From: an uncultured Clostridia bacterium
GTDB taxonomy: Bacteria > Bacillota > Clostridia > Oscillospirales > Ruminococcaceae
Length of the DNA stretch: 64,000 nucleotides
Assembly (NCBI GenBank): GCA_947389015.1
Contig: CANDVA010000012.1
Location: 1-64,000 of the forward strand
Direction of reading: 5' to 3'
Positions 1 through 64,000 of the stretch are shown here, one piece after another. Both the position numbers and the translations under genes were made by a program. Position 1 is the first letter of the stretch. Every line of letters begins with the position of its first letter. Under the pieces are notes generated by a model. That model had not been told where the DNA came from. It made no database searches and worked only from the letters and a program-made list of their open reading frames with translations.

Positions 1-21
1 TTTTCATTATAATTCTATTAC

Positions 22-378
22 ATGGATTGTGTCAAGTTTTATTATACAACATCAAGAATACGTTTCTTGCAAGACAACAAGCGCGAACTGTATGAACAAT
101 TTGTACTCGGAGAACTTGACACGGAAACATACAAGGCGAAAAAAGCGGAACTTGACGTTAAACTCGCCTACGAGCGCAACGTAAGTACGGTGGCTGCCGA
201 ACAAGCGCAAGCCGAGCGCGACGAACACGAAAAATCCCTGCGGCAAAAGAAAATAGCCAACGAACTGAACGCCGCCGACACGCTTACAAATTCGCTTGTG
301 AACTTGCTGATAAAACGGGTTTACGTTTTCCCCGATGATAGGATAGAGCTTGAATATTTGCCTCGCACGTTCTTTTGA
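22..378 (+). pseudogene. C-terminal relic of a large serine recombinase
   Basis: About 118 codons resemble the C-terminal end of Tn4451/TndX-type large serine recombinases: a charged coiled-coil helix with an LYEQF..GELDTETYKAKKAELD pattern (about residues 22-47), then a short beta-rich end with a KRVYVFPDDRIELEY motif just before the stop. The catalytic resolvase domain and the recombinase domain are absent, and an in-frame TAA at 10-12 closes the frame upstream, so this is a fragment and not a gene cut by the window edge. It faces, tail to tail, the truncated integrase on the other strand. The family call rests on the general pattern only. Confidence 0.6.
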
Positions 379-444
379 TAGGTTCTGCACAGGCGAAATT
401 TTCATCAAATTATCACAATTATTTTTTGTCTTGTACTTGACATA

Positions 445-1425
445 CGGGTGTCTAAGATCGTGAAATCTTACTTTTGGGCAGCCCGCTCGCTCCAATATAA
501 GTTGAAGCCGTTTTCGTACCGCAGGAGGATTTCTTGGCTTTGTGTCGTCAATCGGCGATGGGAATATCCATTCCGATTCAATATTTTTCCTGTATTCCGA
601 CAATATTTTCAAAAGTGCCTTTGGGAGTATCACCGTTCGTATCGACGACTTTGTTTTTGGTTCGGATATTATAACATCCCCATGAATTACATTTACCTGC
701 CGTTCTATTTGTAATTCTCTCGTTTTAAAATTAAGGTCGCTCCATTTTAATGCAAGGATTTCTCCGCGACGCATTCCCGTTGCAAGTTCAAGAAGAAATA
801 GTTCGTAATAATCTTCCTCTTTTGCCCGATTCAAAAATCTAACAATTTCACCCTGTGTAAGTACTTTCATTTCTCTTGATTTTTTAGGCGGCAGCTTGCA
901 ACCGACAGCAGGATTTGTTTTTATTAGCCCCTCTTGTACTGCCTTTTCTAATGCTGAACGGCAGTTCGCGTGGATTGCTCGGATTACTCTATCAGATAAT
1001 CCTGCGCCGTATTTTTCAACTCTTATTTTCCGACCACCGGATTTTTCCCTTGCATAGAATTGCTGCAAATCGGACTGTGCTAATTGATTTAATGGAATAT
1101 TTCCGATTGACGGAATTATATGTTGGTAAATTCTATTCTCATATTCAATCCGTGTTGTTATGCGAATTGTGTGCTTACAGTACGCCTGATACCAGAAATC
1201 TATCCATTCGCCGAACGACATTTCCGAGTTTACCCTCTCGGTCGGCTTGCTGAATTGAGACTTTAATTTCTCAAGTTTTTCAGCACATTCCGTCTTGGTT
1301 TTAGCAGTGACATTTTTGGTTATGGGTAAGCCGTTGTCGTCATAACCTACGACTACTCGACCTTCCCATCGTCCGTCTTTCCTAAGTCGAAGCGTTCCCT
1401 CTCCCTGCTTTCGTCGTTTAGCCAT
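445..1425 (-). pseudogene. Tyrosine integrase truncated before the catalytic Tyr
   Basis: Start is the ATG at 1425, preceded by GGAGG and overlapping the end of the upstream integrase by 8 bases, so the pair was probably translationally coupled. The product has an N-terminal AP2-like arm domain (basic start, then DGRWEGRVVVGYD), a SAM-like core-binding domain and most of the catalytic domain, including the first Arg (TGMRRGE) and the HDLRH box (codons at 448-462). After HDLRH the similarity stops. The frame runs on to position 52 only as antisense of the serine recombinase relic. The region with the last His/Trp and the nucleophilic Tyr is missing, so it should not be catalytically active. 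Confidence 0.8.
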
Positions 1426-2587
1426 TCTCAACACCTCCGATAATTTCGTCCATAAAATTACCCACGATTCTCGCCGCGCTTTTCTGCATATCGGTGGTAA
1501 CGTGGGTATAATTATCTAAAGTAAAACTTGCATTCGCGTGACCGAGAATTCCCGATAACGTTTTTGCATCCACACCACCCGCGATAGCGTGAGTTGCGAA
1601 CGTGTGACGCAGGTCGTGAAAGCGTATTAACGGCAGACCAGCTTGCTTTAATATTGTTTTTAATCTACCATATGCACATTGCGGATTCATCGGTTCTTTA
1701 GCATTGCGTAAATTAGGGAATATCCATTCGCTGTATGAATTTTCTTTTCGTTGTTGAAGAAGATCTGCGGTGCTTGGCGGAAGCAAGATTTCTCGCAAGC
1801 CTGTTTTGGTTTTAGTTTCTCCGATAAGTATAACGCCGTTTATGGTTTTTCCAACGCTGCGCTTTACTCTTAATGTGCCGCAGTTCTCGTCAAAATCTTC
1901 CCATCTTAATCCGCATATCTCTCCCTTGCGGAGCCCTGTGGTTATCTCGGTGTAGAAGAAATCGTACCACCGTTCATCAGCTTTTATAGCTTCAATAAAT
2001 CTATCAAGCTGCTCATCGTTCAAAATCTGCTTTGGCGCATAATTATTTCTCGGGAGTGCAGTTCCGTTTGTCGGATTACTCACGAGCAGTCGCTGCTTTA
2101 CCGCCATGTCAAGCGCTTCATGGAGCATCAAGTGTATTTTTCTGACCATACTATCGGCAAGTTCTATGCCATGCTTTTTATCCGTTTTTACACGACCATT
2201 TTTCTTGATAGTGTTATAGAATTTTTGGATTTCCATTGTTGTTAATGCTGACAGCGGACGATTTCCAATATTGGGATTTATCTGATTTTTTATCATCGCG
2301 GTGTAGCTGAACAGCGTGTTCGGGCGCACATAACAAGCGATATATTCTGTTAACCATTTGTCAAGCCACTCGCTTAACATCATATTGCAATCTTCGCTCA
2401 GATCAGCACCGCGATATGTTTCAATTTTGTCGTGTAGCTTTTGGGTTAGCTCTGTTTGAGTTTTTGCAAGGACATATTTATATATCGGCTCTCCATTATT
2501 CTTATGTCCTACAACAATTCGACCTTCCCATCGTCCGTCCTCGCGCTTGCGAACCATTCCGTCACCCGACGGTCTGCGTTTTCCCAT
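1418..2587 (-). CDS. int: Tyrosine recombinase / integrase (Tn916-phage type)
   Basis: An intact site-specific integrase of about 389 residues. The start is set at the ATG at 2587 because AAAGGAGG lies just upstream; the frame itself opens earlier. Domains in order: an AP2-like DNA-binding arm domain (DGRWEGRIVVGHK), a SAM-like core-binding domain, and a catalytic domain with all expected residues: Arg in TGLRKGE, HDLRHTFATHA, GHANASFTLDNYTH with the nucleophilic Tyr. It would cut and rejoin att sites to insert or excise the island. The next gene downstream is a related but truncated integrase. Together with the excisionase-like gene at 3311-3592 it forms the recombination module. Read leftwards, it would sit near the left end of the island, which lies outside the window. 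Confidence 0.92.
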   Translation of the reverse strand: MGKRRPSGDGMVRKREDGRWEGRIVVGHKNNGEPIYKYVLAKTQTELTQKLHDKIETYRGADLSEDCNMMLSEWLDKWLTEYIACYVRPNTLFSYTAMIKNQINPNIGNRPLSALTTMEIQKFYNTIKKNGRVKTDKKHGIELADSMVRKIHLMLHEALDMAVKQRLLVSNPTNGTALPRNNYAPKQILNDEQLDRFIEAIKADERWYDFFYTEITTGLRKGEICGLRWEDFDENCGTLRVKRSVGKTINGVILIGETKTKTGLREILLPPSTADLLQQRKENSYSEWIFPNLRNAKEPMNPQCAYGRLKTILKQAGLPLIRFHDLRHTFATHAIAGGVDAKTLSGILGHANASFTLDNYTHVTTDMQKSAARIVGNFMDEIIGGVENG

Positions 2588-2863
2588 AACAACACCTCCT
2601 TTGTAACCACACATCATACCACAAAAAATCGCAGAAGTCCAGCGGTTTTTTACTTTTATTTTCGATATGACTGTTTGGCGCTGATGAGAACTATAATTTT
2701 ATCACATTTCCCCAGAGACCGCCCTTTGATAAGCGTCTTTTTTTCTTCAAAATACTACAACGGTCGGCTCTGCCGTCCGATGTGATCTGCGAGGGGGCGG
2801 CTTGCCGACTCCTCGCTTTGTCCTGCTTTCAAATAATATTTGCCTTTTTATCCCCTAATCCCA

Positions 2864-3301
2864 TCAAACCGCTTGCTTATTGGACTTAGGGGTGAGAGCT
2901 TCTATCTTCTTTCGCCGCTTATCATCCGCGATGGCTTGGTCTATATTTTCGAATTGGCGCTTGTAAAAATACTGCTTTGCTTGCTCAATTGGGAGTATCG
3001 TGTAAAGCAGATTTCCGTTGAGTTTCATGCCTTTTGAGTTGAGAACAGCGGTTGGCTATGTGGCTATGAGCTCTCGTTCCTCAAGCTGCCGAATGTATTT
3101 ACAAACTGTATTCCGTGACATACGGAGTGCCCTACCGATGCTCTTGTAACTCGGATAGCACCGAAATGATTTCCTGTTTTCGCGGTAGAGCAGATATGAG
3201 TACACCGCTATCTCGCCATAGGAAAGTCCGAGGCAGAATATCTCGTTAGGCATTGGGAGATAGTCTTTAATTGGATCGCGCTTTGAATATTTCCTTTTCA
3301 A
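2864..3301 (-). pseudogene. HTH replication/transfer-type protein with in-frame stop
   Basis: The first 81 codons encode a winged-helix domain of the HTH_36 kind found in small mobile-element proteins (LSYGEIAVYSYLLYREN..., then SYKSIGRALRMSRNTVCKYIRQLEE). A TAG at 3056-3058 stops it, but the same frame continues for 64 more codons with sensible coding sequence (NGNLLYTILPIEQAKQYF) to a TGA at 2864-2866. The full reading would be 145 residues. This looks like a recent nonsense mutation in a gene whose product is normally longer. Nothing else is seen between it and the integrase start (2588-2863). Confidence 0.7.
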
Positions 3302-3310
3302 ATATTGCCC

Positions 3311-3592
3311 TCACTTTCCCGTTTTTTCATCTATCCAACTCTGTAATTTCTCTTTGGGAACGACCAACCGTGAGCCAACTCTTATTGTGGGAAAATCTTT
3401 TTCGTGCATCAGTTCGTAGCTGCTTGACATGGAAACGCCAAGCAGTTTCGCCAGTGTTTCAGCGTTCAAGAATAGCGGCAGTTCCTCGTAGCTTGTGTAT
3501 AACGCTTGAGTCGGTGTTTTGCCAACCCGGCTATTTGTGTGCTCTTTTCTTTGTTTTATGCGGCTCAATTTTTGAAATATATCTGCTGACAC
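3311..3592 (-). CDS. Excisionase-family DNA-binding protein
   Basis: Ninety-three residues ending in a MerR-like HTH_17/excisionase domain: LFLNAETLAKLLGVS, then SSYELMHEKDFPTIRVGSRLVVPKEKLQSWIDE, the usual helix-turn-helix followed by a wing and a Trp-Ile end. Such proteins bend DNA for the partner integrase and favour excision. The first 37 residues are not part of the domain. The GTG start at 3592 has no clear ribosome site, so translation may begin further in. It ends 9 bases before the broken HTH gene, in the usual regulator-to-integrase order of Tn916-like modules. Its 5' end shares a 29-base stretch with 12899-12927. Confidence 0.75.
   Translation of the reverse strand: MSADIFQKLSRIKQRKEHTNSRVGKTPTQALYTSYEELPLFLNAETLAKLLGVSMSSSYELMHEKDFPTIRVGSRLVVPKEKLQSWIDEKTGK
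3547..3575 (+). repeat. 29-bp direct repeat, left copy
   Basis: This stretch, within the start of the excisionase-like gene, matches 12899-12927 at 27 of 29 bases in the same orientation. In both copies the minus strand reads LSRIKQR. The two copies bracket about 9.3 kb of cargo. Confidence 0.7.
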
Positions 3593-3648
3593 TTATGACA
3601 AAAATAATGGCGGCTTATTTTCCAAAGCCGACGTTTACAAAGTCATAA

Positions 3649-3743
3649 CTACAGCAATTCCACTTTAGACTAACCTATATAATGATAATCAAGCCGCAGC
3701 AATGTTTGACAGTCACGGTGAAACTCCAGTGGAATTGCTGTAG
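3649..3743. repeat. 95-bp element with perfect 16-bp inverted ends
   Basis: CTACAGCAATTCCACT at 3649-3664 is exactly the reverse complement of 3728-3743. Sixty-three bases lie between. There is no ORF inside and no T-run on either side, so a simple terminator is unlikely. It could be a miniature transposable element or a recombination/transfer site of the mobile element. It sits between the excisionase-like gene and the cargo. Confidence 0.7.
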
Positions 3744-3764
3744 TATCAGAATTTCAGACTCTGT

Positions 3765-4202
3765 TCACATTTTCGTGATAGAAACGCAGAAGATTAACGC
3801 GAGGATAACGCTTTTTACGTCGGCGGCAAGGTGATATCCCGCTCCTCTGCGGACGTTTGCTTTTTCTGCTGCCGTTCTCTTAACGCAAGGTTCTGTTCCC
3901 GAGGTAGAATTTAGAACTTGTTCCAATAGGAGTAGCTCGCAGAAAATTTCGCCGAAAAGACGTGCGCCAATCCTATTAGAACATGTTCTTATATCCAAGT
4001 CCATCTCCGATTTGAAATGCTCAACCCCGACGCCGTTCCTGCCGAAGATATGTTCCAACAGTTCCTCGTAATGCTCGGTATGTTCGTATTTATAATCGAG
4101 CAGCAAACGCGAGGAATTGTTGCCGCTCACCACGCCAGCGCTCCTGTGCCGCTTGTTTTCGGATATATCGGCTTTATCGACGCCGATTATTATTTCTCTC
4201 AT
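3765..4202 (-). CDS. Unrecognised ORF, 145 residues
   Basis: I do not recognise this product. It has an ATG with a weak AGGCAGGA site and lies 66 bases after the MFS gene on the same strand. The first two thirds look protein-like (for example LLLDYKYEHTEHYEELLEHIF). The last third, after the inverted repeat at 3913-3989, looks less so and ends in a hydrophobic stretch. It may be an old gene truncated or extended by insertion of that repeat, or not a gene at all. Confidence 0.3.
   Translation of the reverse strand: MREIIIGVDKADISENKRHRSAGVVSGNNSSRLLLDYKYEHTEHYEELLEHIFGRNGVGVEHFKSEMDLDIRTCSNRIGARLFGEIFCELLLLEQVLNSTSGTEPCVKRTAAEKANVRRGAGYHLAADVKSVILALIFCVSITKM
3913..3989. repeat. 19-bp imperfect inverted repeat with paired GAAC-N2-GTTC sites
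   Basis: Arms at 3913-3931 and 3971-3989 match at 17 of 19 bases, with 39 bases between. The outer part of the right arm is the perfect palindrome AGAACATGTTCT, and the left arm holds its near copy AGAACTTGTTCC. The spacing within each site (N2) differs from the N4 of Gram-positive LexA boxes. Confidence 0.6.
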
Positions 4203-4268
4203 TTTGTCCTGCCTTCTTTCTGTGATTTGCAGTTAGTTTTTTCGTTTCAACCTTGTGTAATTCGGAAA

Positions 4269-5423
4269 TCATTTTCCGGTTTTACGGTAAGACCATTCCA
4301 AAAAAGCGATATTCAGAAAAGCAAACAGCGCCAGATACAGCGGCATGATCCATATGCCAACCGCCTGTTGGAGCTTGCCGAATGCCGTCGGCATGAACGT
4401 GCTGCCAAGGTATGCGGAAGCCATTTGAAGTCCGATTACCGCCGCGCTGTATTTTTTTCCGAAGTTAGCGGGAGCCATATGCTGGATCGCGGGGTATATC
4501 GGTCCCATGCCTGTGCCGATTATCAAAAATCCGACGGCAGTGAAGATATATCCCTTAAACGGCAGCGCAATAAGTAAAATCCCCGCAAACTCCACCGCAA
4601 GCCCGATACGGATCAGCAGGCGGTCTCCGAAACGATTTGAAATAAATCCGGAGATCAGCCTTCCAAGCATCAGTCCGCCGAAAATAAGCGAACCGAACGC
4701 GGCGACAAGCTCCTCGCTCATGCCTTGTTTCGTTCCCGCAAAATAGCTTGAGGTCCACAAAAAACAGGTTGCCTCTCCCGCGCAGTAGGCAAAGAAAGCA
4801 ATCAGCGTCAGCATCACCCCAGGAACCCTTACCGCTTCTTTTATTTCCGCGATCTCTTCGGTTTCCCGTTCTTCTTTTTTGCCGTTTTTCCAAAGCGGCA
4901 GAGACAGAATGCAAACGAGCAAAATACCGATTTGTATATACGCCGTCCAACGGTAGCCTTCGCTCCAGCGCGCGTGTTTCAGCGCCAGAGCCATAATATT
5001 CGGACTGATTATCGCGCCAAGCCCGTAAAAGCAGTGCAGAAAATTCATCACCGACGACGAATAATGATTTGCCACATAATGGTTGAGCGAAGCGTCGATT
5101 GAACCCGCACCCAATCCATAGGGAACGGCGAACAGAAAAAGCATCCAATACCGTGAGGCATGAGAAAAACCGAGAAGTCCGGCAACGGTCAGAAATATCG
5201 AACCGATCACAATCCATTTTGTATGGAGTTTTTTTATCAGCTTCGGACCGATAAGCGCCGATATAATGGTCATAAAGGATATCGTCATGGAAACATAGCC
5301 GGCGTACGACGAGGGCACGCCAAAGGCTGTCTGCATGGTGGGCCACGCGGAACCGAGCAATGAATCGGGCAGCCCCAGACTTATAAAGGCGAGATAGATC
5401 ACGGCGATAAGAAGCGAAGCCAT
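4269..5423 (-). CDS. Major facilitator superfamily transporter
   Basis: A 384-residue membrane protein with about twelve hydrophobic helices and the layout of MFS permeases in the FucP/YbjJ-like group. An early GLPDSLLGSAWP segment lies near helix 1. A charged cytoplasmic loop (NGKKEERETEEIAEIKEAVR, near residue 190) parts the two six-helix halves, and a GxxxGPIYPAIQ segment lies in the second half. The substrate cannot be told from sequence. AGAGGG precedes the ATG at 5423, and a promoter is visible at 5510-5538. It appears to be its own transcription unit, followed only by the unrecognised ORF at 3765-4202. Confidence 0.85.
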   Translation of the reverse strand: MASLLIAVIYLAFISLGLPDSLLGSAWPTMQTAFGVPSSYAGYVSMTISFMTIISALIGPKLIKKLHTKWIVIGSIFLTVAGLLGFSHASRYWMLFLFAVPYGLGAGSIDASLNHYVANHYSSSVMNFLHCFYGLGAIISPNIMALALKHARWSEGYRWTAYIQIGILLVCILSLPLWKNGKKEERETEEIAEIKEAVRVPGVMLTLIAFFAYCAGEATCFLWTSSYFAGTKQGMSEELVAAFGSLIFGGLMLGRLISGFISNRFGDRLLIRIGLAVEFAGILLIALPFKGYIFTAVGFLIIGTGMGPIYPAIQHMAPANFGKKYSAAVIGLQMASAYLGSTFMPTAFGKLQQAVGIWIMPLYLALFAFLNIAFLEWSYRKTGK

Positions 5424-5509
5424 ATGTTGTTTTCCCTCTCTTTTTATTGTAATGACGGTTCACATAGACCGTAACCGCTTTCGCCTAAATTACGGTCAGT
5501 ACTGTTATC

Positions 5510-5538
5510 AGTATATCATTTGTTGATATCCATATCAA
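5510..5538 (-). promoter_or_regulatory. Promoter of the MFS gene
   Basis: On the minus strand TTGATA (5533-5538) and TATACT (5510-5515) are 17 bases apart, about 90 bases upstream of the MFS start. Confidence 0.6.
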
Positions 5539-5641
5539 GACAGAATTTAAGCGATTTGTATATTGTTTATAAATTTAAGTATATTTTTTGTACAAATGCA
5601 ACAAATCGGAATATGGATATCGGTCACAGTGAGATAGCCGA

Positions 5642-6283
5642 TTATTTTGATCCGAAGTGGATCAAACTTTTGCACTCTCTGTTCATCTTACATTCGCCGC
5701 ACAGCGGTGTTTTTCTGCATACCGAGATGCAGTGATCGAGTATCAACCAATGAAAATATCCGTATATCCGCGCGTCCTTTGGCAGATTATTTTCAAAGAA
5801 GATACGGATTTTCTCATCGTCCTCAAAATCAAAGCCGAGCCTTGACAAAAACCTCCGAGTATAAGCGTCGATTATAAAACTCGGCTGATAGAGCGCGTAT
5901 ACAAGTATCACGTCCGCCGTTTCCGCGCCTATTCCCTTGAGCGATAGCAACTCGTTTCGGAGTGTCTGTAACGGCACTTTTTGTGTTTCCTGTACCGAAT
6001 AATTATATTTTTCAAACCACTTGACCAACAATTTTATTGTTCGCGCTTTGGATTTATAAAAGCCGCACGGCGCGATCAGCTTCTGTAATTCCTCATCGGA
6101 TAAGCTGGCGATGAATTTCGGTGAAAGCTTATCCTTGAACGGTTCGCAGGTTTTTTCCACGCTGCTCCAGGCAGTATTCTGTACTAAGACCGCCTGAAAC
6201 ATTACCGTAAACGCGTCGTCGCTCCACCAGCGCGGCTTGCCGTATGCGTTCAATAACTCGTTATAAATTTCATTCGCATTCAA
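5642..6283 (-). CDS. Endonuclease III-like DNA glycosylase (MagIII type)
   Basis: An HhH-GPD base-excision glycosylase of 213 residues. The helix-hairpin-helix (LKGIGAETADVIL, about 115-127) and the catalytic Asp (FIIDAYTRR, Asp139) are present. The position of the lyase Lys of endonuclease III is Glu121, so it should be a monofunctional glycosylase, as in the 3-methyladenine MagIII group. Cysteines 189, 195, 198 and 204 (C-x5-C-x2-C-x5-C) fit a 4Fe-4S cluster. It starts with TTG at 6283, in a TTGA overlap with the mutM stop and with AAGGTGA 5 bases upstream. It is the last gene of the long minus-strand cluster and follows mutM directly, which fits a joint role in repair of alkylated or oxidised bases. 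Confidence 0.82.
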   Translation of the reverse strand: MNANEIYNELLNAYGKPRWWSDDAFTVMFQAVLVQNTAWSSVEKTCEPFKDKLSPKFIASLSDEELQKLIAPCGFYKSKARTIKLLVKWFEKYNYSVQETQKVPLQTLRNELLSLKGIGAETADVILVYALYQPSFIIDAYTRRFLSRLGFDFEDDEKIRIFFENNLPKDARIYGYFHWLILDHCISVCRKTPLCGECKMNRECKSLIHFGSK

Positions 6284-7113
6284 TTATACTCACCTTGACA
6301 TTTTGCGCAGAAAACGCTGCTCCTGCCACCGATAACACTTTTATAAAGCATGTTTCCGCAAATCGGACAGGGTTGCCCCTCTCTTCCGTAAACCTTTAAA
6401 AACGGTGTGTTCCGATAATCCCGCCCATTTGTTTCAAGATATTCCTCGGGAGTAATCGTATTTTTCTCAATGAAAAAAATGAGCAGCTCGGGAATGGTTT
6501 TTGCTAGCCGTTCCCATTCCCCAAGACTCAAAGAATTAGCGGCGCGGCTAGGATTTATTTTCGCGGAGAATAAAATTTCGTCGGAATAAATATTCCCGAT
6601 ACCGGCAACAGTGCTCTGATCGAGCAGACATTCTTTGACCGCCTTTCTGCGTTTTCCGAATTTCTCTTGAAGATACTCCGCAGTCAAGCACTCGTCAAAC
6701 GGCTCTATGCCGAGCTTCGCAATACTGCTGTATGTATCGTCCTCGCCGCCTTTTATCAGCCAGAACCGTCCGAAACGTCGTGTATCGGAAAACCGCAGTT
6801 CTTTATTTTTGCTCAATTCAAAAATAACGTGCGTGTGATTTTCAAGCGGATAATTTTTCGGCGTGACAAGTAAACAACCCGTCATTCGCAAATGAAGAAT
6901 TATTTTATCGCCGCTTTTTAATTTTATAATCAAAAATTTTCCGCGCCTGTTTACGGCAGAAATTTCCTGCCCGATGATTTGGTCTTTAAACTCATCGGCT
7001 GTCGGATACGAAATAATTTCCGGGCGGTTCAGCGTAATATTTTTAATAGTCAATCCCTTGATTTGCGGCTCTGTGACACGTCTTATCGTTTCAACCTCGG
7101 GTAATTCCGGCAT
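6280..7113 (-). CDS. mutM: Formamidopyrimidine-DNA glycosylase
   Basis: MutM/Fpg removes 8-oxoguanine and formamidopyrimidines and nicks the abasic site by beta/delta elimination. The 277 residues match the usual family length. The mature N-terminus is PELPEVET with the catalytic Pro and Glu. Next come the NRRGKFLIIKL segment with the conserved Lys, the helix-two-turn-helix (LLDQSTVAGIGNIYSDEILF) and the C-terminal zinc finger CPIC...CAKC. All key residues are present. It starts 2 bases after the SplB-like radical SAM gene and overlaps the glycosylase downstream, so the three are co-translated. Confidence 0.96.
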   Translation of the reverse strand: MPELPEVETIRRVTEPQIKGLTIKNITLNRPEIISYPTADEFKDQIIGQEISAVNRRGKFLIIKLKSGDKIILHLRMTGCLLVTPKNYPLENHTHVIFELSKNKELRFSDTRRFGRFWLIKGGEDDTYSSIAKLGIEPFDECLTAEYLQEKFGKRRKAVKECLLDQSTVAGIGNIYSDEILFSAKINPSRAANSLSLGEWERLAKTIPELLIFFIEKNTITPEEYLETNGRDYRNTPFLKVYGREGQPCPICGNMLYKSVIGGRSSVFCAKCQGEYN

Positions 7114-7115
7114 TG

Positions 7116-7997
7116 TTATTTCCCCTTTCGTGCGGATTTTTTGATCTGCTCATGATAAAAATAATTGACGATAACAGGCGGTGCGGAAAAATCTCTTGTC
7201 AAGCTGTCGTCGTTCGTCACGTAGTCAAGCCCGATATTCGCGGCAAATCCGCGCAGTTCCTCATCAAGTTTTCGCCAATATTCGTGGTTATTTTTGCTGT
7301 AAATCTCCGTGTAAAGCGGCAATAATTGCGGATATTTTTCCGAGATATAATCCATAATTACCGATTTATAACCACCGCGCAGATTTAAATTTTCAAGCCA
7401 AATTAAATTGCATTGTGTTTTCGCGCGTTCGATTATCGCTTTTACGTCCGTTATTTCGGGGAATATCGGCGAAATAAAGCAGGTGGTGCGCACTCCCGCG
7501 TCATGAAATTTCTTCATCGCCGCCAGCCGCCGTTCAATCGATACCGCGCTGTCCATATCCTCGCGAAAGTTCTCGTCGAGCGTATTTATCGACCACGAAA
7601 CCCGCGCGTTGGGAAAGCTTTTTATCAGTTCCAAGTCGCGCCGAATAAGATCGGATTTTGTGGCGATACTGAGTTTCGAGCCGCTGTCTTTTAATTGTTC
7701 CAATAACGCGCGGGTCCGTTCGAATTGCTCTTCTTGAGGATTGTACGGGTCGGTCACGGAACCGATAAACAGCTCTTTTCCCGCGTATTTTCGCGGATTC
7801 TTTATCTCCGTCCAACGTTTCACGTCAAGAAACGTTCCCCATTCCTCGGAGTGTCCCGTAAACTGTTTCATAAAGCTCGCGTAGCAGTACTTACACGCGT
7901 GAGTGCAGCCGACATACGGGTTTACGGAGTATTCGCACACGGGCAGATTCGACTTTGTAAGAATACTTTTTGCTTCAATTTCCTTGATGATCGGCAT
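7116..7997 (-). CDS. SplB-like radical SAM protein
   Basis: A radical SAM enzyme of 293 residues with the iron-sulfur motif CTHACKYCYA (Cys31, Cys35, Cys38), preceded by SVNPYVG, the pattern of the spore photoproduct lyase-like/COG1533 group. The SVTDPYNPQEE and ATKSDLIRRDL segments also fit that group. The true substrate is unknown; members are often only loosely called DNA repair proteins. The start is the ATG at 7997 with GGAGG five bases before it, inside the 3' end of the GNAT gene (23-base overlap). Its place directly before mutM and a second glycosylase suggests, but does not prove, a DNA repair role. Confidence 0.85.
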   Translation of the reverse strand: MPIIKEIEAKSILTKSNLPVCEYSVNPYVGCTHACKYCYASFMKQFTGHSEEWGTFLDVKRWTEIKNPRKYAGKELFIGSVTDPYNPQEEQFERTRALLEQLKDSGSKLSIATKSDLIRRDLELIKSFPNARVSWSINTLDENFREDMDSAVSIERRLAAMKKFHDAGVRTTCFISPIFPEITDVKAIIERAKTQCNLIWLENLNLRGGYKSVIMDYISEKYPQLLPLYTEIYSKNNHEYWRKLDEELRGFAANIGLDYVTNDDSLTRDFSAPPVIVNYFYHEQIKKSARKGK

Positions 7998-8469
7998 AAT
8001 TCCTCCGCTGTTTCAGCTTCATCATATCGCGCATATCCTCAAATCCAAGATTTCGGTATAGCGCTCTGCCCGCGCTTGAAGTTTCCAGATAGATTTTTGT
8101 AATTCCGCGCGATTTTGCCTGCGCAATAAGCCACTCTACGACATCTTTTCCAACGCCGTTTTTTCGGTAATTCGGGTCGGTAAAAATATTCATTAAATAC
8201 GCGCATTTTCCCGACGGATTGTCGGGCGAGGGCATTTCGCGGTAAATGCAAACGCCGCCGCAGCCGATAATTTTATCCCCGTCATAAGCAAAACAGGCAA
8301 TATGACCGCCGCTTTCGATTTCCGACAAATAATATTCGCGGTTTTCTTTTTCGAGGTCGGAAAGCGATTTTTCGAGCGGCACGGAAAACACCTCGCGCAG
8401 CACTGTTATACGCCATTTCATAAGCTCGTCAATATTCTCGATATACGCTTTTTTGATCGTTACATTCAT
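7975..8469 (-). CDS. GNAT-family N-acetyltransferase
   Basis: A 164-residue acetyl-CoA-dependent acyltransferase. The acetyl-CoA site is the NYRKNGVGKDVVEWLIAQAK segment, followed by the ITKIYLETSSAGRALYRNLGFEDM end typical of GNATs. The N-terminal half has the usual pattern (MKWRITVLREVF, then HIACFAYDGDKIIGCGGV). The substrate is unknown. It overlaps the adenylation enzyme upstream by ATGA and the radical SAM gene downstream by 23 bases, so it lies in the middle of the operon. A link to the adenylation enzyme, for example acylation of an activated amino acid product, is only a guess. Confidence 0.88.
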   Translation of the reverse strand: MNVTIKKAYIENIDELMKWRITVLREVFSVPLEKSLSDLEKENREYYLSEIESGGHIACFAYDGDKIIGCGGVCIYREMPSPDNPSGKCAYLMNIFTDPNYRKNGVGKDVVEWLIAQAKSRGITKIYLETSSAGRALYRNLGFEDMRDMMKLKQRRNYADHQGN

Positions 8470-9941
8470 ACGGCGCTCCCCGCTTTTATCACGACGGGCA
8501 GACGCTCCTTGTCGGGTTTGCCGTTGCTGTTGAGGGGAATTTTCGCCATTTTAACGATAAATTCGGGGATCATAAATTCAGCGAGATCATCGGACAATTC
8601 ACGCCGAATTTCCGAAACTTTTATATCTTTTTTTGACGGTACAACGTAAGCTATCATATATGACAGACCGTCCTCGTCGGAATACGCGCGAACGACCGCC
8701 TGTTCTACGCCGCCACACTGATACAGCCGCGACTCGACTTCCGCAACCTCAACGCGCTTTCCGTAGATCATTATCTGAGAATCCTTGCGGTGCAAAAACG
8801 CTATATCCCCGCTCGACAAAATGTATCCGAGATCGTCGCTGCGGTACATTATCTCTCCGTTTCGCAGCTTTTCGAACGCCTTATTTTCCTCGTCATGATC
8901 GCCGATATATCCGAGCGAAACGCCGTCGCCGTAAATGCAGACCTCGCCGATCTCGCCGTTCGGCAGTTCGTTTCCGCTCGCGTCAAGAATATGTATCTCC
9001 GCGCCTTTAACGGGTTTGCCGATAGGGTATGTACCGTCCTCAAGAACCGCGCCCGCATTGCAATGATAATAGGACGCGCAAACTGTCGTTTCGGACGGAC
9101 CGTAGGTGTTATAAACTTCCGCTTGGGAAAGCAGCTTGTCCGTGTAAGCTCCGCGCAGAACGTCGCCGCCGCTTATCAAAAGACGAAGCGATCTCGGAAT
9201 TTCGGGAAGATGATTCATTTCCGCGAGAAGATACGGAAAACCGCTTAACATAGTTACGCCGTGCCGCTCGACAAAGCTCATCAGCGAACGAACATCGGTC
9301 TTGTCCTCATCGGACGGTATCGCGATCGCGGCGCCGTTGAGCAGGCTTGCGAAAACCTCTTCCACAAAAATATCGAACGAGCAGACCGAATATTGCAGCA
9401 TAATATCGCCGACCGTCGGGTGAAACTCATTCTCGAACGCGCGAACGTAATGGCAGACATTGCGGTTTGTGACGCACACGCCCTTGGGTCTGCCCGTCGT
9501 TCCCGATGTGTAGAGAACGTAGGCGGGCTTGTCGGGAGCGGACAAGTCGGCGCTTTCCCCCGCCGTTTCCATTCCGCATATCTCGCAGTCCGTGAGCCGC
9601 GCGGGCAGACCGTTCAGCTTGGCAGTGAACGCATTTTCCGTGAGAACAAAATCGACCGCCGCCTCTTCCATCATAAAAGCTATCCGTTTTGCGGGGAAAC
9701 TCGGTTCGGCGGGAACATATCTCGCACCGCGCTTCAGTACCGCCAAAATAGCCGCGATCATCTCCGCACGGTGATTCATTACTATCCCGACGCTTGTCAA
9801 ATTTTCGGGAAACGTTGCGGCGATCTTGTCCGTAAGCTCGGATAACTCGCCAAATGTCAGCGTGCGCTCGTTTTCGATTATCGCCGTTTCTTTTTTGTAC
9901 ATCTCGGCGGTATTTTTAAAATAAGAGTAAATAGTGTCCAT
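8466..9941 (-). CDS. Free-standing amino-acid adenylation enzyme (NRPS A-domain type)
   Basis: An AMP-forming ligase of 491 residues built like a nonribosomal peptide synthetase A domain. It has the A3 loop YTSGTTGRPKGV (144-155), A4 SFDIFVEE with the Asp190 that holds the amino group, A5 NTYGPSETT, and A10 NSNGKPDKERLP with the catalytic Lys475. There is no carrier or condensation domain, in the gene or nearby. Reading the pocket by eye against GrsA gives roughly D-I-E-S-I-G-T-V-C-K, which resembles lysine-type codes; this is a tentative hand alignment. It would make an aminoacyl-AMP, either for a carrier protein elsewhere or for direct transfer. GGAGG precedes the ATG at 9941. It lies between a broken esterase gene and a GNAT. 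Confidence 0.85.
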   Translation of the reverse strand: MDTIYSYFKNTAEMYKKETAIIENERTLTFGELSELTDKIAATFPENLTSVGIVMNHRAEMIAAILAVLKRGARYVPAEPSFPAKRIAFMMEEAAVDFVLTENAFTAKLNGLPARLTDCEICGMETAGESADLSAPDKPAYVLYTSGTTGRPKGVCVTNRNVCHYVRAFENEFHPTVGDIMLQYSVCSFDIFVEEVFASLLNGAAIAIPSDEDKTDVRSLMSFVERHGVTMLSGFPYLLAEMNHLPEIPRSLRLLISGGDVLRGAYTDKLLSQAEVYNTYGPSETTVCASYYHCNAGAVLEDGTYPIGKPVKGAEIHILDASGNELPNGEIGEVCIYGDGVSLGYIGDHDEENKAFEKLRNGEIMYRSDDLGYILSSGDIAFLHRKDSQIMIYGKRVEVAEVESRLYQCGGVEQAVVRAYSDEDGLSYMIAYVVPSKKDIKVSEIRRELSDDLAEFMIPEFIVKMAKIPLNSNGKPDKERLPVVIKAGSAV

Positions 9942-9953
9942 GGTTTTCCTCCG

Positions 9954-10636
9954 TTAACGTTTTAATATCCATGCGATTCCGCTTGCGGTGCGCTCTACGG
10001 CATTTTGAAAATGATTGCCCTTGTTTACTTCAAAATAAGTTTTAACGCCGTTTTCGCGGTAGAATTTCTCTATCTCACGCGTATTTTCTTCCACGGTTTT
10101 CAAAACGGATTCCGCGTTTTATGTTCCCTGTCTCCAAGCGAAAAATACAAATAATCGGGACGCCTTTTCAGCTTATTTTCAAAAACAAACTCCTTGAAAT
10201 CGGGAAACCAAAGCGATCCCGACATACTCGCCGCCCGCGCGAAAATATCCGTTTTGTAAAGCAAATAAACCGCGAACAATCCTGCCAAAGAATACCCCGC
10301 TATACCGCGCCATGAAACGCTTTTCAAGCCGTTCTCCGCGCGCGGGATTATTTCGTTTTCAAGCAGCTTTAAATACTCGTCCGCGCCGCCCGTGCACGGC
10401 GTATCGTTCTGTGATATAGGCGGTATTTCCCACGGGCACATATCGTGATCCCAATTCAAATTACTTATTGTCACAAGCGTAAAGTCGGGGAATTGCCTTG
10501 CCAACAGCATATTGTATATTTCATCACCAATATCCGCGAACATATTCAAATAAATGACGGGATCGTCCGCATCGCCGCTCGGATAGACCGTGACGGTTTT
10601 GCCGCTGATTTCAAAGCGTTCCACTTTAAAGTTCAC
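9954..10636 (-). pseudogene. Esterase-family alpha/beta hydrolase, frameshifted
   Basis: A putative esterase similar to enzymes that cleave siderophore or other esters. It has the nucleophile elbow GYSLAG, an early substrate strand and GSLWFPDF after it. The first 178 codons (10636 to 10100) end at a TGA, but the next frame continues without a break as KTVEENTREIEKFY...GNHFQNAVERTASGIAWILKR to a TAA at 9954-9956. The region with the catalytic His (GNHFQN) lies in this second part. Adding one base near 10105 restores one protein of about 227 residues. So it is either a fresh one-base deletion or a sequencing error. The start is GTG at 10636, in a GTGA overlap with the DUF1848 gene. Confidence 0.8.
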
Positions 10637-11547
10637 CCCTTTAAAAACGATTTTTGCGCGCCTTGAACCATTGTGTCCTCAGGCTTTAAATTCCCGAGCA
10701 GCAGCGGAGAATCAGCATCGTGCAGCTTGAAATTATCGAACGCTTTTTGCGGATTTTTATTCGCGTAGCAATATTTGCAGCCGTTCAAACAAGTATCGTA
10801 TGCGCCGATATCGCGGCTTTCAATGCAGTGGCAGCCTTGCCTCATACCCTTGTGTTTCAAGTCTTTGAATTTAATTTCATTTGCATTTCCGAGAATTTCC
10901 AGCGTCATACAACCCGACGAATGAATTTTGTAACGCGAAAAATCGCCGTTCGTGCCGCAAGTCTGAATAAAAATTCCGTTCTTTTCCGCAATCGCGCCAA
11001 GCCCTTTCGCAATTTTATTCATATCATCTTCCGAAAACGGTATTATTTCGGGCATATTATATTCGAGCTTTTTATACATTTTCACGAAGCTGAAAATACA
11101 GCGGTCGATGTGCGGCGCTAATTTCTCCGCCATTTTCGCGAACGTTTTAAGATGCCGCTCTATGGTGTATTTTTTGGTGAGCAAAACGGGGTCGTAACGC
11201 CACGCGACGCGCTGTTTTCCAACTATTTTTGAAAGCTCGATAAGCGTCTTTATGCTCTCGTCAATTTCGGGAACGCCCGGCTCGACGTCCTTGCTGTAAG
11301 CGGTGATTGTGTAGTGAAAATAGGTGTTGAATTTATCGGTAATTTCGTGCAAATTCGGCAAAATCGTCGCGTAATTTTTTGAGCAAAAAACCACGCAGTC
11401 CACCTTATCCGGAGTCAATTCATAGCGCGTGACTTTATTCGGAAACAGCGGATTTCTTGACAGCACGTAACCCTCGCGAAACCGCTTTAACAGCCACTCC
11501 GTGTAATATTGAACGGTATCCGTTCTGCCTCCTGTGTTGATTATCAT
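10633..11547 (-). CDS. DUF1848 family protein with CxxxCxxC motif
   Basis: About 304 residues matching the DUF1848 family in layout: an early INTGGRTDTVQYYTEWLLKRF segment, a TIM-barrel-like middle, and near the C-terminus CHCIESRDIGAYDTC followed by CLNGCKYCYANKN. The last part holds CxxxCxxC, as in radical SAM enzymes, but here at the C-terminal end. The biochemical role is unknown. The start is put at the ATG at 11547, with AGAGGTG upstream, so the gene starts 19 bases past the nitroreductase stop. It is coupled to the esterase gene through a GTGA overlap. Confidence 0.82.
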   Translation of the reverse strand: MIINTGGRTDTVQYYTEWLLKRFREGYVLSRNPLFPNKVTRYELTPDKVDCVVFCSKNYATILPNLHEITDKFNTYFHYTITAYSKDVEPGVPEIDESIKTLIELSKIVGKQRVAWRYDPVLLTKKYTIERHLKTFAKMAEKLAPHIDRCIFSFVKMYKKLEYNMPEIIPFSEDDMNKIAKGLGAIAEKNGIFIQTCGTNGDFSRYKIHSSGCMTLEILGNANEIKFKDLKHKGMRQGCHCIESRDIGAYDTCLNGCKYCYANKNPQKAFDNFKLHDADSPLLLGNLKPEDTMVQGAQKSFLKG

Positions 11548-11566
11548 AATTACACCTCTTTTTAAA

Positions 11567-12154
11567 TTACCATTTTCCGAAATGCATTGCCTCACGCGCG
11601 TTTCGTTCAACCTGTTCGAGAACGGCGGTGTTTTCCTCGGGATAGCCTATGCCGATATAACATGGCATTGTGTATCCTGCCGGCGCGCCGACTGCCCTTG
11701 CAACGTTTGCGCCCTCGTTTCCCACGGGTATCCTCATCGAACAAGCGAGCCCCTCCGCCGCTGCCGCAAGAAAAATATTTTCAATGCAGCACCACATCGC
11801 CGCGAGGTTCATTGAGCCGCTGCCTTTGCAAAACGGTAAAATCACGCAGCCGCTTTGGGCGAGCATTGTGTACTGTTTCGGCATTGCGTAAGCGTACATT
11901 TTCTGCTGCGGAGAAGCGGTTTCCGGCGCGGGTTTTCCGTTGAGGTATCCTTCCGCGTATGCCTTTGCGAATTGTAGCGCGTTATCTTTTTCCTGTTCAT
12001 CACGAAGAATTATAAACTCCCATTCGCGTTGATGATTATGCGTAGGAGCCTGCATTCCTGCACTTATAATTCGCTCCATAGCATCGTCCGCAACAGGCGT
12101 ATTTTTCAATTCGCGGATCGTTCTTCTGTTTTTGATCGTGTCATAAAATTCCAT
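11567..12154 (-). CDS. Nitroreductase-family flavoprotein
   Basis: A 195-residue FMN-dependent oxidoreductase of the nitroreductase fold. The N-terminal motif KNRRTIRELKNTPV and the helix APTHNHQREWEFIIL are the FMN phosphate/ring contacts of the family, and the C-terminal part holds GYPEENTAVLEQVERNAREAMHFGKW. Such enzymes pass electrons from NAD(P)H to nitro compounds, quinones or similar. The natural substrate cannot be read from sequence. It begins 5 bases after the MarR regulator, which probably controls it. Confidence 0.88.
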   Translation of the reverse strand: MEFYDTIKNRRTIRELKNTPVADDAMERIISAGMQAPTHNHQREWEFIILRDEQEKDNALQFAKAYAEGYLNGKPAPETASPQQKMYAYAMPKQYTMLAQSGCVILPFCKGSGSMNLAAMWCCIENIFLAAAAEGLACSMRIPVGNEGANVARAVGAPAGYTMPCYIGIGYPEENTAVLEQVERNAREAMHFGKW

Positions 12155-12159
12155 AGTAA

Positions 12160-12612
12160 TTACCCCTTTATTTCATTAAATTTTTGGCGCATAAGCCCTG
12201 AAAATAATTCGGTTAAGCGCACCAATTCCGCGATGTCTTTGTCGGAAAGCTCCGCCATAGCGTTTATTTCGGCGTTCGCGGCGGGCGGAATGATTTTTTT
12301 GACGTATTTTTTGCCCTCACCCGTTAGGCGGACTATTTTGTTGCGGCGGTCGGTTTCGGACTCTTTCAGCGAAACATAACCAAGCTTCATAAACTTTTTG
12401 ATGATCGCGCTGACGGTCTGTTTTGTCGCGGACAGTCGCTCGCAGATCTCCGACTGCAAACAGCCCTCGGGCGCGAACCAAATAAGGTCGAGCACGAAAA
12501 GTTCTTTCGCCGTCAATCCGTGTTTGCGCGAGTGGCTTTCGTATGCGGCGAACTGCACATCACGCAGCCTGCAATACCTATTCACAAATTCCCTCACTTC
12601 TTCTCGTTCCAT
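12160..12612 (-). CDS. MarR-family transcriptional regulator
   Basis: A 150-residue winged-helix regulator. The DNA-binding part (LTAKELFVLDLIWFAPEGCLQSEICERLSATKQTVSAIIKKFMKLGYV) and the wing (ETDRRNKIVRLTGEGKKYV) are typical of MarR, with dimerisation helices at both ends. It heads the minus-strand operon running to 5642 and is preceded by a consensus promoter and a 16-base near-palindrome at 12642-12657, so self-control is likely. The ligand may be a phenolic or electrophilic compound, given the adjacent nitroreductase, but this is inference. Confidence 0.92.
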   Translation of the reverse strand: MEREEVREFVNRYCRLRDVQFAAYESHSRKHGLTAKELFVLDLIWFAPEGCLQSEICERLSATKQTVSAIIKKFMKLGYVSLKESETDRRNKIVRLTGEGKKYVKKIIPPAANAEINAMAELSDKDIAELVRLTELFSGLMRQKFNEIKG

Positions 12613-12641
12613 AAAATAACCTCGCTTATAAAATGATAGAC

Positions 12642-12694
12642 AGTCGAATATCGGACTATATGCTTATTATAATTTATCGTTTGGGAAAAGTCAA
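12642..12694 (-). promoter_or_regulatory. marR operon promoter and probable MarR operator
   Basis: On the minus strand TTGACT (12689-12694), a 17-base spacer and TATAAT (12666-12671). Directly downstream, 12642-12657 is the near-palindrome AGTCGAATATCGGACT, 12 of 16 positions symmetric, well placed to block transcription when bound. Confidence 0.7.
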
Positions 12695-12898
12695 GTGCTT
12701 TTTTGAACTTTCACACAACTTTCACGTTTATGGTATGCGGATGTTTGCGTCGTTGAGTATAACAAGTTATCCAAAAGGACAAGTATGTGAAAAACTTTGG
12801 GTGTAGGAGCAGTTCCTTATTAAAAACATTATGGTATCGGCGATATGGCAAAGCTGTCAAAGAGTTGCTTCCAGAGTGATATAAAATGATTTGCCCTA

Positions 12899-12927
12899 TT
12901 CTTTGTTTAATGCGGCTCAAATTTTGA
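12899..12927 (+). repeat. 29-bp direct repeat, right copy
   Basis: Matches 3547-3575 at 27 of 29 bases, same orientation. Only this small piece of the excisionase gene is repeated; the sequence on both sides is unrelated. Confidence 0.7.
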
Positions 12928-12952
12928 CTTGATTTTTCCTCTTTTCTATGAT
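12924..12952 (+). promoter_or_regulatory. Promoter-like pair
   Basis: TTGACT (12924-12929) and TATGAT (12947-12952) are 17 bases apart; an alternative TATAAT lies at 12952-12957. It points towards the tRNA fragment, and no intact gene follows. Confidence 0.4.
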
Positions 12953-13133
12953 ATAATAACGTTAGATTTAGAAATTTCTTCTTGGTGAACGTGAAAAAGT
13001 TGACCACATATCTGACCATAGACAGCTCTGGAGTACATGGAAACAATGGATACAAGACCGCCAAAGAGGATTTGCCGTGGAGCGGAAACGGCTATAAAAA
13101 GCCATTCGCGGCGGAGAGGCATTAAATTCACTC

Positions 13134-13178
13134 TTCGGGACGCAGAGGTCGCGTGTTCAAATCACGTCGTCTCGACCA
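13134..13178 (+). other. 3' half of tRNA-Pro(CGG): probable attachment site
   Basis: Forty-five bases form an exact tRNA 3' half: anticodon loop TTCGGGA (anticodon CGG), the 3' anticodon stem CGCAG, a 5-base variable loop AGGTC, a T arm GCGTG-TTCAAAT-CACGT, the acceptor strand CGTCTCG, discriminator A and an encoded CCA. All lengths are canonical. The 5' half is absent: the bases before the loop do not pair with CGCAG. This is the usual mark left at the distal end of an island that integrates at the anticodon loop of a tRNA gene, the intact gene being at the other end, left of this window. Confidence 0.85.
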
Positions 13179-13202
13179 TGATATTGTGATCAAATAGATA
13201 TT

Positions 13203-13240
13203 ATGCCTACAAACGGTGGTATAAAGCCATTTGTGGGCAT
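13203..13240. repeat. Imperfect hairpin beside the att site
   Basis: Arms at 13203-13216 and 13227-13240 match at 12 of 14 bases, with a 10-base loop. No T-run follows. The role is unknown; it may be a terminator relic of the tRNA unit or part of the recombination site. Confidence 0.4.
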
Positions 13241-13431
13241 AAATCTTGCAAAAAACAGGATTCACGGTCCACAGATATTTTCGACACGAAATAGGACTTG
13301 AACCCTTTAGCAACAAAATTTTTGCAGTTGAATTTGTGCAGATTATACATATTATAAGTATTGCAATATATGTTGCTCAGTCATCTCGGATAATGGCGTT
13401 ACCACTGTTTTGTGGGAAACGCAATTTGGAG

Positions 13432-13620
13432 GTGATTAAAATAAATAGTTTTTTAAGTTGGATCGGCGGTAAAAAATTGAGCCGCGACATAATAATCCCC
13501 TGTTTCCCTCTGTATTACGAGCGTTATATAGAGGTGTTCGGTGGCGGCTGGATACTTTTCGCAAAGCCGCCCGGTAACGATCATGAAATATTCAACGACG
13601 CAAATTCAAATATTTCAAAT
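13432..13620 (+). pseudogene. N-terminal relic of a D12-class (Dam) DNA adenine methylase
   Basis: About 60 codons read FLSWIGGKK, then YYERYIEVFGGGWILFAKPPGNDHEIFNDANSNISN. This is the start of D12-class N6-adenine methylases: the FxWxGGK motif that binds S-adenosylmethionine and the YIEVFGG motif I. GGAGGTG lies just before it. The rest of the enzyme, with the DPPY catalytic motif, is missing; the frame passes into group II intron sequence near 13620. Such methylases are common on phages and conjugative elements, so this is probably a second, older mobile relic. Confidence 0.8.
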
Positions 13621-13643
13621 ACAGAAAATGTACCGTTACAGGT

Positions 13644-13786
13644 AAGGTGTTGTGGATTGATGAAATCCATTGTCGCCATAAAAAGCTGTTAAGTCAGGGC
13701 GGTACGGACGATTACAAAAATCCGATAAAATCCAGCTTGACAAAATAAACAAACTCCGAGTGTTAACGGGTAACACCGCTATTTAA
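13644..13786 (+). pseudogene. C-terminal relic of a group II intron-encoded protein
   Basis: Two pieces in two frames. First KVLWIDEIHCRHKK..., then SQGGTDDYKN, as in the HNH endonuclease domain at the end of group II intron reverse transcriptases. Then, in another frame, LDKINKLRVLTGNTAI and a stop, which is like the usual last residues of such proteins. The reverse transcriptase and maturase domains are gone, and a short segment between the pieces has been lost or shifted. The intron's domain V follows 58 bases later, which supports the call. Confidence 0.75.
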
Positions 13787-13843
13787 TTGTTTTGATAACT
13801 TTGAAAATGATACCAATTCGATGAGATTGTAATATTGATGGAA

Positions 13844-13924
13844 CGCCGTGTGCGGTGAAAGCCGCATGCACGGTGTGGAACGAGGGAAAAGGCGGAGATT
13901 ACTTCAAGGCCTTACCTATCGTTA
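13844..13924 (+). ncRNA. Group II intron 3' end (domains V-VI)
   Basis: Domain V is at 13844-13877: CGCCGUGUGCGG, then the tetraloop side UGAAAG, then CCGCAUGCACGGUG, matching the very conserved 34-base catalytic hairpin. Domain VI and the intron end follow (about 13880-13924, ending ACCTATCGTTAT). It is a truncated relic: the 5' domains and most of the intron protein are absent. Its last bases lie over the end of the membrane protein gene on the other strand. Confidence 0.85.
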
Positions 13925-14415
13925 TTTCTCAGGCAAAACGTCCATGCAAACAGCGGGTACTGCCAGCAGTACAGCAGTGCGAAAAGGCAGTTTGCCGTCA
14001 TTGTGCCGAATAAGATACAGCACAGCGCGATCACAAGCGTTATTGCCGCGGAAGCCGCCGAGAAGATAATGTATGCTCTCCGGGTAAGGAGGAGTTCGCC
14101 GCCGCTCACATCAAGCTCTCCGTGCAGACCGAATATTCTGTAAAACCCAAACAGCGCGATATTCAACAATGTTATCACAATAAAAAACAGAATATACATT
14201 ATCATGGGCAGCATACTGTTCATGAAAAGGTCAAGGAAGAACGCACCTGTTTTGAGTACGGGTGTGAAGTCCGTTCCGTCGACGATCATCTCGTCAACAT
14301 TCTCGGCATATTGCGTATTGACCGCGGTCAAGCTGCAAAAACAAGACGTGAAAATTATCGTGAATACCGCCGAAACTATGGACAGTACAGTAAATATCGC
14401 AAAATGTTTTTTCAT
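13912..14415 (-). CDS. Small membrane protein of unknown function
   Basis: I do not recognise this 167-residue protein. It has about four hydrophobic helices: residues 5-30, a long one near 62-98 that may be two, 113-135, and one near the end. A periplasmic/external loop lies at 32-55. The final residues (NNDR and the stop) are encoded by the end of the group II intron relic on the opposite strand, so the original C-terminus has probably been replaced. It starts 4 bases after the UPF0210 gene's stop and is likely co-transcribed with it. Confidence 0.6.
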   Translation of the reverse strand: MKKHFAIFTVLSIVSAVFTIIFTSCFCSLTAVNTQYAENVDEMIVDGTDFTPVLKTGAFFLDLFMNSMLPMIMYILFFIVITLLNIALFGFYRIFGLHGELDVSGGELLLTRRAYIIFSAASAAITLVIALCCILFGTMTANCLFALLYCWQYPLFAWTFCLRNNDR

Positions 14416-14419
14416 AGCG

Positions 14420-15772
14420 TCAGTTTTTCAAACTCTGGAGCGGAGCGGGGATACGTCCGCCGCGCGAGATGAACTTCGAGGAGCTGAAACGGCTTACGGG
14501 CATAACGGGACCGCTTCCGAACAGCCCGCCGAATTCGAGCGTATCGCCCTCCTTCATTCCGATAGCAGGGATAACGCGCACCGCGGTAGTCTTGGAGTTC
14601 ACCATGCCGATAGCTGCCTCATCCGCGATTATTGCCGAGATAGTGTCCGCGGAGGTATCTCCCGGGACTACGATCATATCCAGTCCTACCGAGCAGACAG
14701 CCGTCATTGCCTCGAGCTTTTCGAGCGACAGCGAGCCGCGGTTTACTGCGTCGATCATTCCAGCGTCCTCGGAGACGGGGATAAATGCGCCCGAAAGCCC
14801 TCCGACGTGCGAGCTTGCCATTACGCCGCCCTTTTTGACCGCGTCGTTGAGCATTGCCAGACACGCGGTAGTACCGTGAGCGCCGCAGCTTTCAAGACCT
14901 ATCTCTTCAAGAATATGTGCCACCGAGTCGCCGACCGCGGGGGTAGGCGCTAATGAAAGATCTACAATACCAAACGGCACACCCAAACGCCTTGAAGCCT
15001 CGGTACCGACAAGCTGACCCATACGGGTTATCTTGAACGCGGTCTTTTTGATAACGTCCGCTATCTCGCTTATATTTGCGTCCGGGTGCTTTTCGAGAGC
15101 CGCGCGGACCACTCCGGGACCCGAAACGCCGACGTTGATCTCGCAGTCGTATTCGCCCACGCCGTGGAACGCGCCCGCCATAAAGGGATTGTCCTCGGGA
15201 GCGTTGCAGAACACGACTATCTTAGCCGCGCCGAAGCAGTGGTCATCCTTGGTCTTTTCGCTTGCCTCGCGGATAATTTTGCCCATCATAGCCACCGCGT
15301 CCATATTGATCCCCGCCTTGGTCGAGCCGACGTTGACGGAGGAGCAGACGTTGGTGGTCTCGGCGAGCGCCTCGGGAATAGACTCAATAAGCTCCTTGTC
15401 GCCCGCGGAAAAGCCCTTGTGGACAAGCGCGGAGTAACCGCCGACATAGTTTACGCCCGTGCCCTCGGCAACGCGCTGAAGTGTCCTCGCGTACTTTACG
15501 GGCTCGCCTGAGGCCGCCGAAACGATAGATATCGGGGTTACGGAAATGCGCTTGTTGATTATCGGGATACCGTACTCCTTTTCAATATCCTCGCCCGTCT
15601 TAACGAGATTTTCCGCCTTGCGCATCATCTTCTCGTAAATTTTATCGCAGGCGCGGTCAGCGTCGCTGTCGATACAGTCAAGGAGCGAGATACCCATTGT
15701 CGTGGTGCGTATGTCGAGGTTTTCCTCCTGTATCATCTTTATGGTCTCTAAAATATCGCCTGTATTAAGCAT
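14420..15772 (-). CDS. PFL-family protein (UPF0210)
   Basis: A 450-residue protein of the UPF0210/DUF711 family, whose fold is related to glycyl radical enzymes. The family nickname comes from that likeness, but no enzymatic role is firmly known. Features typical of it are the opening [25 protein letters not shown], the glycine-rich [17 protein letters not shown], the [19 protein letters not shown] segment, and an end with [13 protein letters not shown]. Length and both ends match the family. It follows an ACT-domain gene by 18 bases, the usual partner across Firmicutes, which hints at control by a small ligand such as an amino acid. Confidence 0.93.
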
Positions 15773-15790
15773 TGTGTATAATTCTCCCTT

Positions 15791-16060
15791 TTAAATTTTG
15801 TGCATAGAGTTGAAAATATCCTCGTGCATAACGTGTATCTGCAAGCCCATCTCGGTGCCTGCGTTTTTCAGCTTTTCGGCGAAGTCGATATAATCTATGG
15901 TAAGCTGTGATATCTCGATCATCATAGTCATGGCGAACAAATCCTGCATAATGGTCTGCGTCACATCCATGACGTTAGCCTTGTATTCCGCGCATATCCC
16001 GCTCACCTTTGCGAGAATTCCGACTGTATCCTTACCGATAACGGCAACTACTGCTCTCAT
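15791..16060 (-). CDS. ACT-domain regulatory protein (UPF0237)
   Basis: A single ACT domain of 89 residues: RAVVAVIGKDTVGILAKVSGICAEY with the ligand-binding turn, then NVMDVTQTIMQDLFAMTMMIEI and a second helix. These small proteins bind amino acids and act as sensors; this UPF0237 type nearly always precedes the UPF0210 gene, as here. The exact ligand is unknown. A promoter should lie between 16061 and 16170, which is AT-rich, but no clear pair stands out on this strand. Confidence 0.92.
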   Translation of the reverse strand: MRAVVAVIGKDTVGILAKVSGICAEYKANVMDVTQTIMQDLFAMTMMIEISQLTIDYIDFAEKLKNAGTEMGLQIHVMHEDIFNSMHKI

Positions 16061-16171
16061 AATTCCTCCTGTTCTGCGGTCAAAATGTCTAAAAATTTGC
16101 CCCGCAACCGTTGATTTTTTATATCTTCTACTCTATTATACTAAAAAAAATCAAAAAAGTAAATCTATTCC

Positions 16172-16200
16172 TAGACAAATTTGAAATTTTGTGATAAAAT
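16172..16200 (+). promoter_or_regulatory. Promoter of the PHP phosphatase gene
   Basis: TAGACA (16172-16177), a 17-base spacer and TAAAAT (16195-16200) with an upstream TG, 88 bases before the start at 16288. Confidence 0.5.
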
Positions 16201-16287
16201 AATAAAAGTAGAGAAATGCCGAGGGTGATTTATGTATATTTTTGCGGTATCGGCATAAAAGCAAAAGAAGGGTCAAATTAACATAAT

Positions 16288-17133
16288 ATGGAAGAGAAAA
16301 CGCTGATAGATATTCACTGTCACTCGAATCTGTCACCAGACAGCGCAGAGGAGCCTATGGATATGGCGGCGCGAGCCTGTGAGCTCGGTGTAAAGCATTT
16401 TGCGCTGACAGACCATATCGAGCTTGATGAGTTTGGCGACGGCGAGTGGGATTATTGGTCGTCTATCGAACGGTCAAAGCCGACGTTTGAGCGGCTGAAA
16501 TCGGAGTTTGACGGAAAGATGAAGGTATATTACGGAGCGGAGATAGGTCAGCCGCTGTATGACCTGCCGACCGCCGAGAAGATACTTGCGGGGCATGATT
16601 ACGACTTTGTTATAGGCTCGGTTCACCGAACGGAGCATTACGAACATATGAGCAGGATACCCGATACCGAATTCGACAGGCGGCGGGTGCTTAAGGAATA
16701 TTTCGACGAAATGCTGGAGCTTGTCGAATGGGGACGGTTCTGCACGCTTGCGCATATGACGTTCCTCATGCGGTTCGTGAATATCGACACGTGCTCGAGA
16801 TTGGTCACGGAAAAGGACAGACGCTGCGACGCGGTTTTCGGGGAGTATAATACGATAATTGACAAAATATTGGAAATAATCGTTAAAAAGGATATTGCGC
16901 TTGAGGCCAATTCCTCGGGATACCGCCGCGGTCTCGGAGGTCCTATGGCGGGTGCGGCGTTCATAAAGCGCTACCGCGAGCTTGGCGGCAGGATGATAAC
17001 GGTCGGTTCCGACGCGCATATGGCATGCGACGTAGCCGCCGATATCCCGCGCTGCTATGAACTTTTGAGGGAACTGGGATTTAACGAGGTCTGCGTGTTT
17101 GAAAAGCGCGAGCCGAAGTTTATAAGAATATAG
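16288..17133 (+). CDS. PHP-family phosphatase (histidinol-phosphatase type)
   Basis: A 281-residue PHP-domain metallo-hydrolase. The metal ligands appear in order: DIHCHSNLSPD near the start, ALTDHIELD, a GAEIG strand, GSVHRTEHYE, the TLAHMTF segment, and GSDAHMACDVA near the end. This set is that of HisK-type histidinol-phosphate phosphatases, which remove phosphate in the next-to-last steps of histidine synthesis, but no his gene is near, so another phosphoester substrate is possible. It stands alone between divergent and downstream units. Confidence 0.85.
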   Translation: MEEKTLIDIHCHSNLSPDSAEEPMDMAARACELGVKHFALTDHIELDEFGDGEWDYWSSIERSKPTFERLKSEFDGKMKVYYGAEIGQPLYDLPTAEKILAGHDYDFVIGSVHRTEHYEHMSRIPDTEFDRRRVLKEYFDEMLELVEWGRFCTLAHMTFLMRFVNIDTCSRLVTEKDRRCDAVFGEYNTIIDKILEIIVKKDIALEANSSGYRRGLGGPMAGAAFIKRYRELGGRMITVGSDAHMACDVAADIPRCYELLRELGFNEVCVFEKREPKFIRI

Positions 17134-17278
17134 GCATAACAAACAGCGGTGCTCCGCCGCCGCAAGCAGGCGGCGTTTCCGAAGTGTATTGAAGCGGGAC
17201 GCGGGCAAAATCGCCTGATTGGTTCGTACAAGGCGCGAGCAGTGCAAGCTTATGCCTTTTAAACTTAAGGAGGACAAG

Positions 17279-17764
17279 ATGAACACTAATAAATTACTTG
17301 ACTTACTGCGCCAGAACGCGCGGCTTTCAAACGCCGAGCTTGGCGTAATGCTCGGCGAAAGCGAGAGCGCGGTCGCCGAGGAGATATCCCGATTGGAGCG
17401 CGATGGTATCATTATGGGCTACTCCGCGATAATCGACGAGGAAAAAGCCGATGAGAACGGCGTGACCGCGATAATCGAGCTTAAAATAACTCCCGTAAAG
17501 GACTGCGGCTTCGACGACCTCGCGCATACCATTATGGCATACGAGGAAGTGGACAGCGTGTTCCTGCTGTCGGGAGCAAACGACCTTTCCGTAACGATAA
17601 GCGGAACGAGCCTGCGCAACGTCGCGCTGTTCGTCTCGGAGCGCCTTGCCGTTCTGGACGGCGTTCTGTCCACGACTACTCATTTCATTTTGCGTCGTTA
17701 TAAAGAAAAAGGACATATCTTCAACGAGGACAATTTTGACGACAGGGGGCTGGTTTCCCCGTGA
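17279..17764 (+). CDS. Lrp/AsnC-family transcriptional regulator
   Basis: A 161-residue feast/famine regulator: an HTH (LLDLLRQNARLSNAELGVMLGESESAVAEEISRLERDGII), a linker strand (MGYSAIIDEEKADENGVTAIIEL) and an effector-binding RAM domain. The start is set at the ATG at 17279 with AAGGAGG just upstream; the frame opens 60 bases earlier. It ends in a TGATG overlap with the aminotransferase, so it probably senses an amino acid and controls, or is tied to, that enzyme. Confidence 0.92.
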   Translation: MNTNKLLDLLRQNARLSNAELGVMLGESESAVAEEISRLERDGIIMGYSAIIDEEKADENGVTAIIELKITPVKDCGFDDLAHTIMAYEEVDSVFLLSGANDLSVTISGTSLRNVALFVSERLAVLDGVLSTTTHFILRRYKEKGHIFNEDNFDDRGLVSP

Positions 17765-18936
17765 TGGACTATGATAATCTGATCCCGCAGAAAATTAGGG
17801 ATATTCAGCCGTCGGGAATACGCAAGTTCTTCGATATCGCGCAGCATGTTGAGGGCGTTATTTCGCTGTCGATCGGCGAGCCCGACTTCAAGACGCCGTG
17901 GGCGGCTCGCAAGGAGGCTATAAATATCCTCGAAAAAGGCAAGACCGCGTATACCGCCAACAGCGGACTGATTGAGCTGCGGAAAACGGTATGCAATTAT
18001 CTGAAAAATTTCATACATACGGAATATGACCCCGAACGAGAGGTCATCATTACCGTAGGAGGTTCGGAGGCTATCGATCTTGCGGTGCGCGCTATGATCG
18101 AGCCGGGCGACGAGGTTCTCGTTCCCGAGCCGAGCTTTGTGTGCTATTCGCCGATAGTGTCGATGATGGGCGGCACCGCCGTGCCTATTGTTACTAAAGC
18201 CGAGGATAAGTTCCGCCTGACAGCGGCGGCGTTAAAGGAGAAGATAACCCCGAAAACAAAGCTGCTCGTCCTGCCGTACCCTAACAACCCTACGGGCGCC
18301 GTAATGCGCCGCGGGGACCTGGAGGCGATTGCGGAGGTGTTGCGCGGCACGAATATCGTGGTCGCGAGCGACGAAATTTATGCGGAGATGACCTACAACG
18401 GCGTAAAGCATGTCTCCATTGCCGAAATGGATGGTATGCGCGAGAGAACGATTGTTATCAGCGGATTTTCAAAGGCTTACGCAATGACGGGCTGGCGGCT
18501 TGGATATGTCGCGGGTCCTCAGCCAATAATAAAGCAGATGCTCAAGCTTCATCAGTACTGCATAATGTCAAGCCCGACGGTGAGCCAATACGCGGCGATT
18601 GTCGCTATGGAGAAATGCGCCGCGGACGTGGAGCATATGGTCGAGGAGTACGATATGCGGCGGAGACTGGTGGTCAAGGGCTTTAACGATATGGGACTGG
18701 AATGCTTCGAACCCGAGGGCGCGTTCTATGTGTTCCCGTGCATAAAGTCGACGGGAATGACGAGCTCGGAGTTCTGCGAGCGGCTTGTGTATGAAAAAAA
18801 GGTCGCGGTGGTGCCCGGTTCGGCGTTCGGCGAGAGCGGCGAGGGCTTTGTGCGCGTTTCCTACGCATATTCGGTAACGCACCTCACGACCGCGCTGGCG
18901 AGGATCCGCGAGTTTCTTGAGGAGCTTAAAAAGTAA
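17764..18936 (+). CDS. PLP-dependent class I/II aminotransferase
   Basis: A fold-type I aminotransferase of 390 residues. It has the N-terminal ISLSIGEPDFKTP, the cofactor region VGGSEAIDLAVRA, the LPYPNNPTGAV loop, ASDEIYAEMTY with the Asp that pairs with the pyridine ring, and SGFSKAYAMTGWRLGY with the Schiff-base Lys (about residue 237). The C-terminal Arg region (FVRVSYAYS) that holds the substrate carboxylate is present. It is probably an aspartate- or aromatic-type enzyme; the exact amino donor is open. The start at 17764 overlaps the Lrp stop by one base; GTG at 17761 is a possible alternative. Confidence 0.92.
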   Translation: MDYDNLIPQKIRDIQPSGIRKFFDIAQHVEGVISLSIGEPDFKTPWAARKEAINILEKGKTAYTANSGLIELRKTVCNYLKNFIHTEYDPEREVIITVGGSEAIDLAVRAMIEPGDEVLVPEPSFVCYSPIVSMMGGTAVPIVTKAEDKFRLTAAALKEKITPKTKLLVLPYPNNPTGAVMRRGDLEAIAEVLRGTNIVVASDEIYAEMTYNGVKHVSIAEMDGMRERTIVISGFSKAYAMTGWRLGYVAGPQPIIKQMLKLHQYCIMSSPTVSQYAAIVAMEKCAADVEHMVEEYDMRRRLVVKGFNDMGLECFEPEGAFYVFPCIKSTGMTSSEFCERLVYEKKVAVVPGSAFGESGEGFVRVSYAYSVTHLTTALARIREFLEELKK

Positions 18937-18962
18937 AACATTGCCCGACAGGAGTTGAACAG

Positions 18963-19883
18963 ATGAACGAAATCTCACTCTGCGCATACGCAAAGCTGAA
19001 TTTGTATCTTGATATAACGGGAAAGCGCAATGACGGATATCATTTGCTGGAGACGGTAATGCAGAGTGTTGACCTCTGCGATATCGTAACGATAAAGATG
19101 AGCGAAAAGGTGGGCGCGTCGACGGTCGGGTGCTCCGACCCTAGGATACCCGACGGCAGGAAAAATATCTGCTTTAAGGCGGCGAATTACTTTTATACAG
19201 CCGCGAGAAGATACCCGGCAAGCGAGATATTTATCGAGAAGCGGGTGCCGTGCGCGGCGGGAATGGGCGGCGGCAGCGCCGACGCGGCGGCGGTCCTAAT
19301 AGGCTTGAACAAGCTTATGGGCGAGCCGCTGAGCCAATCACAGCTGTTGAATGTAGCTGCGCGGACAGGCGCGGACGTGCCGTTCTGCTTGGTCGGCGGG
19401 ACTAAGCTGTGCCGCGGTGTGGGCGACGATATCCGAAACGAGGTCGAGCTGCCCGAGCGTGTGTATCTGTTGGTAATGCCTGATTTTCTGTGCGATACTC
19501 ACGGCGCGTATGTTATTTACGACGAGAACCCGCTGCCGCAGAGAAACGCGATGAAGCGTTTTTTGAAGTCCGGTGAGGACTTTCCCAAGGCGATGTACAA
19601 CGTGTTCGGGGTGCTGTACGAGAACGAGAAGATAGACGGCATTATCGAAAAGCTAAAGTCTCTTGGCGCGGAGGGCGCGTGCCTTACGGGGAGCGGATCG
19701 GCGGTGTTCGGGGTGTTCAAGGACGAGCGGTCGGCAGCCGAAGCCGCAAAGGAGTTCCCGAATTACTTCACGGCGGTCTGCAAGCCGCTGAAATACGGAA
19801 CGCGGATAATTGATTTAAAGATAGAGGAAAAAAGCGATAATTACGGCAATAACAGCAGCAATAATGTGACCGAAGACGCATAA
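18963..19883 (+). CDS. ispE: 4-diphosphocytidyl-2-C-methyl-D-erythritol kinase
   Basis: IspE phosphorylates CDP-methylerythritol at the 2-OH, using ATP, in the MEP route to isoprenoids. The 306-residue GHMP kinase has AYAKLNLYLDITGKRNDGYHLLETVM at the start, the ATP loop VPCAAGMGGGSADAAAVL, and a C-terminal CLTGSGSAVFGVF. The Lys-Asp pair used in catalysis is visible (AKLN, GADVPF). The last 15 or so residues are Asn-rich and not conserved. AGGAG precedes the ATG. It lies 26 bases after the aminotransferase and may be co-transcribed. Confidence 0.95.
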   Translation: MNEISLCAYAKLNLYLDITGKRNDGYHLLETVMQSVDLCDIVTIKMSEKVGASTVGCSDPRIPDGRKNICFKAANYFYTAARRYPASEIFIEKRVPCAAGMGGGSADAAAVLIGLNKLMGEPLSQSQLLNVAARTGADVPFCLVGGTKLCRGVGDDIRNEVELPERVYLLVMPDFLCDTHGAYVIYDENPLPQRNAMKRFLKSGEDFPKAMYNVFGVLYENEKIDGIIEKLKSLGAEGACLTGSGSAVFGVFKDERSAAEAAKEFPNYFTAVCKPLKYGTRIIDLKIEEKSDNYGNNSSNNVTEDA

Positions 19884-20030
19884 ATTCGACGGTACTTTTG
19901 GTCGTTATGAACAGCAGCGGGGTAACGGTCGGCGCATTTTAGGCGCTGTAAAATAAATTCAGCGCAATGAGGTTAAGTGAGCGGAGCGTGGCTCGCCGAA
20001 ATTGCGGAGCTTTTAAAATAAGGAGGTTCT

Positions 20031-20393
20031 ATGGTTAGTTTGCAAAATCATGTCGGGAAGATAACTATTTCTCCCGAGTACTTTTCGGAGCTTATCGGGA
20101 ATACGGTAACGAAGTGCTTCGGCGTGATCTCGATGAACGTGTCGGGAATCCGCGAAACGCTCGCGGCGGCATTCCCGCTGAGGAAAAAGGACAAGAGCGC
20201 AGCCGAGCGCGGAGTTAAGGTGCGGTTTGTCAAGGATAAGCTACTTATCGATCTGCATATTTCGCTTATGTACGGAGTGAATATGAACGCGGTGGTAAGG
20301 TCGATAATAAACAAGGTCGGCTATACGGTGGAGCAGAGCACGGGTATCGGCGTGGAAAAGGTTAATGTATATGTGGACAGCATAAGAGTATAA
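20031..20393 (+). CDS. Asp23/Gls24-family protein (YloU-like)
   Basis: A 120-residue Asp23/Gls24 domain: an early GKITISPEYFSELIGNTVTKCFGVISM, a variable lysine-rich loop, and a conserved end with GVNMNAVVRSIINKVGYTVEQ and GVEKVNVYVDSIRV. It matches YloU, a cell-envelope-linked protein of Firmicutes with no known enzymatic action. AAGGAGG lies 7 bases before the ATG. It precedes yloV by 23 bases, the same order as in Bacillus (yloU-yloV-recG). The 147 bases before it hold no other gene. Confidence 0.92.
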   Translation: MVSLQNHVGKITISPEYFSELIGNTVTKCFGVISMNVSGIRETLAAAFPLRKKDKSAAERGVKVRFVKDKLLIDLHISLMYGVNMNAVVRSIINKVGYTVEQSTGIGVEKVNVYVDSIRV

Positions 20394-20416
20394 ATTAGGA
20401 AGGGAAATTTGTAACG

Positions 20417-22042
20417 ATGACGATTTCGGGAAAGCTCCTTCGTGACGCGGTTATTTCGGGAGCGAACAATATTTACAATCACAGACAGGAGGTCGACGAG
20501 CTGAACGTGTTCCCGGTGCCCGACGGCGATACGGGAACAAATATGTCGATGACGATAAAGAACGCGGTCGGCGAGCTGAAAAACACCTCCGACGGCGCGA
20601 CGGCGGGCGAGGTCGCGAAAAAAGCGGCTTCGGCTATGCTCCGCGGCGCGAGAGGAAACTCGGGCGTTATCCTGTCGCTGATATTCAGAGGGCTGTCAAA
20701 GGGGCTGTCGGGCAAGGAGACCGCTTCGGCGGAGGACTTGTCGGCGGCGCTGAAAATAGGCGTTGACGCGGCGTACAAGTCGGTTATGAAGCCTACCGAG
20801 GGTACGATACTCACGGTCGCGAGAGAGGGTTGCGAGAATACGGTTTCCGCGGTGGGAACCGATGCGGTTAAATTCCTTAAGAAGTACATTGAGGCGGCTA
20901 AGGCGTCGCTCGAAAAGACTCCCGAGCTGCTCCCCGCGCTGAAAAAGGCGGGCGTTGTGGACGCGGGCGGCATGGGCTTTATCGTGATACTCGAGGGTAT
21001 GCTCAGCGTTATTGAAAACGGCGTTATGATAGAGAGCGCGGACGAGGTCAAGCCTGCTGCTCCCGCTGCCGTTGCGGCTGCCGAGGAGGGTGTAAAATTC
21101 GGGTATTCCGCAGAGTATTCGATATTGCGCAATACCTCCAAGGACGTTTCGGCGCTGCGCGCTTATCTTGAAACTATCGGCGATTGCGTTGTGGTTGTTG
21201 ACGACGAGGAGCTGATAAAGGCGAACGTCCGCACCGACCACCCCGGAAAGGCTATTGAGGAGGGTTTGAAGTTCGGCGAGCTCACCAAGGTCAAGATCGA
21301 GAATATGCGCGAGCAGCATAAGAGCCTTATCAAGGCGGACAAGGCGGTGCAGAGCCACAAAAAAGCACCCGTCGAGCCGACCAAGGACACCGGCTTTGTC
21401 GCGGTAGCGGCGGGAGCGGGTATCGAGGCGCTGTTTAAAGACCTAGGCGTTGATAATGTAGTCCGCGGCGGTCAGACCATGAACCCGTCCACCGAGGACA
21501 TTCTCGAAGCTGTTGAGCAGACGCCCGCTCATAACGTTTTCGTGCTGCCAAACAACAAGAATATTATAATGGCGGCGGAGCAGGCGGTCAAGCTTGCGGA
21601 CAGGAACGTCTGCGTTCTCCAGACGAGGACTATTCCGCAGGGCATTTCGGCAATGATGAATTACGCTCCCGACGTCGATTTCAAGGCAAACAGGAGCGCT
21701 ATGACGGAGGCTATCGACAACGTGGCGAGCGGACAGATAACGTTCGCGGTGCGCGACAGCGAGTACGACGGTCACAAGATAAAGCAGGGAGAAATCCTTG
21801 CGATGGACAACGGCAGGATAGTGTTCACCGAGAAGAACCTTACAAAGTCTCTGGTAAAACTTACCAAGCGGCTTGTTACTTCCGCTTCGAGTTACATTAC
21901 GGTGATGTACGGCTCGGACGTTTCGGACGAGGACGCAAACGAGGCTTACGAGGCACTGCGCTCGAAAATAAGCGGCGATATCGACATTGTGCTGGTAAAC
22001 GGCGGTCAGCCCGTGTATTACTACATAATCTCGGTTGAGTAA
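20417..22042 (+). CDS. yloV: DAK2-domain protein, YloV/FakA-like
   Basis: A 541-residue kinase-type protein. The N-terminal DAK2 ATP-binding domain reads ELNVFPVPDGDTGTNMSMT, and the MLRGARGNSGVILSLIFRG segment completes the site (residues 30-95). A middle domain and a C-terminal DegV-like-partner region follow (YVDGAL-type folds are not obvious). Relatives are FakA, which with a FakB (DegV) protein phosphorylates fatty acids. No degV gene is next to it here. Conserved neighbours on both sides support the call. Confidence 0.9.
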   Translation: MTISGKLLRDAVISGANNIYNHRQEVDELNVFPVPDGDTGTNMSMTIKNAVGELKNTSDGATAGEVAKKAASAMLRGARGNSGVILSLIFRGLSKGLSGKETASAEDLSAALKIGVDAAYKSVMKPTEGTILTVAREGCENTVSAVGTDAVKFLKKYIEAAKASLEKTPELLPALKKAGVVDAGGMGFIVILEGMLSVIENGVMIESADEVKPAAPAAVAAAEEGVKFGYSAEYSILRNTSKDVSALRAYLETIGDCVVVVDDEELIKANVRTDHPGKAIEEGLKFGELTKVKIENMREQHKSLIKADKAVQSHKKAPVEPTKDTGFVAVAAGAGIEALFKDLGVDNVVRGGQTMNPSTEDILEAVEQTPAHNVFVLPNNKNIIMAAEQAVKLADRNVCVLQTRTIPQGISAMMNYAPDVDFKANRSAMTEAIDNVASGQITFAVRDSEYDGHKIKQGEILAMDNGRIVFTEKNLTKSLVKLTKRLVTSASSYITVMYGSDVSDEDANEAYEALRSKISGDIDIVLVNGGQPVYYYIISVE

Positions 22043-22048
22043 CGCAAA

Positions 22049-24073
22049 ATGGAAATAACGTATCTCAAGGGCGTGGGTCCGAAAAGAGCGGAGCTGTATA
22101 AAAAACTCCGCATTGAGACCGTTGAGGGACTTACGGAGCTTTACCCGCGCGATTATGTGGATTTTACTAATACGAAGAGTATACGCGAGGCGGAGATCGG
22201 TGAGATTTGCGCCTTTCGCGCCGTTGTGGCGAGCAAGCGCTATCCGTCCGGTTATTCGGGCAGAGTGTCGGTGTACAAGGCACTGCTCACCGACGGCGAG
22301 GGCGAAATAACGGCTGTGTTTTTCAACTCGCAGTATACGTTCGACAGATTGAATTTAAACCAAGAGTATATTTTTTACGGTAAGATCGGCGGCGACCTTA
22401 TGGGCCTGCAGATAAGCTCACCTCAGTTTGTGCTGCCGAACGAGGAGGGGCTTATCCCTAAATACCCGCTTACGGCAGGGCTTACGAACGCGGCCGTTAT
22501 CGCGAATATGAAAACCGCGCTCGCGTTGGTGAAGCGCGGGGAAACGTTTCCCGAAAAGCTGACAGAGCGGTTCGGGCTGCTCGGCGCGGACGAGGCTATG
22601 CGGAAAATTCACTTTCCGAAAAGCCGAGAGGAGTATCAAGCGGCGCGGAAGCGTCTCGTTTTCGAGGAGCTGCTCACGCTCAAGCTTGGGCTGTCGCAGC
22701 TTAAGAATCGCGGAAAAACACTCTCGGGCGCGGTAATGACGGACGTGGATATGAACCGCTTTTACGCGTCGCTGCCCTTTATCCCGACCAACGCGCAGCT
22801 TAACGCGGTCAACGACTGTATCAAGGATATGAAGCGGCTGTTCCCGATGAACAGGCTGATACAGGGCGACGTCGGCTCGGGAAAGACCTTAGTTGCGGCA
22901 GCAGCGGCGTATTTTGCGCGCTGCAACGGCTTTACGACGCTCGTTATGGCACCGACCGAGGTGCTGGCCCGTCAGCATTACGACACATTCACGGGTTTCC
23001 TTGAGCCGCTCGGAGTAACTATCGGGCTGCTTTCGGGAAGTATGTCCGCCGCCGAAAAGAAGAAAATGCGCAATGCTGCCGAAAGCGGCGAGATCGAGGT
23101 GCTTATCGGCACTCACGCGCTGATACAGAAGTCGGTCGAGATAAAGAGGCTCGGGTTGGTTATCGTTGACGAACAGCACCGTTTCGGCGTGGGACAGCGT
23201 TCGGCATTAGCCGAAAAAGGCGCAAATCCGCATATTATGGCGATGTCGGCAACGCCTATTCCGCGGACACTGGCTCTTATCGTTTACGGCGATCTGGACG
23301 TTTCGATACTGAACGAAATGCCCAAGGGACGTATACCGATAAAGACCTACGCGGTGGATTCGAGCTTCCGCACGCGCGTGTACAATTTTATCAAGAAGCA
23401 TATCGCGGCGGGGCGGCAGGCGTTTATCGTCTGTCCGAGAGTGGAACAGAGCGAGACCGATCAGAGCGACAAAAAGAGCGCTATCGAGTATTACAACAAG
23501 CTTACGGCGGGCGAATTCGCGGGGATACCGACTGGGCTGCTGTACGGCAAAATGAAACAAGCCGACAAGGACGCGGTGATGAACGATTTCCGCGACAACA
23601 AGCTGAAGCTGCTGATATCGACGACCGTTATCGAAGTGGGTATCGACGTGCCGAACGCGGTCGTTATGCTTATTGAGAACGCGGAGCAGTTCGGGCTTTC
23701 GCAGCTTCACCAGCTCCGCGGACGCGTCGGGCGGGGCTCGGCGGAGAGCTTCTGCATACTGATGACCGACAGCAAATCCGAATATACGCGCGCACGGACA
23801 AAGGCAATGGTTGAAACTGCCGACGGCTATAAGATCGCGGATATCGATCTGCAGCTGCGCGGTCCGGGCAACTTCTTCGGTCGTGAGCAGAGCGGTCTGC
23901 CGCCTATGCGGGTCGCCGATCTCGCGGACGACGCGGGTCAGCTTGACGAGATCGACGGGCTAGCCTCGGAGATACTTCGTACCGATGCGCGTCTCGAAAA
24001 AAACGAAAACGCAGGGTTGCGCGCAAACGTCGCTAAGCTGTTCGGCGGCGTTGACGAATACGGGTGGAACTGA
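22049..24073 (+). CDS. recG: ATP-dependent DNA helicase RecG
   Basis: RecG remodels stalled forks and Holliday junctions. Of 674 residues, the first 160 or so are the wedge (OB-fold) domain that splits the junction. Then come the helicase motifs: Walker A in QGDVGSGKTLVAAAAA, DEQH in VIVDEQHRFGVGQR, SATPIPRTLAL (motif III), and QLHQLRGRVGRG (motif VI). The end has GPGNFFGREQSG and LRTDARLEKN, as in RecG. It begins 6 bases after yloV. Length is normal. Confidence 0.97.
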   Translation: MEITYLKGVGPKRAELYKKLRIETVEGLTELYPRDYVDFTNTKSIREAEIGEICAFRAVVASKRYPSGYSGRVSVYKALLTDGEGEITAVFFNSQYTFDRLNLNQEYIFYGKIGGDLMGLQISSPQFVLPNEEGLIPKYPLTAGLTNAAVIANMKTALALVKRGETFPEKLTERFGLLGADEAMRKIHFPKSREEYQAARKRLVFEELLTLKLGLSQLKNRGKTLSGAVMTDVDMNRFYASLPFIPTNAQLNAVNDCIKDMKRLFPMNRLIQGDVGSGKTLVAAAAAYFARCNGFTTLVMAPTEVLARQHYDTFTGFLEPLGVTIGLLSGSMSAAEKKKMRNAAESGEIEVLIGTHALIQKSVEIKRLGLVIVDEQHRFGVGQRSALAEKGANPHIMAMSATPIPRTLALIVYGDLDVSILNEMPKGRIPIKTYAVDSSFRTRVYNFIKKHIAAGRQAFIVCPRVEQSETDQSDKKSAIEYYNKLTAGEFAGIPTGLLYGKMKQADKDAVMNDFRDNKLKLLISTTVIEVGIDVPNAVVMLIENAEQFGLSQLHQLRGRVGRGSAESFCILMTDSKSEYTRARTKAMVETADGYKIADIDLQLRGPGNFFGREQSGLPPMRVADLADDAGQLDEIDGLASEILRTDARLEKNENAGLRANVAKLFGGVDEYGWN

Positions 24074-24090
24074 TACGAATATATCACGCG

Positions 24091-24150
24091 GCGCTTTTGT
24101 GGATATGCTTGGAGTCTTGCTTTCGTAGTAAACCCGCATATCCGAAGCGC
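24091..24150 (+). terminator. Probable recG terminator
   Basis: GCGCTT (24091) and GGATATGC (24101-24108) pair with GCATATCC (24136-24143) and AAGCGC (24145-24150), followed by GTTTTCGTGCGTGTTTATTTTTT. The loop is long, so this is tentative. It lies between convergent genes. Confidence 0.45.
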
Positions 24151-24164
24151 GTTTTCGTGCGTGT

Positions 24165-24782
24165 TTATTTTTTCAGCCACATAACCGCGATCTGCGTGCG
24201 GTGTTCAAGTCCCGTTTTTTCGAGTACAGTGCTTATGTGGTTGCGCACCGTGCCGTTGGAAAGAAACAGCTTTTCCGCTATCTGCTGATTTGACAATCCC
24301 TCGGCGATAAGACGCACCACCTCGATCTCTCGCGGAGTAAGCTCCGAGAATATCTCACTGCCGTTAGCCGGTATTATTTTCTCACGGACGTACTTGAGTA
24401 TATCCTCCTGAAATACCGTGCCGCCCGCTTTTACCGAGCGTATCGCGTATATTATCCTTTCGGCGGGAGAATTTTTCAGAATATAGCCGCATATCTCGCT
24501 TTTCAGCGCACGAAGAATGAAGTCCTCTTCGTCGAACGTCGTAAGCAGCAGGGGAGAGCAAAGCTCCTCAGCGAGCATATTTTCCGCAGCCGTTATCCCG
24601 TCGCATTCGGGCATACGGATATCCAGAAGCGCAACGTCGGGGAGAAGCTTACGCGCAAGCTCCAGTGCTTCGTTTCCGTTTGAGGCTTCCCCCGAAACGC
24701 ACATATCCTCCTGCGAGGAAATAATCAGTTTCAAGCCCTCGCGCACTATAATATCATCGTCCGCTATCAATACCTTTATCAT
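24165..24782 (-). CDS. NarL/LuxR-type response regulator
   Basis: A two-component regulator of 205 residues: a receiver domain (acidic DDD at residues 8-10, the phosphorylated Asp54 in LLDIRMPE, a Thr and Lys in the TTFDEED and ILKNSP segments), then a LuxR-type HTH (SELTPREIEVVRLIAEGLSNQQIAEKLFLSNGTVRNHISTVLEKTG). Its start lies inside the 3' end of the kinase gene (29-base overlap), so both are made together. It most likely turns on the ABC exporter encoded upstream in the same operon. Confidence 0.95.
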   Translation of the reverse strand: MIKVLIADDDIIVREGLKLIISSQEDMCVSGEASNGNEALELARKLLPDVALLDIRMPECDGITAAENMLAEELCSPLLLTTFDEEDFILRALKSEICGYILKNSPAERIIYAIRSVKAGGTVFQEDILKYVREKIIPANGSEIFSELTPREIEVVRLIAEGLSNQQIAEKLFLSNGTVRNHISTVLEKTGLEHRTQIAVMWLKK

Positions 24783-25893
24783 AGTTCACCCCAAAAATGT
24801 TGATTATCTTAAAACCGGTCGCACCGCATCGGAACAGGCACTTTCCGCCGCAGATGGTAACTCTGTCCTCTATTCCCTCAAGACCCATACCCTTGGAAAA
24901 TCCGCTGCCGCCTCTGCCGTTGTCGGAAAATTCGGCGCGTATCATTTTGTCGTAAATGTGTACTTTCATCGAGAACTCGCTTGCGTTGGAGTGCTTGACG
25001 GTGTTGGTCAACGATTCGACCAGATTATCCTTCAGGCAAATCCAAATTTGCGGAGAGATTTTTTCCGTATCGCCATCGATCACAAGTCCCGCTTTAATTC
25101 CGTAATTGACGGAAAAGCGCTCCAGCAGCTCCTTAAGCTCAGCGGAGCTTGCCGCGCCGCGTTTGGGTCGCTCCTCGTGAAGAGCCTCGCGAATACTGTC
25201 GACGCTTCCTCGAAGGTTTTCGATCGCCGTGCAGAGAGACTTTTCGGCTTGTTCGGGATTGTTTTTCAAATATAATTTTGCGCCCTCCAAAAGGATTATG
25301 CTCCCCGAAATACCATGCCCCAGCTTGTCGTGAATTCGCGTGGAAAAGCGGCTGCGTTCCTCTAAAGCGGCCGTCTCGCGGAGCGAATTCGACCATTCGT
25401 GCAGCTTGTTTATTCTGTCGCTCTGCGCCGAAATGATGTCTCGCTGCTTTTTGGACAGCGCGCGGAAATATTCCAAACGCTCAACGGCGATACGCGCGAA
25501 TATCCACGCCGCTGTAAGCACGACTGCAACAACAAGCGCATAACGGTCGGGCGCGAAGATAAGCATTGCCAACGCCGCCGACGCTGCCGATATCCCGTAA
25601 AAATATTCCTTTGCGTTGAGCTGATCGACTAGCTCGAAGATAAGCATTATCAGCAGCGGAAAGTATTCCTCCGCGCCGCACACAAGACACCCCGCAATGC
25701 CGAGCGGAGCGCATATCAGCCGAGCGCCGTTTGCGCGGCAGAGCTTGTTTATAAGATAATCCGTTACGAACAAACAGCAAAAGGCGAGTGCGGAAACGAT
25801 CGCAAAGCCGTCCGCATTCGCCGAAATATTCCTTGCCGTGACCGCTGCCAGCGCGGCGGTCTTAAACGTTAAATTAAGCGAGTTCTTGTTCAT
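24754..25893 (-). CDS. Sensor histidine kinase (HisKA_3/DesK type)
   Basis: 379 residues. The first 140 contain about five or six hydrophobic helices with almost no external loop, as in sensors of membrane state or of small hydrophobic ligands. The phospho-acceptor box is RIHDKLGHGISGSI (His188). The ATPase domain has an N box (ESLTNTVKHSNASEF) and a glycine-rich box (FSDNGRGGSGFSKGMGLEGIEDR). It partners the response regulator that follows and lies directly after the exporter genes, which suggests sensing of the exported drug or peptide. Confidence 0.92.
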   Translation of the reverse strand: MNKNSLNLTFKTAALAAVTARNISANADGFAIVSALAFCCLFVTDYLINKLCRANGARLICAPLGIAGCLVCGAEEYFPLLIMLIFELVDQLNAKEYFYGISAASAALAMLIFAPDRYALVVAVVLTAAWIFARIAVERLEYFRALSKKQRDIISAQSDRINKLHEWSNSLRETAALEERSRFSTRIHDKLGHGISGSIILLEGAKLYLKNNPEQAEKSLCTAIENLRGSVDSIREALHEERPKRGAASSAELKELLERFSVNYGIKAGLVIDGDTEKISPQIWICLKDNLVESLTNTVKHSNASEFSMKVHIYDKMIRAEFSDNGRGGSGFSKGMGLEGIEDRVTICGGKCLFRCGATGFKIINIFGVNYDKGIDSGR

Positions 25894-25894
25894 T

Positions 25895-27031
25895 TTATGA
25901 ATTCTTCCTTGTGAAGATTACTGCGGAAACGAGATACACCAGCACCGCCGAAAGCGCGAGTATGCAGACGTTTGGCAGGACGTTGAAGTCAGGATCGTCG
26001 GGGTATTTTCTCAATAAGTCCATAAGCCAGTACTGCGGGAATATCTTCGCTATGCTGCTGACAAATCCAAGCTCCGGTTCTATCGGAAACCATGCGCCGC
26101 CCAGCATACTGCCGATGGTCGCATAACCTACGCCGATAGTCATAAGCGAACGCTGATCGTTCATCAGCAGTGCGAACAGCATTGCAAGACCCACCGAAAA
26201 GATCATAAACAGCTCGTTTGCCCCGAGCGTGAGCCAAATCGGCACGGGCATTTTTTCGCCCACCGAATATGCGAACAGATTGAACAGCAGATTTGCTGCC
26301 GTACAGCAGAGCACCCCGAACAGGCTTATCCCGACAACGTATTCCGACGATCTCAGCGACGAGCATTTCATTCGATCAAACGTGCCGAGCTGCCTGTCGA
26401 CGAGTATCTGATTGGAAATGAAAACAGTAATTCCGGAGATGACCATCAGCATAAATCCCATCGACAGATTATAAGCGTCGGCGGTTTTCACTCGTTTGTC
26501 TGTCTGCGAATTCGTTTCGGCAAGCGATACCGTATTCGGTGCTTTTTGCGCGGAGAGCATTTTTGAGAATGCATCCTTACTGCCGTCAGCCGCCTGTGAT
26601 ATCACCGAGACACCGCGCATATACGAGTTTATATACGCCTCGATAAAAGCGGAATTCGCGTAGTCGTCGAGAGTGGTTATTTCGAGCTTTTGAGTTTCGC
26701 CGTTTATCGCCGATCCCTCAAATCCCCGCGGTACTTCTATTATAGCAGAAATTTGCCGATCAATCAAGCGGGTTGACAAATAATCGTAACTTCCGGAAAC
26801 GACCTCCATTCCGAGAGAATTTACAAAATAATCGTTTAAATTTTCAGAAAGCGCGCTGTTATCATCATCAACAACGCCTAAGCTTATTTGATCCTCTGCG
26901 TAGACAACACCGTCGGCGGTGAATTGACCGTAGAATATAAAGCTCATAAGCGCGGCAGCGGCTATCACGAGAGCTATCGCAAGCTTGTTTCGGAGTATGC
27001 TGTTTCGGAATATCAATAAAATTTTTCTCAT
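25895..27031 (-). CDS. ABC-2 type exporter permease
   Basis: A 378-residue membrane subunit of the ABC-2 class (YhgE/DrrB-like). One helix lies at the N-terminus (about 17-35), a large outer domain follows to near residue 190, then a bundle of five helices to the C-terminus. It overlaps the permease before it by ATGA and starts the pair that sits in the membrane with the ATPase encoded at 28246-29193. The two permeases are distinct but alike in plan, so a heterodimeric channel is likely. The substrate is unknown. Confidence 0.88.
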   Translation of the reverse strand: MRKILLIFRNSILRNKLAIALVIAAAALMSFIFYGQFTADGVVYAEDQISLGVVDDDNSALSENLNDYFVNSLGMEVVSGSYDYLSTRLIDRQISAIIEVPRGFEGSAINGETQKLEITTLDDYANSAFIEAYINSYMRGVSVISQAADGSKDAFSKMLSAQKAPNTVSLAETNSQTDKRVKTADAYNLSMGFMLMVISGITVFISNQILVDRQLGTFDRMKCSSLRSSEYVVGISLFGVLCCTAANLLFNLFAYSVGEKMPVPIWLTLGANELFMIFSVGLAMLFALLMNDQRSLMTIGVGYATIGSMLGGAWFPIEPELGFVSSIAKIFPQYWLMDLLRKYPDDPDFNVLPNVCILALSAVLVYLVSAVIFTRKNS

Positions 27032-28122
27032 GCGTTCTTTCTCCTTGAATTAACCTTGATACAGCCGAGAATTATCAGCGCAGCAAAAATTACTATCGAC
27101 CATACCGTAACGATTACCGCTTTGCCGTTTCTTGAAAATACCGTCAAATCAAACGCCGCGTCAAGAATTATCCTCGAAGGCAAATAATCGGATACTCCCT
27201 CAATCGCGATATCCTTTTGGAACACTCCCGAAAAGAAGAGCATTACCCACAGCAGCGGCATAAGAACAGCCCACGGCTGCATTTTTTCAAAAAGGAGATT
27301 TAAAAGTACGCCGACTGCCAGCAATGCCAATGACGAGCATACGAACATTGCGAAAAGCATCAGATTTCCGACAGGATCACTGCAATAATGCGCACCGAAA
27401 AACAGAGTGCTGACAACCATTACCGTGCCGACCTGCACCAGCACAAGCGGAAGATAGCCGATTATTTTCCCGAAGTAGACGGCTGTTTTGCTTATCGGCG
27501 CGGAGTTCAGACGGAGTATGGTGTTATTGGCGGATTCATCGCTGTATGCCGACGCGCCCGCTATGCACGATCCGAAAAACACGATAACCACCGTCATCGC
27601 GACCGCGTAATAGTCCATCATGGTGCGCGTCCTGCCGAAATCGTGCGGTTTAACGTAATTCTCCTCCGACAGCTCTATGTTCATAAGCGCCATAGGGTTT
27701 GTCTCTGCGACCGACATATATGCCGCCGCGGTTTGATTGTAGCCGTCTATAAGCGCCTTTACCGTGCGGTTCTGCACAGCGTTTGTGCCGTTGTATATCG
27801 TTATTTCCGAGCCGCTTAATTTCACGGCGGCGGAATATTTTTCGGCGGCGCTTTCAAGTTCATTTGCGGATATCTTCTCCGCGCTGACGACGTCTTCCAC
27901 GTCCAGTGCGAGAATAAATTCCTCGAAAGCCTCCGCGGAATATCCGCTGTCCTCAATGCAGTACGCCAAATTCAATTCGCCTACTACGCTGTCTGCGACC
28001 TCTATGCCCTCAAGCAGCGTACCCAGAAAAAACGTGCAAAGGCTCGGGAACAGAATACTGAAAAACAACGTTGAGCCGTTGCGGAAGCAGGAGCGTATCT
28101 CGTTTAAAATCACCCGTAACAT
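27028..28122 (-). CDS. ABC-2 type exporter permease
   Basis: The first of two permeases; 364 residues if it starts at the ATG at 28122 (MLRVILNEIRSCFRNGSTLFF, as expected for an ABC-2 N-terminus). The frame opens 90 bases earlier, but that part is not family-like. There is no strong ribosome site right before the ATG; AAAGGAG lies some 30 bases upstream. Plan: one helix near 22-40, an outer domain to about 190, then five helices (DYYAVAMTVVIVFFGSCIAGAS and onward). It comes 123 bases after the ATPase gene and overlaps the second permease by 4. Confidence 0.85.
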   Translation of the reverse strand: MLRVILNEIRSCFRNGSTLFFSILFPSLCTFFLGTLLEGIEVADSVVGELNLAYCIEDSGYSAEAFEEFILALDVEDVVSAEKISANELESAAEKYSAAVKLSGSEITIYNGTNAVQNRTVKALIDGYNQTAAAYMSVAETNPMALMNIELSEENYVKPHDFGRTRTMMDYYAVAMTVVIVFFGSCIAGASAYSDESANNTILRLNSAPISKTAVYFGKIIGYLPLVLVQVGTVMVVSTLFFGAHYCSDPVGNLMLFAMFVCSSLALLAVGVLLNLLFEKMQPWAVLMPLLWVMLFFSGVFQKDIAIEGVSDYLPSRIILDAAFDLTVFSRNGKAVIVTVWSIVIFAALIILGCIKVNSRRKNA

Positions 28123-28245
28123 ATTTATAATTGTGTTCCCGCAGGGAGCACACTCCTTTCGAGTTTTGTGTGGTTTTGCGCAGCAAAATTTTGGAAGAAG
28201 TCCAAAAAGCACAAAACTTTAGGTTGGAAAATTTATTTTCAAACA

Positions 28246-29193
28246 CTACCTCAGCTCTCTGCCCGTAAGAGCGATGAACACGTCCTCAAGGTTCATGGAC
28301 TCGGAGGTTATGCCGCATATCGGCAGTCCGTGTTTTTGGATATGCTCGATAAAAAGCGTGAAATCCTTGCGCGATGCGTTTATTTCGAGAATAATCTCGT
28401 TTTCGTCGATACGCGCCTTTCTCACGTCCGGGAGACCGGACAGCTCGGCTATCAGCTCATTGACGGGATAATCCGACCTTATCTCCGTGGATATTTTCAG
28501 CACCTTGCTGTCGCTTACCGTAGAGATAAGCTCCTGCTCCGTGCCGCACGCGACAAATCTTCCGTGGTCGATTATCGCTATCCTGTCGCAGATATCCTCC
28601 ACCTCGTTCATGTAATGCGATGTGTAAATTACCGTCGCGCCGCGCTCCCGTAACGTTTTTATCGAGCCGAGTATATGCTCGCGGGATTGCGCGTCAACGC
28701 CTACCGTGGGTTCGTCCATTATTATCAGTTTAGGGTGGTGGGCTATTCCGCACGCGATATTCAAGCGCCGCTTCATACCTCCCGACATTTTTTTCGGTTT
28801 CATTTTCGCACGGTCGGACAAGCCTACAAATTCAAGAGCCTCACGCGCCGCCGAATTCAGCTCCTTGCCTTTTAATCCGTACAGCGAGGCGAAAAATTTT
28901 ACGTTTTCCTCCGCGTTCAGAAACGGATACAGCGCTATTTCCTGCGGCACCATTCCGATAACGCGCCGCGCCTTTTCCTTATCCTTTACGATATCCATTC
29001 CGTCCACCATAACGCTGCCCTTGCCGAAATCGCACAGTGACGTGATAACGTTCATGGTGGTGGATTTTCCCGCGCCGTTGGGTCCGAGGAGACCGAATAT
29101 CTCGCGCTCGCCTACCGAAAAGCTCAGGTCGTCCACGGCGCAGAAATCGCCGTAATTCTTTACAAGATTTTTTACGCTCAAAAATTCTTTCAT
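28246..29193 (-). CDS. ABC transporter ATP-binding protein (DrrA type)
   Basis: The ATPase of the exporter, 315 residues from the ATG at 29193, which follows AAAGGCGG; an upstream opening of the frame to 29322 is not likely to be used. Walker A is LLGPNGAGKST (about 36-46), then a Q loop (GMVPQEIALYPF), signature KKMSGGMKRRLN, Walker B KLIIMDEPTVGVD, and the switch His (YTSHYMNE). A C-terminal DUF4162-like tail follows. It powers export of a drug- or antibiotic-like molecule with the two permeases and is regulated by the linked two-component pair. Confidence 0.95.
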   Translation of the reverse strand: MKEFLSVKNLVKNYGDFCAVDDLSFSVGEREIFGLLGPNGAGKSTTMNVITSLCDFGKGSVMVDGMDIVKDKEKARRVIGMVPQEIALYPFLNAEENVKFFASLYGLKGKELNSAAREALEFVGLSDRAKMKPKKMSGGMKRRLNIACGIAHHPKLIIMDEPTVGVDAQSREHILGSIKTLRERGATVIYTSHYMNEVEDICDRIAIIDHGRFVACGTEQELISTVSDSKVLKISTEIRSDYPVNELIAELSGLPDVRKARIDENEIILEINASRKDFTLFIEHIQKHGLPICGITSESMNLEDVFIALTGRELR

Positions 29194-29306
29194 TGCTCTA
29201 CCGCCTTTCCGTATATAAGTATAACATTTTTTAGGTATGGAGGCAAGTGACTTTTGATAGATTATTACCGTGACATTTGTCATATTTTTTTCGTAATGAA
29301 ATAAAA

Positions 29307-29335
29307 AACTCGGCAGTAACACGCACTGCCGAGTT
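29307..29335 (-). terminator. Terminator of htrA
   Basis: A perfect 11-base stem (AACTCGGCAGT with its complement) and a 7-base loop, followed on the minus strand by TTTTTTAT. It parts the protease gene from the ABC operon. Confidence 0.85.
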
Positions 29336-29362
29336 TTATTATAAATTTTCGTTTAAAGGATA

Positions 29363-30700
29363 TCAGTTGCCGCGGTATTCGGAAAGCTCGATCTCAATAT
29401 CCATTTTTCTCACTCTTCCGAGAGAATCCGCTCTTGCGACCGTTACGGTAATGGTATCGCCGGGTTTTTTGCCCGCGAGTATCTCGCTTATGGTCGTTGT
29501 GTTGCCGTCCTCGTCAAACACGTATTCGCCGTCGATCTCGGTTATCGTATCACCTACAACAAGACCGCTCTTAGCGACTGCCATATCCTGATTTATCTCC
29601 GCTACAAGCAGACCCGCCGTCATTCCGCGGAACGAAGCCGTATACTCGTTAATGGGATTGTAGGAAATACCGAGAACCGCGCGTCCCGAAACATAGCCCT
29701 TTGTGATAAGATCGTCGATTACGTCGCGAGCCTCGTTTATAGTTATCGCAAAGCCTAAGCTTTCCGCGTAATCGTATACGTATTTGGAGTTTACAACGCC
29801 GACTACCTCGCCGTACATATTGAATAATGCGCCGCCGGAGTTACCGCTGTTGATGCCCGCGTCGGTCTGGATAGAGGACAGCCCGCGCGCGCTGTCGGAT
29901 ATCTGTCGGTTAAGACCCGAAACAACGCCCTTGGAGACGGAGGTCTCAAGACCGAGAGGATTTCCTATCGCTATAACGTCGTCACCGAGGTGGAGCTGGT
30001 TGGAGTCGCCGAGAACTGCCGCGGGCAGGTCGCTTGCCTTTATTTTCAGCACTGCGAGATCGGTGTCCGCGTCCGTACCGACAAGCTCCGCGTCGTAGGT
30101 CTCGGATTCGGAAATACCCGTTTTCGGGTCGGTATTGTTGACCTTAACGGTGTACGAATCGGCGTCCTCAACAACGTGGTTATTCGTCACGATATAGCCG
30201 TCCTTTGAGATGATGATGCCGCTTGCCGAGCCGTAGAGTGTGCTCTTGCCGCGTGAGCTGACAAACACCTCAATGTATACGATACTATCCTGAACCGCCT
30301 TTACAAGGTCTCTGGTATACATATATGTTCCGTCGGAGTTGTATTCGACCTCGTCGCTGATGTTGTGCTTTATGGCAACGTCTTGCTGAAGATCGTTCAG
30401 CGTAGGCGCCGAGTTGATATTGTCCGAATTTACGGGAGAGATGTGATCGCTTGGATTACTGCGGTCATTGCTGCCCGATACTACCGCGGAATTCATGGAC
30501 TTACCCGCGATATACGCGCCGCCGAATCCCGCACCGCCGCCAACAATAGCGACCGCCGCGATCATCGCCATGACCTTGAGCGTAGCGCCCTTGTGTTTTT
30601 TTGCGGGACGATTAGGCTGAACAGGCACTGCCTGAGCCTCGGGCGGTGTATTCTCGGTGGAAAATTTCTGTACATTATCAAATTCGTTAAAGTCATTCAT
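29363..30700 (-). CDS. htrA: HtrA/DegP-like membrane-bound serine protease
   Basis: A quality-control protease that cleaves misfolded exported proteins. Of 445 residues, the first 40 are cytoplasmic and end in KKHKG. One membrane helix follows (about 41-62), then a low-complexity linker, a trypsin-like domain with His175 (VTNNHVVEDA), Asp214 (DTDLAVLKI) and Ser288 (GINSGNSGGALFN), and one PDZ domain (about 345-430, RGMTAGLLVAEIN...). All three catalytic residues are present. AGGAGG lies before the ATG. It is alone in its transcription unit and ends at a clear terminator. Confidence 0.95.
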   Translation of the reverse strand: MNDFNEFDNVQKFSTENTPPEAQAVPVQPNRPAKKHKGATLKVMAMIAAVAIVGGGAGFGGAYIAGKSMNSAVVSGSNDRSNPSDHISPVNSDNINSAPTLNDLQQDVAIKHNISDEVEYNSDGTYMYTRDLVKAVQDSIVYIEVFVSSRGKSTLYGSASGIIISKDGYIVTNNHVVEDADSYTVKVNNTDPKTGISESETYDAELVGTDADTDLAVLKIKASDLPAAVLGDSNQLHLGDDVIAIGNPLGLETSVSKGVVSGLNRQISDSARGLSSIQTDAGINSGNSGGALFNMYGEVVGVVNSKYVYDYAESLGFAITINEARDVIDDLITKGYVSGRAVLGISYNPINEYTASFRGMTAGLLVAEINQDMAVAKSGLVVGDTITEIDGEYVFDEDGNTTTISEILAGKKPGDTITVTVARADSLGRVRKMDIEIELSEYRGN

Positions 30701-30828
30701 AATAATTCCTCCTAGTAAAACAGACTATTCTGTTGATTTCCTGTTATGCCTAAATTATAAATCCCGATTGTGTATAATGCGTGAAGTTATTTTGAATAAA
30801 TAATTAAAAGGAAATGATTTTGATTTCC

Positions 30829-32190
30829 TTATTTTCCTTGTTTGACGATCTTGTCCACCGCCAGCGCAAGCGCACATTCCAGCCGTTTTCTCTGCAGCTC
30901 GCAGGAGAGCTTGTGTGGTTTGCGGCAGTCGCCCTCGTAGATGAACGAATTCGCGTTGCAGCCGCCCGAGCAGTAGAATTTCGCCCAGCATTCCGCACAG
31001 CCGCCCTTGGAGTAGAGGTGAGTTTTCGCGAAATAGGTCTTGATTTCGTCGCTGAACGTGCCATCGTTTAGGTTGCCCATTTTCCATTTGTCTATTCCCA
31101 CAAACTGGTGGCACGGGTAAATATCTCCATGCGGGTCGACGGCTACGTAATCGTTTCCGCACCCGCATCCGCGCAGTCTTTTTATCGCGCACGGTCCCTG
31201 ATCGAGGTCGACCATAAAATGGAAAAAGTTGAACTTTTTCTCGGTGCGGTTTGCCATGACCTCGCAAAGACGATCGTACTCCTCAAAGATCCGCGGCAAG
31301 TCTGCCTCGGTGAGCGCATACGGCTCCTTTTCATCGGTAACGACGGGCTCGGCGGAAAGCTGCTCAAAGCCCAGCTCGCGCAGATGCAGCACATCCTCTG
31401 TAAAGTCGAGATTGTATTTCGTGAACGTAGCGCGGACATAGAAATCCTTATCGCCGCGCTGAGACACCAGCTTCTGAAATTTCGGCACGATAACGTCATA
31501 CGCGCTTTTTCCGTTAAGCGTCTTGCGGATACGGTCGGTAGTCTCGCGCCGACCGTCCAGCGAAAGTACGACGTTCACCATTTCGCGGTTTATGTAGTCG
31601 ATCTTCTCATCGTCCAGCAGCACGCCGTTAGTCGTGATGGTAAAGCGGAAATTCTTGTTGTGCTGCTTTTCTATCGAACGCGCGTAGTTCACCGTCTCGA
31701 CCACCGTATCCCAAGCCATGAGCGGTTCGCCGCCGAAGAAATCCAACTCGATATTCTCACGGTTCGCCGATTTTTCAATAAGGAAGTCTATCGCTTTCTT
31801 TCCCGTTTCGGGAGACATTATACAGCGCTCGCCTCCGAAGTCGCCCGTCTGTGCAAAGCAGTACTCGCAGCGCAGATTGCAGTCGTGCGCGACGTTAAGG
31901 CACATTGACTTTACGGGGCTTTTTACCATTGTCTCCGAATACTTCTGATAGTCGTCATCTGCGAATAAAGAGTCATCTTTATACAAAGAGTATAATTCCT
32001 TATAGGTCTCGAGGACGTCCTCCTCGGGGTAAGCGGATAACTTTTCGGGCAGCTCCGCGGGCATTTCCTCCGTCAGCGGAGCGGCGATATGGTCGAGCAT
32101 ATCAAACGCGCAGTCGTCAAACACGTGAACGCCGTTGCTGTCCGCGTCAAGTACGATATTATATCCCAATTGTTTAAACTTATGAACCAT
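30829..32190 (-). CDS. scfB: SCIFF peptide maturase (radical SAM/SPASM)
   Basis: This enzyme makes thioether cross-links in the SCIFF peptide (see 32296-32439). Of 453 residues, the first 90 are a peptide-binding (RRE-like) part. The radical SAM cluster is CNLRCEYCF with AHD before it (Cys104, 108, 111), followed by FFGGEPLM. A SPASM domain with two more iron-sulfur clusters fills the C-terminal third (CGCGNDYVAVDPHGDIYPCHQF, then GGCAECWAKFYCSGGC). All expected cysteines are present. GAGGTTG precedes the ATG. It lies 105 bases downstream of its peptide gene with two hairpins between. Confidence 0.96.
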   Translation of the reverse strand: MVHKFKQLGYNIVLDADSNGVHVFDDCAFDMLDHIAAPLTEEMPAELPEKLSAYPEEDVLETYKELYSLYKDDSLFADDDYQKYSETMVKSPVKSMCLNVAHDCNLRCEYCFAQTGDFGGERCIMSPETGKKAIDFLIEKSANRENIELDFFGGEPLMAWDTVVETVNYARSIEKQHNKNFRFTITTNGVLLDDEKIDYINREMVNVVLSLDGRRETTDRIRKTLNGKSAYDVIVPKFQKLVSQRGDKDFYVRATFTKYNLDFTEDVLHLRELGFEQLSAEPVVTDEKEPYALTEADLPRIFEEYDRLCEVMANRTEKKFNFFHFMVDLDQGPCAIKRLRGCGCGNDYVAVDPHGDIYPCHQFVGIDKWKMGNLNDGTFSDEIKTYFAKTHLYSKGGCAECWAKFYCSGGCNANSFIYEGDCRKPHKLSCELQRKRLECALALAVDKIVKQGK

Positions 32191-32216
32191 AACAACCTCA
32201 ATAAATCAAAATAATA

Positions 32217-32234
32217 GGGCGAGATATCCCGCCC
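32217..32234 (-). terminator. Probable attenuator between scfA and scfB
   Basis: On the minus strand GGGCGGG and CUCGCCC pair around a short AUAU loop, followed by TATTATTTTGATTT. A second hairpin (GCGTTTTC...GAAAACGC) lies between it and scfA, at 32250-32280. Partial termination here would give more peptide mRNA than enzyme mRNA. Confidence 0.5.
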
Positions 32235-32295
32235 GAATACACACTTTTGCGTTTTCTCCGCCGAGGGCAGGGAAAACGCAGGAAAACACTTGTAT

Positions 32296-32439
32296 TTACT
32301 TGACCGATTCGCACTTCTGATTGGCAACAGTGCAGGAGGTCTTGCAAGCGGACTGGCAGGAGCTCTGGCACTTGCCGCAGCCGCCCTTTTCCGCGCTCGC
32401 CTTCAGGTTAGCCTTATTGATAGTTACAACATGCTTCAA
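32296..32439 (-). CDS. scfA: SCIFF ribosomal peptide precursor
   Basis: The peptide has 47 residues with six cysteines at positions 21, 24, 28, 32, 36 and 43 ('six cysteines in forty-five'). The core (GGCGKCQSSCQSACKTSC, then TVANQKC) matches the family closely, and the leader is MKHVVTINKANLKASAEK. The start is a TTG at 32439, six bases after GAGGTG; an in-frame ATG at 32457 has no ribosome site. It is the substrate of ScfB, which links Cys sulfur to a Thr carbon. The job of the final product is still unknown, although the pair is nearly universal in Clostridia. Confidence 0.93.
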   Translation of the reverse strand: MKHVVTINKANLKASAEKGGCGKCQSSCQSACKTSCTVANQKCESVK

Positions 32440-32483
32440 TGGAAACACCTCTTTCATATGTATTGCGATAACCGCTATTATCC

Positions 32484-32512
32484 ATTATAGCATATACCGA
32501 CGAATTTTTCAA
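32484..32512 (-). promoter_or_regulatory. Promoter of the scfA-scfB unit
   Basis: Minus strand: TTGAAA (32507-32512), a 17-base spacer and TATAAT (32484-32489) with TGC just before it (extended -10). It sits in the gap right after the HTH gene's stop. Confidence 0.8.
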
Positions 32513-32518
32513 GGGGTT

Positions 32519-33037
32519 TTACGATTTTTTATCATTACCTTTTCCGTCAAAGGCGTTGCGTTCCACATAGCCCATCATCATGTTGTATGAAATGATTCGC
32601 GCGGCTACCGACACGAGAAATCCCAATCCTATTCCCCATATCTTGCCCAGCGCCGCCGAAAACGCTATTAAAGCCAAGGCAAAAAGTGTCGGAATCACAA
32701 AGGTAAACCAATGCTCTTTTTTCCACTTTTTGGTAAAATATTGTCTTCTGTCCTCCAGCGAGAACGAGCTGTCCTCCAGCACGCTCTTAAGATTTTCCTC
32801 GGCGGCGGACTGCGCCTCCGTTTCGTCAAGGCGTTTGCCGCTCAATATTTCATTTATGCTGACCTCGTAGAACTTCGACAGCTCCATAAGCATTTCAACG
32901 GGCGGCATATAGTTACCGTTTTCCCAGCGTGAAATCGTCTTGTTTGATGTGCCGAGTTTTTCCGCAAGCTGCTCCTGCGTAAGCTCTTGTTCGCGGCGCA
33001 GCTCCGAAAGGAATTTACCGATTTTAACAGTATCCAT
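32519..33037 (-). CDS. XRE-family regulator with membrane anchor
   Basis: 172 residues, starting at the ATG at 33037 behind CGAGGTGATA. The N-terminal 60 residues are a Cro/CI-type HTH (IGKFLSELRREQELTQEQLAEKLGTSNKTISRWENGNYMPP). A linker follows, and the C-terminal half has two hydrophobic helices (WFTFVIPTLFALALIAFSAA, then WGIGLGFLVSVAARIISY). A DNA-binding domain tied to the membrane is common in Clostridia, probably to sense membrane or envelope state; its target is unknown. It precedes scfA on the same strand but has its own stop before the scfA promoter. Confidence 0.88.
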   Translation of the reverse strand: MDTVKIGKFLSELRREQELTQEQLAEKLGTSNKTISRWENGNYMPPVEMLMELSKFYEVSINEILSGKRLDETEAQSAAEENLKSVLEDSSFSLEDRRQYFTKKWKKEHWFTFVIPTLFALALIAFSAALGKIWGIGLGFLVSVAARIISYNMMMGYVERNAFDGKGNDKKS

Positions 33038-33162
33038 AGTTATCACCTCGGGCATATTATAGCAAATATTTGCGGAAAAGTACAGGACATAAAACGCGAA
33101 TGGTTCTTTTCCTTGTAATACACACGGTTTTTTACGCAAATAATATGAGAACCCAAAGAACA

Positions 33163-33188
33163 AAAAGCCCCGCGACCGCGAGGCTTTT
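33163..33188 (-). terminator. Terminator after the acidic membrane protein gene
   Basis: AAAAGCC and GGCTTTT with inner CGCG pairs make a strong hairpin; on the minus strand it ends in TTTTT. It separates the gene at 33202 from the XRE gene. Confidence 0.75.
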
Positions 33189-33201
33189 AAATATTCGGCA
33201 A

Positions 33202-33525
33202 TTACAGTTCCTCGTCGGGATCCTCATCGGTCTGCTCGGAGAAAATGTCGTTGTTCGAGAACGGAGACACCTCTGCGGCAGCCTCGGTCGCGCTGCTCTC
33301 GGGAACCGCATCCGCGACAGCCTTTGCTAGCGACGGCTCATCCTCGACGTCCATATCCTCGTCGAAGTCGAAATCCCAATCGTCGTCGATATCGTCGCTG
33401 TCCCAATCGTCGTAGTAGTTTTCCTCGTTTTCCTTTTCGAGCTTTTTCTTGGTGATATAGGTTGCCGCAGCGATTCCTCCCGCAACAGCCAGCGCACCCA
33501 CCATAAAAATACCTAAAGCCTTCAT
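33202..33525 (-). CDS. Membrane-anchored, highly acidic small protein
   Basis: I do not recognise a family. The 107 residues begin with a helix that is either an anchor or a signal (residues 4-24, FMVGALAVAGGIAAATYI), then a KKKLEKE basic stretch, then a run very rich in Asp (about 36-63: DDWDSDDIDDDWDFDFDEDMD). The rest is low-complexity with Ala, Ser and more acid. A stop-transfer with the acidic tail in the cytoplasm is the simplest reading. AGGAGG precedes the ATG, and a terminator follows. It is a single-gene unit. Confidence 0.75.
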   Translation of the reverse strand: MKALGIFMVGALAVAGGIAAATYITKKKLEKENEENYYDDWDSDDIDDDWDFDFDEDMDVEDEPSLAKAVADAVPESSATEAAAEVSPFSNNDIFSEQTDEDPDEEL

Positions 33526-33643
33526 AGCTATTCCTCCTTAAGTTTGCGGAAACCGTCGGTTTCCGTTCTGTACATCTATTATATACCTATTTCAAAAAAT
33601 TTGCAAGCGTCGGCGGAAACTTTGGTAATTATCACCAAACCGA

Positions 33644-34384
33644 CTACATATTTCCTGTCATATTCATCAAAATCGAGATTGCCGCTATCGGCGCGGTCTC
33701 GCACCGCAGAATACGCTTTCCGAGCGATACTGCCGCAAATCCCAACCGCTGAAGCTTCTCCGCTTCGGCAGGCTCGAAACCGCCCTCGCTTCCGATAACT
33801 ATATCCACATTTTTCCGAAATTCGCTCACCGCGCTTCTCAGCGGAACATCGGAGCATTCATAAAACATTATTCCCGTATTTTCGAGGGAAATGAAATTTT
33901 TTAAATCGGTAAATTCCACCGCATTTTTTACAGTCGGTATAATGCCGCGTCCGCACTGCTTTGCAGCCTCGAGCGCAATTTTCTGATATCTCGGCAGCTT
34001 TTTCGACATTTGCTTTTCGTCGGGTCTTGAAACGCATCGTTTGGTAAAAATCGGAATAATTTCCGAAGCGCCGCATTCCACCGCCTTTTGTACGATAAGC
34101 TCCATTTTATCGCTCTTCGGCATTGCCTGAAACAGTCGCAGATAAATATTGGGTTCGGCTTCGTTGACGCTTTTTTCCAGCACTTTAAACGTACAGCAAT
34201 CGCTCGTCGTCTCGTCAAGCTCGGCAAGATAATCGGTTCGCCGACCGTCGCACAGCACCGCGGGACTGCCTTTCCGCATCCTCAGCACCGACGTGATGTG
34301 CTTTACGTCCTCTCCGCTTACTACCGCGGTCTCATCTGATATATTATCGGTGAAAAATCTTGGGTATTTCCAGCGCTCTGTCAT
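33644..34384 (-). CDS. rsmE: 16S rRNA m3U1498 methyltransferase
   Basis: RsmE methylates N3 of U1498 in 16S rRNA using S-adenosylmethionine. The 246 residues carry the PUA-like start (YPRFFTDNISDETAVVSGEDVKHITSVLRMRKG) and the SPOUT knot (LFQAMPKSDKMELIVQKAVECGASEIIPIFTKRC at residues 86-119; IVIGSEGGFEPAEAEKL; LGKRILRCETAPIAAISIL). The knotted end with ETA is complete. It begins 4 bases past the thioesterase and is the last gene of a four-gene minus-strand unit starting at 37119. Confidence 0.96.
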   Translation of the reverse strand: MTERWKYPRFFTDNISDETAVVSGEDVKHITSVLRMRKGSPAVLCDGRRTDYLAELDETTSDCCTFKVLEKSVNEAEPNIYLRLFQAMPKSDKMELIVQKAVECGASEIIPIFTKRCVSRPDEKQMSKKLPRYQKIALEAAKQCGRGIIPTVKNAVEFTDLKNFISLENTGIMFYECSDVPLRSAVSEFRKNVDIVIGSEGGFEPAEAEKLQRLGFAAVSLGKRILRCETAPIAAISILMNMTGNM

Positions 34385-34388
34385 AATA

Positions 34389-34820
34389 TCACCTGTTTTT
34401 GTCGGATTCCGCTTGCTTTTCCATCAGTGCGTAAAACTCGGGCATAGCCTTTTTAAAATTCAACGGGTGGAACGTCTGCGCGTCCACAAACCCGTGAGAG
34501 CTTGTGCCCGTTGACAGCGCCTCGGTCTCGCCCTTGCGCGTGACCGTGTATTCGAACTCGATCCTCGCGGGTGTCAGCCGTGCTATCCTCGCTTCGATAA
34601 TCAGCGTGTCGTCGTACCTTGCGGGAAGTCTGTAGCGGCAGGAAATGCCCGTAACGGGTAGCATTACGCCCCTTTTTTCCATTTCCGCGTAGCTCATGCC
34701 TGCCGCCTTGATATAGTCTGTCCGAGCTATCTCAAACCATACGGGATAGACCGCGTGATGCACGACGCCCATGCAGTCCGTTTCAGCGTAACGGACGGTG
34801 ATCTTGGTAATGTTCGCCAT
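34389..34820 (-). CDS. Acyl-CoA thioesterase (hot-dog fold, YbgC-like)
   Basis: A 143-residue hot-dog enzyme. VRYAETDCMGVVHHAVYPVWFEIAR holds the Asp and the His region used by 4-hydroxybenzoyl-CoA thioesterases of the YbgC group. It would release CoA from short or branched acyl-CoA, though its natural substrate is not known. It lies between the short-chain dehydrogenase and rsmE, with 11- and 4-base gaps, so it is part of the same operon. Confidence 0.9.
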   Translation of the reverse strand: MANITKITVRYAETDCMGVVHHAVYPVWFEIARTDYIKAAGMSYAEMEKRGVMLPVTGISCRYRLPARYDDTLIIEARIARLTPARIEFEYTVTRKGETEALSTGTSSHGFVDAQTFHPLNFKKAMPEFYALMEKQAESDKNR

Positions 34821-34831
34821 TTCCGCCTCCG

Positions 34832-35599
34832 TTAAAACTTTTCGCGTTTAGACTGAAACAACCCCGCCACAAATGCCTGTATCCTGTCGGGAACGAGCTT
34901 CGCCGCCAGAACCAATGCTTTTGTAGCGGCATTCTCGGTAATCAGCAGCGTACCGCCGAACATCTCCCTCACCGCGTGTTCGGCAAGTTTTTCGCTCGGA
35001 TACGCCGCCGTAAGGAACTTTACGCGGGCGGTCTCGCTGAATTCCGTAGCGACGGGTCCCGGACACAGCATTGAAACGTGAACGTGGCTGTGCGTTGAGC
35101 GAAGCTCCTCCGCGACCGCTTCGGTCATGCGCACGATATACCCTTTGCTTGCGTAATACGACGAGAACCACGGTCCGGGAATAAATCCCGCCATACTCGC
35201 GGTGTTCAGTATATATCCGCAATCGCGGCGCTTGAAATCGCGCAGGAACAACTTAAACAGTATATGGAACGCCTTTATGTTCACATCGAGCATATCAAGC
35301 TCGCGTTCAAGATTTGTTTCGGTAAAATCGCCGAAAACGCCGTATCCCGCGTTGTTTATAAGAATGTCTATATTGTACTTGCGTACCTTGTTGTACAGCG
35401 CGAAAACCTGATTTTCCTTTGACAGATCCGCGGCAATACACATCACCTTTACGCCGTACTGTTCGGTGAGCTCGCTTTTAAGCTCGATAAGCCTGTCACG
35501 GCGGCGCGCGGTGATTATTACGTTTATTCCGTGGCGCGCGAGTGAGCGGGCGATGTCGCGTCCTATTCCCGAGCTTGCGCCCGTTACCAATGCAATCAT
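34832..35599 (-). CDS. Short-chain dehydrogenase/reductase
   Basis: 255 residues from the ATG at 35599, with GAGGTTG upstream. A Rossmann fold with the cofactor loop TGASSGIG at the N-terminus, NNAG (INNAGYG), the catalytic Ser (TASMAGF) and YxxxK (YYASKGY). The basic RRR after the second strand favours NADPH. The C-terminal part (LVLAAKLVPDRIQAFVAGL) fits the DltE/YqjQ-like set. Substrate unknown. It is coupled to the sialate O-acetylesterase-like gene in front and the thioesterase behind. Confidence 0.92.
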   Translation of the reverse strand: MIALVTGASSGIGRDIARSLARHGINVIITARRRDRLIELKSELTEQYGVKVMCIAADLSKENQVFALYNKVRKYNIDILINNAGYGVFGDFTETNLERELDMLDVNIKAFHILFKLFLRDFKRRDCGYILNTASMAGFIPGPWFSSYYASKGYIVRMTEAVAEELRSTHSHVHVSMLCPGPVATEFSETARVKFLTAAYPSEKLAEHAVREMFGGTLLITENAATKALVLAAKLVPDRIQAFVAGLFQSKREKF

Positions 35600-35607
35600 A
35601 TTCAACC

Positions 35608-37119
35608 TCATTTCTTAATTCTGAATGGGGCAAGCGGCAGTCCGAACCCGCTGAAAATGTGGATCTCGGCGTAGTTCTTCCACAGATACCGTACTCCGCA
35701 CGGACGCTCTATCGCGTCGTCGGAAAGGAAAATTCGCTCGCCAGAAACGTCCGCGTATACGGGTATGTATACGCCGTCCTCGCCGCACATCTCAAAGCCT
35801 TCGGGTTCGCCCTTTACCTTAAAGCCGCCGCGCGCGTTGGCAAATTGAAGCTCCACCATATCGCCGCGCCATATAACGTTCTTCAGTGTCGGCGCGAATG
35901 CTCCGTCGCAGCCACCGTATACCATATCGTGCGCCTGCATTGCAAATCTGTGACCGACGGGCTGCTTGTCTTTGGGGTGGATATCGTCACGCTCGCCGCA
36001 ATCGAGGAGAACTGCTATTCCCGTGTTCTTGATGGTGTTGTAAACGCGCATCTGAGCCTCGCGGATACGGCACCAGCTGTCGCCGTCGGGGTTGCCGCCC
36101 GCATACATCGGGAGCTGTCCGATTATGAACGGCAGCTCGTCGTCGCCCCAAGCCTCGCGCCAGTTGCGGATAAGTTGTGTAAGCAGAGTATAATAAGCGT
36201 CGGGATGGGTCTCGTCGGTCTCGCCCTGATACCACAGCACGCCGCCCAAGGTATACGGAAGTACGCGCTTTACCATGCTTTCATAGAGTATACCCGGCGC
36301 GGTGGGGTTGCAGGGAGCCATAGGTCCGGGATAACGGTCGGGACCTACCGACATACAATATTCCAGACAGCCCTCCCAGGTGTGCTCGCCCTCGGAGGCG
36401 TAGTATTCGCCGCTTTTTTCCCACCATTTCTGCTGATATTTCTCGTATTCGCGGTAATCGGCTATAAGCTGATTTATATCCTTGCCCTCGACAGCCGTAT
36501 CGTAATCGTCGAAGTATACCTTGGTATCGCCCGTTGCGTATTCACGCTGTATCCAGCAGGATGCGGAGGTGCCGCCCCAGTTGCAGCCAATAATGCCTAC
36601 GGTCACGTCCAGATTTCGGGACATCTCCTTGGCGAAGTAATAGCCGACCGCGCTCCAGTGCGCCGCAGCCTCCTTATCGGAGAAATCGGTCCACTTCGCG
36701 TTCTGTATATTTTCTTCGTAGTCGTCATCGTAAATCGTTTTCTTGGGCACATAATAGTAGCGGACGTCCTTGGTATCGTCGTTTTCAAGCGACTCCTTGC
36801 CGCCTGTGCAGTTGCACAGCTCAAATTCCATATTGGACTGACCGCCCGCGAGCCATACTTCGCCGATAGCCACGTTTTCGATACGGATTACGTTATCGTT
36901 GTCCGCGTCGTAGAGCTTTAAAATAACAAAACGGCATGCTCCCATAGGCGGGAACACGATCTTCCATTTGCCGTTCGTTACGGTACAGGAGGATCTGAAA
37001 CCGCAGAGCTCGCCGATTATTTCCGTACCCTCGTCGCCCGTTCCGAAAATGCAGATGTTCCTGCTCCTTTGCAAGACCATTCCGTCGGTAAAAATAGGCG
37101 CCGTTTTAAAATTTCCCAT
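35608..37119 (-). CDS. SGNH-family sialate O-acetylesterase-like enzyme
   Basis: About 503 residues, starting at the ATG at 37119 with GAAAGGAG upstream. The plan is that of SASA-type esterases: an N-terminal beta domain, then the SGNH/hydrolase domain with the nucleophile in AGGQSNMEFEL, WYQGETDETHPDAYY, and the DDIHPKDKQPVGHRFA segment with the catalytic Asp-His. There is no signal peptide, so it works in the cytoplasm, where it may remove acetyl groups from sialic acid or similar sugars after uptake. It heads the operon whose later genes are a dehydrogenase, a thioesterase and rsmE. Confidence 0.9.
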   Translation of the reverse strand: MGNFKTAPIFTDGMVLQRSRNICIFGTGDEGTEIIGELCGFRSSCTVTNGKWKIVFPPMGACRFVILKLYDADNDNVIRIENVAIGEVWLAGGQSNMEFELCNCTGGKESLENDDTKDVRYYYVPKKTIYDDDYEENIQNAKWTDFSDKEAAAHWSAVGYYFAKEMSRNLDVTVGIIGCNWGGTSASCWIQREYATGDTKVYFDDYDTAVEGKDINQLIADYREYEKYQQKWWEKSGEYYASEGEHTWEGCLEYCMSVGPDRYPGPMAPCNPTAPGILYESMVKRVLPYTLGGVLWYQGETDETHPDAYYTLLTQLIRNWREAWGDDELPFIIGQLPMYAGGNPDGDSWCRIREAQMRVYNTIKNTGIAVLLDCGERDDIHPKDKQPVGHRFAMQAHDMVYGGCDGAFAPTLKNVIWRGDMVELQFANARGGFKVKGEPEGFEMCGEDGVYIPVYADVSGERIFLSDDAIERPCGVRYLWKNYAEIHIFSGFGLPLAPFRIKK

Positions 37120-37152
37120 AGAAAATTCTCCTTTCAAGAATATGCTATTTAT

Positions 37153-37181
37153 ATTTTACCGCTTTTTGGACGAAATGTCAA
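37153..37181 (-). promoter_or_regulatory. Promoter of the esterase-rsmE operon
   Basis: Minus strand: TTGACA (37176-37181), a 17-base spacer and TAAAAT (37153-37158). It lies back to back with the promoter of the exporter operon. Confidence 0.8.
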
Positions 37182-37189
37182 GAAATATC

Positions 37190-37218
37190 TTTACAATTTA
37201 AAAAAAATATATTATAAT
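37190..37218 (+). promoter_or_regulatory. Promoter of the exporter-helicase operon
   Basis: TTTACA (37190-37195), a 17-base A/T-rich spacer and a perfect TATAAT (37213-37218), about 70 bases before the first start at 37287. Confidence 0.8.
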
Positions 37219-37286
37219 AATTAAGATAAGGATAAATAAGCGGTTAAATTACAAATTAAAAACCTGCTTTTTGATCGGGAGGATAT

Positions 37287-39050
37287 ATGTTCAGGCTTGC
37301 AAAATATCTGAAGGAATTTAAACTTAACGTGACCGTGGGTCCCGTGTGCAAATTTACGGAGGCGGTATTTGAGCTTATCGTGCCGCTGGTAATGGCAGAG
37401 ATAATCGACGTGGGCATTAAGAACGGAGATACGGATTATATCCGAAAGCACGGGATAACGCTGATTATTTTGGCGGTGTGCGGACTTACGTTCGCGCTTA
37501 TCTGCCAATATATGGCAAGCGTGGCGTCGCAGGGCGTGGGAACGCGCCTGCGCGACGATCTGTACAAGCACATCAATACGCTGTCGTATAAGGAGCTTGA
37601 CAAGCTCGGCACTGCGGCGCTTGTCACGCGCATATCCAACGACGTAAATCAGGTACAGACCGCAGTCGCCATGCTGATACGTCTGGTGGTGAGAGCTCCG
37701 TTTCTGGTAATAGGCGCGACGGTTATGGCGTTCACGATATCGGCGCGGCTGTCATTGATATTTCTGGGAGCAATGGCGGCGATAGTCGCAATAATGTACC
37801 CGATAATGCGCGTTACGGTAAAGCTGTTCAAGAAACAGCAGAGGTCGCTGGACGGAATTTCGCGCATAACAAGGGAGAATTTGTCGGGAGTGCGCGTTGT
37901 AAGAGCGTTCTCGCGGCAGGAGCACGAAACGGAGCGCTTTGAGGAGACCGCCGAGGAGTACCGCAAATTCGCGGTCAAGGCGGGACGGATAAACGCGCTG
38001 CTCAACCCCGCGATATTCGTGGCGGTGAACGTCGCGTATCTGCTGATAGTATGGCTTGGCGGCGGCTTTGCGGACACGGGTATCGACGGTATGACGCAGG
38101 GCAAGGTGATAGCTCTCGTCAATTATATGACGCAGATATCGCTCGCGCTGGTGGTAGTAGCTAACCTCGTAACTATATTCACAAAGGCGGCGGCGTCCGC
38201 GGCGCGCATCAATGAGATTTTCGATATGAAGCCCTCGGTAGTTGGCGCAATGACTTCTCCCAAGCAGGATGAAAACGCTCCCGCGATAGAATTCGACAAC
38301 GTAAGCTTTTCCTATGTAGGAGGAGAAAATTCGTTAGAGAATATAACATTCTCGCTCGGCAGGGGAGAGACGCTCGGAATAATCGGCGGTACGGGCTCTG
38401 GTAAGTCAACCCTCGTCAATCTGCTGTGCCGCTTCTACGACTGCGACAGCGGCGCGGTAAAAATTAACGGCGCGGACGTGCGCGACTATCCTACCGAGGA
38501 GCTGAGACGGCTCGTCGGCATAGTGCCGCAGAAAACCGAATTGCTAAGCGGTACTCTACGAGATAATATGATCCTCGGAAGAACGGATATCTCCGATGAC
38601 CGCATACAGAAAGCTCTTGAAACAGCGCAGGCTAAGGACTTCACGGACGATCTCGACGGCGGTCTCGACGCGCGGATACTGCAGGGCGGAAAGAATCTCT
38701 CGGGCGGGCAAAAGCAACGCCTGACGATAGCGAGAGCTGTCGCACAGGATCCCGAGATACTGATACTCGACGACAGCTCGTCCGCGCTTGATTACGCGAC
38801 GGACGCGAACCTGCGCAAGGCGCTGAAAACGCTGCCAATAACGTGCGTTATCGTGTCGCAGAGAGCGAATTCTATACGTCACGCGGACAAGATAATCGTG
38901 CTTGACGACGGCGAGGCTGTCGGCATAGGTACTCACGCGCAGTTACTGAAAAACTGCGAGGTATATCACGAGATCTGTCTTACGCAGTACACCGAGGAGG
39001 AGCTGCTTGAACAGGAGAACGAGAATGGCATGGAAGGGGGCGCTGTATAA
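37287..39050 (+). CDS. Heterodimeric ABC exporter, subunit with degenerate ATP site
   Basis: A 587-residue half transporter: six helices (to about residue 300), then an ATPase domain with GGTGSGKSTLVNLL, signature LSGGQKQRLTIARA and Walker B ILILDDSSSALD. The residue after the Walker B Asp is Asp and not the usual catalytic Glu, as in the degenerate half of pairs like TM287/288. GGGAGG precedes the ATG. It overlaps the second subunit by TAATG. It exports a lipid, peptide or drug-like substrate; which one is not shown. As the first gene of the operon, it is close to a promoter at 37190. Confidence 0.94.
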   Translation: MFRLAKYLKEFKLNVTVGPVCKFTEAVFELIVPLVMAEIIDVGIKNGDTDYIRKHGITLIILAVCGLTFALICQYMASVASQGVGTRLRDDLYKHINTLSYKELDKLGTAALVTRISNDVNQVQTAVAMLIRLVVRAPFLVIGATVMAFTISARLSLIFLGAMAAIVAIMYPIMRVTVKLFKKQQRSLDGISRITRENLSGVRVVRAFSRQEHETERFEETAEEYRKFAVKAGRINALLNPAIFVAVNVAYLLIVWLGGGFADTGIDGMTQGKVIALVNYMTQISLALVVVANLVTIFTKAAASAARINEIFDMKPSVVGAMTSPKQDENAPAIEFDNVSFSYVGGENSLENITFSLGRGETLGIIGGTGSGKSTLVNLLCRFYDCDSGAVKINGADVRDYPTEELRRLVGIVPQKTELLSGTLRDNMILGRTDISDDRIQKALETAQAKDFTDDLDGGLDARILQGGKNLSGGQKQRLTIARAVAQDPEILILDDSSSALDYATDANLRKALKTLPITCVIVSQRANSIRHADKIIVLDDGEAVGIGTHAQLLKNCEVYHEICLTQYTEEELLEQENENGMEGGAV

Positions 39051-40801
39051 TGGATAGCAAACGATTGACGAAAAAAGGCGCTCTCGGGCGTATCCTCCGC
39101 TATATGAAAGGGCAGATACCGCTTGTGATGCTGGCGATAGCGTGCGCGGCGGGCAGCGTCCTGCTGTCGCTGTACACCACTGTGCTGATAGGCAGGGCGG
39201 TGGACTGTATCGTAGATGGCAATGTGAATTTTGAGCGTATGGCGCCAATTCTGATAACGATAGCGGCGATAATTCCCGCAGTCGCGCTGCTTCAATGGCT
39301 GATGTACTTCTCGACCAACAAGATAACCCATAAGACCGTTAAGCAGCTCCGCGCGGATATCTTCACGCATTTGCAGCACCTGCCGCTCAGCTTTATCGAC
39401 GCGAATTCCCACGGTGACATTATCAGCCGCGTAGTCAACGACGTGGACGCTGTGAGCGAGGGTTTATTGCAGGGTTTTCAGCAGCTTTTCACGGGCGTTG
39501 TGACGATAATCGGCACGCTTGTATTTATGGCAAGACTCAACTGGCAGATAACGCTTGTGGTAGTCTGCATTACGCCGCTTTCGTTCGCGGTAGCGGCGAT
39601 AATCTCCAAGCTCTGTTTCAATAAGTTTAAGGAGCAGTCCGCGATAAAGGGCGAGCTTACGGGCTATATTGACGAGCATATCGGCGGTCAGCGGCTCGTT
39701 AAGGCATTCGGGTTTGAAAAGACCGCCGAAGCGCAGTTCGGCGAGATCAACGAGCGGCTGAACGTCTGCGGGCGCATAGCACAGTTTTATTCAGCGCTGA
39801 CAAATCCCTGCACCCGTTTCGTGAACTCTCTCGTATACGCGGGAGTAGGCGTATTCGGCGCGCTGAACGCAGTCAAGGCGGTTTCGGGCGGCTTCACGGT
39901 CGGCGATCTGAGCTGTTTCTTACAGTACGCTAACCAGTACACCAAGCCGTTCAACGAGATATCGGGCGTTGTTACCGAGCTTCAGAACGCGTTGGCTTCG
40001 GCTTCGAGAATATTTGCGCTTATCGACGAGCGGTCCGAAAGCTCTGACGCGGGTAAAAAGGTACTCGAAAAAAGCGACGGGCGCGTTCAGATCAAGAACG
40101 TATCGTTCTCCTATGTTCCCGAAAAGCCTCTTATCGAGAACCTGAACCTTGACGTTAAGAGCGGTCAGCATATCGCGATAGTAGGACCCACAGGCTGCGG
40201 AAAGACCACGCTGATAAACCTGTTAATGAGGTTTTACGACGTTGTGAGCGGTGAAATAAAAGTCAGCGGATTGCCCGTCAAGGACATCACGCGCAACAGT
40301 CTGCGCGGCAATTTTGGTATCGTATTGCAGGAGACGTGGGTTTTCCGCGGCACGGTACGCGACAATATCGCCTACGGCAAGCCCGACGCGACCTTGGAGG
40401 AGATTATCGCCGCCGCCAAAGCAGCTCACGCGCACAGCTTCATAAAGCGCCTGCCGGAGGGCTACGATACGGTGATAACCAACGACGCGGAGCTGTCGCA
40501 GGGACAGCGGCAGCTGCTGTCGATTGCGAGGATAATGCTCTCGCTGCCGTCAATGCTGATACTGGACGAGGCTACGTCCTCGATAGATACGCGCACAGAA
40601 ATGAAGATACAGAACGCGTTCGACAAGCTGATGCAGGGGCGCACGAGTTTTGTAGTCGCGCACAGGCTCTCGACTATTCGTGAGGCTGACTGCATATTGG
40701 TAATGAAGTCGGGGCATATCGTCGAGCAGGGCACGCACACCGAGCTTATGGAAAAGGACGGCTTTTACGCGGAGCTTATACGTTCAAGACAAGAGGGGTA
40801 G
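39050..40801 (+). CDS. Heterodimeric ABC exporter, catalytically intact subunit
   Basis: The partner half transporter, 583 residues. Six membrane helices are followed by an ATPase with GPTGCGKTTLINLL, Q loop VLQETWVF, a signature LSQGQRQLLSIAR (a common variant) and Walker B MLILDEATSSID with the catalytic Glu, and a switch His (VVAHRLST). With the first subunit, it should form one active and one degenerate ATP site. It ends 19 bases before the BrxC/BrxD-type ATPase gene, with no terminator between, which ties the exporter to the next three genes. Confidence 0.95.
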   Translation: MDSKRLTKKGALGRILRYMKGQIPLVMLAIACAAGSVLLSLYTTVLIGRAVDCIVDGNVNFERMAPILITIAAIIPAVALLQWLMYFSTNKITHKTVKQLRADIFTHLQHLPLSFIDANSHGDIISRVVNDVDAVSEGLLQGFQQLFTGVVTIIGTLVFMARLNWQITLVVVCITPLSFAVAAIISKLCFNKFKEQSAIKGELTGYIDEHIGGQRLVKAFGFEKTAEAQFGEINERLNVCGRIAQFYSALTNPCTRFVNSLVYAGVGVFGALNAVKAVSGGFTVGDLSCFLQYANQYTKPFNEISGVVTELQNALASASRIFALIDERSESSDAGKKVLEKSDGRVQIKNVSFSYVPEKPLIENLNLDVKSGQHIAIVGPTGCGKTTLINLLMRFYDVVSGEIKVSGLPVKDITRNSLRGNFGIVLQETWVFRGTVRDNIAYGKPDATLEEIIAAAKAAHAHSFIKRLPEGYDTVITNDAELSQGQRQLLSIARIMLSLPSMLILDEATSSIDTRTEMKIQNAFDKLMQGRTSFVVAHRLSTIREADCILVMKSGHIVEQGTHTELMEKDGFYAELIRSRQEG

Positions 40802-40820
40802 ATCGGAAAGGTTGGTAAAG

Positions 40821-42134
40821 ATGCAAATTCCTAAACGAATAGCCGCGGGACTTATCAACGCGCTGAAGGGCGGCGTTGTGCCGCGCACGGGACTTGGTTA
40901 TATCGCAGTCGGGCGTACCGACGAAATCAATGCGCTCCTGCATGACGTAGCGATAGCCGAGGACGGTGGCGCGTTTTTTCGCTTTATCGTCGGTAAATTC
41001 GGCAGCGGTAAGAGCTTCCTGATACAGACCATGCGTCAGCACGTAATGGACAGGGGCTTTGCCTCCGCCGACGCGGATTTGTCTCCTGAGCGCAGACTTA
41101 TGGGCACAAAAGGGCAGGGGCTGGCTACCTATCGCGAGCTTATGCGTTCGCTTTCCGTAAAGGCTAAGCCCGACGGCGGTGCGCTGTCGCTGATACTTGA
41201 AAAGTGGATAAACGGCGTTCGAGGCGAGGTAATAGCGGACGGTATGACTCCCGACAACGCATTTTTCGACGCCGAGGTAGAAAAGCGTATCTACGCGAAA
41301 ATAAACGGCTTGGAGAATATGGTCCACGGCTTTGATTTTGCCGCTGTGATAATCACGTATTACCGCGCCTTCCGTGACGGCAACGACGAGCGGCAAAGCA
41401 AAGCCGTCCGCTGGTTGCGCGGCGAGTACTCCACCAGGACCGAGGCAAAGCATGACTTGGGTATAAACGTAATTATCTCCGACGATAACTGGTACGATTA
41501 TATCAAGCTGATGACGGCGTTCCTCGTGAACGCGGGCTACAAGGGTCTGGTCATTATGATAGACGAGCTTGTCAACATAATGAAGATATCCAATTCGATA
41601 ACGCGTCAGAACAATTACGAGAAAATACTGATGATGTATAACGACGTAATGCAGGGCAAAGCCTCGTATCTCGGGATAATTATGGGCGGCACTCCGCAGT
41701 GCGTCGAGGATACGCGGCGCGGTGTGTTCAGCTACGAGGCACTGCGCTCGCGGCTTGAGCGCGGACGTTACGCGACCGACGAAACGCACGATATGTTAGC
41801 GCCGATAATCAGGCTCAATCCGCTTTCTTACGAGGAGCTGACTGTATTGATGGAGAAGCTCTCCGAGATACACGCGCTGCTGTATGATTACGAGCCGAAA
41901 ATAACGCTCGAGGACAGGATATATTTCGTTAAGGCTGAGTTTGAGCGCGTAGGAGCGCAGACAAACGTCACGCCGCGCGAGATGATACGCGACTTTATAG
42001 AGCTGCTGAATATCGCCTATCAGCACCCCGAAAAAACTCTTCCGCAGCTTATGGGCGAGGATGAGTTCAAGTTCGCGGAGGGCGAGGGCGATAATTCCGA
42101 AAATGCGGACGGCTTTGAGGATTTTGATTTGTGA
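40821..42134 (+). CDS. BrxC/BrxD-type P-loop ATPase (DUF2791)
   Basis: 437 residues from the ATG at 40821, with AAAGG upstream; a TTG at 40812 is less likely. The protein has the plan of the BrxC/BrxD family (formerly DUF2791), an AAA-like ATPase of BREX phage defence. Counting from the TTG, Walker A is IVGKFGSGKSFLIQ (about 59-72) and Walker B is GLVIMIDELVNI (Asp251, Glu252). MGGTPQCVEDTRRGVFSYEALRSRL follows as a sensor region. The acidic tail (EFKFAEGEGDNSENADGFEDFDL) is not part of the family. BrxD in type 2 BREX is found with an Lhr-like helicase, which also follows here after a GNAT. No PglX, PglZ, PglW or other BREX gene is seen. Confidence 0.82.
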   Translation: MQIPKRIAAGLINALKGGVVPRTGLGYIAVGRTDEINALLHDVAIAEDGGAFFRFIVGKFGSGKSFLIQTMRQHVMDRGFASADADLSPERRLMGTKGQGLATYRELMRSLSVKAKPDGGALSLILEKWINGVRGEVIADGMTPDNAFFDAEVEKRIYAKINGLENMVHGFDFAAVIITYYRAFRDGNDERQSKAVRWLRGEYSTRTEAKHDLGINVIISDDNWYDYIKLMTAFLVNAGYKGLVIMIDELVNIMKISNSITRQNNYEKILMMYNDVMQGKASYLGIIMGGTPQCVEDTRRGVFSYEALRSRLERGRYATDETHDMLAPIIRLNPLSYEELTVLMEKLSEIHALLYDYEPKITLEDRIYFVKAEFERVGAQTNVTPREMIRDFIELLNIAYQHPEKTLPQLMGEDEFKFAEGEGDNSENADGFEDFDL

Positions 42135-42140
42135 GGGCAT

Positions 42141-42593
42141 ATGGAAATTATTAATTATTTTGACTGCAATAACAAACAGCATTGGCTTGCCGAGATCAAA
42201 AAAAGCGATTGGCGCGCGGCTCCCACGCTCGCGGGATTTCTGGAGAGCGGAACGTTCTTTGAAATGCTGGGCGACGGCGTTTTGCTGCTCCTTACGGACG
42301 GTGACAAGCTGGTTTCGTTTTTAACGTTCGCGCGGAATGACTGTATCGATGATAAGTCGCTGTACCCGTGGATTGGCTTTGTGTTTACATTTCCCGAGTA
42401 CCGCGGACACAGATACGTCGGACGGCTGATAGAGCGCTGCGAGGAAATTGCTCGTGAAAAAAAAGTCAGAAACGTCTACGTTTGCACCGATCACATAGGG
42501 CTTTACGAGAAATACGGTTATTCGTATCTCGAAAATCGCGTCGACATCTACGGAGACGACAGCAGGATTTACATAAAGAAAATAATGGACTGA
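42141..42593 (+). CDS. GNAT-family N-acetyltransferase
   Basis: 150 residues. The acetyl-CoA loop is FPEYRGHRYVGRLIERCEEIAR, followed by KKVRNVYVCTDHIGLYEKYGYSYLENR, a typical GNAT end. The substrate is unknown. It lies 6 bases after the ATPase and 4 bases before the helicase, so it is made with them. It could modify the exported molecule, a host protein or a toxin-like product, but nothing in the sequence decides this. The family also occurs often as a passenger. Confidence 0.85.
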   Translation: MEIINYFDCNNKQHWLAEIKKSDWRAAPTLAGFLESGTFFEMLGDGVLLLLTDGDKLVSFLTFARNDCIDDKSLYPWIGFVFTFPEYRGHRYVGRLIERCEEIAREKKVRNVYVCTDHIGLYEKYGYSYLENRVDIYGDDSRIYIKKIMD

Positions 42594-42597
42594 AACA

Positions 42598-44838
42598 ATG
42601 GGACAGAATAACGTTTTTTACAGGCTCGCGCCGTTCATACAGGATTATATTTACCGCAATAAGTGGGAGGAGCTGCGTGATATTCAGGTTGCCGCCGCCG
42701 AGATAATCTTCGATACCGACGACAATCTGCTGCTCACCTCGGGCACGGCTAGCGGAAAGACCGAAGCCGCGTTTCTCCCCGTGATAACGCAGCTCTGGGA
42801 GAACCCTGCGGGCAGCGTGGGAGCGCTATATATTTCGCCATTGAAAGCACTGATAAACGATCAGTTCGAGCGACTTGAGGAGCTTCTCGAGGAAGCGGAC
42901 ATACCGGTCACGAAATGGCACGGCGACGCTTCACCCTCCGCGAAAAAGAAGCTTGTCAAAAATCCGCGCGGCATAATGCAGACCACTCCAGAAAGTCTGG
43001 AGAGCTTGCTTATGCGCAACAGCTCCAACGCCTACCGACTGTTTTCCGACCTGCGTTTCGTCATTATCGACGAGGTGCATTATTTTATGGACAACGACCG
43101 CGGCTTGCAGCTCCTGTCTATATTGGAGCGACTTCAGCGGATTATCGGCTTTATTCCGCGGAGAATAGGTCTTTCCGCGACCCTCGGCGACTGCACCAAT
43201 GCCGAGAAATGGCTCTGTATGGGTACGGATGTGCCATGCAATACTCCAAAAGTTCATGATAAAAACCGCAGGGTGCGCTTGTCGGTACGGTTTTTTCCGT
43301 TAGCCGAAAAGATACCTAATTCCGACAGCAAAACGCTTCTCGAGCATTATTATGAATACCTCTACGAGAGTACTCACGCCAAGCGGTGCATACTATTCTC
43401 CAACAGCAAGGGCGAGGTGGAGGAGAACATTGCGCATATGAAACGGCTGTCCGAGAAAAATCATGGCAGCGACTGTTATCTTGTCCACCACGCGAATATT
43501 TCTCCCGCGCTGCGCGAATTCGCCGAAAAGCGAATGAAATCGAGCGAGCTGCCCGTATGTACGGGAGCGACGGTGACGCTCGAGCTTGGTATCGACCTCG
43601 GACATCTGGAGCGAATAGTTCAGACGGGTTGTCCGCTTACGGTTTCCGGTCTGGTACAGCGTCTCGGACGAACGGGACGTCGCGGCGACGCGATAGGCGA
43701 AATGCGCTTCGCGTTCCGCTGGGACATGAGCCTGCCGCCGAATACGTTCTATAAAGAGGTCAACTGGGACCTTGTGATGTGCGCGGCAATGATACTTTTG
43801 TATACTCAAGAAAAATGGGTCGAGCCGATGTATCTTCCCAAACTGCCGTATAGCCTGTTGTATCATCAGACCATGTCGATACTCGCGGCAAGCGGCTCGG
43901 TTCAGCCAAAGGAGCTTGCGCGGCAGGTGCTCACGCTGGCGGTTTTCCGATACGTTTCCAAGGAGGATTATCTGCTTCTTCTGCGTCATATGCTTGAGAA
44001 CGGACAGCTTGAGCGCGGCGAGGACGGGCTGATGATCGGCGAAAAGGGCGAAGCTGCAGTGAACAATTACGAGTTTCTGGCGGTGTTTTCCGTTCCCGTT
44101 GAGTACACGGTGCGGAGCAGCGCGGGAAACGGGGCGTCGGCGGAGATAATCGGCACGGTGCAGAACCCGTTTCCGCCGAAATCGCAGTTTGCGCTCGCGG
44201 GGCAGGCATGGGAGGTCACGGAGCTTGACAAGAAGCAGCAGACGATATACGTCAAGAGGATAGAGGGCATTTCCGCTAATACGTGGACGGATACGGGCAA
44301 CGAGTACGTTCACACCAAGGTGATGAAGAAGATGCTGGAAGTTCTCCGCAGCGACGAGCAGTACGCGTTCCTCGACGAGAGCGCCCGCAAGCGTCTCGAC
44401 GATATACGCCGTCTATGCAGAAACGCGTCAATGAGCGGCGAGACGATAAGCGACTGCGAGCTTGCGAGCGGCACGGTATCCGAGGGAGAACGTATCGTTA
44501 TACCGCTCTCCGAGACGGTATTCGCGGTGTTTCCGTTTCTGGGAACCCGCGGCACAATGGCTCTGCTTTACGCGCTTCGCGAGCGCGGATTTCAAGCGAA
44601 TGTATGGCTCCAGCGTTACATTCCCGTATGTATTGAGGTGCAGACCGATATGGGAAGGGAAGCGCTTACCGCCGCGCTGAACGAGATAAAGGCGGACGGC
44701 GCGGACAAGTATTCGTTCAGAATTCCCGAAAACTGCGAGATAGCGGGGAAGTTCAACGACTATATCCCGCGGCAATTATTGATAAAGCAGTATATTGAGG
44801 ACTATCTCGATACTGACGAACTGAGATTAATGGAATAA
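42598..44838 (+). CDS. Lhr-like DEAD/DEVH-box helicase (BrxHI-like)
   Basis: 746 residues. Motifs in order: Walker A LLTSGTASGKTEAAFLP (about 45-61), SPLKALINDQ (motif Ia), TTPESLESLL, DEVH in VIIDEVHYFMD (158-161), SATLGD (motif III, 193-198), and QRLGRTGRRGD (motif VI, 354-364). This pattern is that of the Lhr group of superfamily 2. The C-terminal 350 residues are a domain of unknown type. The BREX type 2 BrxHI protein is of this kind and pairs with BrxD. It ends the five-gene operon, directly before a strong terminator. An ordinary DNA-repair helicase is the alternative reading. Confidence 0.88.
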   Translation: MGQNNVFYRLAPFIQDYIYRNKWEELRDIQVAAAEIIFDTDDNLLLTSGTASGKTEAAFLPVITQLWENPAGSVGALYISPLKALINDQFERLEELLEEADIPVTKWHGDASPSAKKKLVKNPRGIMQTTPESLESLLMRNSSNAYRLFSDLRFVIIDEVHYFMDNDRGLQLLSILERLQRIIGFIPRRIGLSATLGDCTNAEKWLCMGTDVPCNTPKVHDKNRRVRLSVRFFPLAEKIPNSDSKTLLEHYYEYLYESTHAKRCILFSNSKGEVEENIAHMKRLSEKNHGSDCYLVHHANISPALREFAEKRMKSSELPVCTGATVTLELGIDLGHLERIVQTGCPLTVSGLVQRLGRTGRRGDAIGEMRFAFRWDMSLPPNTFYKEVNWDLVMCAAMILLYTQEKWVEPMYLPKLPYSLLYHQTMSILAASGSVQPKELARQVLTLAVFRYVSKEDYLLLLRHMLENGQLERGEDGLMIGEKGEAAVNNYEFLAVFSVPVEYTVRSSAGNGASAEIIGTVQNPFPPKSQFALAGQAWEVTELDKKQQTIYVKRIEGISANTWTDTGNEYVHTKVMKKMLEVLRSDEQYAFLDESARKRLDDIRRLCRNASMSGETISDCELASGTVSEGERIVIPLSETVFAVFPFLGTRGTMALLYALRERGFQANVWLQRYIPVCIEVQTDMGREALTAALNEIKADGADKYSFRIPENCEIAGKFNDYIPRQLLIKQYIEDYLDTDELRLME

Positions 44839-44843
44839 AAAAT

Positions 44844-44867
44844 GCCGCTGTTCAAACGAACAGCGGC
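44844..44867. terminator. Bidirectional terminator between the helicase and tuf
   Basis: A perfect 10-base stem GCCGCTGTTC with loop AAAC, followed by ATTTTGTTTTG on the plus strand and preceded by AAAAAA, which gives a T-run on the minus strand. It serves both convergent genes. Confidence 0.88.
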
Positions 44868-44892
44868 ACATTTTGTTTTGTTAATCGTTAAA

Positions 44893-46128
44893 TTACTCAG
44901 CAATCTTTGTAACAACGCCGGAGCCAACGGTACGACCACCCTCACGGATAGCGAAACGCAGACCCTCCTCAATAGCGATAGGAGTGATAAGCTCAACATC
45001 CATTACAACGTTATCGCCGGGCATGCACATTTCCTTATCGGCAGGCAGTGTGATTACGCCGGTAACGTCGGTAGTTCTGAAGAAGAACTGCGGACGGTAG
45101 TTGGAAACGAACGGAGTGTGACGACCGCCCTCTTCCTTCTTAAGAACGTAAACCTGACCGCTGAACTTGGTGTGCGGGTGAATAGAACCGGGCTTGCAGA
45201 GAACCTGACCACGCTCAATCTGATCACGTGTGATACCACGGAGCAGCGCGCCGATGTTGTAGCCCGCAACAGCCTCGTCAAGGGTCTTTCTGAACATCTC
45301 AAGACCTGTAACGACAGTGCTCTTGGGCTCGTCAACCAGACCGGTGATCTCAACGGTATCGTTTACCTTTACAACGCCGCGCTCTACACGACCGGTAGCA
45401 ACGGTACCACGACCGGTGATGGTCATAGTATCCTCAACAGGCATCAAGAAAGGCTTGTTCTCGTCTCTCTCGGGAGCGGGAATGTAGGAATCGATAGCTT
45501 CCATCAGCTTCTTGATGCAAGCGTACTCGGGAGCGTCGGGATCCTTGGAATCGGAATCCAGAGCAACCTTTGCGGAGCCGCGGATGATCGGGATGTCGTC
45601 TCCGGGGAAGCCGTTCTTGGACAGCTCGCCGCGGATATCCATATCAACCAGCTCAAGCATCTCATCGGGATCGTTGTACTCGCCGGTAGCGGGATCGTAC
45701 TCGCCTGCATCGTCGCACTTGTTGATAAATACAACCATTGCGGGAACGCCAACCTGACGTGCGAGCAGAATGTGCTCTTTGGTCTGAGCCATAGGACCGT
45801 CGGTACCCGCAACAACGAGTACAGCGCCGTCCATCTGAGCCGCACCGGTGATCATGTTCTTGATATAGTCGGCATGGCCGGGGCAGTCAACGTGAGCGTA
45901 GTGACGCGCGTCGGTCTCATACTCAACGTGAGCGGTATTGATCGTGATGCCGCGCTCTCTCTCCTCGGGAGCCTTATCAATCATATCATAAGCCTCAAAC
46001 TTAGCCTGACCCTTGAGTGCCAGCCACTTTGTGATAGCAGCGGTCAGAGTGGTCTTACCGTGGTCAACGTGACCGATGGTACCGATATTAACATGGGGTT
46101 TGCTGGAATTATATTTTTCCTTAGCCAT
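44893..46128 (-). CDS. tuf: Elongation factor Tu
   Basis: EF-Tu carries aminoacyl-tRNA to the ribosome with GTP. Of 411 residues, G1 is [10 protein letters not shown]3 is DCPGHADY, G4 is NKCD; domains 2 and 3 are complete to the KIAE end. The usual length is near 395-400. The extra residues lie mainly right after [21 protein letters not shown], where most bacteria have only a few residues. AGGAGG lies before the ATG. It has its own promoter at 46189-46217 and follows fusA in the normal str order. Confidence 0.98.
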
Positions 46129-46188
46129 TGGTATTTCCTCCTTTAATAGGCATTTGGGCGTTTTGCCCGAAAAAATGTTTACAGTAAT

Positions 46189-46217
46189 ATTCTACCATTT
46201 TTTGTGGAAAAAATCAA
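46189..46217 (-). promoter_or_regulatory. Internal promoter of tuf
   Basis: Minus strand: TTGATT (46212-46217), a 17-base spacer and TAGAAT (46189-46194), 61 bases before the ATG. It would allow extra tuf transcription beyond the str operon. Confidence 0.65.
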
Positions 46218-46267
46218 GTAGTTTTCTCAATATTCCACAAATATTTTCAACGGAATGTCAACAAATG

Positions 46268-48355
46268 TTAATCATTCTGCTTTCTCTTGGACATAATGCC
46301 CTCGGCGATGTTCTTGGGAACCTCGATATAGCTGTGCGGCTCCATAACGTACTGACCGCGTCCCTGTGTCTTGGAGCGGAGGTCGTTGGAGTAACCGAAC
46401 ATCTCGGAGAGCGGAACGAGAGCGGTGATCTGCTCCGTACCGAAGCGGGATTCCTGACCCTGTATCTGTCCGCGGCGCGATGTGAGATCGCCGATGACCG
46501 TACCGGTGTAATCTGACGGACATACAACTACGACCTTCATGATCGGCTCGAGGATTATCGAGCTTGCCTTTCTGAGGGCTTCCTTGATAGCCATAGAGCC
46601 CGCGATCTTAAACGCCATTTCGGACGAGTCTACCTCGTGGTAGGAACCGTCGTACAGCGAGACCTTAAGGTCTACAACCGGGTAGCCTGCGAGAACGCCT
46701 GCGTTCAGCGCACCCTGGATACCTGCGTCAACAGCGGGGATAAACTCCTTCGGGATAGCGCCGCCGACTACGTCGTTGCTGAACTCGTAGCCCTTGCCGC
46801 TTTCGTTAGGCTCTACGCGGATCTTTACATGACCGTACTGACCCGAACCGCCCGACTGACGTTTGTACTTCATATCAACGTCGGCATTGCCCGTAATGGT
46901 CTCCTTGTAGGCAACCTGGGGAGCACCAACGTTCGCCTCAACCTTGAACTCGCGCAGCAGTCTGTCGACGATGATCTCGAGGTGAAGCTCGCCCATACCT
47001 GCGATAATGGTCTGACCCGTTTCCTGATTTGTCCAGGTCTTGAAGGTCGGATCCTCTTCCGCGAGCTTTGCGAGACCGATAGCCATTTTCTCCTGACCCG
47101 CCTTGGTCTTGGGCTCGATAGCCAAATCGATAACGGGCTCGGGGAAGTCCATGGACTCGAGAATTATCGGATGAGCGGGATCGCAGAACGTATCGCCCGT
47201 AGTAGTGTACTTTGTACCTACGACAGCCGCGATATCTCCACACGGACAAGCCTCAATATCCTGTCTGTGGTTGGAGTGCATCTGCAAAATACGTCCCATA
47301 CGCTCGTTTTTGTCCTTGGTGGAGTTGAGAACGCTTGTACCGGCCTCAACGAAACCGGAGTAAACTCTGAAAAAGCAGAGCTTACCAACGAACGGATCTG
47401 TCGCGATCTTGAACGCGAGCGCGGAGAACGGCTCCTTATCGCCGGGATGACGCTCCTCCTCCTCACCCGTCTCGGGATTGGTTCCCTTGATAGCGGGAAT
47501 ATCAAGAGGCGACGGCATAAAGTCGACGATAGCGTCGAGCAGCTTCTGAACGCCCTTGTTTCTGTAAGATGTTCCGCAGCACACGGGAACGAACTTGTTG
47601 TCGATCGTGCCCTTGCGGATAGCCTTTTTGATCTCCTCGGCGGTGAAGTCGGCTCCCTCGTTCTCGAGGTAACGCTCCATAAGGTCGTCGTCAAGCTCGG
47701 CTACCTTTTCAAGCAGATTAGCTCTGTACTCCTCAGCTTTGTCCTTCATGTCCGCGGGAATCTCCTCGACGCGCATATCCTTGCCGAGGTCGTCATAGTA
47801 AATATCGGCATTCATCTCGATAAGGTCGATAATGCCCTTGAAGTCCTGCTCAGCGCCGATAGGCAACTGAATCGGGACAGCGTTGCACTTCAGTCTGTCG
47901 TGCATCATATCCACTACGTTATAAAAGTTCGCGCCCATAATGTCCATCTTATTTACATAAGCCATTCTGGGTACGTGATAGTTGTCCGCCTGACGCCAAA
48001 CTGTTTCGGACTGCGGCTCAACGCCGCCCTTTGCGCAAAATACAGTGACAGAGCCGTCAAGCACTCTCAGAGAACGCTGAACCTCAACAGTGAAGTCAAC
48101 GTGACCGGGAGTATCGATAATATTGATACGGTGCTCTTTCCAGAACGCGGTGGTAGCGGCGGAGGTGATAGTGATGCCTCTCTCCTTCTCCTGATCCATC
48201 CAGTCCATTGTGGAAGCGCCCTCGTGCGTCTCACCCATTTTATAGTTGACGCCCGTATAGAACAGGATACGCTCCGTGGTGGTGGTCTTACCCGCGTCGA
48301 TATGAGCCATGATACCAATATTACGTGTCATTTCAAGAGAAACGTCTCTTTTCAT
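46268..48355 (-). CDS. fusA: Elongation factor G
   Basis: EF-G moves tRNAs and mRNA through the ribosome after peptide transfer. 695 residues with G1 [10 protein letters not shown]3 DTPGHVDF, G4 NKMD, then domains II-V. Domain IV has the tip [13 protein letters not shown], and the C-terminal V domain ends with [17 protein letters not shown]. Length is normal, and no tet(M)-like change is seen. The ATG at 48355 has GGAGGAA upstream. The leader in front contains crossing complementary segments (see 48380-48478). Confidence 0.98.
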
Positions 48356-48379
48356 AAATTCCTCCGTAATACATCCTGA

Positions 48380-48478
48380 TAGCCCAAAGAATTAAACGCC
48401 GCAGAGTTTATTAGCAACAGTAGATCTACACATTGTTAATAATTCCGCTTTATTTAATTGGGCTAGACGGCGTTTAAT
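48380..48478 (-). promoter_or_regulatory. rpsG-fusA leader with crossing complementary segments
   Basis: In the mRNA (minus strand) the order is Q (11 bases, 48478-48468), P (8 bases, 48465-48458), then Q' (48401-48391) and P' (48387-48380). Q pairs exactly with Q' and P with P', so the two stems cross: either a pseudoknot or two exclusive hairpins. Q begins just after the rpsG stop codon, and P' ends about 25 bases before the fusA ATG. Translation of fusA might be controlled by which stem forms. Confidence 0.55.
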
Positions 48479-48479
48479 T

Positions 48480-48950
48480 TTACCACTTAAAGTGAGCAAA
48501 TGCCTTATTAGCCTCTGCCATCTTGTGGGTATCGTCACGCTTTTTGCACGCGCCGCCCTGATTGTTCAGCGCGTCGCATATCTCGTTTGCAAGTCTTTCT
48601 TTCATAGTCTTTTCGCTGCGGTCGCGGCTGTACTTGGTTATCCAACGCAAGCCGAGAGTGCGGCGTCTTTCGGGACGAACCTCCATAGGAACCTGGTAGG
48701 TCGCACCGCCGACACGTCTTGCCTTGACCTCGAGCTGGGGCATAATGTTCTCCATTGCCTCCTCGAAAGCCTCAAGCGGCTCCTTGCCGGTCTTTTCGGC
48801 AACAATCTCAAACGCGCCGTAAACGATCTTCTGGGCCACGCCCTTCTTTCCGTCAAGCATGATGTTGTTGATAAGTCTTGTTACCAACTCCGAACCGTAA
48901 AGCGGATCCGGCAGAACCTCACGCTTGGGGACATTACCTCTTCTTGGCAC
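48480..48950 (-). CDS. rpsG: Ribosomal protein S7
   Basis: 156 residues, the normal length. The start is GTG at 48950 ([11 protein letters not shown]...), with GGAGG upstream; the longer ORF to 49046 is not family-like. It binds the 3' major domain of 16S rRNA and starts head assembly of the 30S subunit. The conserved [36 protein letters not shown] and the [14 protein letters not shown] end are present. A small hairpin lies just ahead of the ribosome site, and S7 is known in other bacteria to repress its own operon. Confidence 0.98.
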
Positions 48951-48976
48951 TTTAACTTCCCTCCTTACATTATTGC

Positions 48977-49001
48977 GGGGCATCCGTTGCGGATGATCCC
49001 C
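48977..49001 (-). promoter_or_regulatory. Hairpin upstream of rpsG
   Basis: CATCCG and CGGATG pair around a 3-base loop, and GGGG pairs with CCCC with a two-base bulge, 27 bases before the GTG of rpsG. It is a candidate for S7 autoregulation, as in the S12-S7 spacer of E. coli; the likeness is by position and not by sequence. Confidence 0.4.
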
Positions 49002-49105
49002 AATGAAATCATAGGTACTCGAAAGCGTTTCACTCCCGCTATCCAAACAAAAGGCAATGCTTTATTGCTAAATAATGCCTGTTTGACAGCTTTCAGGAAT
49101 TGAAA

Positions 49106-49531
49106 TCAAGCCTTCTTTCCTGCCTTCGGACGCTTTGCACCGTACTTGGAGCGTCCCTGCATTCTTTTGTCAACGCCCTGAGCGTCGAGAGTTCCTCTTA
49201 CGATGTGGTAACGCACACCGGGGAGGTCCTTGACACGTCCGCCTCTAATAAGTACGACGGAGTGCTCCTGCAGTTTGTGTCCGATACCGGGGATATACGC
49301 CGTGACCTCGTAGCCGTTGGATATCTTGACTCTGGCAACCTTTCTCATAGCCGAGTTAGGCTTTTTGGGAGTCTGAGTTCTTACAGCGGTGCATACTCCG
49401 CGCTTTTGGGGAGAGTGCTGGTCAATCTGCTCCTTGTGGAGGGTATTCATACCTTTCTGGAGCGCCGGCGCCTTGGATTTCTTGGTAGAAACCTGACGAC
49501 CCTTGCGAACAAGCTGGTTAAACGTAGGCAC
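49106..49531 (-). CDS. rpsL: Ribosomal protein S12
   Basis: S12 shapes the decoding centre. 141 residues with [13 protein letters not shown] at the start, [15 protein letters not shown] and [32 protein letters not shown]. The Lys residues changed in streptomycin-resistant mutants (in TPKKPNS and GRVKDLPG) are wild type. It is the first gene of the str operon, expressed from the promoter at 49617-49645. Confidence 0.98.
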
Positions 49532-49616
49532 TATTTTTCACCTCTTCCTTAAATATAAAATATTCCGTGTATTATTATTTCCTCTTATAGAAAAATATAC
49601 TAACACACATTCATAA

Positions 49617-49645
49617 ATTATATAGAAAAAAGCGGCGTTTGTCAA
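49617..49645 (-). promoter_or_regulatory. Consensus promoter of the str operon
   Basis: Minus strand: TTGACA (49640-49645), a 17-base spacer, TATAAT (49617-49622): a perfect sigma-A consensus. The -35 box falls inside the downstream arm of the rpoC terminator hairpin. Confidence 0.9.
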
Positions 49646-49678
49646 GGCTTTTTTCAAAACTTTGTGACAACCGCCGCT
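49631..49678 (-). terminator. rpoC terminator
   Basis: AGCGGCGGTTGTC and GACAAACGCCGCT pair (13 and 13 bases, one bulge or shifted base) around a 22-base loop, followed on the minus strand by TTTTTTCTAT. It begins 47 bases after the rpoC stop. Confidence 0.85.
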
Positions 49679-49725
49679 AAAAATTATTTATAAAATTTGC
49701 TTTTTGTGCATTTTAACGAACACTG

Positions 49726-52700
49726 TCATGCGTTCTCATCTACCGTGGTGCCGCCGTCGGTCTCCATAGGGGGAACGATCTCGGTATTGACGTTCAACGC
49801 GTCATCAATATGTCCCTCAAGTTCAGCGGTCAGAGCGTCCTGCTCCGCCTTAGCCTCCGCCTCGGCAGCCGCCGCGGCTGCTTCCTCTTGCGCTTTGAGT
49901 CCCGTACCCGCGGGAATAAGCTTACCGATTATGATGTTCTCTTTAAGACCCGTAAGCGGATCGACCTTGCCACGGATAGCTGCCTCTGTGAGCACTCTCG
50001 TGGTCTCCTGGAATGATGCTGCCGACATAAAGCTGTCCGTCGCCAGAGACGCCTTTGTGATACCGAGAAGTACGGGTTCGCAGGTAGGCATTTCGACCGT
50101 CTCGCCCTGTTCCGCGCGCTCTTTCAGTTCGTCGCACATCGCAACATATTCGTTCTTTCCGACTACCGATCCCGCAAGAAGCGTACTGCTTCCCGGCTCA
50201 ATGATCCGTACCTTGCGCATCATCTGACGCACGATGACCTCAATGTGCTTGTCGTTAATATCAACACCCTGCTGACGGTACGGCTTCTGAACTTCGCTGA
50301 TAAGGTAATCCTGAACAGCCTTTTCGCCCTTTACAGCCAGAACGTCCGGCGGGTTGATAGAGCCCTCTGTCAGCGGGTCGCCCACTTCGACGCGGTCACC
50401 GTCCTGAACCTTCGGACGGTATCCGAATGGTACGGCATACGCCTCCTCGGTGCCGTCGTCGGCAGTGATTATAGCATGACGCGTTTTCTTGATTTCTTCG
50501 AACCTTACCGTGCCCGCGATCCTTGTGATGATCGCCGCGTTCTTCGGGTGACGGCTCTCGAACAGTTCTTCGACACGCGGAAGACCCTGTGTGATATCGT
50601 CCGCGCCGACAACGCCGCCCGTATGGAAGTTACGCATCGTAAGCTGCGTACCGGGCTCTCCGATAGACTGCGCCGCGATAACGCCCACAGCCTCGCCCTT
50701 GGTGATCAGCTGACCGTTTGCGAGTGAAGCGCCGTAGCACTTCGCGCACACGCCGTTTCTCAGTTCGCACGTGAGCACCGAGCGCACCTTTACGCGCTCA
50801 ACTCCCGTTTTAACTATCTTAGCCGCGTCACTGTCCGTGAGCAGCTTGTCTTTTGATATGGTGAACGAGCCGTCGGGAGCAGTGAAATCATCCGCCAGGA
50901 AGCGTCCGACAAGTCTCTCGCTGAGCTTTTCGATAAGCTCTCCGCCCTCGCGTATCTCGTAGACCTCGATACCGTTTGTCGTTCCGCAGTCGTCGCCGCG
51001 GATAATTACCTCCTGCGATACGTCGACAAGACGTCTCGTCAGATATCCCGAGTCGGCGGTACGGAGTGCTGTATCGGCAAGTCCTTTACGTGCGCCGCGC
51101 GAGGAGATGAAGTATTCGAGGACGTTCAGACCCTCACGGTAATTGGCTTTGATAGGCATTTCTATCGTCGCGCCCGAGGTGTTTGCAATAAGTCCGCGCA
51201 TACCCGCGAGCTGTCTTATCTGAGCGTCCGAACCACGCGCGCCCGAGTCAGCCATCATGTAGATGTTGTTATAGTGATCGAGGTTGTTGGTAAGCGCGGT
51301 CGAGACTTGTTTTGTCGCGTGTTCCCAAATATCGATAAAGTTCTTTTTGCGTTCGTTGTCGGAAATAAAGCCGCGCGAGAACCTCTTGTTAATAAACGCT
51401 ATCTTTTCGTCCGCCTGCTTGATGATTTCTGCCTTCTGAGGGGGAATCTCGGCGTCGCAGACCGCAACGGTGATTCCCGAACGGGTAGAGTATTTATAGC
51501 CCATGGCCTTGATATTATCAAGCAGCTTTGCCGTGCGGGCGGTACCGTGTATTTTCAGACAGCGGTCAATGATCTTTCCGAGCTCCTGCTTTCTTACCTT
51601 AAATCCTATCTCGTAATCCAGCTGATGATCGGGATCGCTTCTGTCAACGTAACCCAGATCCTGCGGTATATGCTCGTTGAAGATTATACGTCCCGCCGTA
51701 GTGGGTACTATTCTTGTTATGACGGTATCGCCAAGATCTTTCGTAACACGAACCTTTATAGCCGCATGAATGGAGATCACACCGTCCTGATATGCCATTA
51801 TAGCCTCGTTAGCGTCGCGGAACACCTTGCCCTCGCCCTTTTCGCCCGCCTTGTCAATGGTCAGGTAATAGGAGCCGAGCACCATATCCTGCGTAGGAAC
51901 GGTAACGGGCTTTCCGTCTGATGGCTTAAGGAGGTTCTTTGCGGCAAGCATAAGAGTTTTTGCCTCCTCCTGTGCCTCTTTGGAGAGCGGAAGATGTACT
52001 GCCATCTGATCGCCGTCGAAGTCCGCGTTGAACGCGGTACAGCACAGCGGATGCAGTTTGATGGCGCGTCCCTCGACCAGTATCGGCGAGAACGCCTGGA
52101 TACCAAGTCTGTGTAGCGTAGGCGCGCGGTTGAGCAATACGGGGTGATCCTTGATAACTTCCTCAAGAGAATCCCAGACCTTATCGTCCGCGCGTTCAAC
52201 AAGCTTTTTCGCCTGTTTAATGTTGGACGACACATCGCGCTTCACCAGATCGCGCAGTACAAACGGCTTGAACAGCTCCAGCGCCATTTCCTTAGGCAGA
52301 CCGCACTGCTCCATTTTCAGCTCGGGACCTACGACGATAACCGAACGTCCCGAATAGTCGACACGCTTACCGAGCAGATTCTGACGGAAACGTCCCTGCT
52401 TGCCCTTGAGCATATCGGACAGCGACTTCAGCGGACGGTTGTTGGAGCCCGTGTAGGCTCTTCCGTGTCTGCCATTGTCTATCAGCGCGTCAACAGCCTC
52501 CTGGAGCATACGCTTCTCGTTGCGCACGATAAGATCGGGTGCTTTTTTGGAGAGCAAATCCTTAAGTCGGTTATTTCTCATTACGACCTTGCGGTAAAGT
52601 TCGTTAAGGTCGGAGGTTGCGTAGCGACCCCCGTCCAGCTGTACCATGGGACGGATATCGGGCGGAATTACGGGAATTACGTCCAGTATCATCCATTCGG

Positions 52701-53376
52701 GACGGTTTCCGCTGTTCTTGAACGCCTCGATAACGTCAAGTCTGCGCAGCAGCTTTACCTGCTTCTGACCCGCGGATGTGGTCTCCAATTCGGCTCTGAG
52801 CTCGTCCTCCAGAGCGTCAAGGTCTATCTCGGTGAGCAGCTCCTTTATAGCCTCCGCGCCCATTCCCGCGCGGAACGTATCGATACCCGAGTACTTGGAG
52901 GCGTACTGTCCGTACTCCTCCTCGGTGAGCAGCTGTTTCTTTACCAGCCCCGTTTTTTCACCCGGGTCGATAACTATATATTTGGTGAAATAAAGTACCT
53001 CCTCCAATTTCTTGGGCGTGAGGTCGAGAACCTGACCGATACGGCTCGGAGTACCCTTATAGTACCAGATATGCGACACGGGAGCAGCAAGCTCGATATG
53101 TCCCATACGCTCGCGTCGAACCTTGCTGCGCGTTACCTCAACGCCGCACTTTTCGCATATCTTGCCCTTAAAGCGTATTCTCTTGTACTTTCCGCAGTTA
53201 CACTCCCAGTCCTTCTGCGGCCCAAAAATCCTTTCGCAGAAAAGACCGAATTTTTCAGGCTTCTGGCTGCGGTAATTTATCGTTTCGGCACGCTGAACCT
53301 CGCCGTGCGACCATTCGCGTATCTGCTCGGGAGAAGCAAGTCCTATTTTCATAGACTCGAAAACACTAAAGCTCAT
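49726..53376 (-). CDS. rpoC: RNA polymerase beta' subunit
   Basis: 1216 residues, a usual Firmicute size. It has the N-terminal zinc site ([24 protein letters not shown]), the absolutely conserved catalytic [16 protein letters not shown] with the Mg2+-binding Asp, the trigger loop ([16 protein letters not shown] region) and [13 protein letters not shown] for the second zinc. The C-terminal tail ([17 protein letters not shown], then [12 protein letters not shown]-like) is poorly conserved. It lies 38 bases after rpoB and is read with it from 57364-57392. Confidence 0.98.
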
Positions 53377-53414
53377 TATATTACCTCGTTTTCATATTAT
53401 CGGACTTTCGATCC

Positions 53415-56400
53415 TCAATCGTCGAAATCGTCATCCTCGTCGCCGCTGTCGCTGTCGGAGGGATCGCCGAATTCGTTCTCGTCCTCGTCGTCGAGACCGT
53501 CGTCAAAATCCGCGTCCTCGTCGTCGTATTCTTCATCATCGTCGAACATATCGCTGTCGTCGCTGTCGACAACGCCGCCCGCGTCTGCCGCGTCGGTCAC
53601 TTCAAAGCCCGCTCTGTTCAGATCGTCATCGTCGGATCTGTAGTCCTCGCTGAAGTTCTGCTTGCCGTAGCTTGAGTCGTCATCGTCAAAGTCATCCTTG
53701 AGATCGATCTCCTTGCCCGTATCGTCGAGAATTCTGATATCAAGCCCCAGACCCTGCAGCTCGCTAACCATTACCTTGAAAGATTCGGGAACGCCCGGCT
53801 TCGGCACGGGTTCGCCCTTGACAATGTGCTCGTAGGTCTTCTGACGACCCATAAGGTCATCCGACTTGACGGTCAGTATCTCCTGAAGCGTATAAGCCGC
53901 GCCGTAAGCTTCAAGAGCCCATACCTCCATCTCACCGAAACGCTGTCCGCCGAACTGAGCCTTACCGCCCAGAGGCTGCTGTGTAACGAGCGAGTACGGA
54001 CCCGTTGAACGCGCGTGTATCTTATCGTCGACCAGATGATGCAGTTTAAGATAGTACATATATCCGACGGTTACGGGGCTGTCGAATTTCTCGCCCGTTC
54101 TTCCGTCGATAAGCTGCGTTTTGCAGTCGCTTGTCCACGCCAGCTTTGTGAAATCAATGCCTTCGCCGCCCTCGCCGAGGAGCTCCTTGCGCTTGCCGCG
54201 AGCCTCGTCGTACAGCGCGCGGATATCCTGTTCGTGAGCGCCGTCGAATACGGGCGTGGCGATCTTCCAGCCGAGCGCTTTCGCGACATAACCGAGGTGT
54301 ACCTCAAGAACCTGACCGATGTTCATACGCGAAGGTACGCCCAGCGGGTTCAGTACGATATCAAGCGGCGTACCGTCGGGCAGGAACGGCATATCCTCCT
54401 GCTTGAGGATACGGGAAACGACGCCCTTGTTTCCGTGACGACCCGCCATTTTATCACCGACGGATATCTTACGCTTCTGCGCTATATAAACGCGAACCTT
54501 TTCGTTTACTCCGGGCGACAGATCGTCGCAGTTTTCGCGGTTGAACACCTTAACGTCAACGACTATGCCGCTCTCGCCGTGTGCAACTCTCAGCGAGTTG
54601 TCGCGCACCTCGCGAGCTTTTTCGCCGAAGATCGCGCGCAGCAGCTTTTCCTCCGCGGTAAGCTCCGTCTCGCCCTTGGGCGACACCTTGCCGACCAGAA
54701 TATCGCCCGAGTGGACGTCCGCGCCTATTCTGATTATGCCGCGGTCGTCAAGATCCTTCAAAACCTCGCCGCTGAGGTTAGGAATATCGCGGGTGATCTC
54801 CTCCGGACCGAGCTTTGTTTCACGGCATTCGAGTTCGTATTCCCCTATATGGATTGACGTGTACACGTCGTCGTAGACCAGTTTTTCATTGATAAGGACA
54901 GCGTCCTCGTAGTTGTAGCCTTCCCAGGTCATAAAGCCGATGAGGGCGTTCTTTCCCAGTGCGATCTCGCCCATCTTGGTAGCGGGACCGTCGGCGATAA
55001 CGTCGCCCTTGGAGACGCGCTCACCCATGCTGACGATGGGGCGCTGATTTACGCAGTTGCCCTGATTGGAACGCTTGAATTTGATAAGTCTGTAAATGTG
55101 CTCTCTGCCGTCGTCGGAGTTGATAATGATGCGGTCCGCCGATACCTCGGAGACAACGCCGTTCTCCTTTGCACAGATAACCACGCCCGAGTCCACGGCA
55201 GCCTTGTATTCCATACCCGTGCCTACGATAGGATTGTCCGTTACCATAAGCGGAACAGCCTGACGCTGCATATTCGCACCCATAAGCGCACGGTTCGCGT
55301 CGTCGTTTTCAAGGAACGGGATCATAGCTGTAGCCACTGATACCATCATTTTCGGCGATACGTCCATGAAATCCACCTTTTCGCGCTCTATCTCAAGGAT
55401 AGCGTCGCGGCAGCGGGCGTTCACGCGCGGTCTCGCGAAGCAGCCGTTTTCGTCAAGTGGTTCGTTGGCCTGCGCAACGACATAGTTGTCCTCAACATCG
55501 GCAGTCATGTAGACTACGTCATCGAGCACCTTGCCCGTCGTCTTGTCGACCCTTCGATAGGGGGCTTCGATAAAGCCGTATACGTTTATCCTTGCGAACG
55601 TCGCAAGGTAGGAGATAAGTCCGATGTTAGGACCCTCGGGGGTCTCGATAGGACACATACGTCCGTAGTGCGAGAAATGTACGTCGCGGACTTCAAAGCC
55701 CGCGCGGTCACGCGAAAGTCCGCCCGGACCGAGCGAGGACAGACGGCGCTTGTGAGTAAGCTCCGCAAGCGGGTTGTTCTGATCCATAAACTGCGACAGC
55801 GGGGAAGAGCCGAAGAACTCTTTCATAGCCGCGATAACCTGCTTCGCGTTGATAAGCGACGCCGGCGTTACCTTTTCGGTATCGTTCGCCTGAAGTCCCA
55901 TTCTCTCGCGTATAGTGCGTTCCATTCTCGTGAAGCCTATCCTGAACTGATTCTGCAGCAGCTCGCCCACGCAGCGGATGCGTCTGTTGCCCAGATGGTC
56001 GATATCGTCCGCGTCGCCGACTCCCTCGTTGAGGTTGATGAAGTAGCCGACTACCGCAAAGATATCCTCCAGCGTGATATGCTTGGGAATAAGCTCGTCG
56101 GAGCGCTTTGCGATAAGCTCAGCGAGCATTTCCTTGTCGTCTCCCGCTTCCTCGAGGATATCCGCGAGTACGCCAAACTTGACCTGCTCGTTGATGCCGA
56201 GAGCCTCAACGTCCAGATCGCCGGTATACAGATGAATGTCGACCATGCCGTTGCCGACAATTTTCATCACGCCCTCGCCGCTTGGCTTTTGAACGGAGAC
56301 CTCCATAACGCCCGCGTTCTGTATCTCCATAGCCATTTCGGCGGTGATGATGCCGCCCTCCTCGGCGAGCAGCTCGCCGGAAAGGGGCGCGACAACATTC

Positions 56401-57284
56401 TCGGCGGCTCTTTTGCCTGTAAGCCTCTGAGCGATGCCGAGCTTTTTGTTATATTTATAACGCCCGAAACGTGACAGATCATATCTTTTGGCGTCAAAAA
56501 ACAGGTTGTCGAGGGTGGTTCTCGCCGAGTCCACAGTAGCGGGCTCGCCGGGGCGGAGCTTTCTGTAAACCTCGAGCAGAGCTTCCTCCTCGTTCTTCGT
56601 GTTATCCTTGCCGTTTTCAATGGTAACGGTTATTCTCGGATCCTCGCCGAACTTGCCGATAAGGTCGCTGTCGCTCGACAGACCGATAGCGCGCAGGAAC
56701 GTAGTACACGGGAACTTTCTGTTCTTGTCGATACGCACGTAAAACACGTCCGAGCCGTCCATTTCAAGCTCGAGCCACGCGCCTCTGTTCGGGATAACGG
56801 TAGCCTTGAACAGCTTTTTGCCTGTTTTATCGTAATCAAAGCCGTAATACACGCCCGGTGAACGAACGAGCTGCGAAACGACAACGCGCTCCGAGCCGTT
56901 GATAACGAACGTACCGCTTTCGGTCATCAGCGGCATGTCGCCCATAAAGATCTCGTTGTCTATGATCTCGCCGGTCTCCTTGTTGAGCAGGCTCGCAGTG
57001 ACTTTTAAGGGTGCGGCGTAGGTTGCGTCGCGCTCCTTGCACTCCTCGATAGAGTACTTGGTGTTTTCCTCGAGGCGGTAATTCACAAAAGAAAGCTCAA
57101 ACTTGCCGTTCGAGTCAATAATCGGAGATACGTCCTTGAAAACCTCTTTTATTCCGTCGGTCAGAAACCATTCGTAAGAGTCTTTCTGAATACCGATGAG
57201 GTTCGGCATATCGATGACCTCATTGATTTTAGAGAAGCTCTGTCTCGTAGTTTTTCCCGACTGTACAGGCTTTGTATTCACCAT
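53415..57284 (-). CDS. rpoB: RNA polymerase beta subunit with long acidic tail
   Basis: 1289 residues. The rifampicin region reads [42 protein letters not shown], apparently wild type. The catalytic part [24 protein letters not shown] and the end GMGQVLE-type [13 protein letters not shown] are normal. After [11 protein letters not shown], near residue 1195, comes a tail of about 94 residues in which half are Asp or Glu, in runs of up to four. This is much more than in most bacteria and is unstructured by composition. No rpl genes lie upstream; the operon starts at rpoB. Confidence 0.98.
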
Positions 57285-57363
57285 CGGCTTTAATCACTCC
57301 TTAATAAATAGCACGGATTTTTAGGCAGAAATAGCCTATAACTCCATTATGATACATTTTAAT

Positions 57364-57392
57364 ATTTTACCACAAACGGAACAATTTGTCAA
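57364..57392 (-). promoter_or_regulatory. Promoter of rpoB-rpoC
   Basis: Minus strand: TTGACA (57387-57392), a 17-base spacer and TAAAAT (57364-57369), about 80 bases before the rpoB ATG. So rpoBC has its own promoter. Confidence 0.85.
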
Positions 57393-57453
57393 GGGCAAAT
57401 TTCAAAAAATTTTAAATAACCGCAAATTTCCCCAAACATTCGCTTTGCGGCGG

Positions 57454-58047
57454 TCAGTTGAACAGATTTTGAATCCACTCGTATATCGCGAATTTTACCG
57501 TGATTTTCTGCGGTTTTCCGAAGCTTTCCAGTACGTGTTCCGTGTTATCTTCCGTTTCGGTCTGCTCCGAGACGGCGGGCAGACAGAGCTGCGGGAAAAT
57601 CACGCACCACCAGTTGTGACCCTCGCCGCTGCCGAGCGTTATGCGCAGAGCCGTATATTTGCCCGCGGGGAGTATCAGGCGGTCATATTCGCGGGTGGTG
57701 AAATACATATCGGTAAGCTCGGCTTTCGCGCCGTAGTCAAATCCGCGCTCACGGAGGAATTTCGTGCAGCGGCGCTCGATCTCGGGGAGAAGCTCACGGG
57801 CACGCACCTCGGCGGCGGCAAGGTTTCCGCAGTCCGAGAGCTCGCCGCCGTATTCCTCGAGCAGGAAATCGCGCAGCTCGAGCTTTACCGCCTGATCCTC
57901 CCCGCTGTCCGAGTTCGCGGGGATATGCAGCCGAAGCACCTCTCCGCGCACGCTTCCGCAGTCAGCGGCGAAGGTCTCAAACGCCGCGAAAGTCAGCGAG
58001 ATCGCTATTCCCGCAATAAGTACGATAGTCACAAAAATGTCTCTCAT
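57454..58047 (-). CDS. spoIIR: Stage II sporulation protein R
   Basis: A secreted signal made in the forespore that triggers SpoIIGA to mature sigma-E in the mother cell. 197 residues from the ATG at 58047 (GGAG upstream). There is one N-terminal hydrophobic helix (residues 4-22, signal or anchor), then the SpoIIR domain with VLRLHIPANSDSGEDQAVKLELRDFLL and GEGHNWWCVIFPQLCLP, both hallmarks of the family. It shows that the organism belongs to the spore formers. It is divergent from hprK; its forespore promoter is not clear. Confidence 0.93.
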   Translation of the reverse strand: MRDIFVTIVLIAGIAISLTFAAFETFAADCGSVRGEVLRLHIPANSDSGEDQAVKLELRDFLLEEYGGELSDCGNLAAAEVRARELLPEIERRCTKFLRERGFDYGAKAELTDMYFTTREYDRLILPAGKYTALRITLGSGEGHNWWCVIFPQLCLPAVSEQTETEDNTEHVLESFGKPQKITVKFAIYEWIQNLFN

Positions 58048-58180
58048 ATTAAGCTCCTTTGTTGTCAATAATATCCAAAAGATATATTTTACATTATTGG
58101 CGGATTTTTACAGCCTAAACAAAAGAGCGATCATATCGCGGTAAAAATTGTGAAAGATATCACAAAATTGCAAAAAACGC

Positions 58181-58209
58181 TTGCAATATTTGCAGCTTTG
58201 CTGTATAAT
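58181..58209 (+). promoter_or_regulatory. Promoter of hprK
   Basis: TTGCAA (58181-58186), a 17-base spacer and TATAAT (58204-58209) with upstream TG. The leader to the ATG at 58276 is about 60 bases. Confidence 0.75.
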
Positions 58210-58275
58210 GGTACTTGTAGAGTTGTTTCTAAAAATAAATGTTCGGGCGCTAATTGCCCGAGAAAGGACATTGCT

Positions 58276-59247
58276 ATGCCTCTCGAGGAAATCACCAGGG
58301 AGTTTTCGTTCCCGCTAAGAAAATTGATTGACGAGTATAAGCCCGAAATTCTTTATATGCCCGAAAACGGAGAAAACCGTCTTATCTCAAATAACGATGT
58401 GAATCGTCCGGGACTTCAGCTTGCCGGGTTTTATGAATATTTTGACAACAAGCGTATACAGGTAATGGGAAAAATGGAAAGCGCTTATCTTCAGGGGCTT
58501 GATCCCGAGCTTCGCAGAAAGCGCATAGAGGATCTGTTAAGCTATCGTTTTCCCGCGCTTATCATTACGCGCAACGAGGAAGTTTTCCCGGAAATGCTTG
58601 AAATGGCACCCAACTACGAGATACCCATTATGCGCACGGAGGAGAACACCACCGTGTTCATTTCAAAGCTTATGGCGTTCCTGAATATGCAGCTTGCGCC
58701 GAGAATAACACGCCACGGCGTTCTTATCGAGATATACGGCGAGGGCGTTATGATAATGGGCGAGAGCGGCGTAGGTAAGAGCGAGACCGCCGTCGAGCTT
58801 GTAAAGCGCGGTCACCGTCTTATCGCCGATGACGCGGTAGAGATACGCAAGGCGTCCAATATCACTTTGGTCGGCTCGTCGCCCGACAATATCCGACATT
58901 TCCTCGAGCTGCGCGGTATCGGTATCGTAAACGCGCGCCAGCTGTTCGGTATCGGCTCGGTAAAACTGTCCGAAAAGATAGATATGGTCGTTGAGATGGA
59001 GCTTTGGAACCCCGAGAAAACCTACGACAGAATGGGCGTTGATACGCACTATATGACAATTCTCGGCGTTAAAGTCCCGCTGCTGAATATCCCCGTCAAG
59101 CCCGGGCGCAACCTCGCGGTAATACTTGAGGTCGCGGCGATGAACAACCGCCAGAAGAAGATGGGCTACAACGCGGCAAAGGATCTGCTTCGCCAGCTTG
59201 GAATGGACTCCGACAGCGAGGAGATCATGTCAGATCTTAATTTGTAA
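58276..59247 (+). CDS. hprK: HPr kinase/phosphorylase
   Basis: HprK phosphorylates Ser46 of HPr, the main switch of carbon catabolite repression in Firmicutes, and removes the phosphate again. 323 residues from the ATG at 58276 with AGAAAGGA upstream; the ORF opens 126 bases earlier, over the promoter. The P-loop is MGESGVGKSETAVELVKRGHRLIADDAV. The family signature ELRGIGIVNARQLFGIGSV and the VKPGRNLAVILEVAAMNNRQKKMGYNAA end are present. The next gene begins in a TAATG overlap. Confidence 0.95.
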   Translation: MPLEEITREFSFPLRKLIDEYKPEILYMPENGENRLISNNDVNRPGLQLAGFYEYFDNKRIQVMGKMESAYLQGLDPELRRKRIEDLLSYRFPALIITRNEEVFPEMLEMAPNYEIPIMRTEENTTVFISKLMAFLNMQLAPRITRHGVLIEIYGEGVMIMGESGVGKSETAVELVKRGHRLIADDAVEIRKASNITLVGSSPDNIRHFLELRGIGIVNARQLFGIGSVKLSEKIDMVVEMELWNPEKTYDRMGVDTHYMTILGVKVPLLNIPVKPGRNLAVILEVAAMNNRQKKMGYNAAKDLLRQLGMDSDSEEIMSDLNL

Positions 59248-59723
59248 TGGAAGAGATCGTTTTCGCGGGCTTTGACGGAGATGTCAACCCCGCGCGGTTT
59301 CTGGTAGAGCGAGTTTCCGCTCTATGCCGAAAGGTCATTATGCCGAACGACAACGCCCTTTCCGCCGCATTAATGCGAGGGGAGATCTCCCGAAAGCCCT
59401 TCGCAGTGATAATGACGGGGCAGAAGCTGTCTATTCGTTCAAAAATAGCGGTAGAGCGTTTTGCGAGAGCCGACTGCGGTATCATCGAAACGGATATTGA
59501 CTGCGGCAGGGTCGTGCGTTTTTTTCGTGAAAACGGCTATGACGCGTATCTGTCGTCGGGCGCGGGTAATTCGTACTGCAACGCGGTTTACGCGGAGGTG
59601 CTGAAATTATATCCGCGCGGGCTGTTTCTGCATATTCCGACTATGGAAAATATTTCCGATTTCGGGGAGCTTGTAAAAGCTTTCGATAAATTTATTCGGG
59701 AATTTGATTTTGAACAGGAGTAA
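59247..59723 (+). CDS. Divergent pyroglutamyl-peptidase I-like protein
   Basis: A 158-residue protein with the plan of C15 peptidases, which remove N-terminal pyroglutamate: a start VFAGFDGDVNPARFLVERV, a middle VIMTGQKLSIRSKIAVERFAR, and near the end SSGAGNSYCNAVYAEVLKLYPRGLFLHIPT with the Cys (about residue 116) and His (about 134) of the catalytic pair. The usual length is about 200-215, so it is short, and the segment around the Glu of the active site is not clearly like the family. It could be active or not. It is coupled to hprK and followed by a glucokinase. Confidence 0.65.
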   Translation: MEEIVFAGFDGDVNPARFLVERVSALCRKVIMPNDNALSAALMRGEISRKPFAVIMTGQKLSIRSKIAVERFARADCGIIETDIDCGRVVRFFRENGYDAYLSSGAGNSYCNAVYAEVLKLYPRGLFLHIPTMENISDFGELVKAFDKFIREFDFEQE

Positions 59724-59728
59724 TTCAT

Positions 59729-60685
59729 ATGTATAACATAGGCATTGATTTAGGCGGTACTAATATAAAGGTGGGTCTGGTAGACGAGAATTACAATATT
59801 GTCGCGAAGTCGACCGCGCCGACAAACCTCCCGCGTCCCGCCGAGGAAATAGTAAAGTCCATGGTGGACACGATGTGGAAGGCGTTAAACGAGGCTAAGG
59901 TGACTATCGGCGAAGTAAATTCGATAGGGATCGGCACTCCCGGCGTCGCGAACCGCAATAGCGGCACGGTGCTGTATTCGTGCAATCTCGGCTTTAAAAA
60001 TACCGATCTGCGCGCGCTGTTCGGGAAGTTCCTCAATAAGCCGCTTTACGTTGAGAACGACGCCAACGCTGCGGCGTTCGGAGAGGTTCTCGCGGGCGCG
60101 GGCAAGGGCTACAAGAACGTCGTTGTTGTAACGCTCGGTACGGGCGTAGGCGGCGGTATTATCATTGACGGAAAGATATACACGGGCTTCAACTTCTGCG
60201 GAGCGGAACTTGGGCATACGGTCATAGAGTACAACGGTCGTCAGTGCGCGTGCGGGCGCAAGGGCTGCTTTGAGGCGTATTCCTCGGCGACCGCGCTTAT
60301 CAATATGACCAAAGAGGCAATGGAGGCGCACAAGGATTCCAAGATGTGGGAGATAGCGGGCGGCTCTATCGACAACGTTGACGGCAAGACCGCATTTGAC
60401 GGCATGAGAGCCGACGACGCTGCCGCGAGGGACGTTGTAAATATGTACATAGAGTACTTGGGGTGCGGTCTTACGAACATTGTCAACACGTTCCAGCCCG
60501 AGGTTCTGCTTATCGGCGGCGGTATCTGCAAGGAGGGCGAGAACCTTACAAAGCCGCTGGGTGAAATAATCACCCGCGACCAATATTGTATCGATCCCAA
60601 CAGGTCGACCAAGCTCGATATTTGCAAGCTCGGCAACAACGCGGGAATAATCGGCGCGGCGTGCTTATATACTATTGCAGAGTAA
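59729..60685 (+). CDS. glcK: ROK-family glucokinase
   Basis: 318 residues. The ATP site is IGIDLGGTNIKVGLV. GIGTPGVANR and ENDANAAAFGEVLAGAGKGYKNVVVVTLGTGVGGGIIIDG follow. The ROK zinc motif is CACGRKGCFEAYSS with the His before it (ELGHTVIEYNG). This combination is that of glucokinases (or of ROK sugar kinases). It would feed glucose into glycolysis, sensible next to hprK, the sensor of fructose bisphosphate and ATP. It begins 6 bases after the peptidase-like gene. Confidence 0.9.
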   Translation: MYNIGIDLGGTNIKVGLVDENYNIVAKSTAPTNLPRPAEEIVKSMVDTMWKALNEAKVTIGEVNSIGIGTPGVANRNSGTVLYSCNLGFKNTDLRALFGKFLNKPLYVENDANAAAFGEVLAGAGKGYKNVVVVTLGTGVGGGIIIDGKIYTGFNFCGAELGHTVIEYNGRQCACGRKGCFEAYSSATALINMTKEAMEAHKDSKMWEIAGGSIDNVDGKTAFDGMRADDAAARDVVNMYIEYLGCGLTNIVNTFQPEVLLIGGGICKEGENLTKPLGEIITRDQYCIDPNRSTKLDICKLGNNAGIIGAACLYTIAE

Positions 60686-60702
60686 GTTTTAGTTTAACAG
60701 TG

Positions 60703-60734
60703 ATTTTAGGACGGAGCAAAATTCGTCCTAAAAT
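60703..60734 (+). promoter_or_regulatory. 11-bp hairpin upstream of murB
   Basis: ATTTTAGGACG and CGTCCTAAAAT pair perfectly around a 10-base loop, ending a few bases before the murB ribosome site. There is no T-run, so control of translation or mRNA processing is more likely than termination. Confidence 0.5.
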
Positions 60735-60750
60735 TATGACGGAGGCGAAC

Positions 60751-61650
60751 ATGGGATATAGCGGGATAAAAGCTGTTTGCAATAAGTATAACTGCCCTTT
60801 TGAGGAGAATTTCGTCCTTGCGAACAGAACCTCGATGAGGATCGGCGGCGAGTGCGATTTGTTTGTAGAGCCTAATTCGGAGGAGTGTCTTATCGAGCTG
60901 CTGAACGTTTGCCGCGAAAGCTCGCTGCCGTATTTTATTCTCGGCAGGGGGAGCAATCTGCTGATAAAGCGGTTCAGCGGCGTGGTTATCGCGATAGGCG
61001 CGGCTCTCGGTGCGGTCACAGTCGACGGCAACACGATAACGGCGGGCGCGGGGGCTTCGCTTTCGGCGGTGTGCAATGCTGCGCTGGAGAATTCGCTGTC
61101 GGGAATGGAATGTCTGTACGGAATACCCGGCTCTGCGGGCGGAGCGCTGTACATGAACGCGGGCGCTTACGGCGGCGAAATAAAGGATATCGTAAAGTCG
61201 GCGCGGTGCATAGACGGAGGCGGAAATATCGTCGAGATGACGGCGGAGGAAATGAAGCTTTCGTATCGATACAGCGCGTTCTGCGAAAACGGCTTTTGTA
61301 TCCTGTCGGTAACGCTGGAGCTTATACCGCGTGAAAAGACGGAAATAAAGGCGAAAATGGACGAACTTATGCAAAGGCGGCGCGACAAGCAGCCGCTTGA
61401 ATTTCCGAGCTGCGGCAGTACGTTCAAGCGTCCCGAGGGATATTTCGCGGCGGCGCTTATTGAGGAATGCGGACTTAAGGGCTGTACGGTCGGCGGAGCG
61501 CAGGTCAGTGAAAAGCACAGCGGATTTGTTATCAACCGCGGCGGCGCTACGTTCGAGGACGTTATGGAGCTTGTCGGGCATATCAAGACCGTAGTCCGCG
61601 AAAAAAAGGGCGTGGAGCTGGAGTGCGAAATGCTGATAGTTGACAGGTGA
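60751..61650 (+). CDS. murB: UDP-N-acetylenolpyruvoylglucosamine reductase
   Basis: MurB makes UDP-MurNAc with NADPH and FAD, the second committed step of peptidoglycan synthesis. 299 residues from the ATG at 60751 (GGAGG five bases upstream); an earlier ATG at 60736 has no ribosome site. It has NRTSMRIGGECDLFVEP, GRGSNLLI, AGAGASLSAVCNAAL and GIPGSAGGALYMNAGAYGGEI for FAD, SYRYSAF, the catalytic Ser in FPSCGSTFKRPEG, and the Glu in SEKHSGFVIN. It is a type II-like MurB of usual length. Confidence 0.96.
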   Translation: MGYSGIKAVCNKYNCPFEENFVLANRTSMRIGGECDLFVEPNSEECLIELLNVCRESSLPYFILGRGSNLLIKRFSGVVIAIGAALGAVTVDGNTITAGAGASLSAVCNAALENSLSGMECLYGIPGSAGGALYMNAGAYGGEIKDIVKSARCIDGGGNIVEMTAEEMKLSYRYSAFCENGFCILSVTLELIPREKTEIKAKMDELMQRRRDKQPLEFPSCGSTFKRPEGYFAAALIEECGLKGCTVGGAQVSEKHSGFVINRGGATFEDVMELVGHIKTVVREKKGVELECEMLIVDR

Positions 61651-61675
61651 AAACAGGTTTTAACGAGGGTCGTAA

Positions 61676-62023
61676 ATGATACAAAAGGTTGATCTGAAAA
61701 AAGAAGTAAACGCTGTTGAGAAATTATTTGAATATAAGAGAGTTGGCACGCTTAACGATCATATGCTGAACGTTCTTCAAGCTGAAAACAGAACGCTGGA
61801 TTTTCACATACACGAAAACTCCGATGAGTTATTTTACTGCATTGAGGGCGAATTTGACATTGAATTCGAGAACGGTTTGACGCATTTGTGCGAGGGTGAT
61901 CTTATAGTTATTCCCAAATGGACAAAGCACCGTCCGATTTGCACGGGACGGGTAAAGTGCCTTCTGATTGAGGTTGAGGGAACCCTTAACAAGGATAATA
62001 CCGGAGGTACCTACACGAAATAG
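61676..62023 (+). CDS. Cupin-domain protein
   Basis: A small single cupin of 115 residues. The metal-binding motif 1 is FHIHENSDELFYCIEGEFDIEF (two His and Glu) and motif 2 IPKWTKHRPICTGRVKCLLIEVE. Such proteins are metal-dependent enzymes (isomerases, dioxygenases) or sugar/ligand binders; no function can be given. It lies between murB (25 bases) and rapZ (11 bases), so is expressed with them, although it is not a usual member of that block. Confidence 0.85.
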   Translation: MIQKVDLKKEVNAVEKLFEYKRVGTLNDHMLNVLQAENRTLDFHIHENSDELFYCIEGEFDIEFENGLTHLCEGDLIVIPKWTKHRPICTGRVKCLLIEVEGTLNKDNTGGTYTK

Positions 62024-62034
62024 GGGGACAGAAA

Positions 62035-62898
62035 ATGGAATTTATAATTGTTACGGGAATGTCCGGCGGCGGAAAGTCTTCGGCTATCAAGGTGCTGGAG
62101 GATATCGGATATTTCTGCATTGACAATATGCCGCCGCAGCTCATACCGAATTTTGCCGCGATCTGCAGTGAAAACGGCGAGATCAACAAGGTCGCTATCG
62201 TTACCGATATTCGCGGCGGAACGCTTTTTTTAAAGCTCTCGGAGTGCATTTCGGGGTTGGTGAATACGGACGGTATCGACGTTAAGGTGCTGTTTCTTGA
62301 GGCTTCAAAAGAAGTTTTGATGAAACGTTACAGCGAAACGCGCCGCAAGCACCCTCTCGACGAGGTCTCGGGCGGTGATCTGTCCAAGGCTATCGACGCG
62401 GAGGCGGAGCTGTTAAGCGAGATACGCGCCAACGCCGACTACATAATCGACAGCTCGCTGCTGACTACCGCGCAGCTCAAGGGGCAGATCGCGGGGCTGT
62501 TTCTGGACAAGCCGAGCGACAGCATTATTGTAAGCTGCATGAGCTTCGGGTTCAAGTACGGTGTGCCTGGAGAGGCGGATCTGGTGTTCGACGTTAGATG
62601 TCTGCCCAATCCGTTCTATGTTCCCGAGCTGAAGCACAAGACGGGTCTTGACAAGGAAGTCCGCGATTATGTGATGAAGTACGAGCAGTCGCAGACCTTG
62701 GAGAGCAAAATATGGGATATGGTTGATTTCCTGCTGCCGTGCTATATAAACGAGGGCAAGAGCAGGCTCGTTATCGCGTTCGGCTGCACGGGCGGAAAGC
62801 ACAGAAGCATTACGTTTGCCGAGCGTACTGCCGCGCATCTGCTCGAAAAGGAGTGCAAGGTAAGGATAGTTCACCGCGATATCGAAAAGGGGCGGTGA
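62035..62898 (+). CDS. rapZ: RapZ/YvcJ nucleotide-binding adaptor
   Basis: 287 residues with a P-loop GMSGGGKSSAIKVLEDIGYFCIDNMP, Walker B-like VTDIRGG, and the C-terminal domain with SFGFKYGVP...LVFDVRCLPNPFYVPEL, and GCTGGKHRSITFAERTAAHL, the ligand part. In Bacillus it is YvcJ, with ATPase/GTPase activity; in enterics RapZ senses glucosamine-6-phosphate precursors and guides small RNA decay. The usual partners in Firmicutes are yvcK and whiA downstream; here a DUF5680 gene follows instead of yvcK. Confidence 0.95.
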   Translation: MEFIIVTGMSGGGKSSAIKVLEDIGYFCIDNMPPQLIPNFAAICSENGEINKVAIVTDIRGGTLFLKLSECISGLVNTDGIDVKVLFLEASKEVLMKRYSETRRKHPLDEVSGGDLSKAIDAEAELLSEIRANADYIIDSSLLTTAQLKGQIAGLFLDKPSDSIIVSCMSFGFKYGVPGEADLVFDVRCLPNPFYVPELKHKTGLDKEVRDYVMKYEQSQTLESKIWDMVDFLLPCYINEGKSRLVIAFGCTGGKHRSITFAERTAAHLLEKECKVRIVHRDIEKGR

Positions 62899-62921
62899 CC
62901 GCTGATTTATAGGAGATATAT

Positions 62922-63362
62922 ATGGAAAAATCATTAGTGGATTTTTTGATTAAAGCAAAAAAATCGACCTATGCGGGTAAGGGTGCGGAAACTTCCCCGT
63001 CAAGAGTAAGATCTCACGATTTGGTATACCGCGATGGGGCTCTAATGTATTATGACACCTATCTCGGCGGTGAAAAATTTGCCGGCGAGGAAGCAATATG
63101 GATTGCCGATATCCCATATTGGAGCATGAATTATATTGGTCGTGTGACCGGTGAAAATTTCAGCGGTGACTTTTTGAAGGAAGCCTTGCTTCACGTTCCT
63201 TTTGAGAAGCCCTATCGCGGACCGGATGTTTATTTTAACGGCGACTATATCTATGAGTGTTCTGTCCGCGGAGAATTTGATTGGTTCCAAGGAAAAGAAA
63301 CTATAAGGTATAAAGGTAATGAAATATATGAATGTTATTTTCACGGCGGATTGATTAAATAA
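62922..63362 (+). CDS. DUF5680 protein
   Basis: A 146-residue protein with the plan of DUF5680: LVDFLIKAKKSTYAGKGAETSPSR, then SHDLVYRDGALMYYDTYLGGEKFAGEEAIW, and a YxxxxxxEY...G end. Such proteins are seen in Clostridia and others as short stand-alone units, and no function is known. AGGAG lies upstream of the ATG. The gene sits between rapZ and whiA, a place normally held by yvcK. A lower G+C (by eye) than its neighbours suggests late arrival. Confidence 0.75.
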   Translation: MEKSLVDFLIKAKKSTYAGKGAETSPSRVRSHDLVYRDGALMYYDTYLGGEKFAGEEAIWIADIPYWSMNYIGRVTGENFSGDFLKEALLHVPFEKPYRGPDVYFNGDYIYECSVRGEFDWFQGKETIRYKGNEIYECYFHGGLIK

Positions 63363-63402
63363 CAAATTTTAATTTATAGACTTTTTTCGAGGGCTTGATA
63401 TT

Positions 63403-64000
63403 ATGTCATTTTCTTCCGATATAAAAAAAGAACTGTGTAATGTTCACGAGCTGCCGATCAATGAAATGGCGGCAATGATGTACGGAATGTTATACGCGGG
63501 CAGGCTCGTGAACGGAAAGCCCGTCATTCAGACGGAAAACAACGACCTTATCGCGGCGGCGCGTTCGCTTGCGGAGTCGGTGTTCCCGAACGAGCGCATA
63601 GAGGTGACAAGACTTGTCAATAACGGAGGCTCGCTGTATACGTTCGGCGTGAAATCACGGCGCTTGACGGAGCGGTTCGGGGATTTCTCTTCGGTAAACA
63701 CTTCGGTAGTGTCGGGGAACGACGCGGACGGCGGAGCTTTTCTGCGCGGCGTTTTTGTGTGCTGCGGGAGCGTCACCGACCCGAAAAAGGAATATCATCT
63801 CGAAATGGTTCTGCCCGAGAGCGAGCGTATAGAGCCGCTTAAAAGCTTTATCGGTGAGCACGGGATAAAAATAAAATCTACTTTACGTAATAAAAATACT
63901 ATTTTATACGCTAAGACGAGTGAGGTCATAGAAGATTTTCTGACATACATCGGCGCGGGAATTCACGCGCTGGAGATAATGCAGGTGAAGATCGAAAAGG
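63403..64000 (+). CDS. whiA: DNA-binding protein WhiA, partial
   Basis: The first 199 codons of WhiA, cut off by the right window edge. It starts SFSSDIKKELCNVHELP at the ATG at 63403 and has the LAGLIDADG-like N-terminal domain (FLRGVFVCCGSVTDPKKEYHLEMVL). The HTH domain lies beyond the edge. In Streptomyces it turns on sporulation septation; in Firmicutes it affects cell division and chromosome segregation. GAGGGC (63389-63394) is the closest ribosome site, 8 bases ahead. Confidence 0.93.
   Translation, partial: MSFSSDIKKELCNVHELPINEMAAMMYGMLYAGRLVNGKPVIQTENNDLIAAARSLAESVFPNERIEVTRLVNNGGSLYTFGVKSRRLTERFGDFSSVNTSVVSGNDADGGAFLRGVFVCCGSVTDPKKEYHLEMVLPESERIEPLKSFIGEHGIKIKSTLRNKNTILYAKTSEVIEDFLTYIGAGIHALEIMQVKIEK

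Follow-up and report, generated by a model that had tools for sequence, protein, structure and literature searches.

Background

Clustering of genes is how defence systems are recognised, and such systems are regarded as mobile. One of them, Shango, was reportedly first described by Millman et al. in 2022. Its three-gene composition is described for P. aeruginosa PA14 in the accessible text of PMC10250203, and, according to that of PMC12839542, BrxD and BrxHI of type 2 BREX move together as a dyad. The window analysed here, 64,000 nucleotides of DNA from an uncultured Clostridia bacterium, contains an ATPase gene and a helicase gene downstream of an ABC exporter pair. This ATPase and helicase are very probably SngB and SngC, part of a complete Shango whose genes are scattered, near-universal in the genus and vertically passed on.

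Organisation of the locus

Analysis of the window revealed five ORFs, all on the + strand and spaced by -1, 19, 6 and 4 bases, as described in a first-pass annotation (Table 1). The TTTACA-17-TATAAT site claimed there was present; the divergent gap also held a promoter-like site with 11/12 matches on the - strand (37181-37153), beside the + site. Across the region 12 promoter-like sites were found against a shuffle mean of 10.5, which is no enrichment, and terminator-like sites (13, with 13.2 expected) were at chance level. The proposed 3′ terminator was present as a stem, although of 11-12 bp and not 10 bp, and it faces both ways with the operon on one side and tuf on the other. The SngB start is the ATG at 40821, with an in-frame TTG at 40812. 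The exporter-SngB junction, held to be undivided, contained no terminator-like site. The five-gene order did not turn out to be a recurring unit; what recurs is the SngB-SngC pair. The full exporter, SngB, GNAT and SngC order was present in 2 of the 20 fetched relatives (G004 and G029), both of which carried inserted extra sequence or genes.

Table 1. Features of the exporter-sngB-sngC region of the window
Feature	Position	Strand	Evidence
Promoter-like site, sigma-70-type TTTACA-17-TATAAT	37190..37218	+	11/12 consensus matches; strongest + candidate for the gene run
ABC half-exporter 1 (ABC1), degenerate ATP site (Glu to Asp)	37287..39050	+	Pfam ABC_membrane + ABC_tran
ABC half-exporter 2 (ABC2), pairing with exporter 1; Walker B intact	39050..40801	+	Pfam ABC_membrane + ABC_tran; synteny
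SngB, ORC/Cdc6-like AAA+ ATPase of Shango	40821..42134	+	Pfam BrxC_BrxD PF10923
GNAT acetyltransferase lying as variable cargo in the sngB-sngC interval	42141..42593	+	PF00583
SngC, Lhr-like SF2 helicase of Shango	42598..44838	+	Pfam DEAD + Helicase_C; PADLOC SngC
Intrinsic-terminator-like stem of 11-12 bp, bidirectional, separating sngC from convergent tuf	44842..44869	.	

Identity of SngB, SngC and the GNAT

The ATPase matched the BrxC_BrxD family with an E value of 1.7e-161 when the proposed Pfam check was run, and the helicase, with DEAD and Helicase_C domains, was confirmed as Lhr-like. PADLOC identified the ATPase as SngB (PDLC03959, 3.9e-176, 584 bits; the BrxD model gave only 170.5 bits) and the helicase as SngC (PDLC03960, 1.3e-218, 726 bits; BrxHI model 387 bits). 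The first-pass annotation was therefore right to place the pair in a defence-type system separate from BREX, this being Shango, while its reduced BREX was not borne out, as the PADLOC models name the pair SngB-SngC and SngA lies elsewhere in the genome.

The fold of SngB was nearest to Cdc6/Orc1, that is, of the ORC/Cdc6-type AAA+ kind; Foldseek alone was weak, with four matches at E <0.001, all to RdrA of RADAR. The SngC motifs G49TASGKT55, D158E159-H161 and QRLGR-GR were invariant in 14 rows, and its predicted structure (pLDDT 45.7) was too poor for use. Assignment of SngC as a ligase-associated DEXH helicase (TIGR04121) was rejected at 200.7 bits against a cut-off of 850. A GNAT homologue was found in 2 of the 20 fetched SngB loci (G004 and G029) and also next to sngC in G017. 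The GNAT is read as a passenger at a site that collects small genes, and the same most probably applies to the exporter.

SngA and its gene cluster

SngA was found on another contig of the same genome (G000:C13:15914-17809), within the cluster der-plsY-gpsA-AbiD-sngA. It matched PADLOC PDLC03958 (5.3e-53), with TerB_N and TerB_C both above the Pfam cut-offs, and SngA, SngB and SngC gave one match each in this genome. Local matches to the family's cassette homologues showed about 23-33% identity for SngA, 47-62% for SngB and 39-47% for SngC (a 32-residue G100 fragment was excluded, and G094 gave no SngA match). As SngA was far less identical to these homologues than SngB and SngC were, its role may have changed. 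The rapid evolution of SngA (mean identity 0.48) is what a conflict with phages would be expected to produce.

The AbiD of this cluster matched PADLOC AbiD and PF07751; AbiD/AbiF is described as a HEPN family in the accessible text of PMC3710099. AbiD was present in 43/43 genus genomes and lay ≤3 kb from SngA in 40/43, with <120 bp between the match ends in 30 of those 40. The R and H of its R-X4-H motif were invariant in 20/20, and the match was interrupted by one stop in G006, G007 and G008. AbiD remains with gpsA in G042, where SngA is 23 kb away and divergent. Co-variation of AbiD with SngA was 0.72 without G042 and 0.32 with it (24/1000 permutations), and AbiD also co-varied with the neighbour gene h189 (0.50); it was not accepted as a proven fourth component. 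An AbiD-SngA fusion in G012 (910-aa frame) was rejected because the frame crosses an assembly N stretch. No AbiD match was found in the 18 family loci, and a scan for an RNA antitoxin next to AbiD gave no Rfam match in the three loci covered (L004, L088 and L093).

Presence and linkage of the sng genes

Across the 43 genomes of the genus, SngA was found in 43/43 (counting G001, where it is in broken pieces), SngB in 37/43 and SngC in 39/43. Contig ends lay beside SngB in three of the four SngC misses (G013, G016 and G028). Two genomes with both SngA and SngC, G007 (92% complete) and G017 (100% complete), gave no SngB match, and the G017 contig begins just upstream of GNAT-SngC. SngA and SngB were within 3 kb of each other in 0/37 genus genomes having both; in G009, SngA is on a 545-kb contig that has no SngB and lies >100 kb inside it. 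In 10/34 genus genomes SngC lay >3 kb from SngB or on another contig, in some of them maybe through contig breaks. The 35 named relatives, many of which carry the label Oscillospiraceae or Clostridia, are without exception MAGs, and assembly breaks may account for some of the splits.

In a sample of 294 order genomes from outside the genus, TerB_N was present in 62, with one match falling short of the Pfam cut-off, and SngB in 66; 62 genomes had both and none had TerB_N alone. Co-occurrence P values are without correction for phylogeny. SngA (TerB_N) and SngB were within 3 kb on the same strand in 60 of the 62 order genomes with both. Contiguous A-B-C cassettes were seen in genus g99, followed by RecQ in 3/4 fetched loci (those reaching it), and in genus g118, with no adjoining RecQ; upstream flanks were conserved in 4/4 fetched loci of each. 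The sng loci of the window's own genus were next to der/gpsA, next to tuf (in this genome and in some relatives) or, in G041, near rplU-obg, and the genes had a GC of 0.53-0.54, like core genes. No report of unlinked Shango was found among the matches listed in a search of mainly open papers, which took in the accessible text of PMC10250203, PMC11096173, PMC12278908, PMC10952713 and PMC13356809.

Inheritance, selection and co-variation

For each gene, the genus rows (32 SngA, 33 SngB and 31 SngC) fell on one side of a 100%-bootstrap branch of an unrooted tree. Distances of SngA, SngB and SngC followed those of EngA/GpsA/PlsY (Mantel r 0.78, 0.88 and 0.87; 0/5000 permutations; n=18, 17 and 16 of the 43 genomes). 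Within the window's four-genome clade, dN/dS was 0.03-0.04 for SngB, 0.04-0.08 for SngC and 0.14-0.22 for SngA. Partial Mantel correlations given the core genes were 0.72 for A-B, 0.80 for A-C and 0.65 for B-C (0/1000 permutations each; n=17, 16 and 17), and those of h189, a gene of the SngA cluster, with A, B and C were 0.05, 0.04 and 0.24 (n=15, 15 and 14). When G042 was dropped, the A-B and B-C values fell to about 0.4 and those of h189 rose to 0.30, 0.15 and 0.41.

Given these core-like distances, purifying selection and co-variation beyond the core signal in the subsets tested, the sng genes of the genus appear to make up a Shango that is intact, unlinked and inherited vertically. Linkage alone cannot explain co-variation at separate loci, and the near-universal presence of genes that are core-like, selected and co-varying though unlinked speaks for SngA, SngB and SngC working as a single unit.

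The exporter pair

The Glu-to-Asp change after Walker B reported for ABC1 was confirmed (ILILDDSSSALD) and ABC2 was intact (MLILDEATSSID). A Walker B glutamate that is degenerate in one half (LDDSSS) and intact in the other (LDEATS) is the arrangement of a heterodimeric exporter, in which a Glu-to-Asp change is normal. The best PDB match of ABC1 was 3qf4_A, TM287 of TM287/288, which we take to be the subunit with such a change.

An orthologous exporter pair adjoined SngB in 3 of the 20 fetched relatives, all of the window's four-genome clade. An unrelated ABC pair was upstream of SngB on the same strand in 2/20 (G005 and G008), the two exporter types sharing about 26-35% identity and not being orthologous. 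The remaining 15/20, including L070 and L077 with <3 kb of upstream sequence, had no exporter among up to four nearest upstream same-strand ORFs; three of these 15 carried an opposite-strand ABC gene at a distance of 3.4-3.7 kb upstream. In two of the 15 a GATase/SIS protein (G038) or an opposite-strand tRNA-synthetase gene (G041) was found there instead. Exporter-SngB gaps in the four-genome clade were 19, 688, 307 and 132 bp and were filled with unrelated sequence; G004 held a nucleotidyltransferase/HepT-type pair between ABC2 and SngB, an interval in which own-clade relatives differ, and the G029 gap held a weak promoter-like site (9/12), no better than chance. An ABC1 search of the 18 family loci gave matches in three (L168, L179 and L185), each separated from the cassette by about 2-4.5 kb. 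Since adjacency was seen only in the four-genome clade, with varying cargo before SngB, the exporter is probably a neighbour outside Shango. Its role as a system component, suggested in the first-pass annotation, is thus unsupported, and the chance neighbour offered there as the alternative is probably correct.

Proposed mechanism and alternative readings

Biochemistry, loading order and a defence role in this host can be proposed from the protein families. SngB would assemble on or near DNA and then load or gate SngC, SngA would couple the pair to a signal and/or effector step, and all three together may act on abnormal or foreign DNA, for example replicating phage DNA. An extension that we consider rather improbable is a resident four-part machine, in which SngB-SngC would survey DNA at one or two core loci and SngA would alarm the AbiD-type HEPN RNase. 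If this were true, a mobile cassette would have become a dispersed, core 'innate' surveillance system of a kind missed by finders that require clustered genes.

It is possible, though we doubt it, that the Shango proteins of the genus have left phage defence for genome maintenance, such as resolving stalled forks, with SngA retuned. Their near-universal, single-copy presence, core-like distances and GC, and unlinked loci beside core genes would fit such a housekeeping machine, as would the g99 cassettes with RecQ and conserved flanks; however, the g118 flanks are conserved without RecQ alongside, so stable residence alone proves no change of function, and the fast evolution of SngA fits conflict with phages. 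That all five genes form one defence system, with the exporter (and GNAT) handling a small molecule that the ATPase-helicase pair makes or requires, is unlikely: the tight spacing and terminator-free junction in the window, the order kept across the clade and the second ABC pair of G005 and G008 are outweighed by the 15 loci with no exporter among the nearest upstream same-strand ORFs, the lack of orthology between the two types, the variable gaps with unrelated sequence, the chance-level site in G029 and the few ABC1-like matches in family loci. A type 2 BREX in reduced or diverged form is scarcely credible. The same two protein families form its dyad, in the accessible text of PMC12839542, and weaker PADLOC matches to BrxD and BrxHI exist, but this reading was rejected on the far higher SngB and SngC model scores and on the NCBIfam BrxD equivalog NF033438 (172.2 bits against a cut-off of 350); a TerB_N partner is also present in the genome. 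The unlinked Shango favoured here suggests that cluster-based finders undercount the system, and with the dispersed sng genes of the genus nature offers material for studying whether immune machinery can take on a housekeeping role.

Comparison with known systems

The exporter shares with TM287/TM288 the common plan of an intact ATP site paired with a degenerate one, and differs in that the window's pair adjoins SngB, as seen in one clade. AbiD resembles AbiD/AbiF (Abi_2) HEPN proteins in its PADLOC and PF07751 matches and retained R-X4-H; C. difficile AbiF is phage-encoded with RNA-based regulation according to the title of PMC12373285, whereas AbiD here had no Rfam RNA alongside in the loci scanned. 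Like BrxD-BrxHI of type 2 BREX, as given in the accessible text of PMC12839542, SngB and SngC are a homologous AAA+ ATPase and Lhr-like helicase encoded together, but the pair here co-occurs with TerB_N and its BREX scores are well under those of the SngB/SngC models. All three Shango proteins are present with the best PADLOC models, SngA having TerB_N and TerB_C and the ATPase and helicase motifs being intact. The system differs from Shango elsewhere in that nearly every genus genome carries the set and AbiD lies beside SngA. Compared with the accessible text of PMC10250203 and with the order genomes, the genes do not form a single operon, SngA being unlinked in 37/37, and the system was therefore classed as an unlinked variant and not as a standard Shango operon.

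Gene run and its surroundings

Inspection of the sequence bore out the five ORFs reported in the first-pass annotation, together with their spacing, promoter-like site and terminator. Promoter-like and terminator-like sites were no commoner in this region than in shuffled sequences, and the operon claim therefore rests mainly on spacing. The run lies in an ordinary chromosomal neighbourhood. Downstream, the opposite strand carries genes which we take to be rpoBC, rpsL, rpsG, fusA and tuf, from reading their sequences rather than a family search; members of the RecG, FakA-like, HPr kinase and RapZ families were found elsewhere in the window. The GC content of both ABC half-exporter genes, sngB (ATPase) and sngC (Lhr-like helicase) was 0.53–0.54, similar to the values for tuf, fusA and rpoBC (0.53–0.55); that of the GNAT gene was 0.47, below the rest of the run. 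The window also encodes a trypsin-like/PDZ protease adjoining a radical SAM (SPASM) protein.

Coordinates of the features described
Feature	Genome	Location	Strand
SngB	own	window 40821-42134	+
SngC	own	window 42598-44838	+
Protease and radical SAM protein	own	window 29363-32190	-
PF04439 gene	own	L004:10728-11618	
Kinase-domain and 740-aa proteins	own	L004:3222-7654	
Nucleotidyltransferase/HepT-like pair	G004	L064:9571-10205	
SngA, divergent	G042	L103:7854-9809	
AbiD cluster	G042	L186:6796-7668	
SngA, broken	G001	C57 5427-7335	
T-box leader (RF00230)	G035	L088:11910-12202	
sngC-RecQ overlap region	g99	L195:1129-5198	
sngC near rplU and obg	G041	L189:5419-11137	

SngA and its cluster

Shango is described as including a TerB protein, SngA (PMC10250203). 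A TerB_N search of the window's own genome gave a single match, on contig C13 (the window is on C12); this 632 aa protein, with TerB_N and TerB_C, is PADLOC SngA (5e-53). Both the own genome and 18 of the 20 relatives fetched carry the cluster der(EngA)-plsY-gpsA-AbiD-SngA, in which AbiD is an Abi_2-type HEPN protein. The exceptions were a locus that stops after AbiD (L090) and that of G042, with SngA alone. The divergent G042 SngA is 23 kb from the AbiD cluster, and this genome is a natural test case for the coupling of SngA with AbiD, SngB and SngC. In G001, SngA was in pieces in several frames with one stop, reflecting either decay or assembly error.

In the own genome gpsA and AbiD are separated by an adenylyltransferase-type gene (PF04439, streptomycin adenylyltransferase family); among the 20 fetched relatives, only the three nearest to this genome have it there. 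Downstream of the own-genome sngA are a protein kinase-domain protein and a secreted-looking protein of 740 aa without a Pfam match; neither matched anything in the 20 fetched sngA loci. A T-box leader was found downstream of the cluster in G035.

Distribution and linkage

Of the 43 genus genomes, 27 had a completeness of 90% or more and a contamination of 5% or less. SngA was present in all 43 (including G001), SngB in 37, SngC in 39 and AbiD in 43. The family sample (148 genomes, three from the genus) had SngB in 19, TerB_N in 19 and SngC in 18, in the same genomes; G100 had no SngC match, and its SngB consisted of only 32 residues at the end of a contig. TerB_N was found in 65 and SngB in 69 of 297 order genomes (three from the genus); excluding the genus these were 62 and 66, with SngB in every TerB_N genome.

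Outside the genus, TerB_N and SngB were at most 3 kb apart on the same strand in 60 of 62 order genomes, the exceptions being G057 and G280, whereas within the genus SngA was linked to SngB in 0/37 and to SngC in 0/39. The SngA-SngB contrast, with retention, selection and co-variation, is our weightiest claim. Within the genus SngB-SngC was linked in 24/34 (gaps -1 to 2309 bp) and AbiD-SngA in 40/43; in G041, sngC is on a different contig from sngB.

In most family loci SngA and SngB overlap by a few bases and SngC follows on the same strand. Some cassettes carry inserts (e.g. 4.4 kb in L168), and in G057 and G133 SngA or SngC is on a separate contig. Two other genera, g99 and g118, have contiguous cassettes with conserved upstream flanks (4/4 fetched loci each); stable residence is thus shared with other genera. 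In g99 a RecQ helicase (HRDC, RQC) overlaps the sngC 3′-end by 4 bases and is kept in all three of the four fetched loci that are long enough, a possible Shango-RecQ operon.

Inheritance, selection and co-variation

In the unrooted tree of each Shango gene, a branch supported in 100% of bootstraps had all the genus sequences on the same side; the program flagged long branches among the family sequences. Distances correlated with the core mean (EngA, GpsA and PlsY) in the subsets of the 43 genomes with fetched loci: r was 0.78 for SngA (n = 18), 0.88 for SngB (n = 17), 0.87 for SngC (n = 16) and 0.52 for AbiD (n = 18), each with 0/5000 permutations. In the four-genome own clade, dN/dS was 0.03–0.04 for SngB, 0.04–0.08 for SngC, 0.14–0.22 for SngA and 0.02–0.03 for EngA.

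Partial Mantel tests given core genes, with the SngA-cluster gene h189 for comparison, gave 0.72 (A-B), 0.80 (A-C) and 0.65 (B-C) with G042 (h189: 0.05, 0.04 and 0.24 against SngA, SngB and SngC), but 0.39, 0.73 and 0.41 without it (h189: 0.30, 0.15 and 0.41). Thus A-C is robust, and A-B and B-C lean on a single genome.

Exporter and GNAT beside SngB

The exporter had been proposed to belong with the ATPase-helicase pair. Its orthologue adjoins SngB in three of the 20 relatives fetched; all three are of the own clade. In G005 and G008 a different ABC pair lies upstream of SngB on the same strand. The other 15 relatives, two with short upstream sequence, had no exporter among the nearest upstream same-strand ORFs; three of them (G041, G034 and G030) had an ABC gene 3.4–3.7 kb off on the other strand. 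Exporter-SngB gaps were 19, 688, 307 and 132 bp. The gap in G004 holds a nucleotidyltransferase (PF18765/PF01909) and HepT-like (PF01934) pair, a predicted MntA/HepT-type toxin-antitoxin, and that in G029 one small ORF. The GNAT-SngC interval contains a small ORF in G004 and, in G029, an ORF which we take from its sequence to be CPBP-like. Given this distribution and these variable gap contents, we conclude that genes are collected at the SngB site and that the exporter is most likely among them, with G005 and G008 noted as two separate exporter cases.

Comparison with known Shango

In our preferred reading, SngB would load or gate SngC on DNA, and SngA would couple both to a signal or effector. 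Contiguous Shango is reported to give 10-100-fold protection in PAO1 against many, not all, phages (PMC10250203). The system here is an unlinked, core-like Shango, of a kind already known but in a new arrangement.
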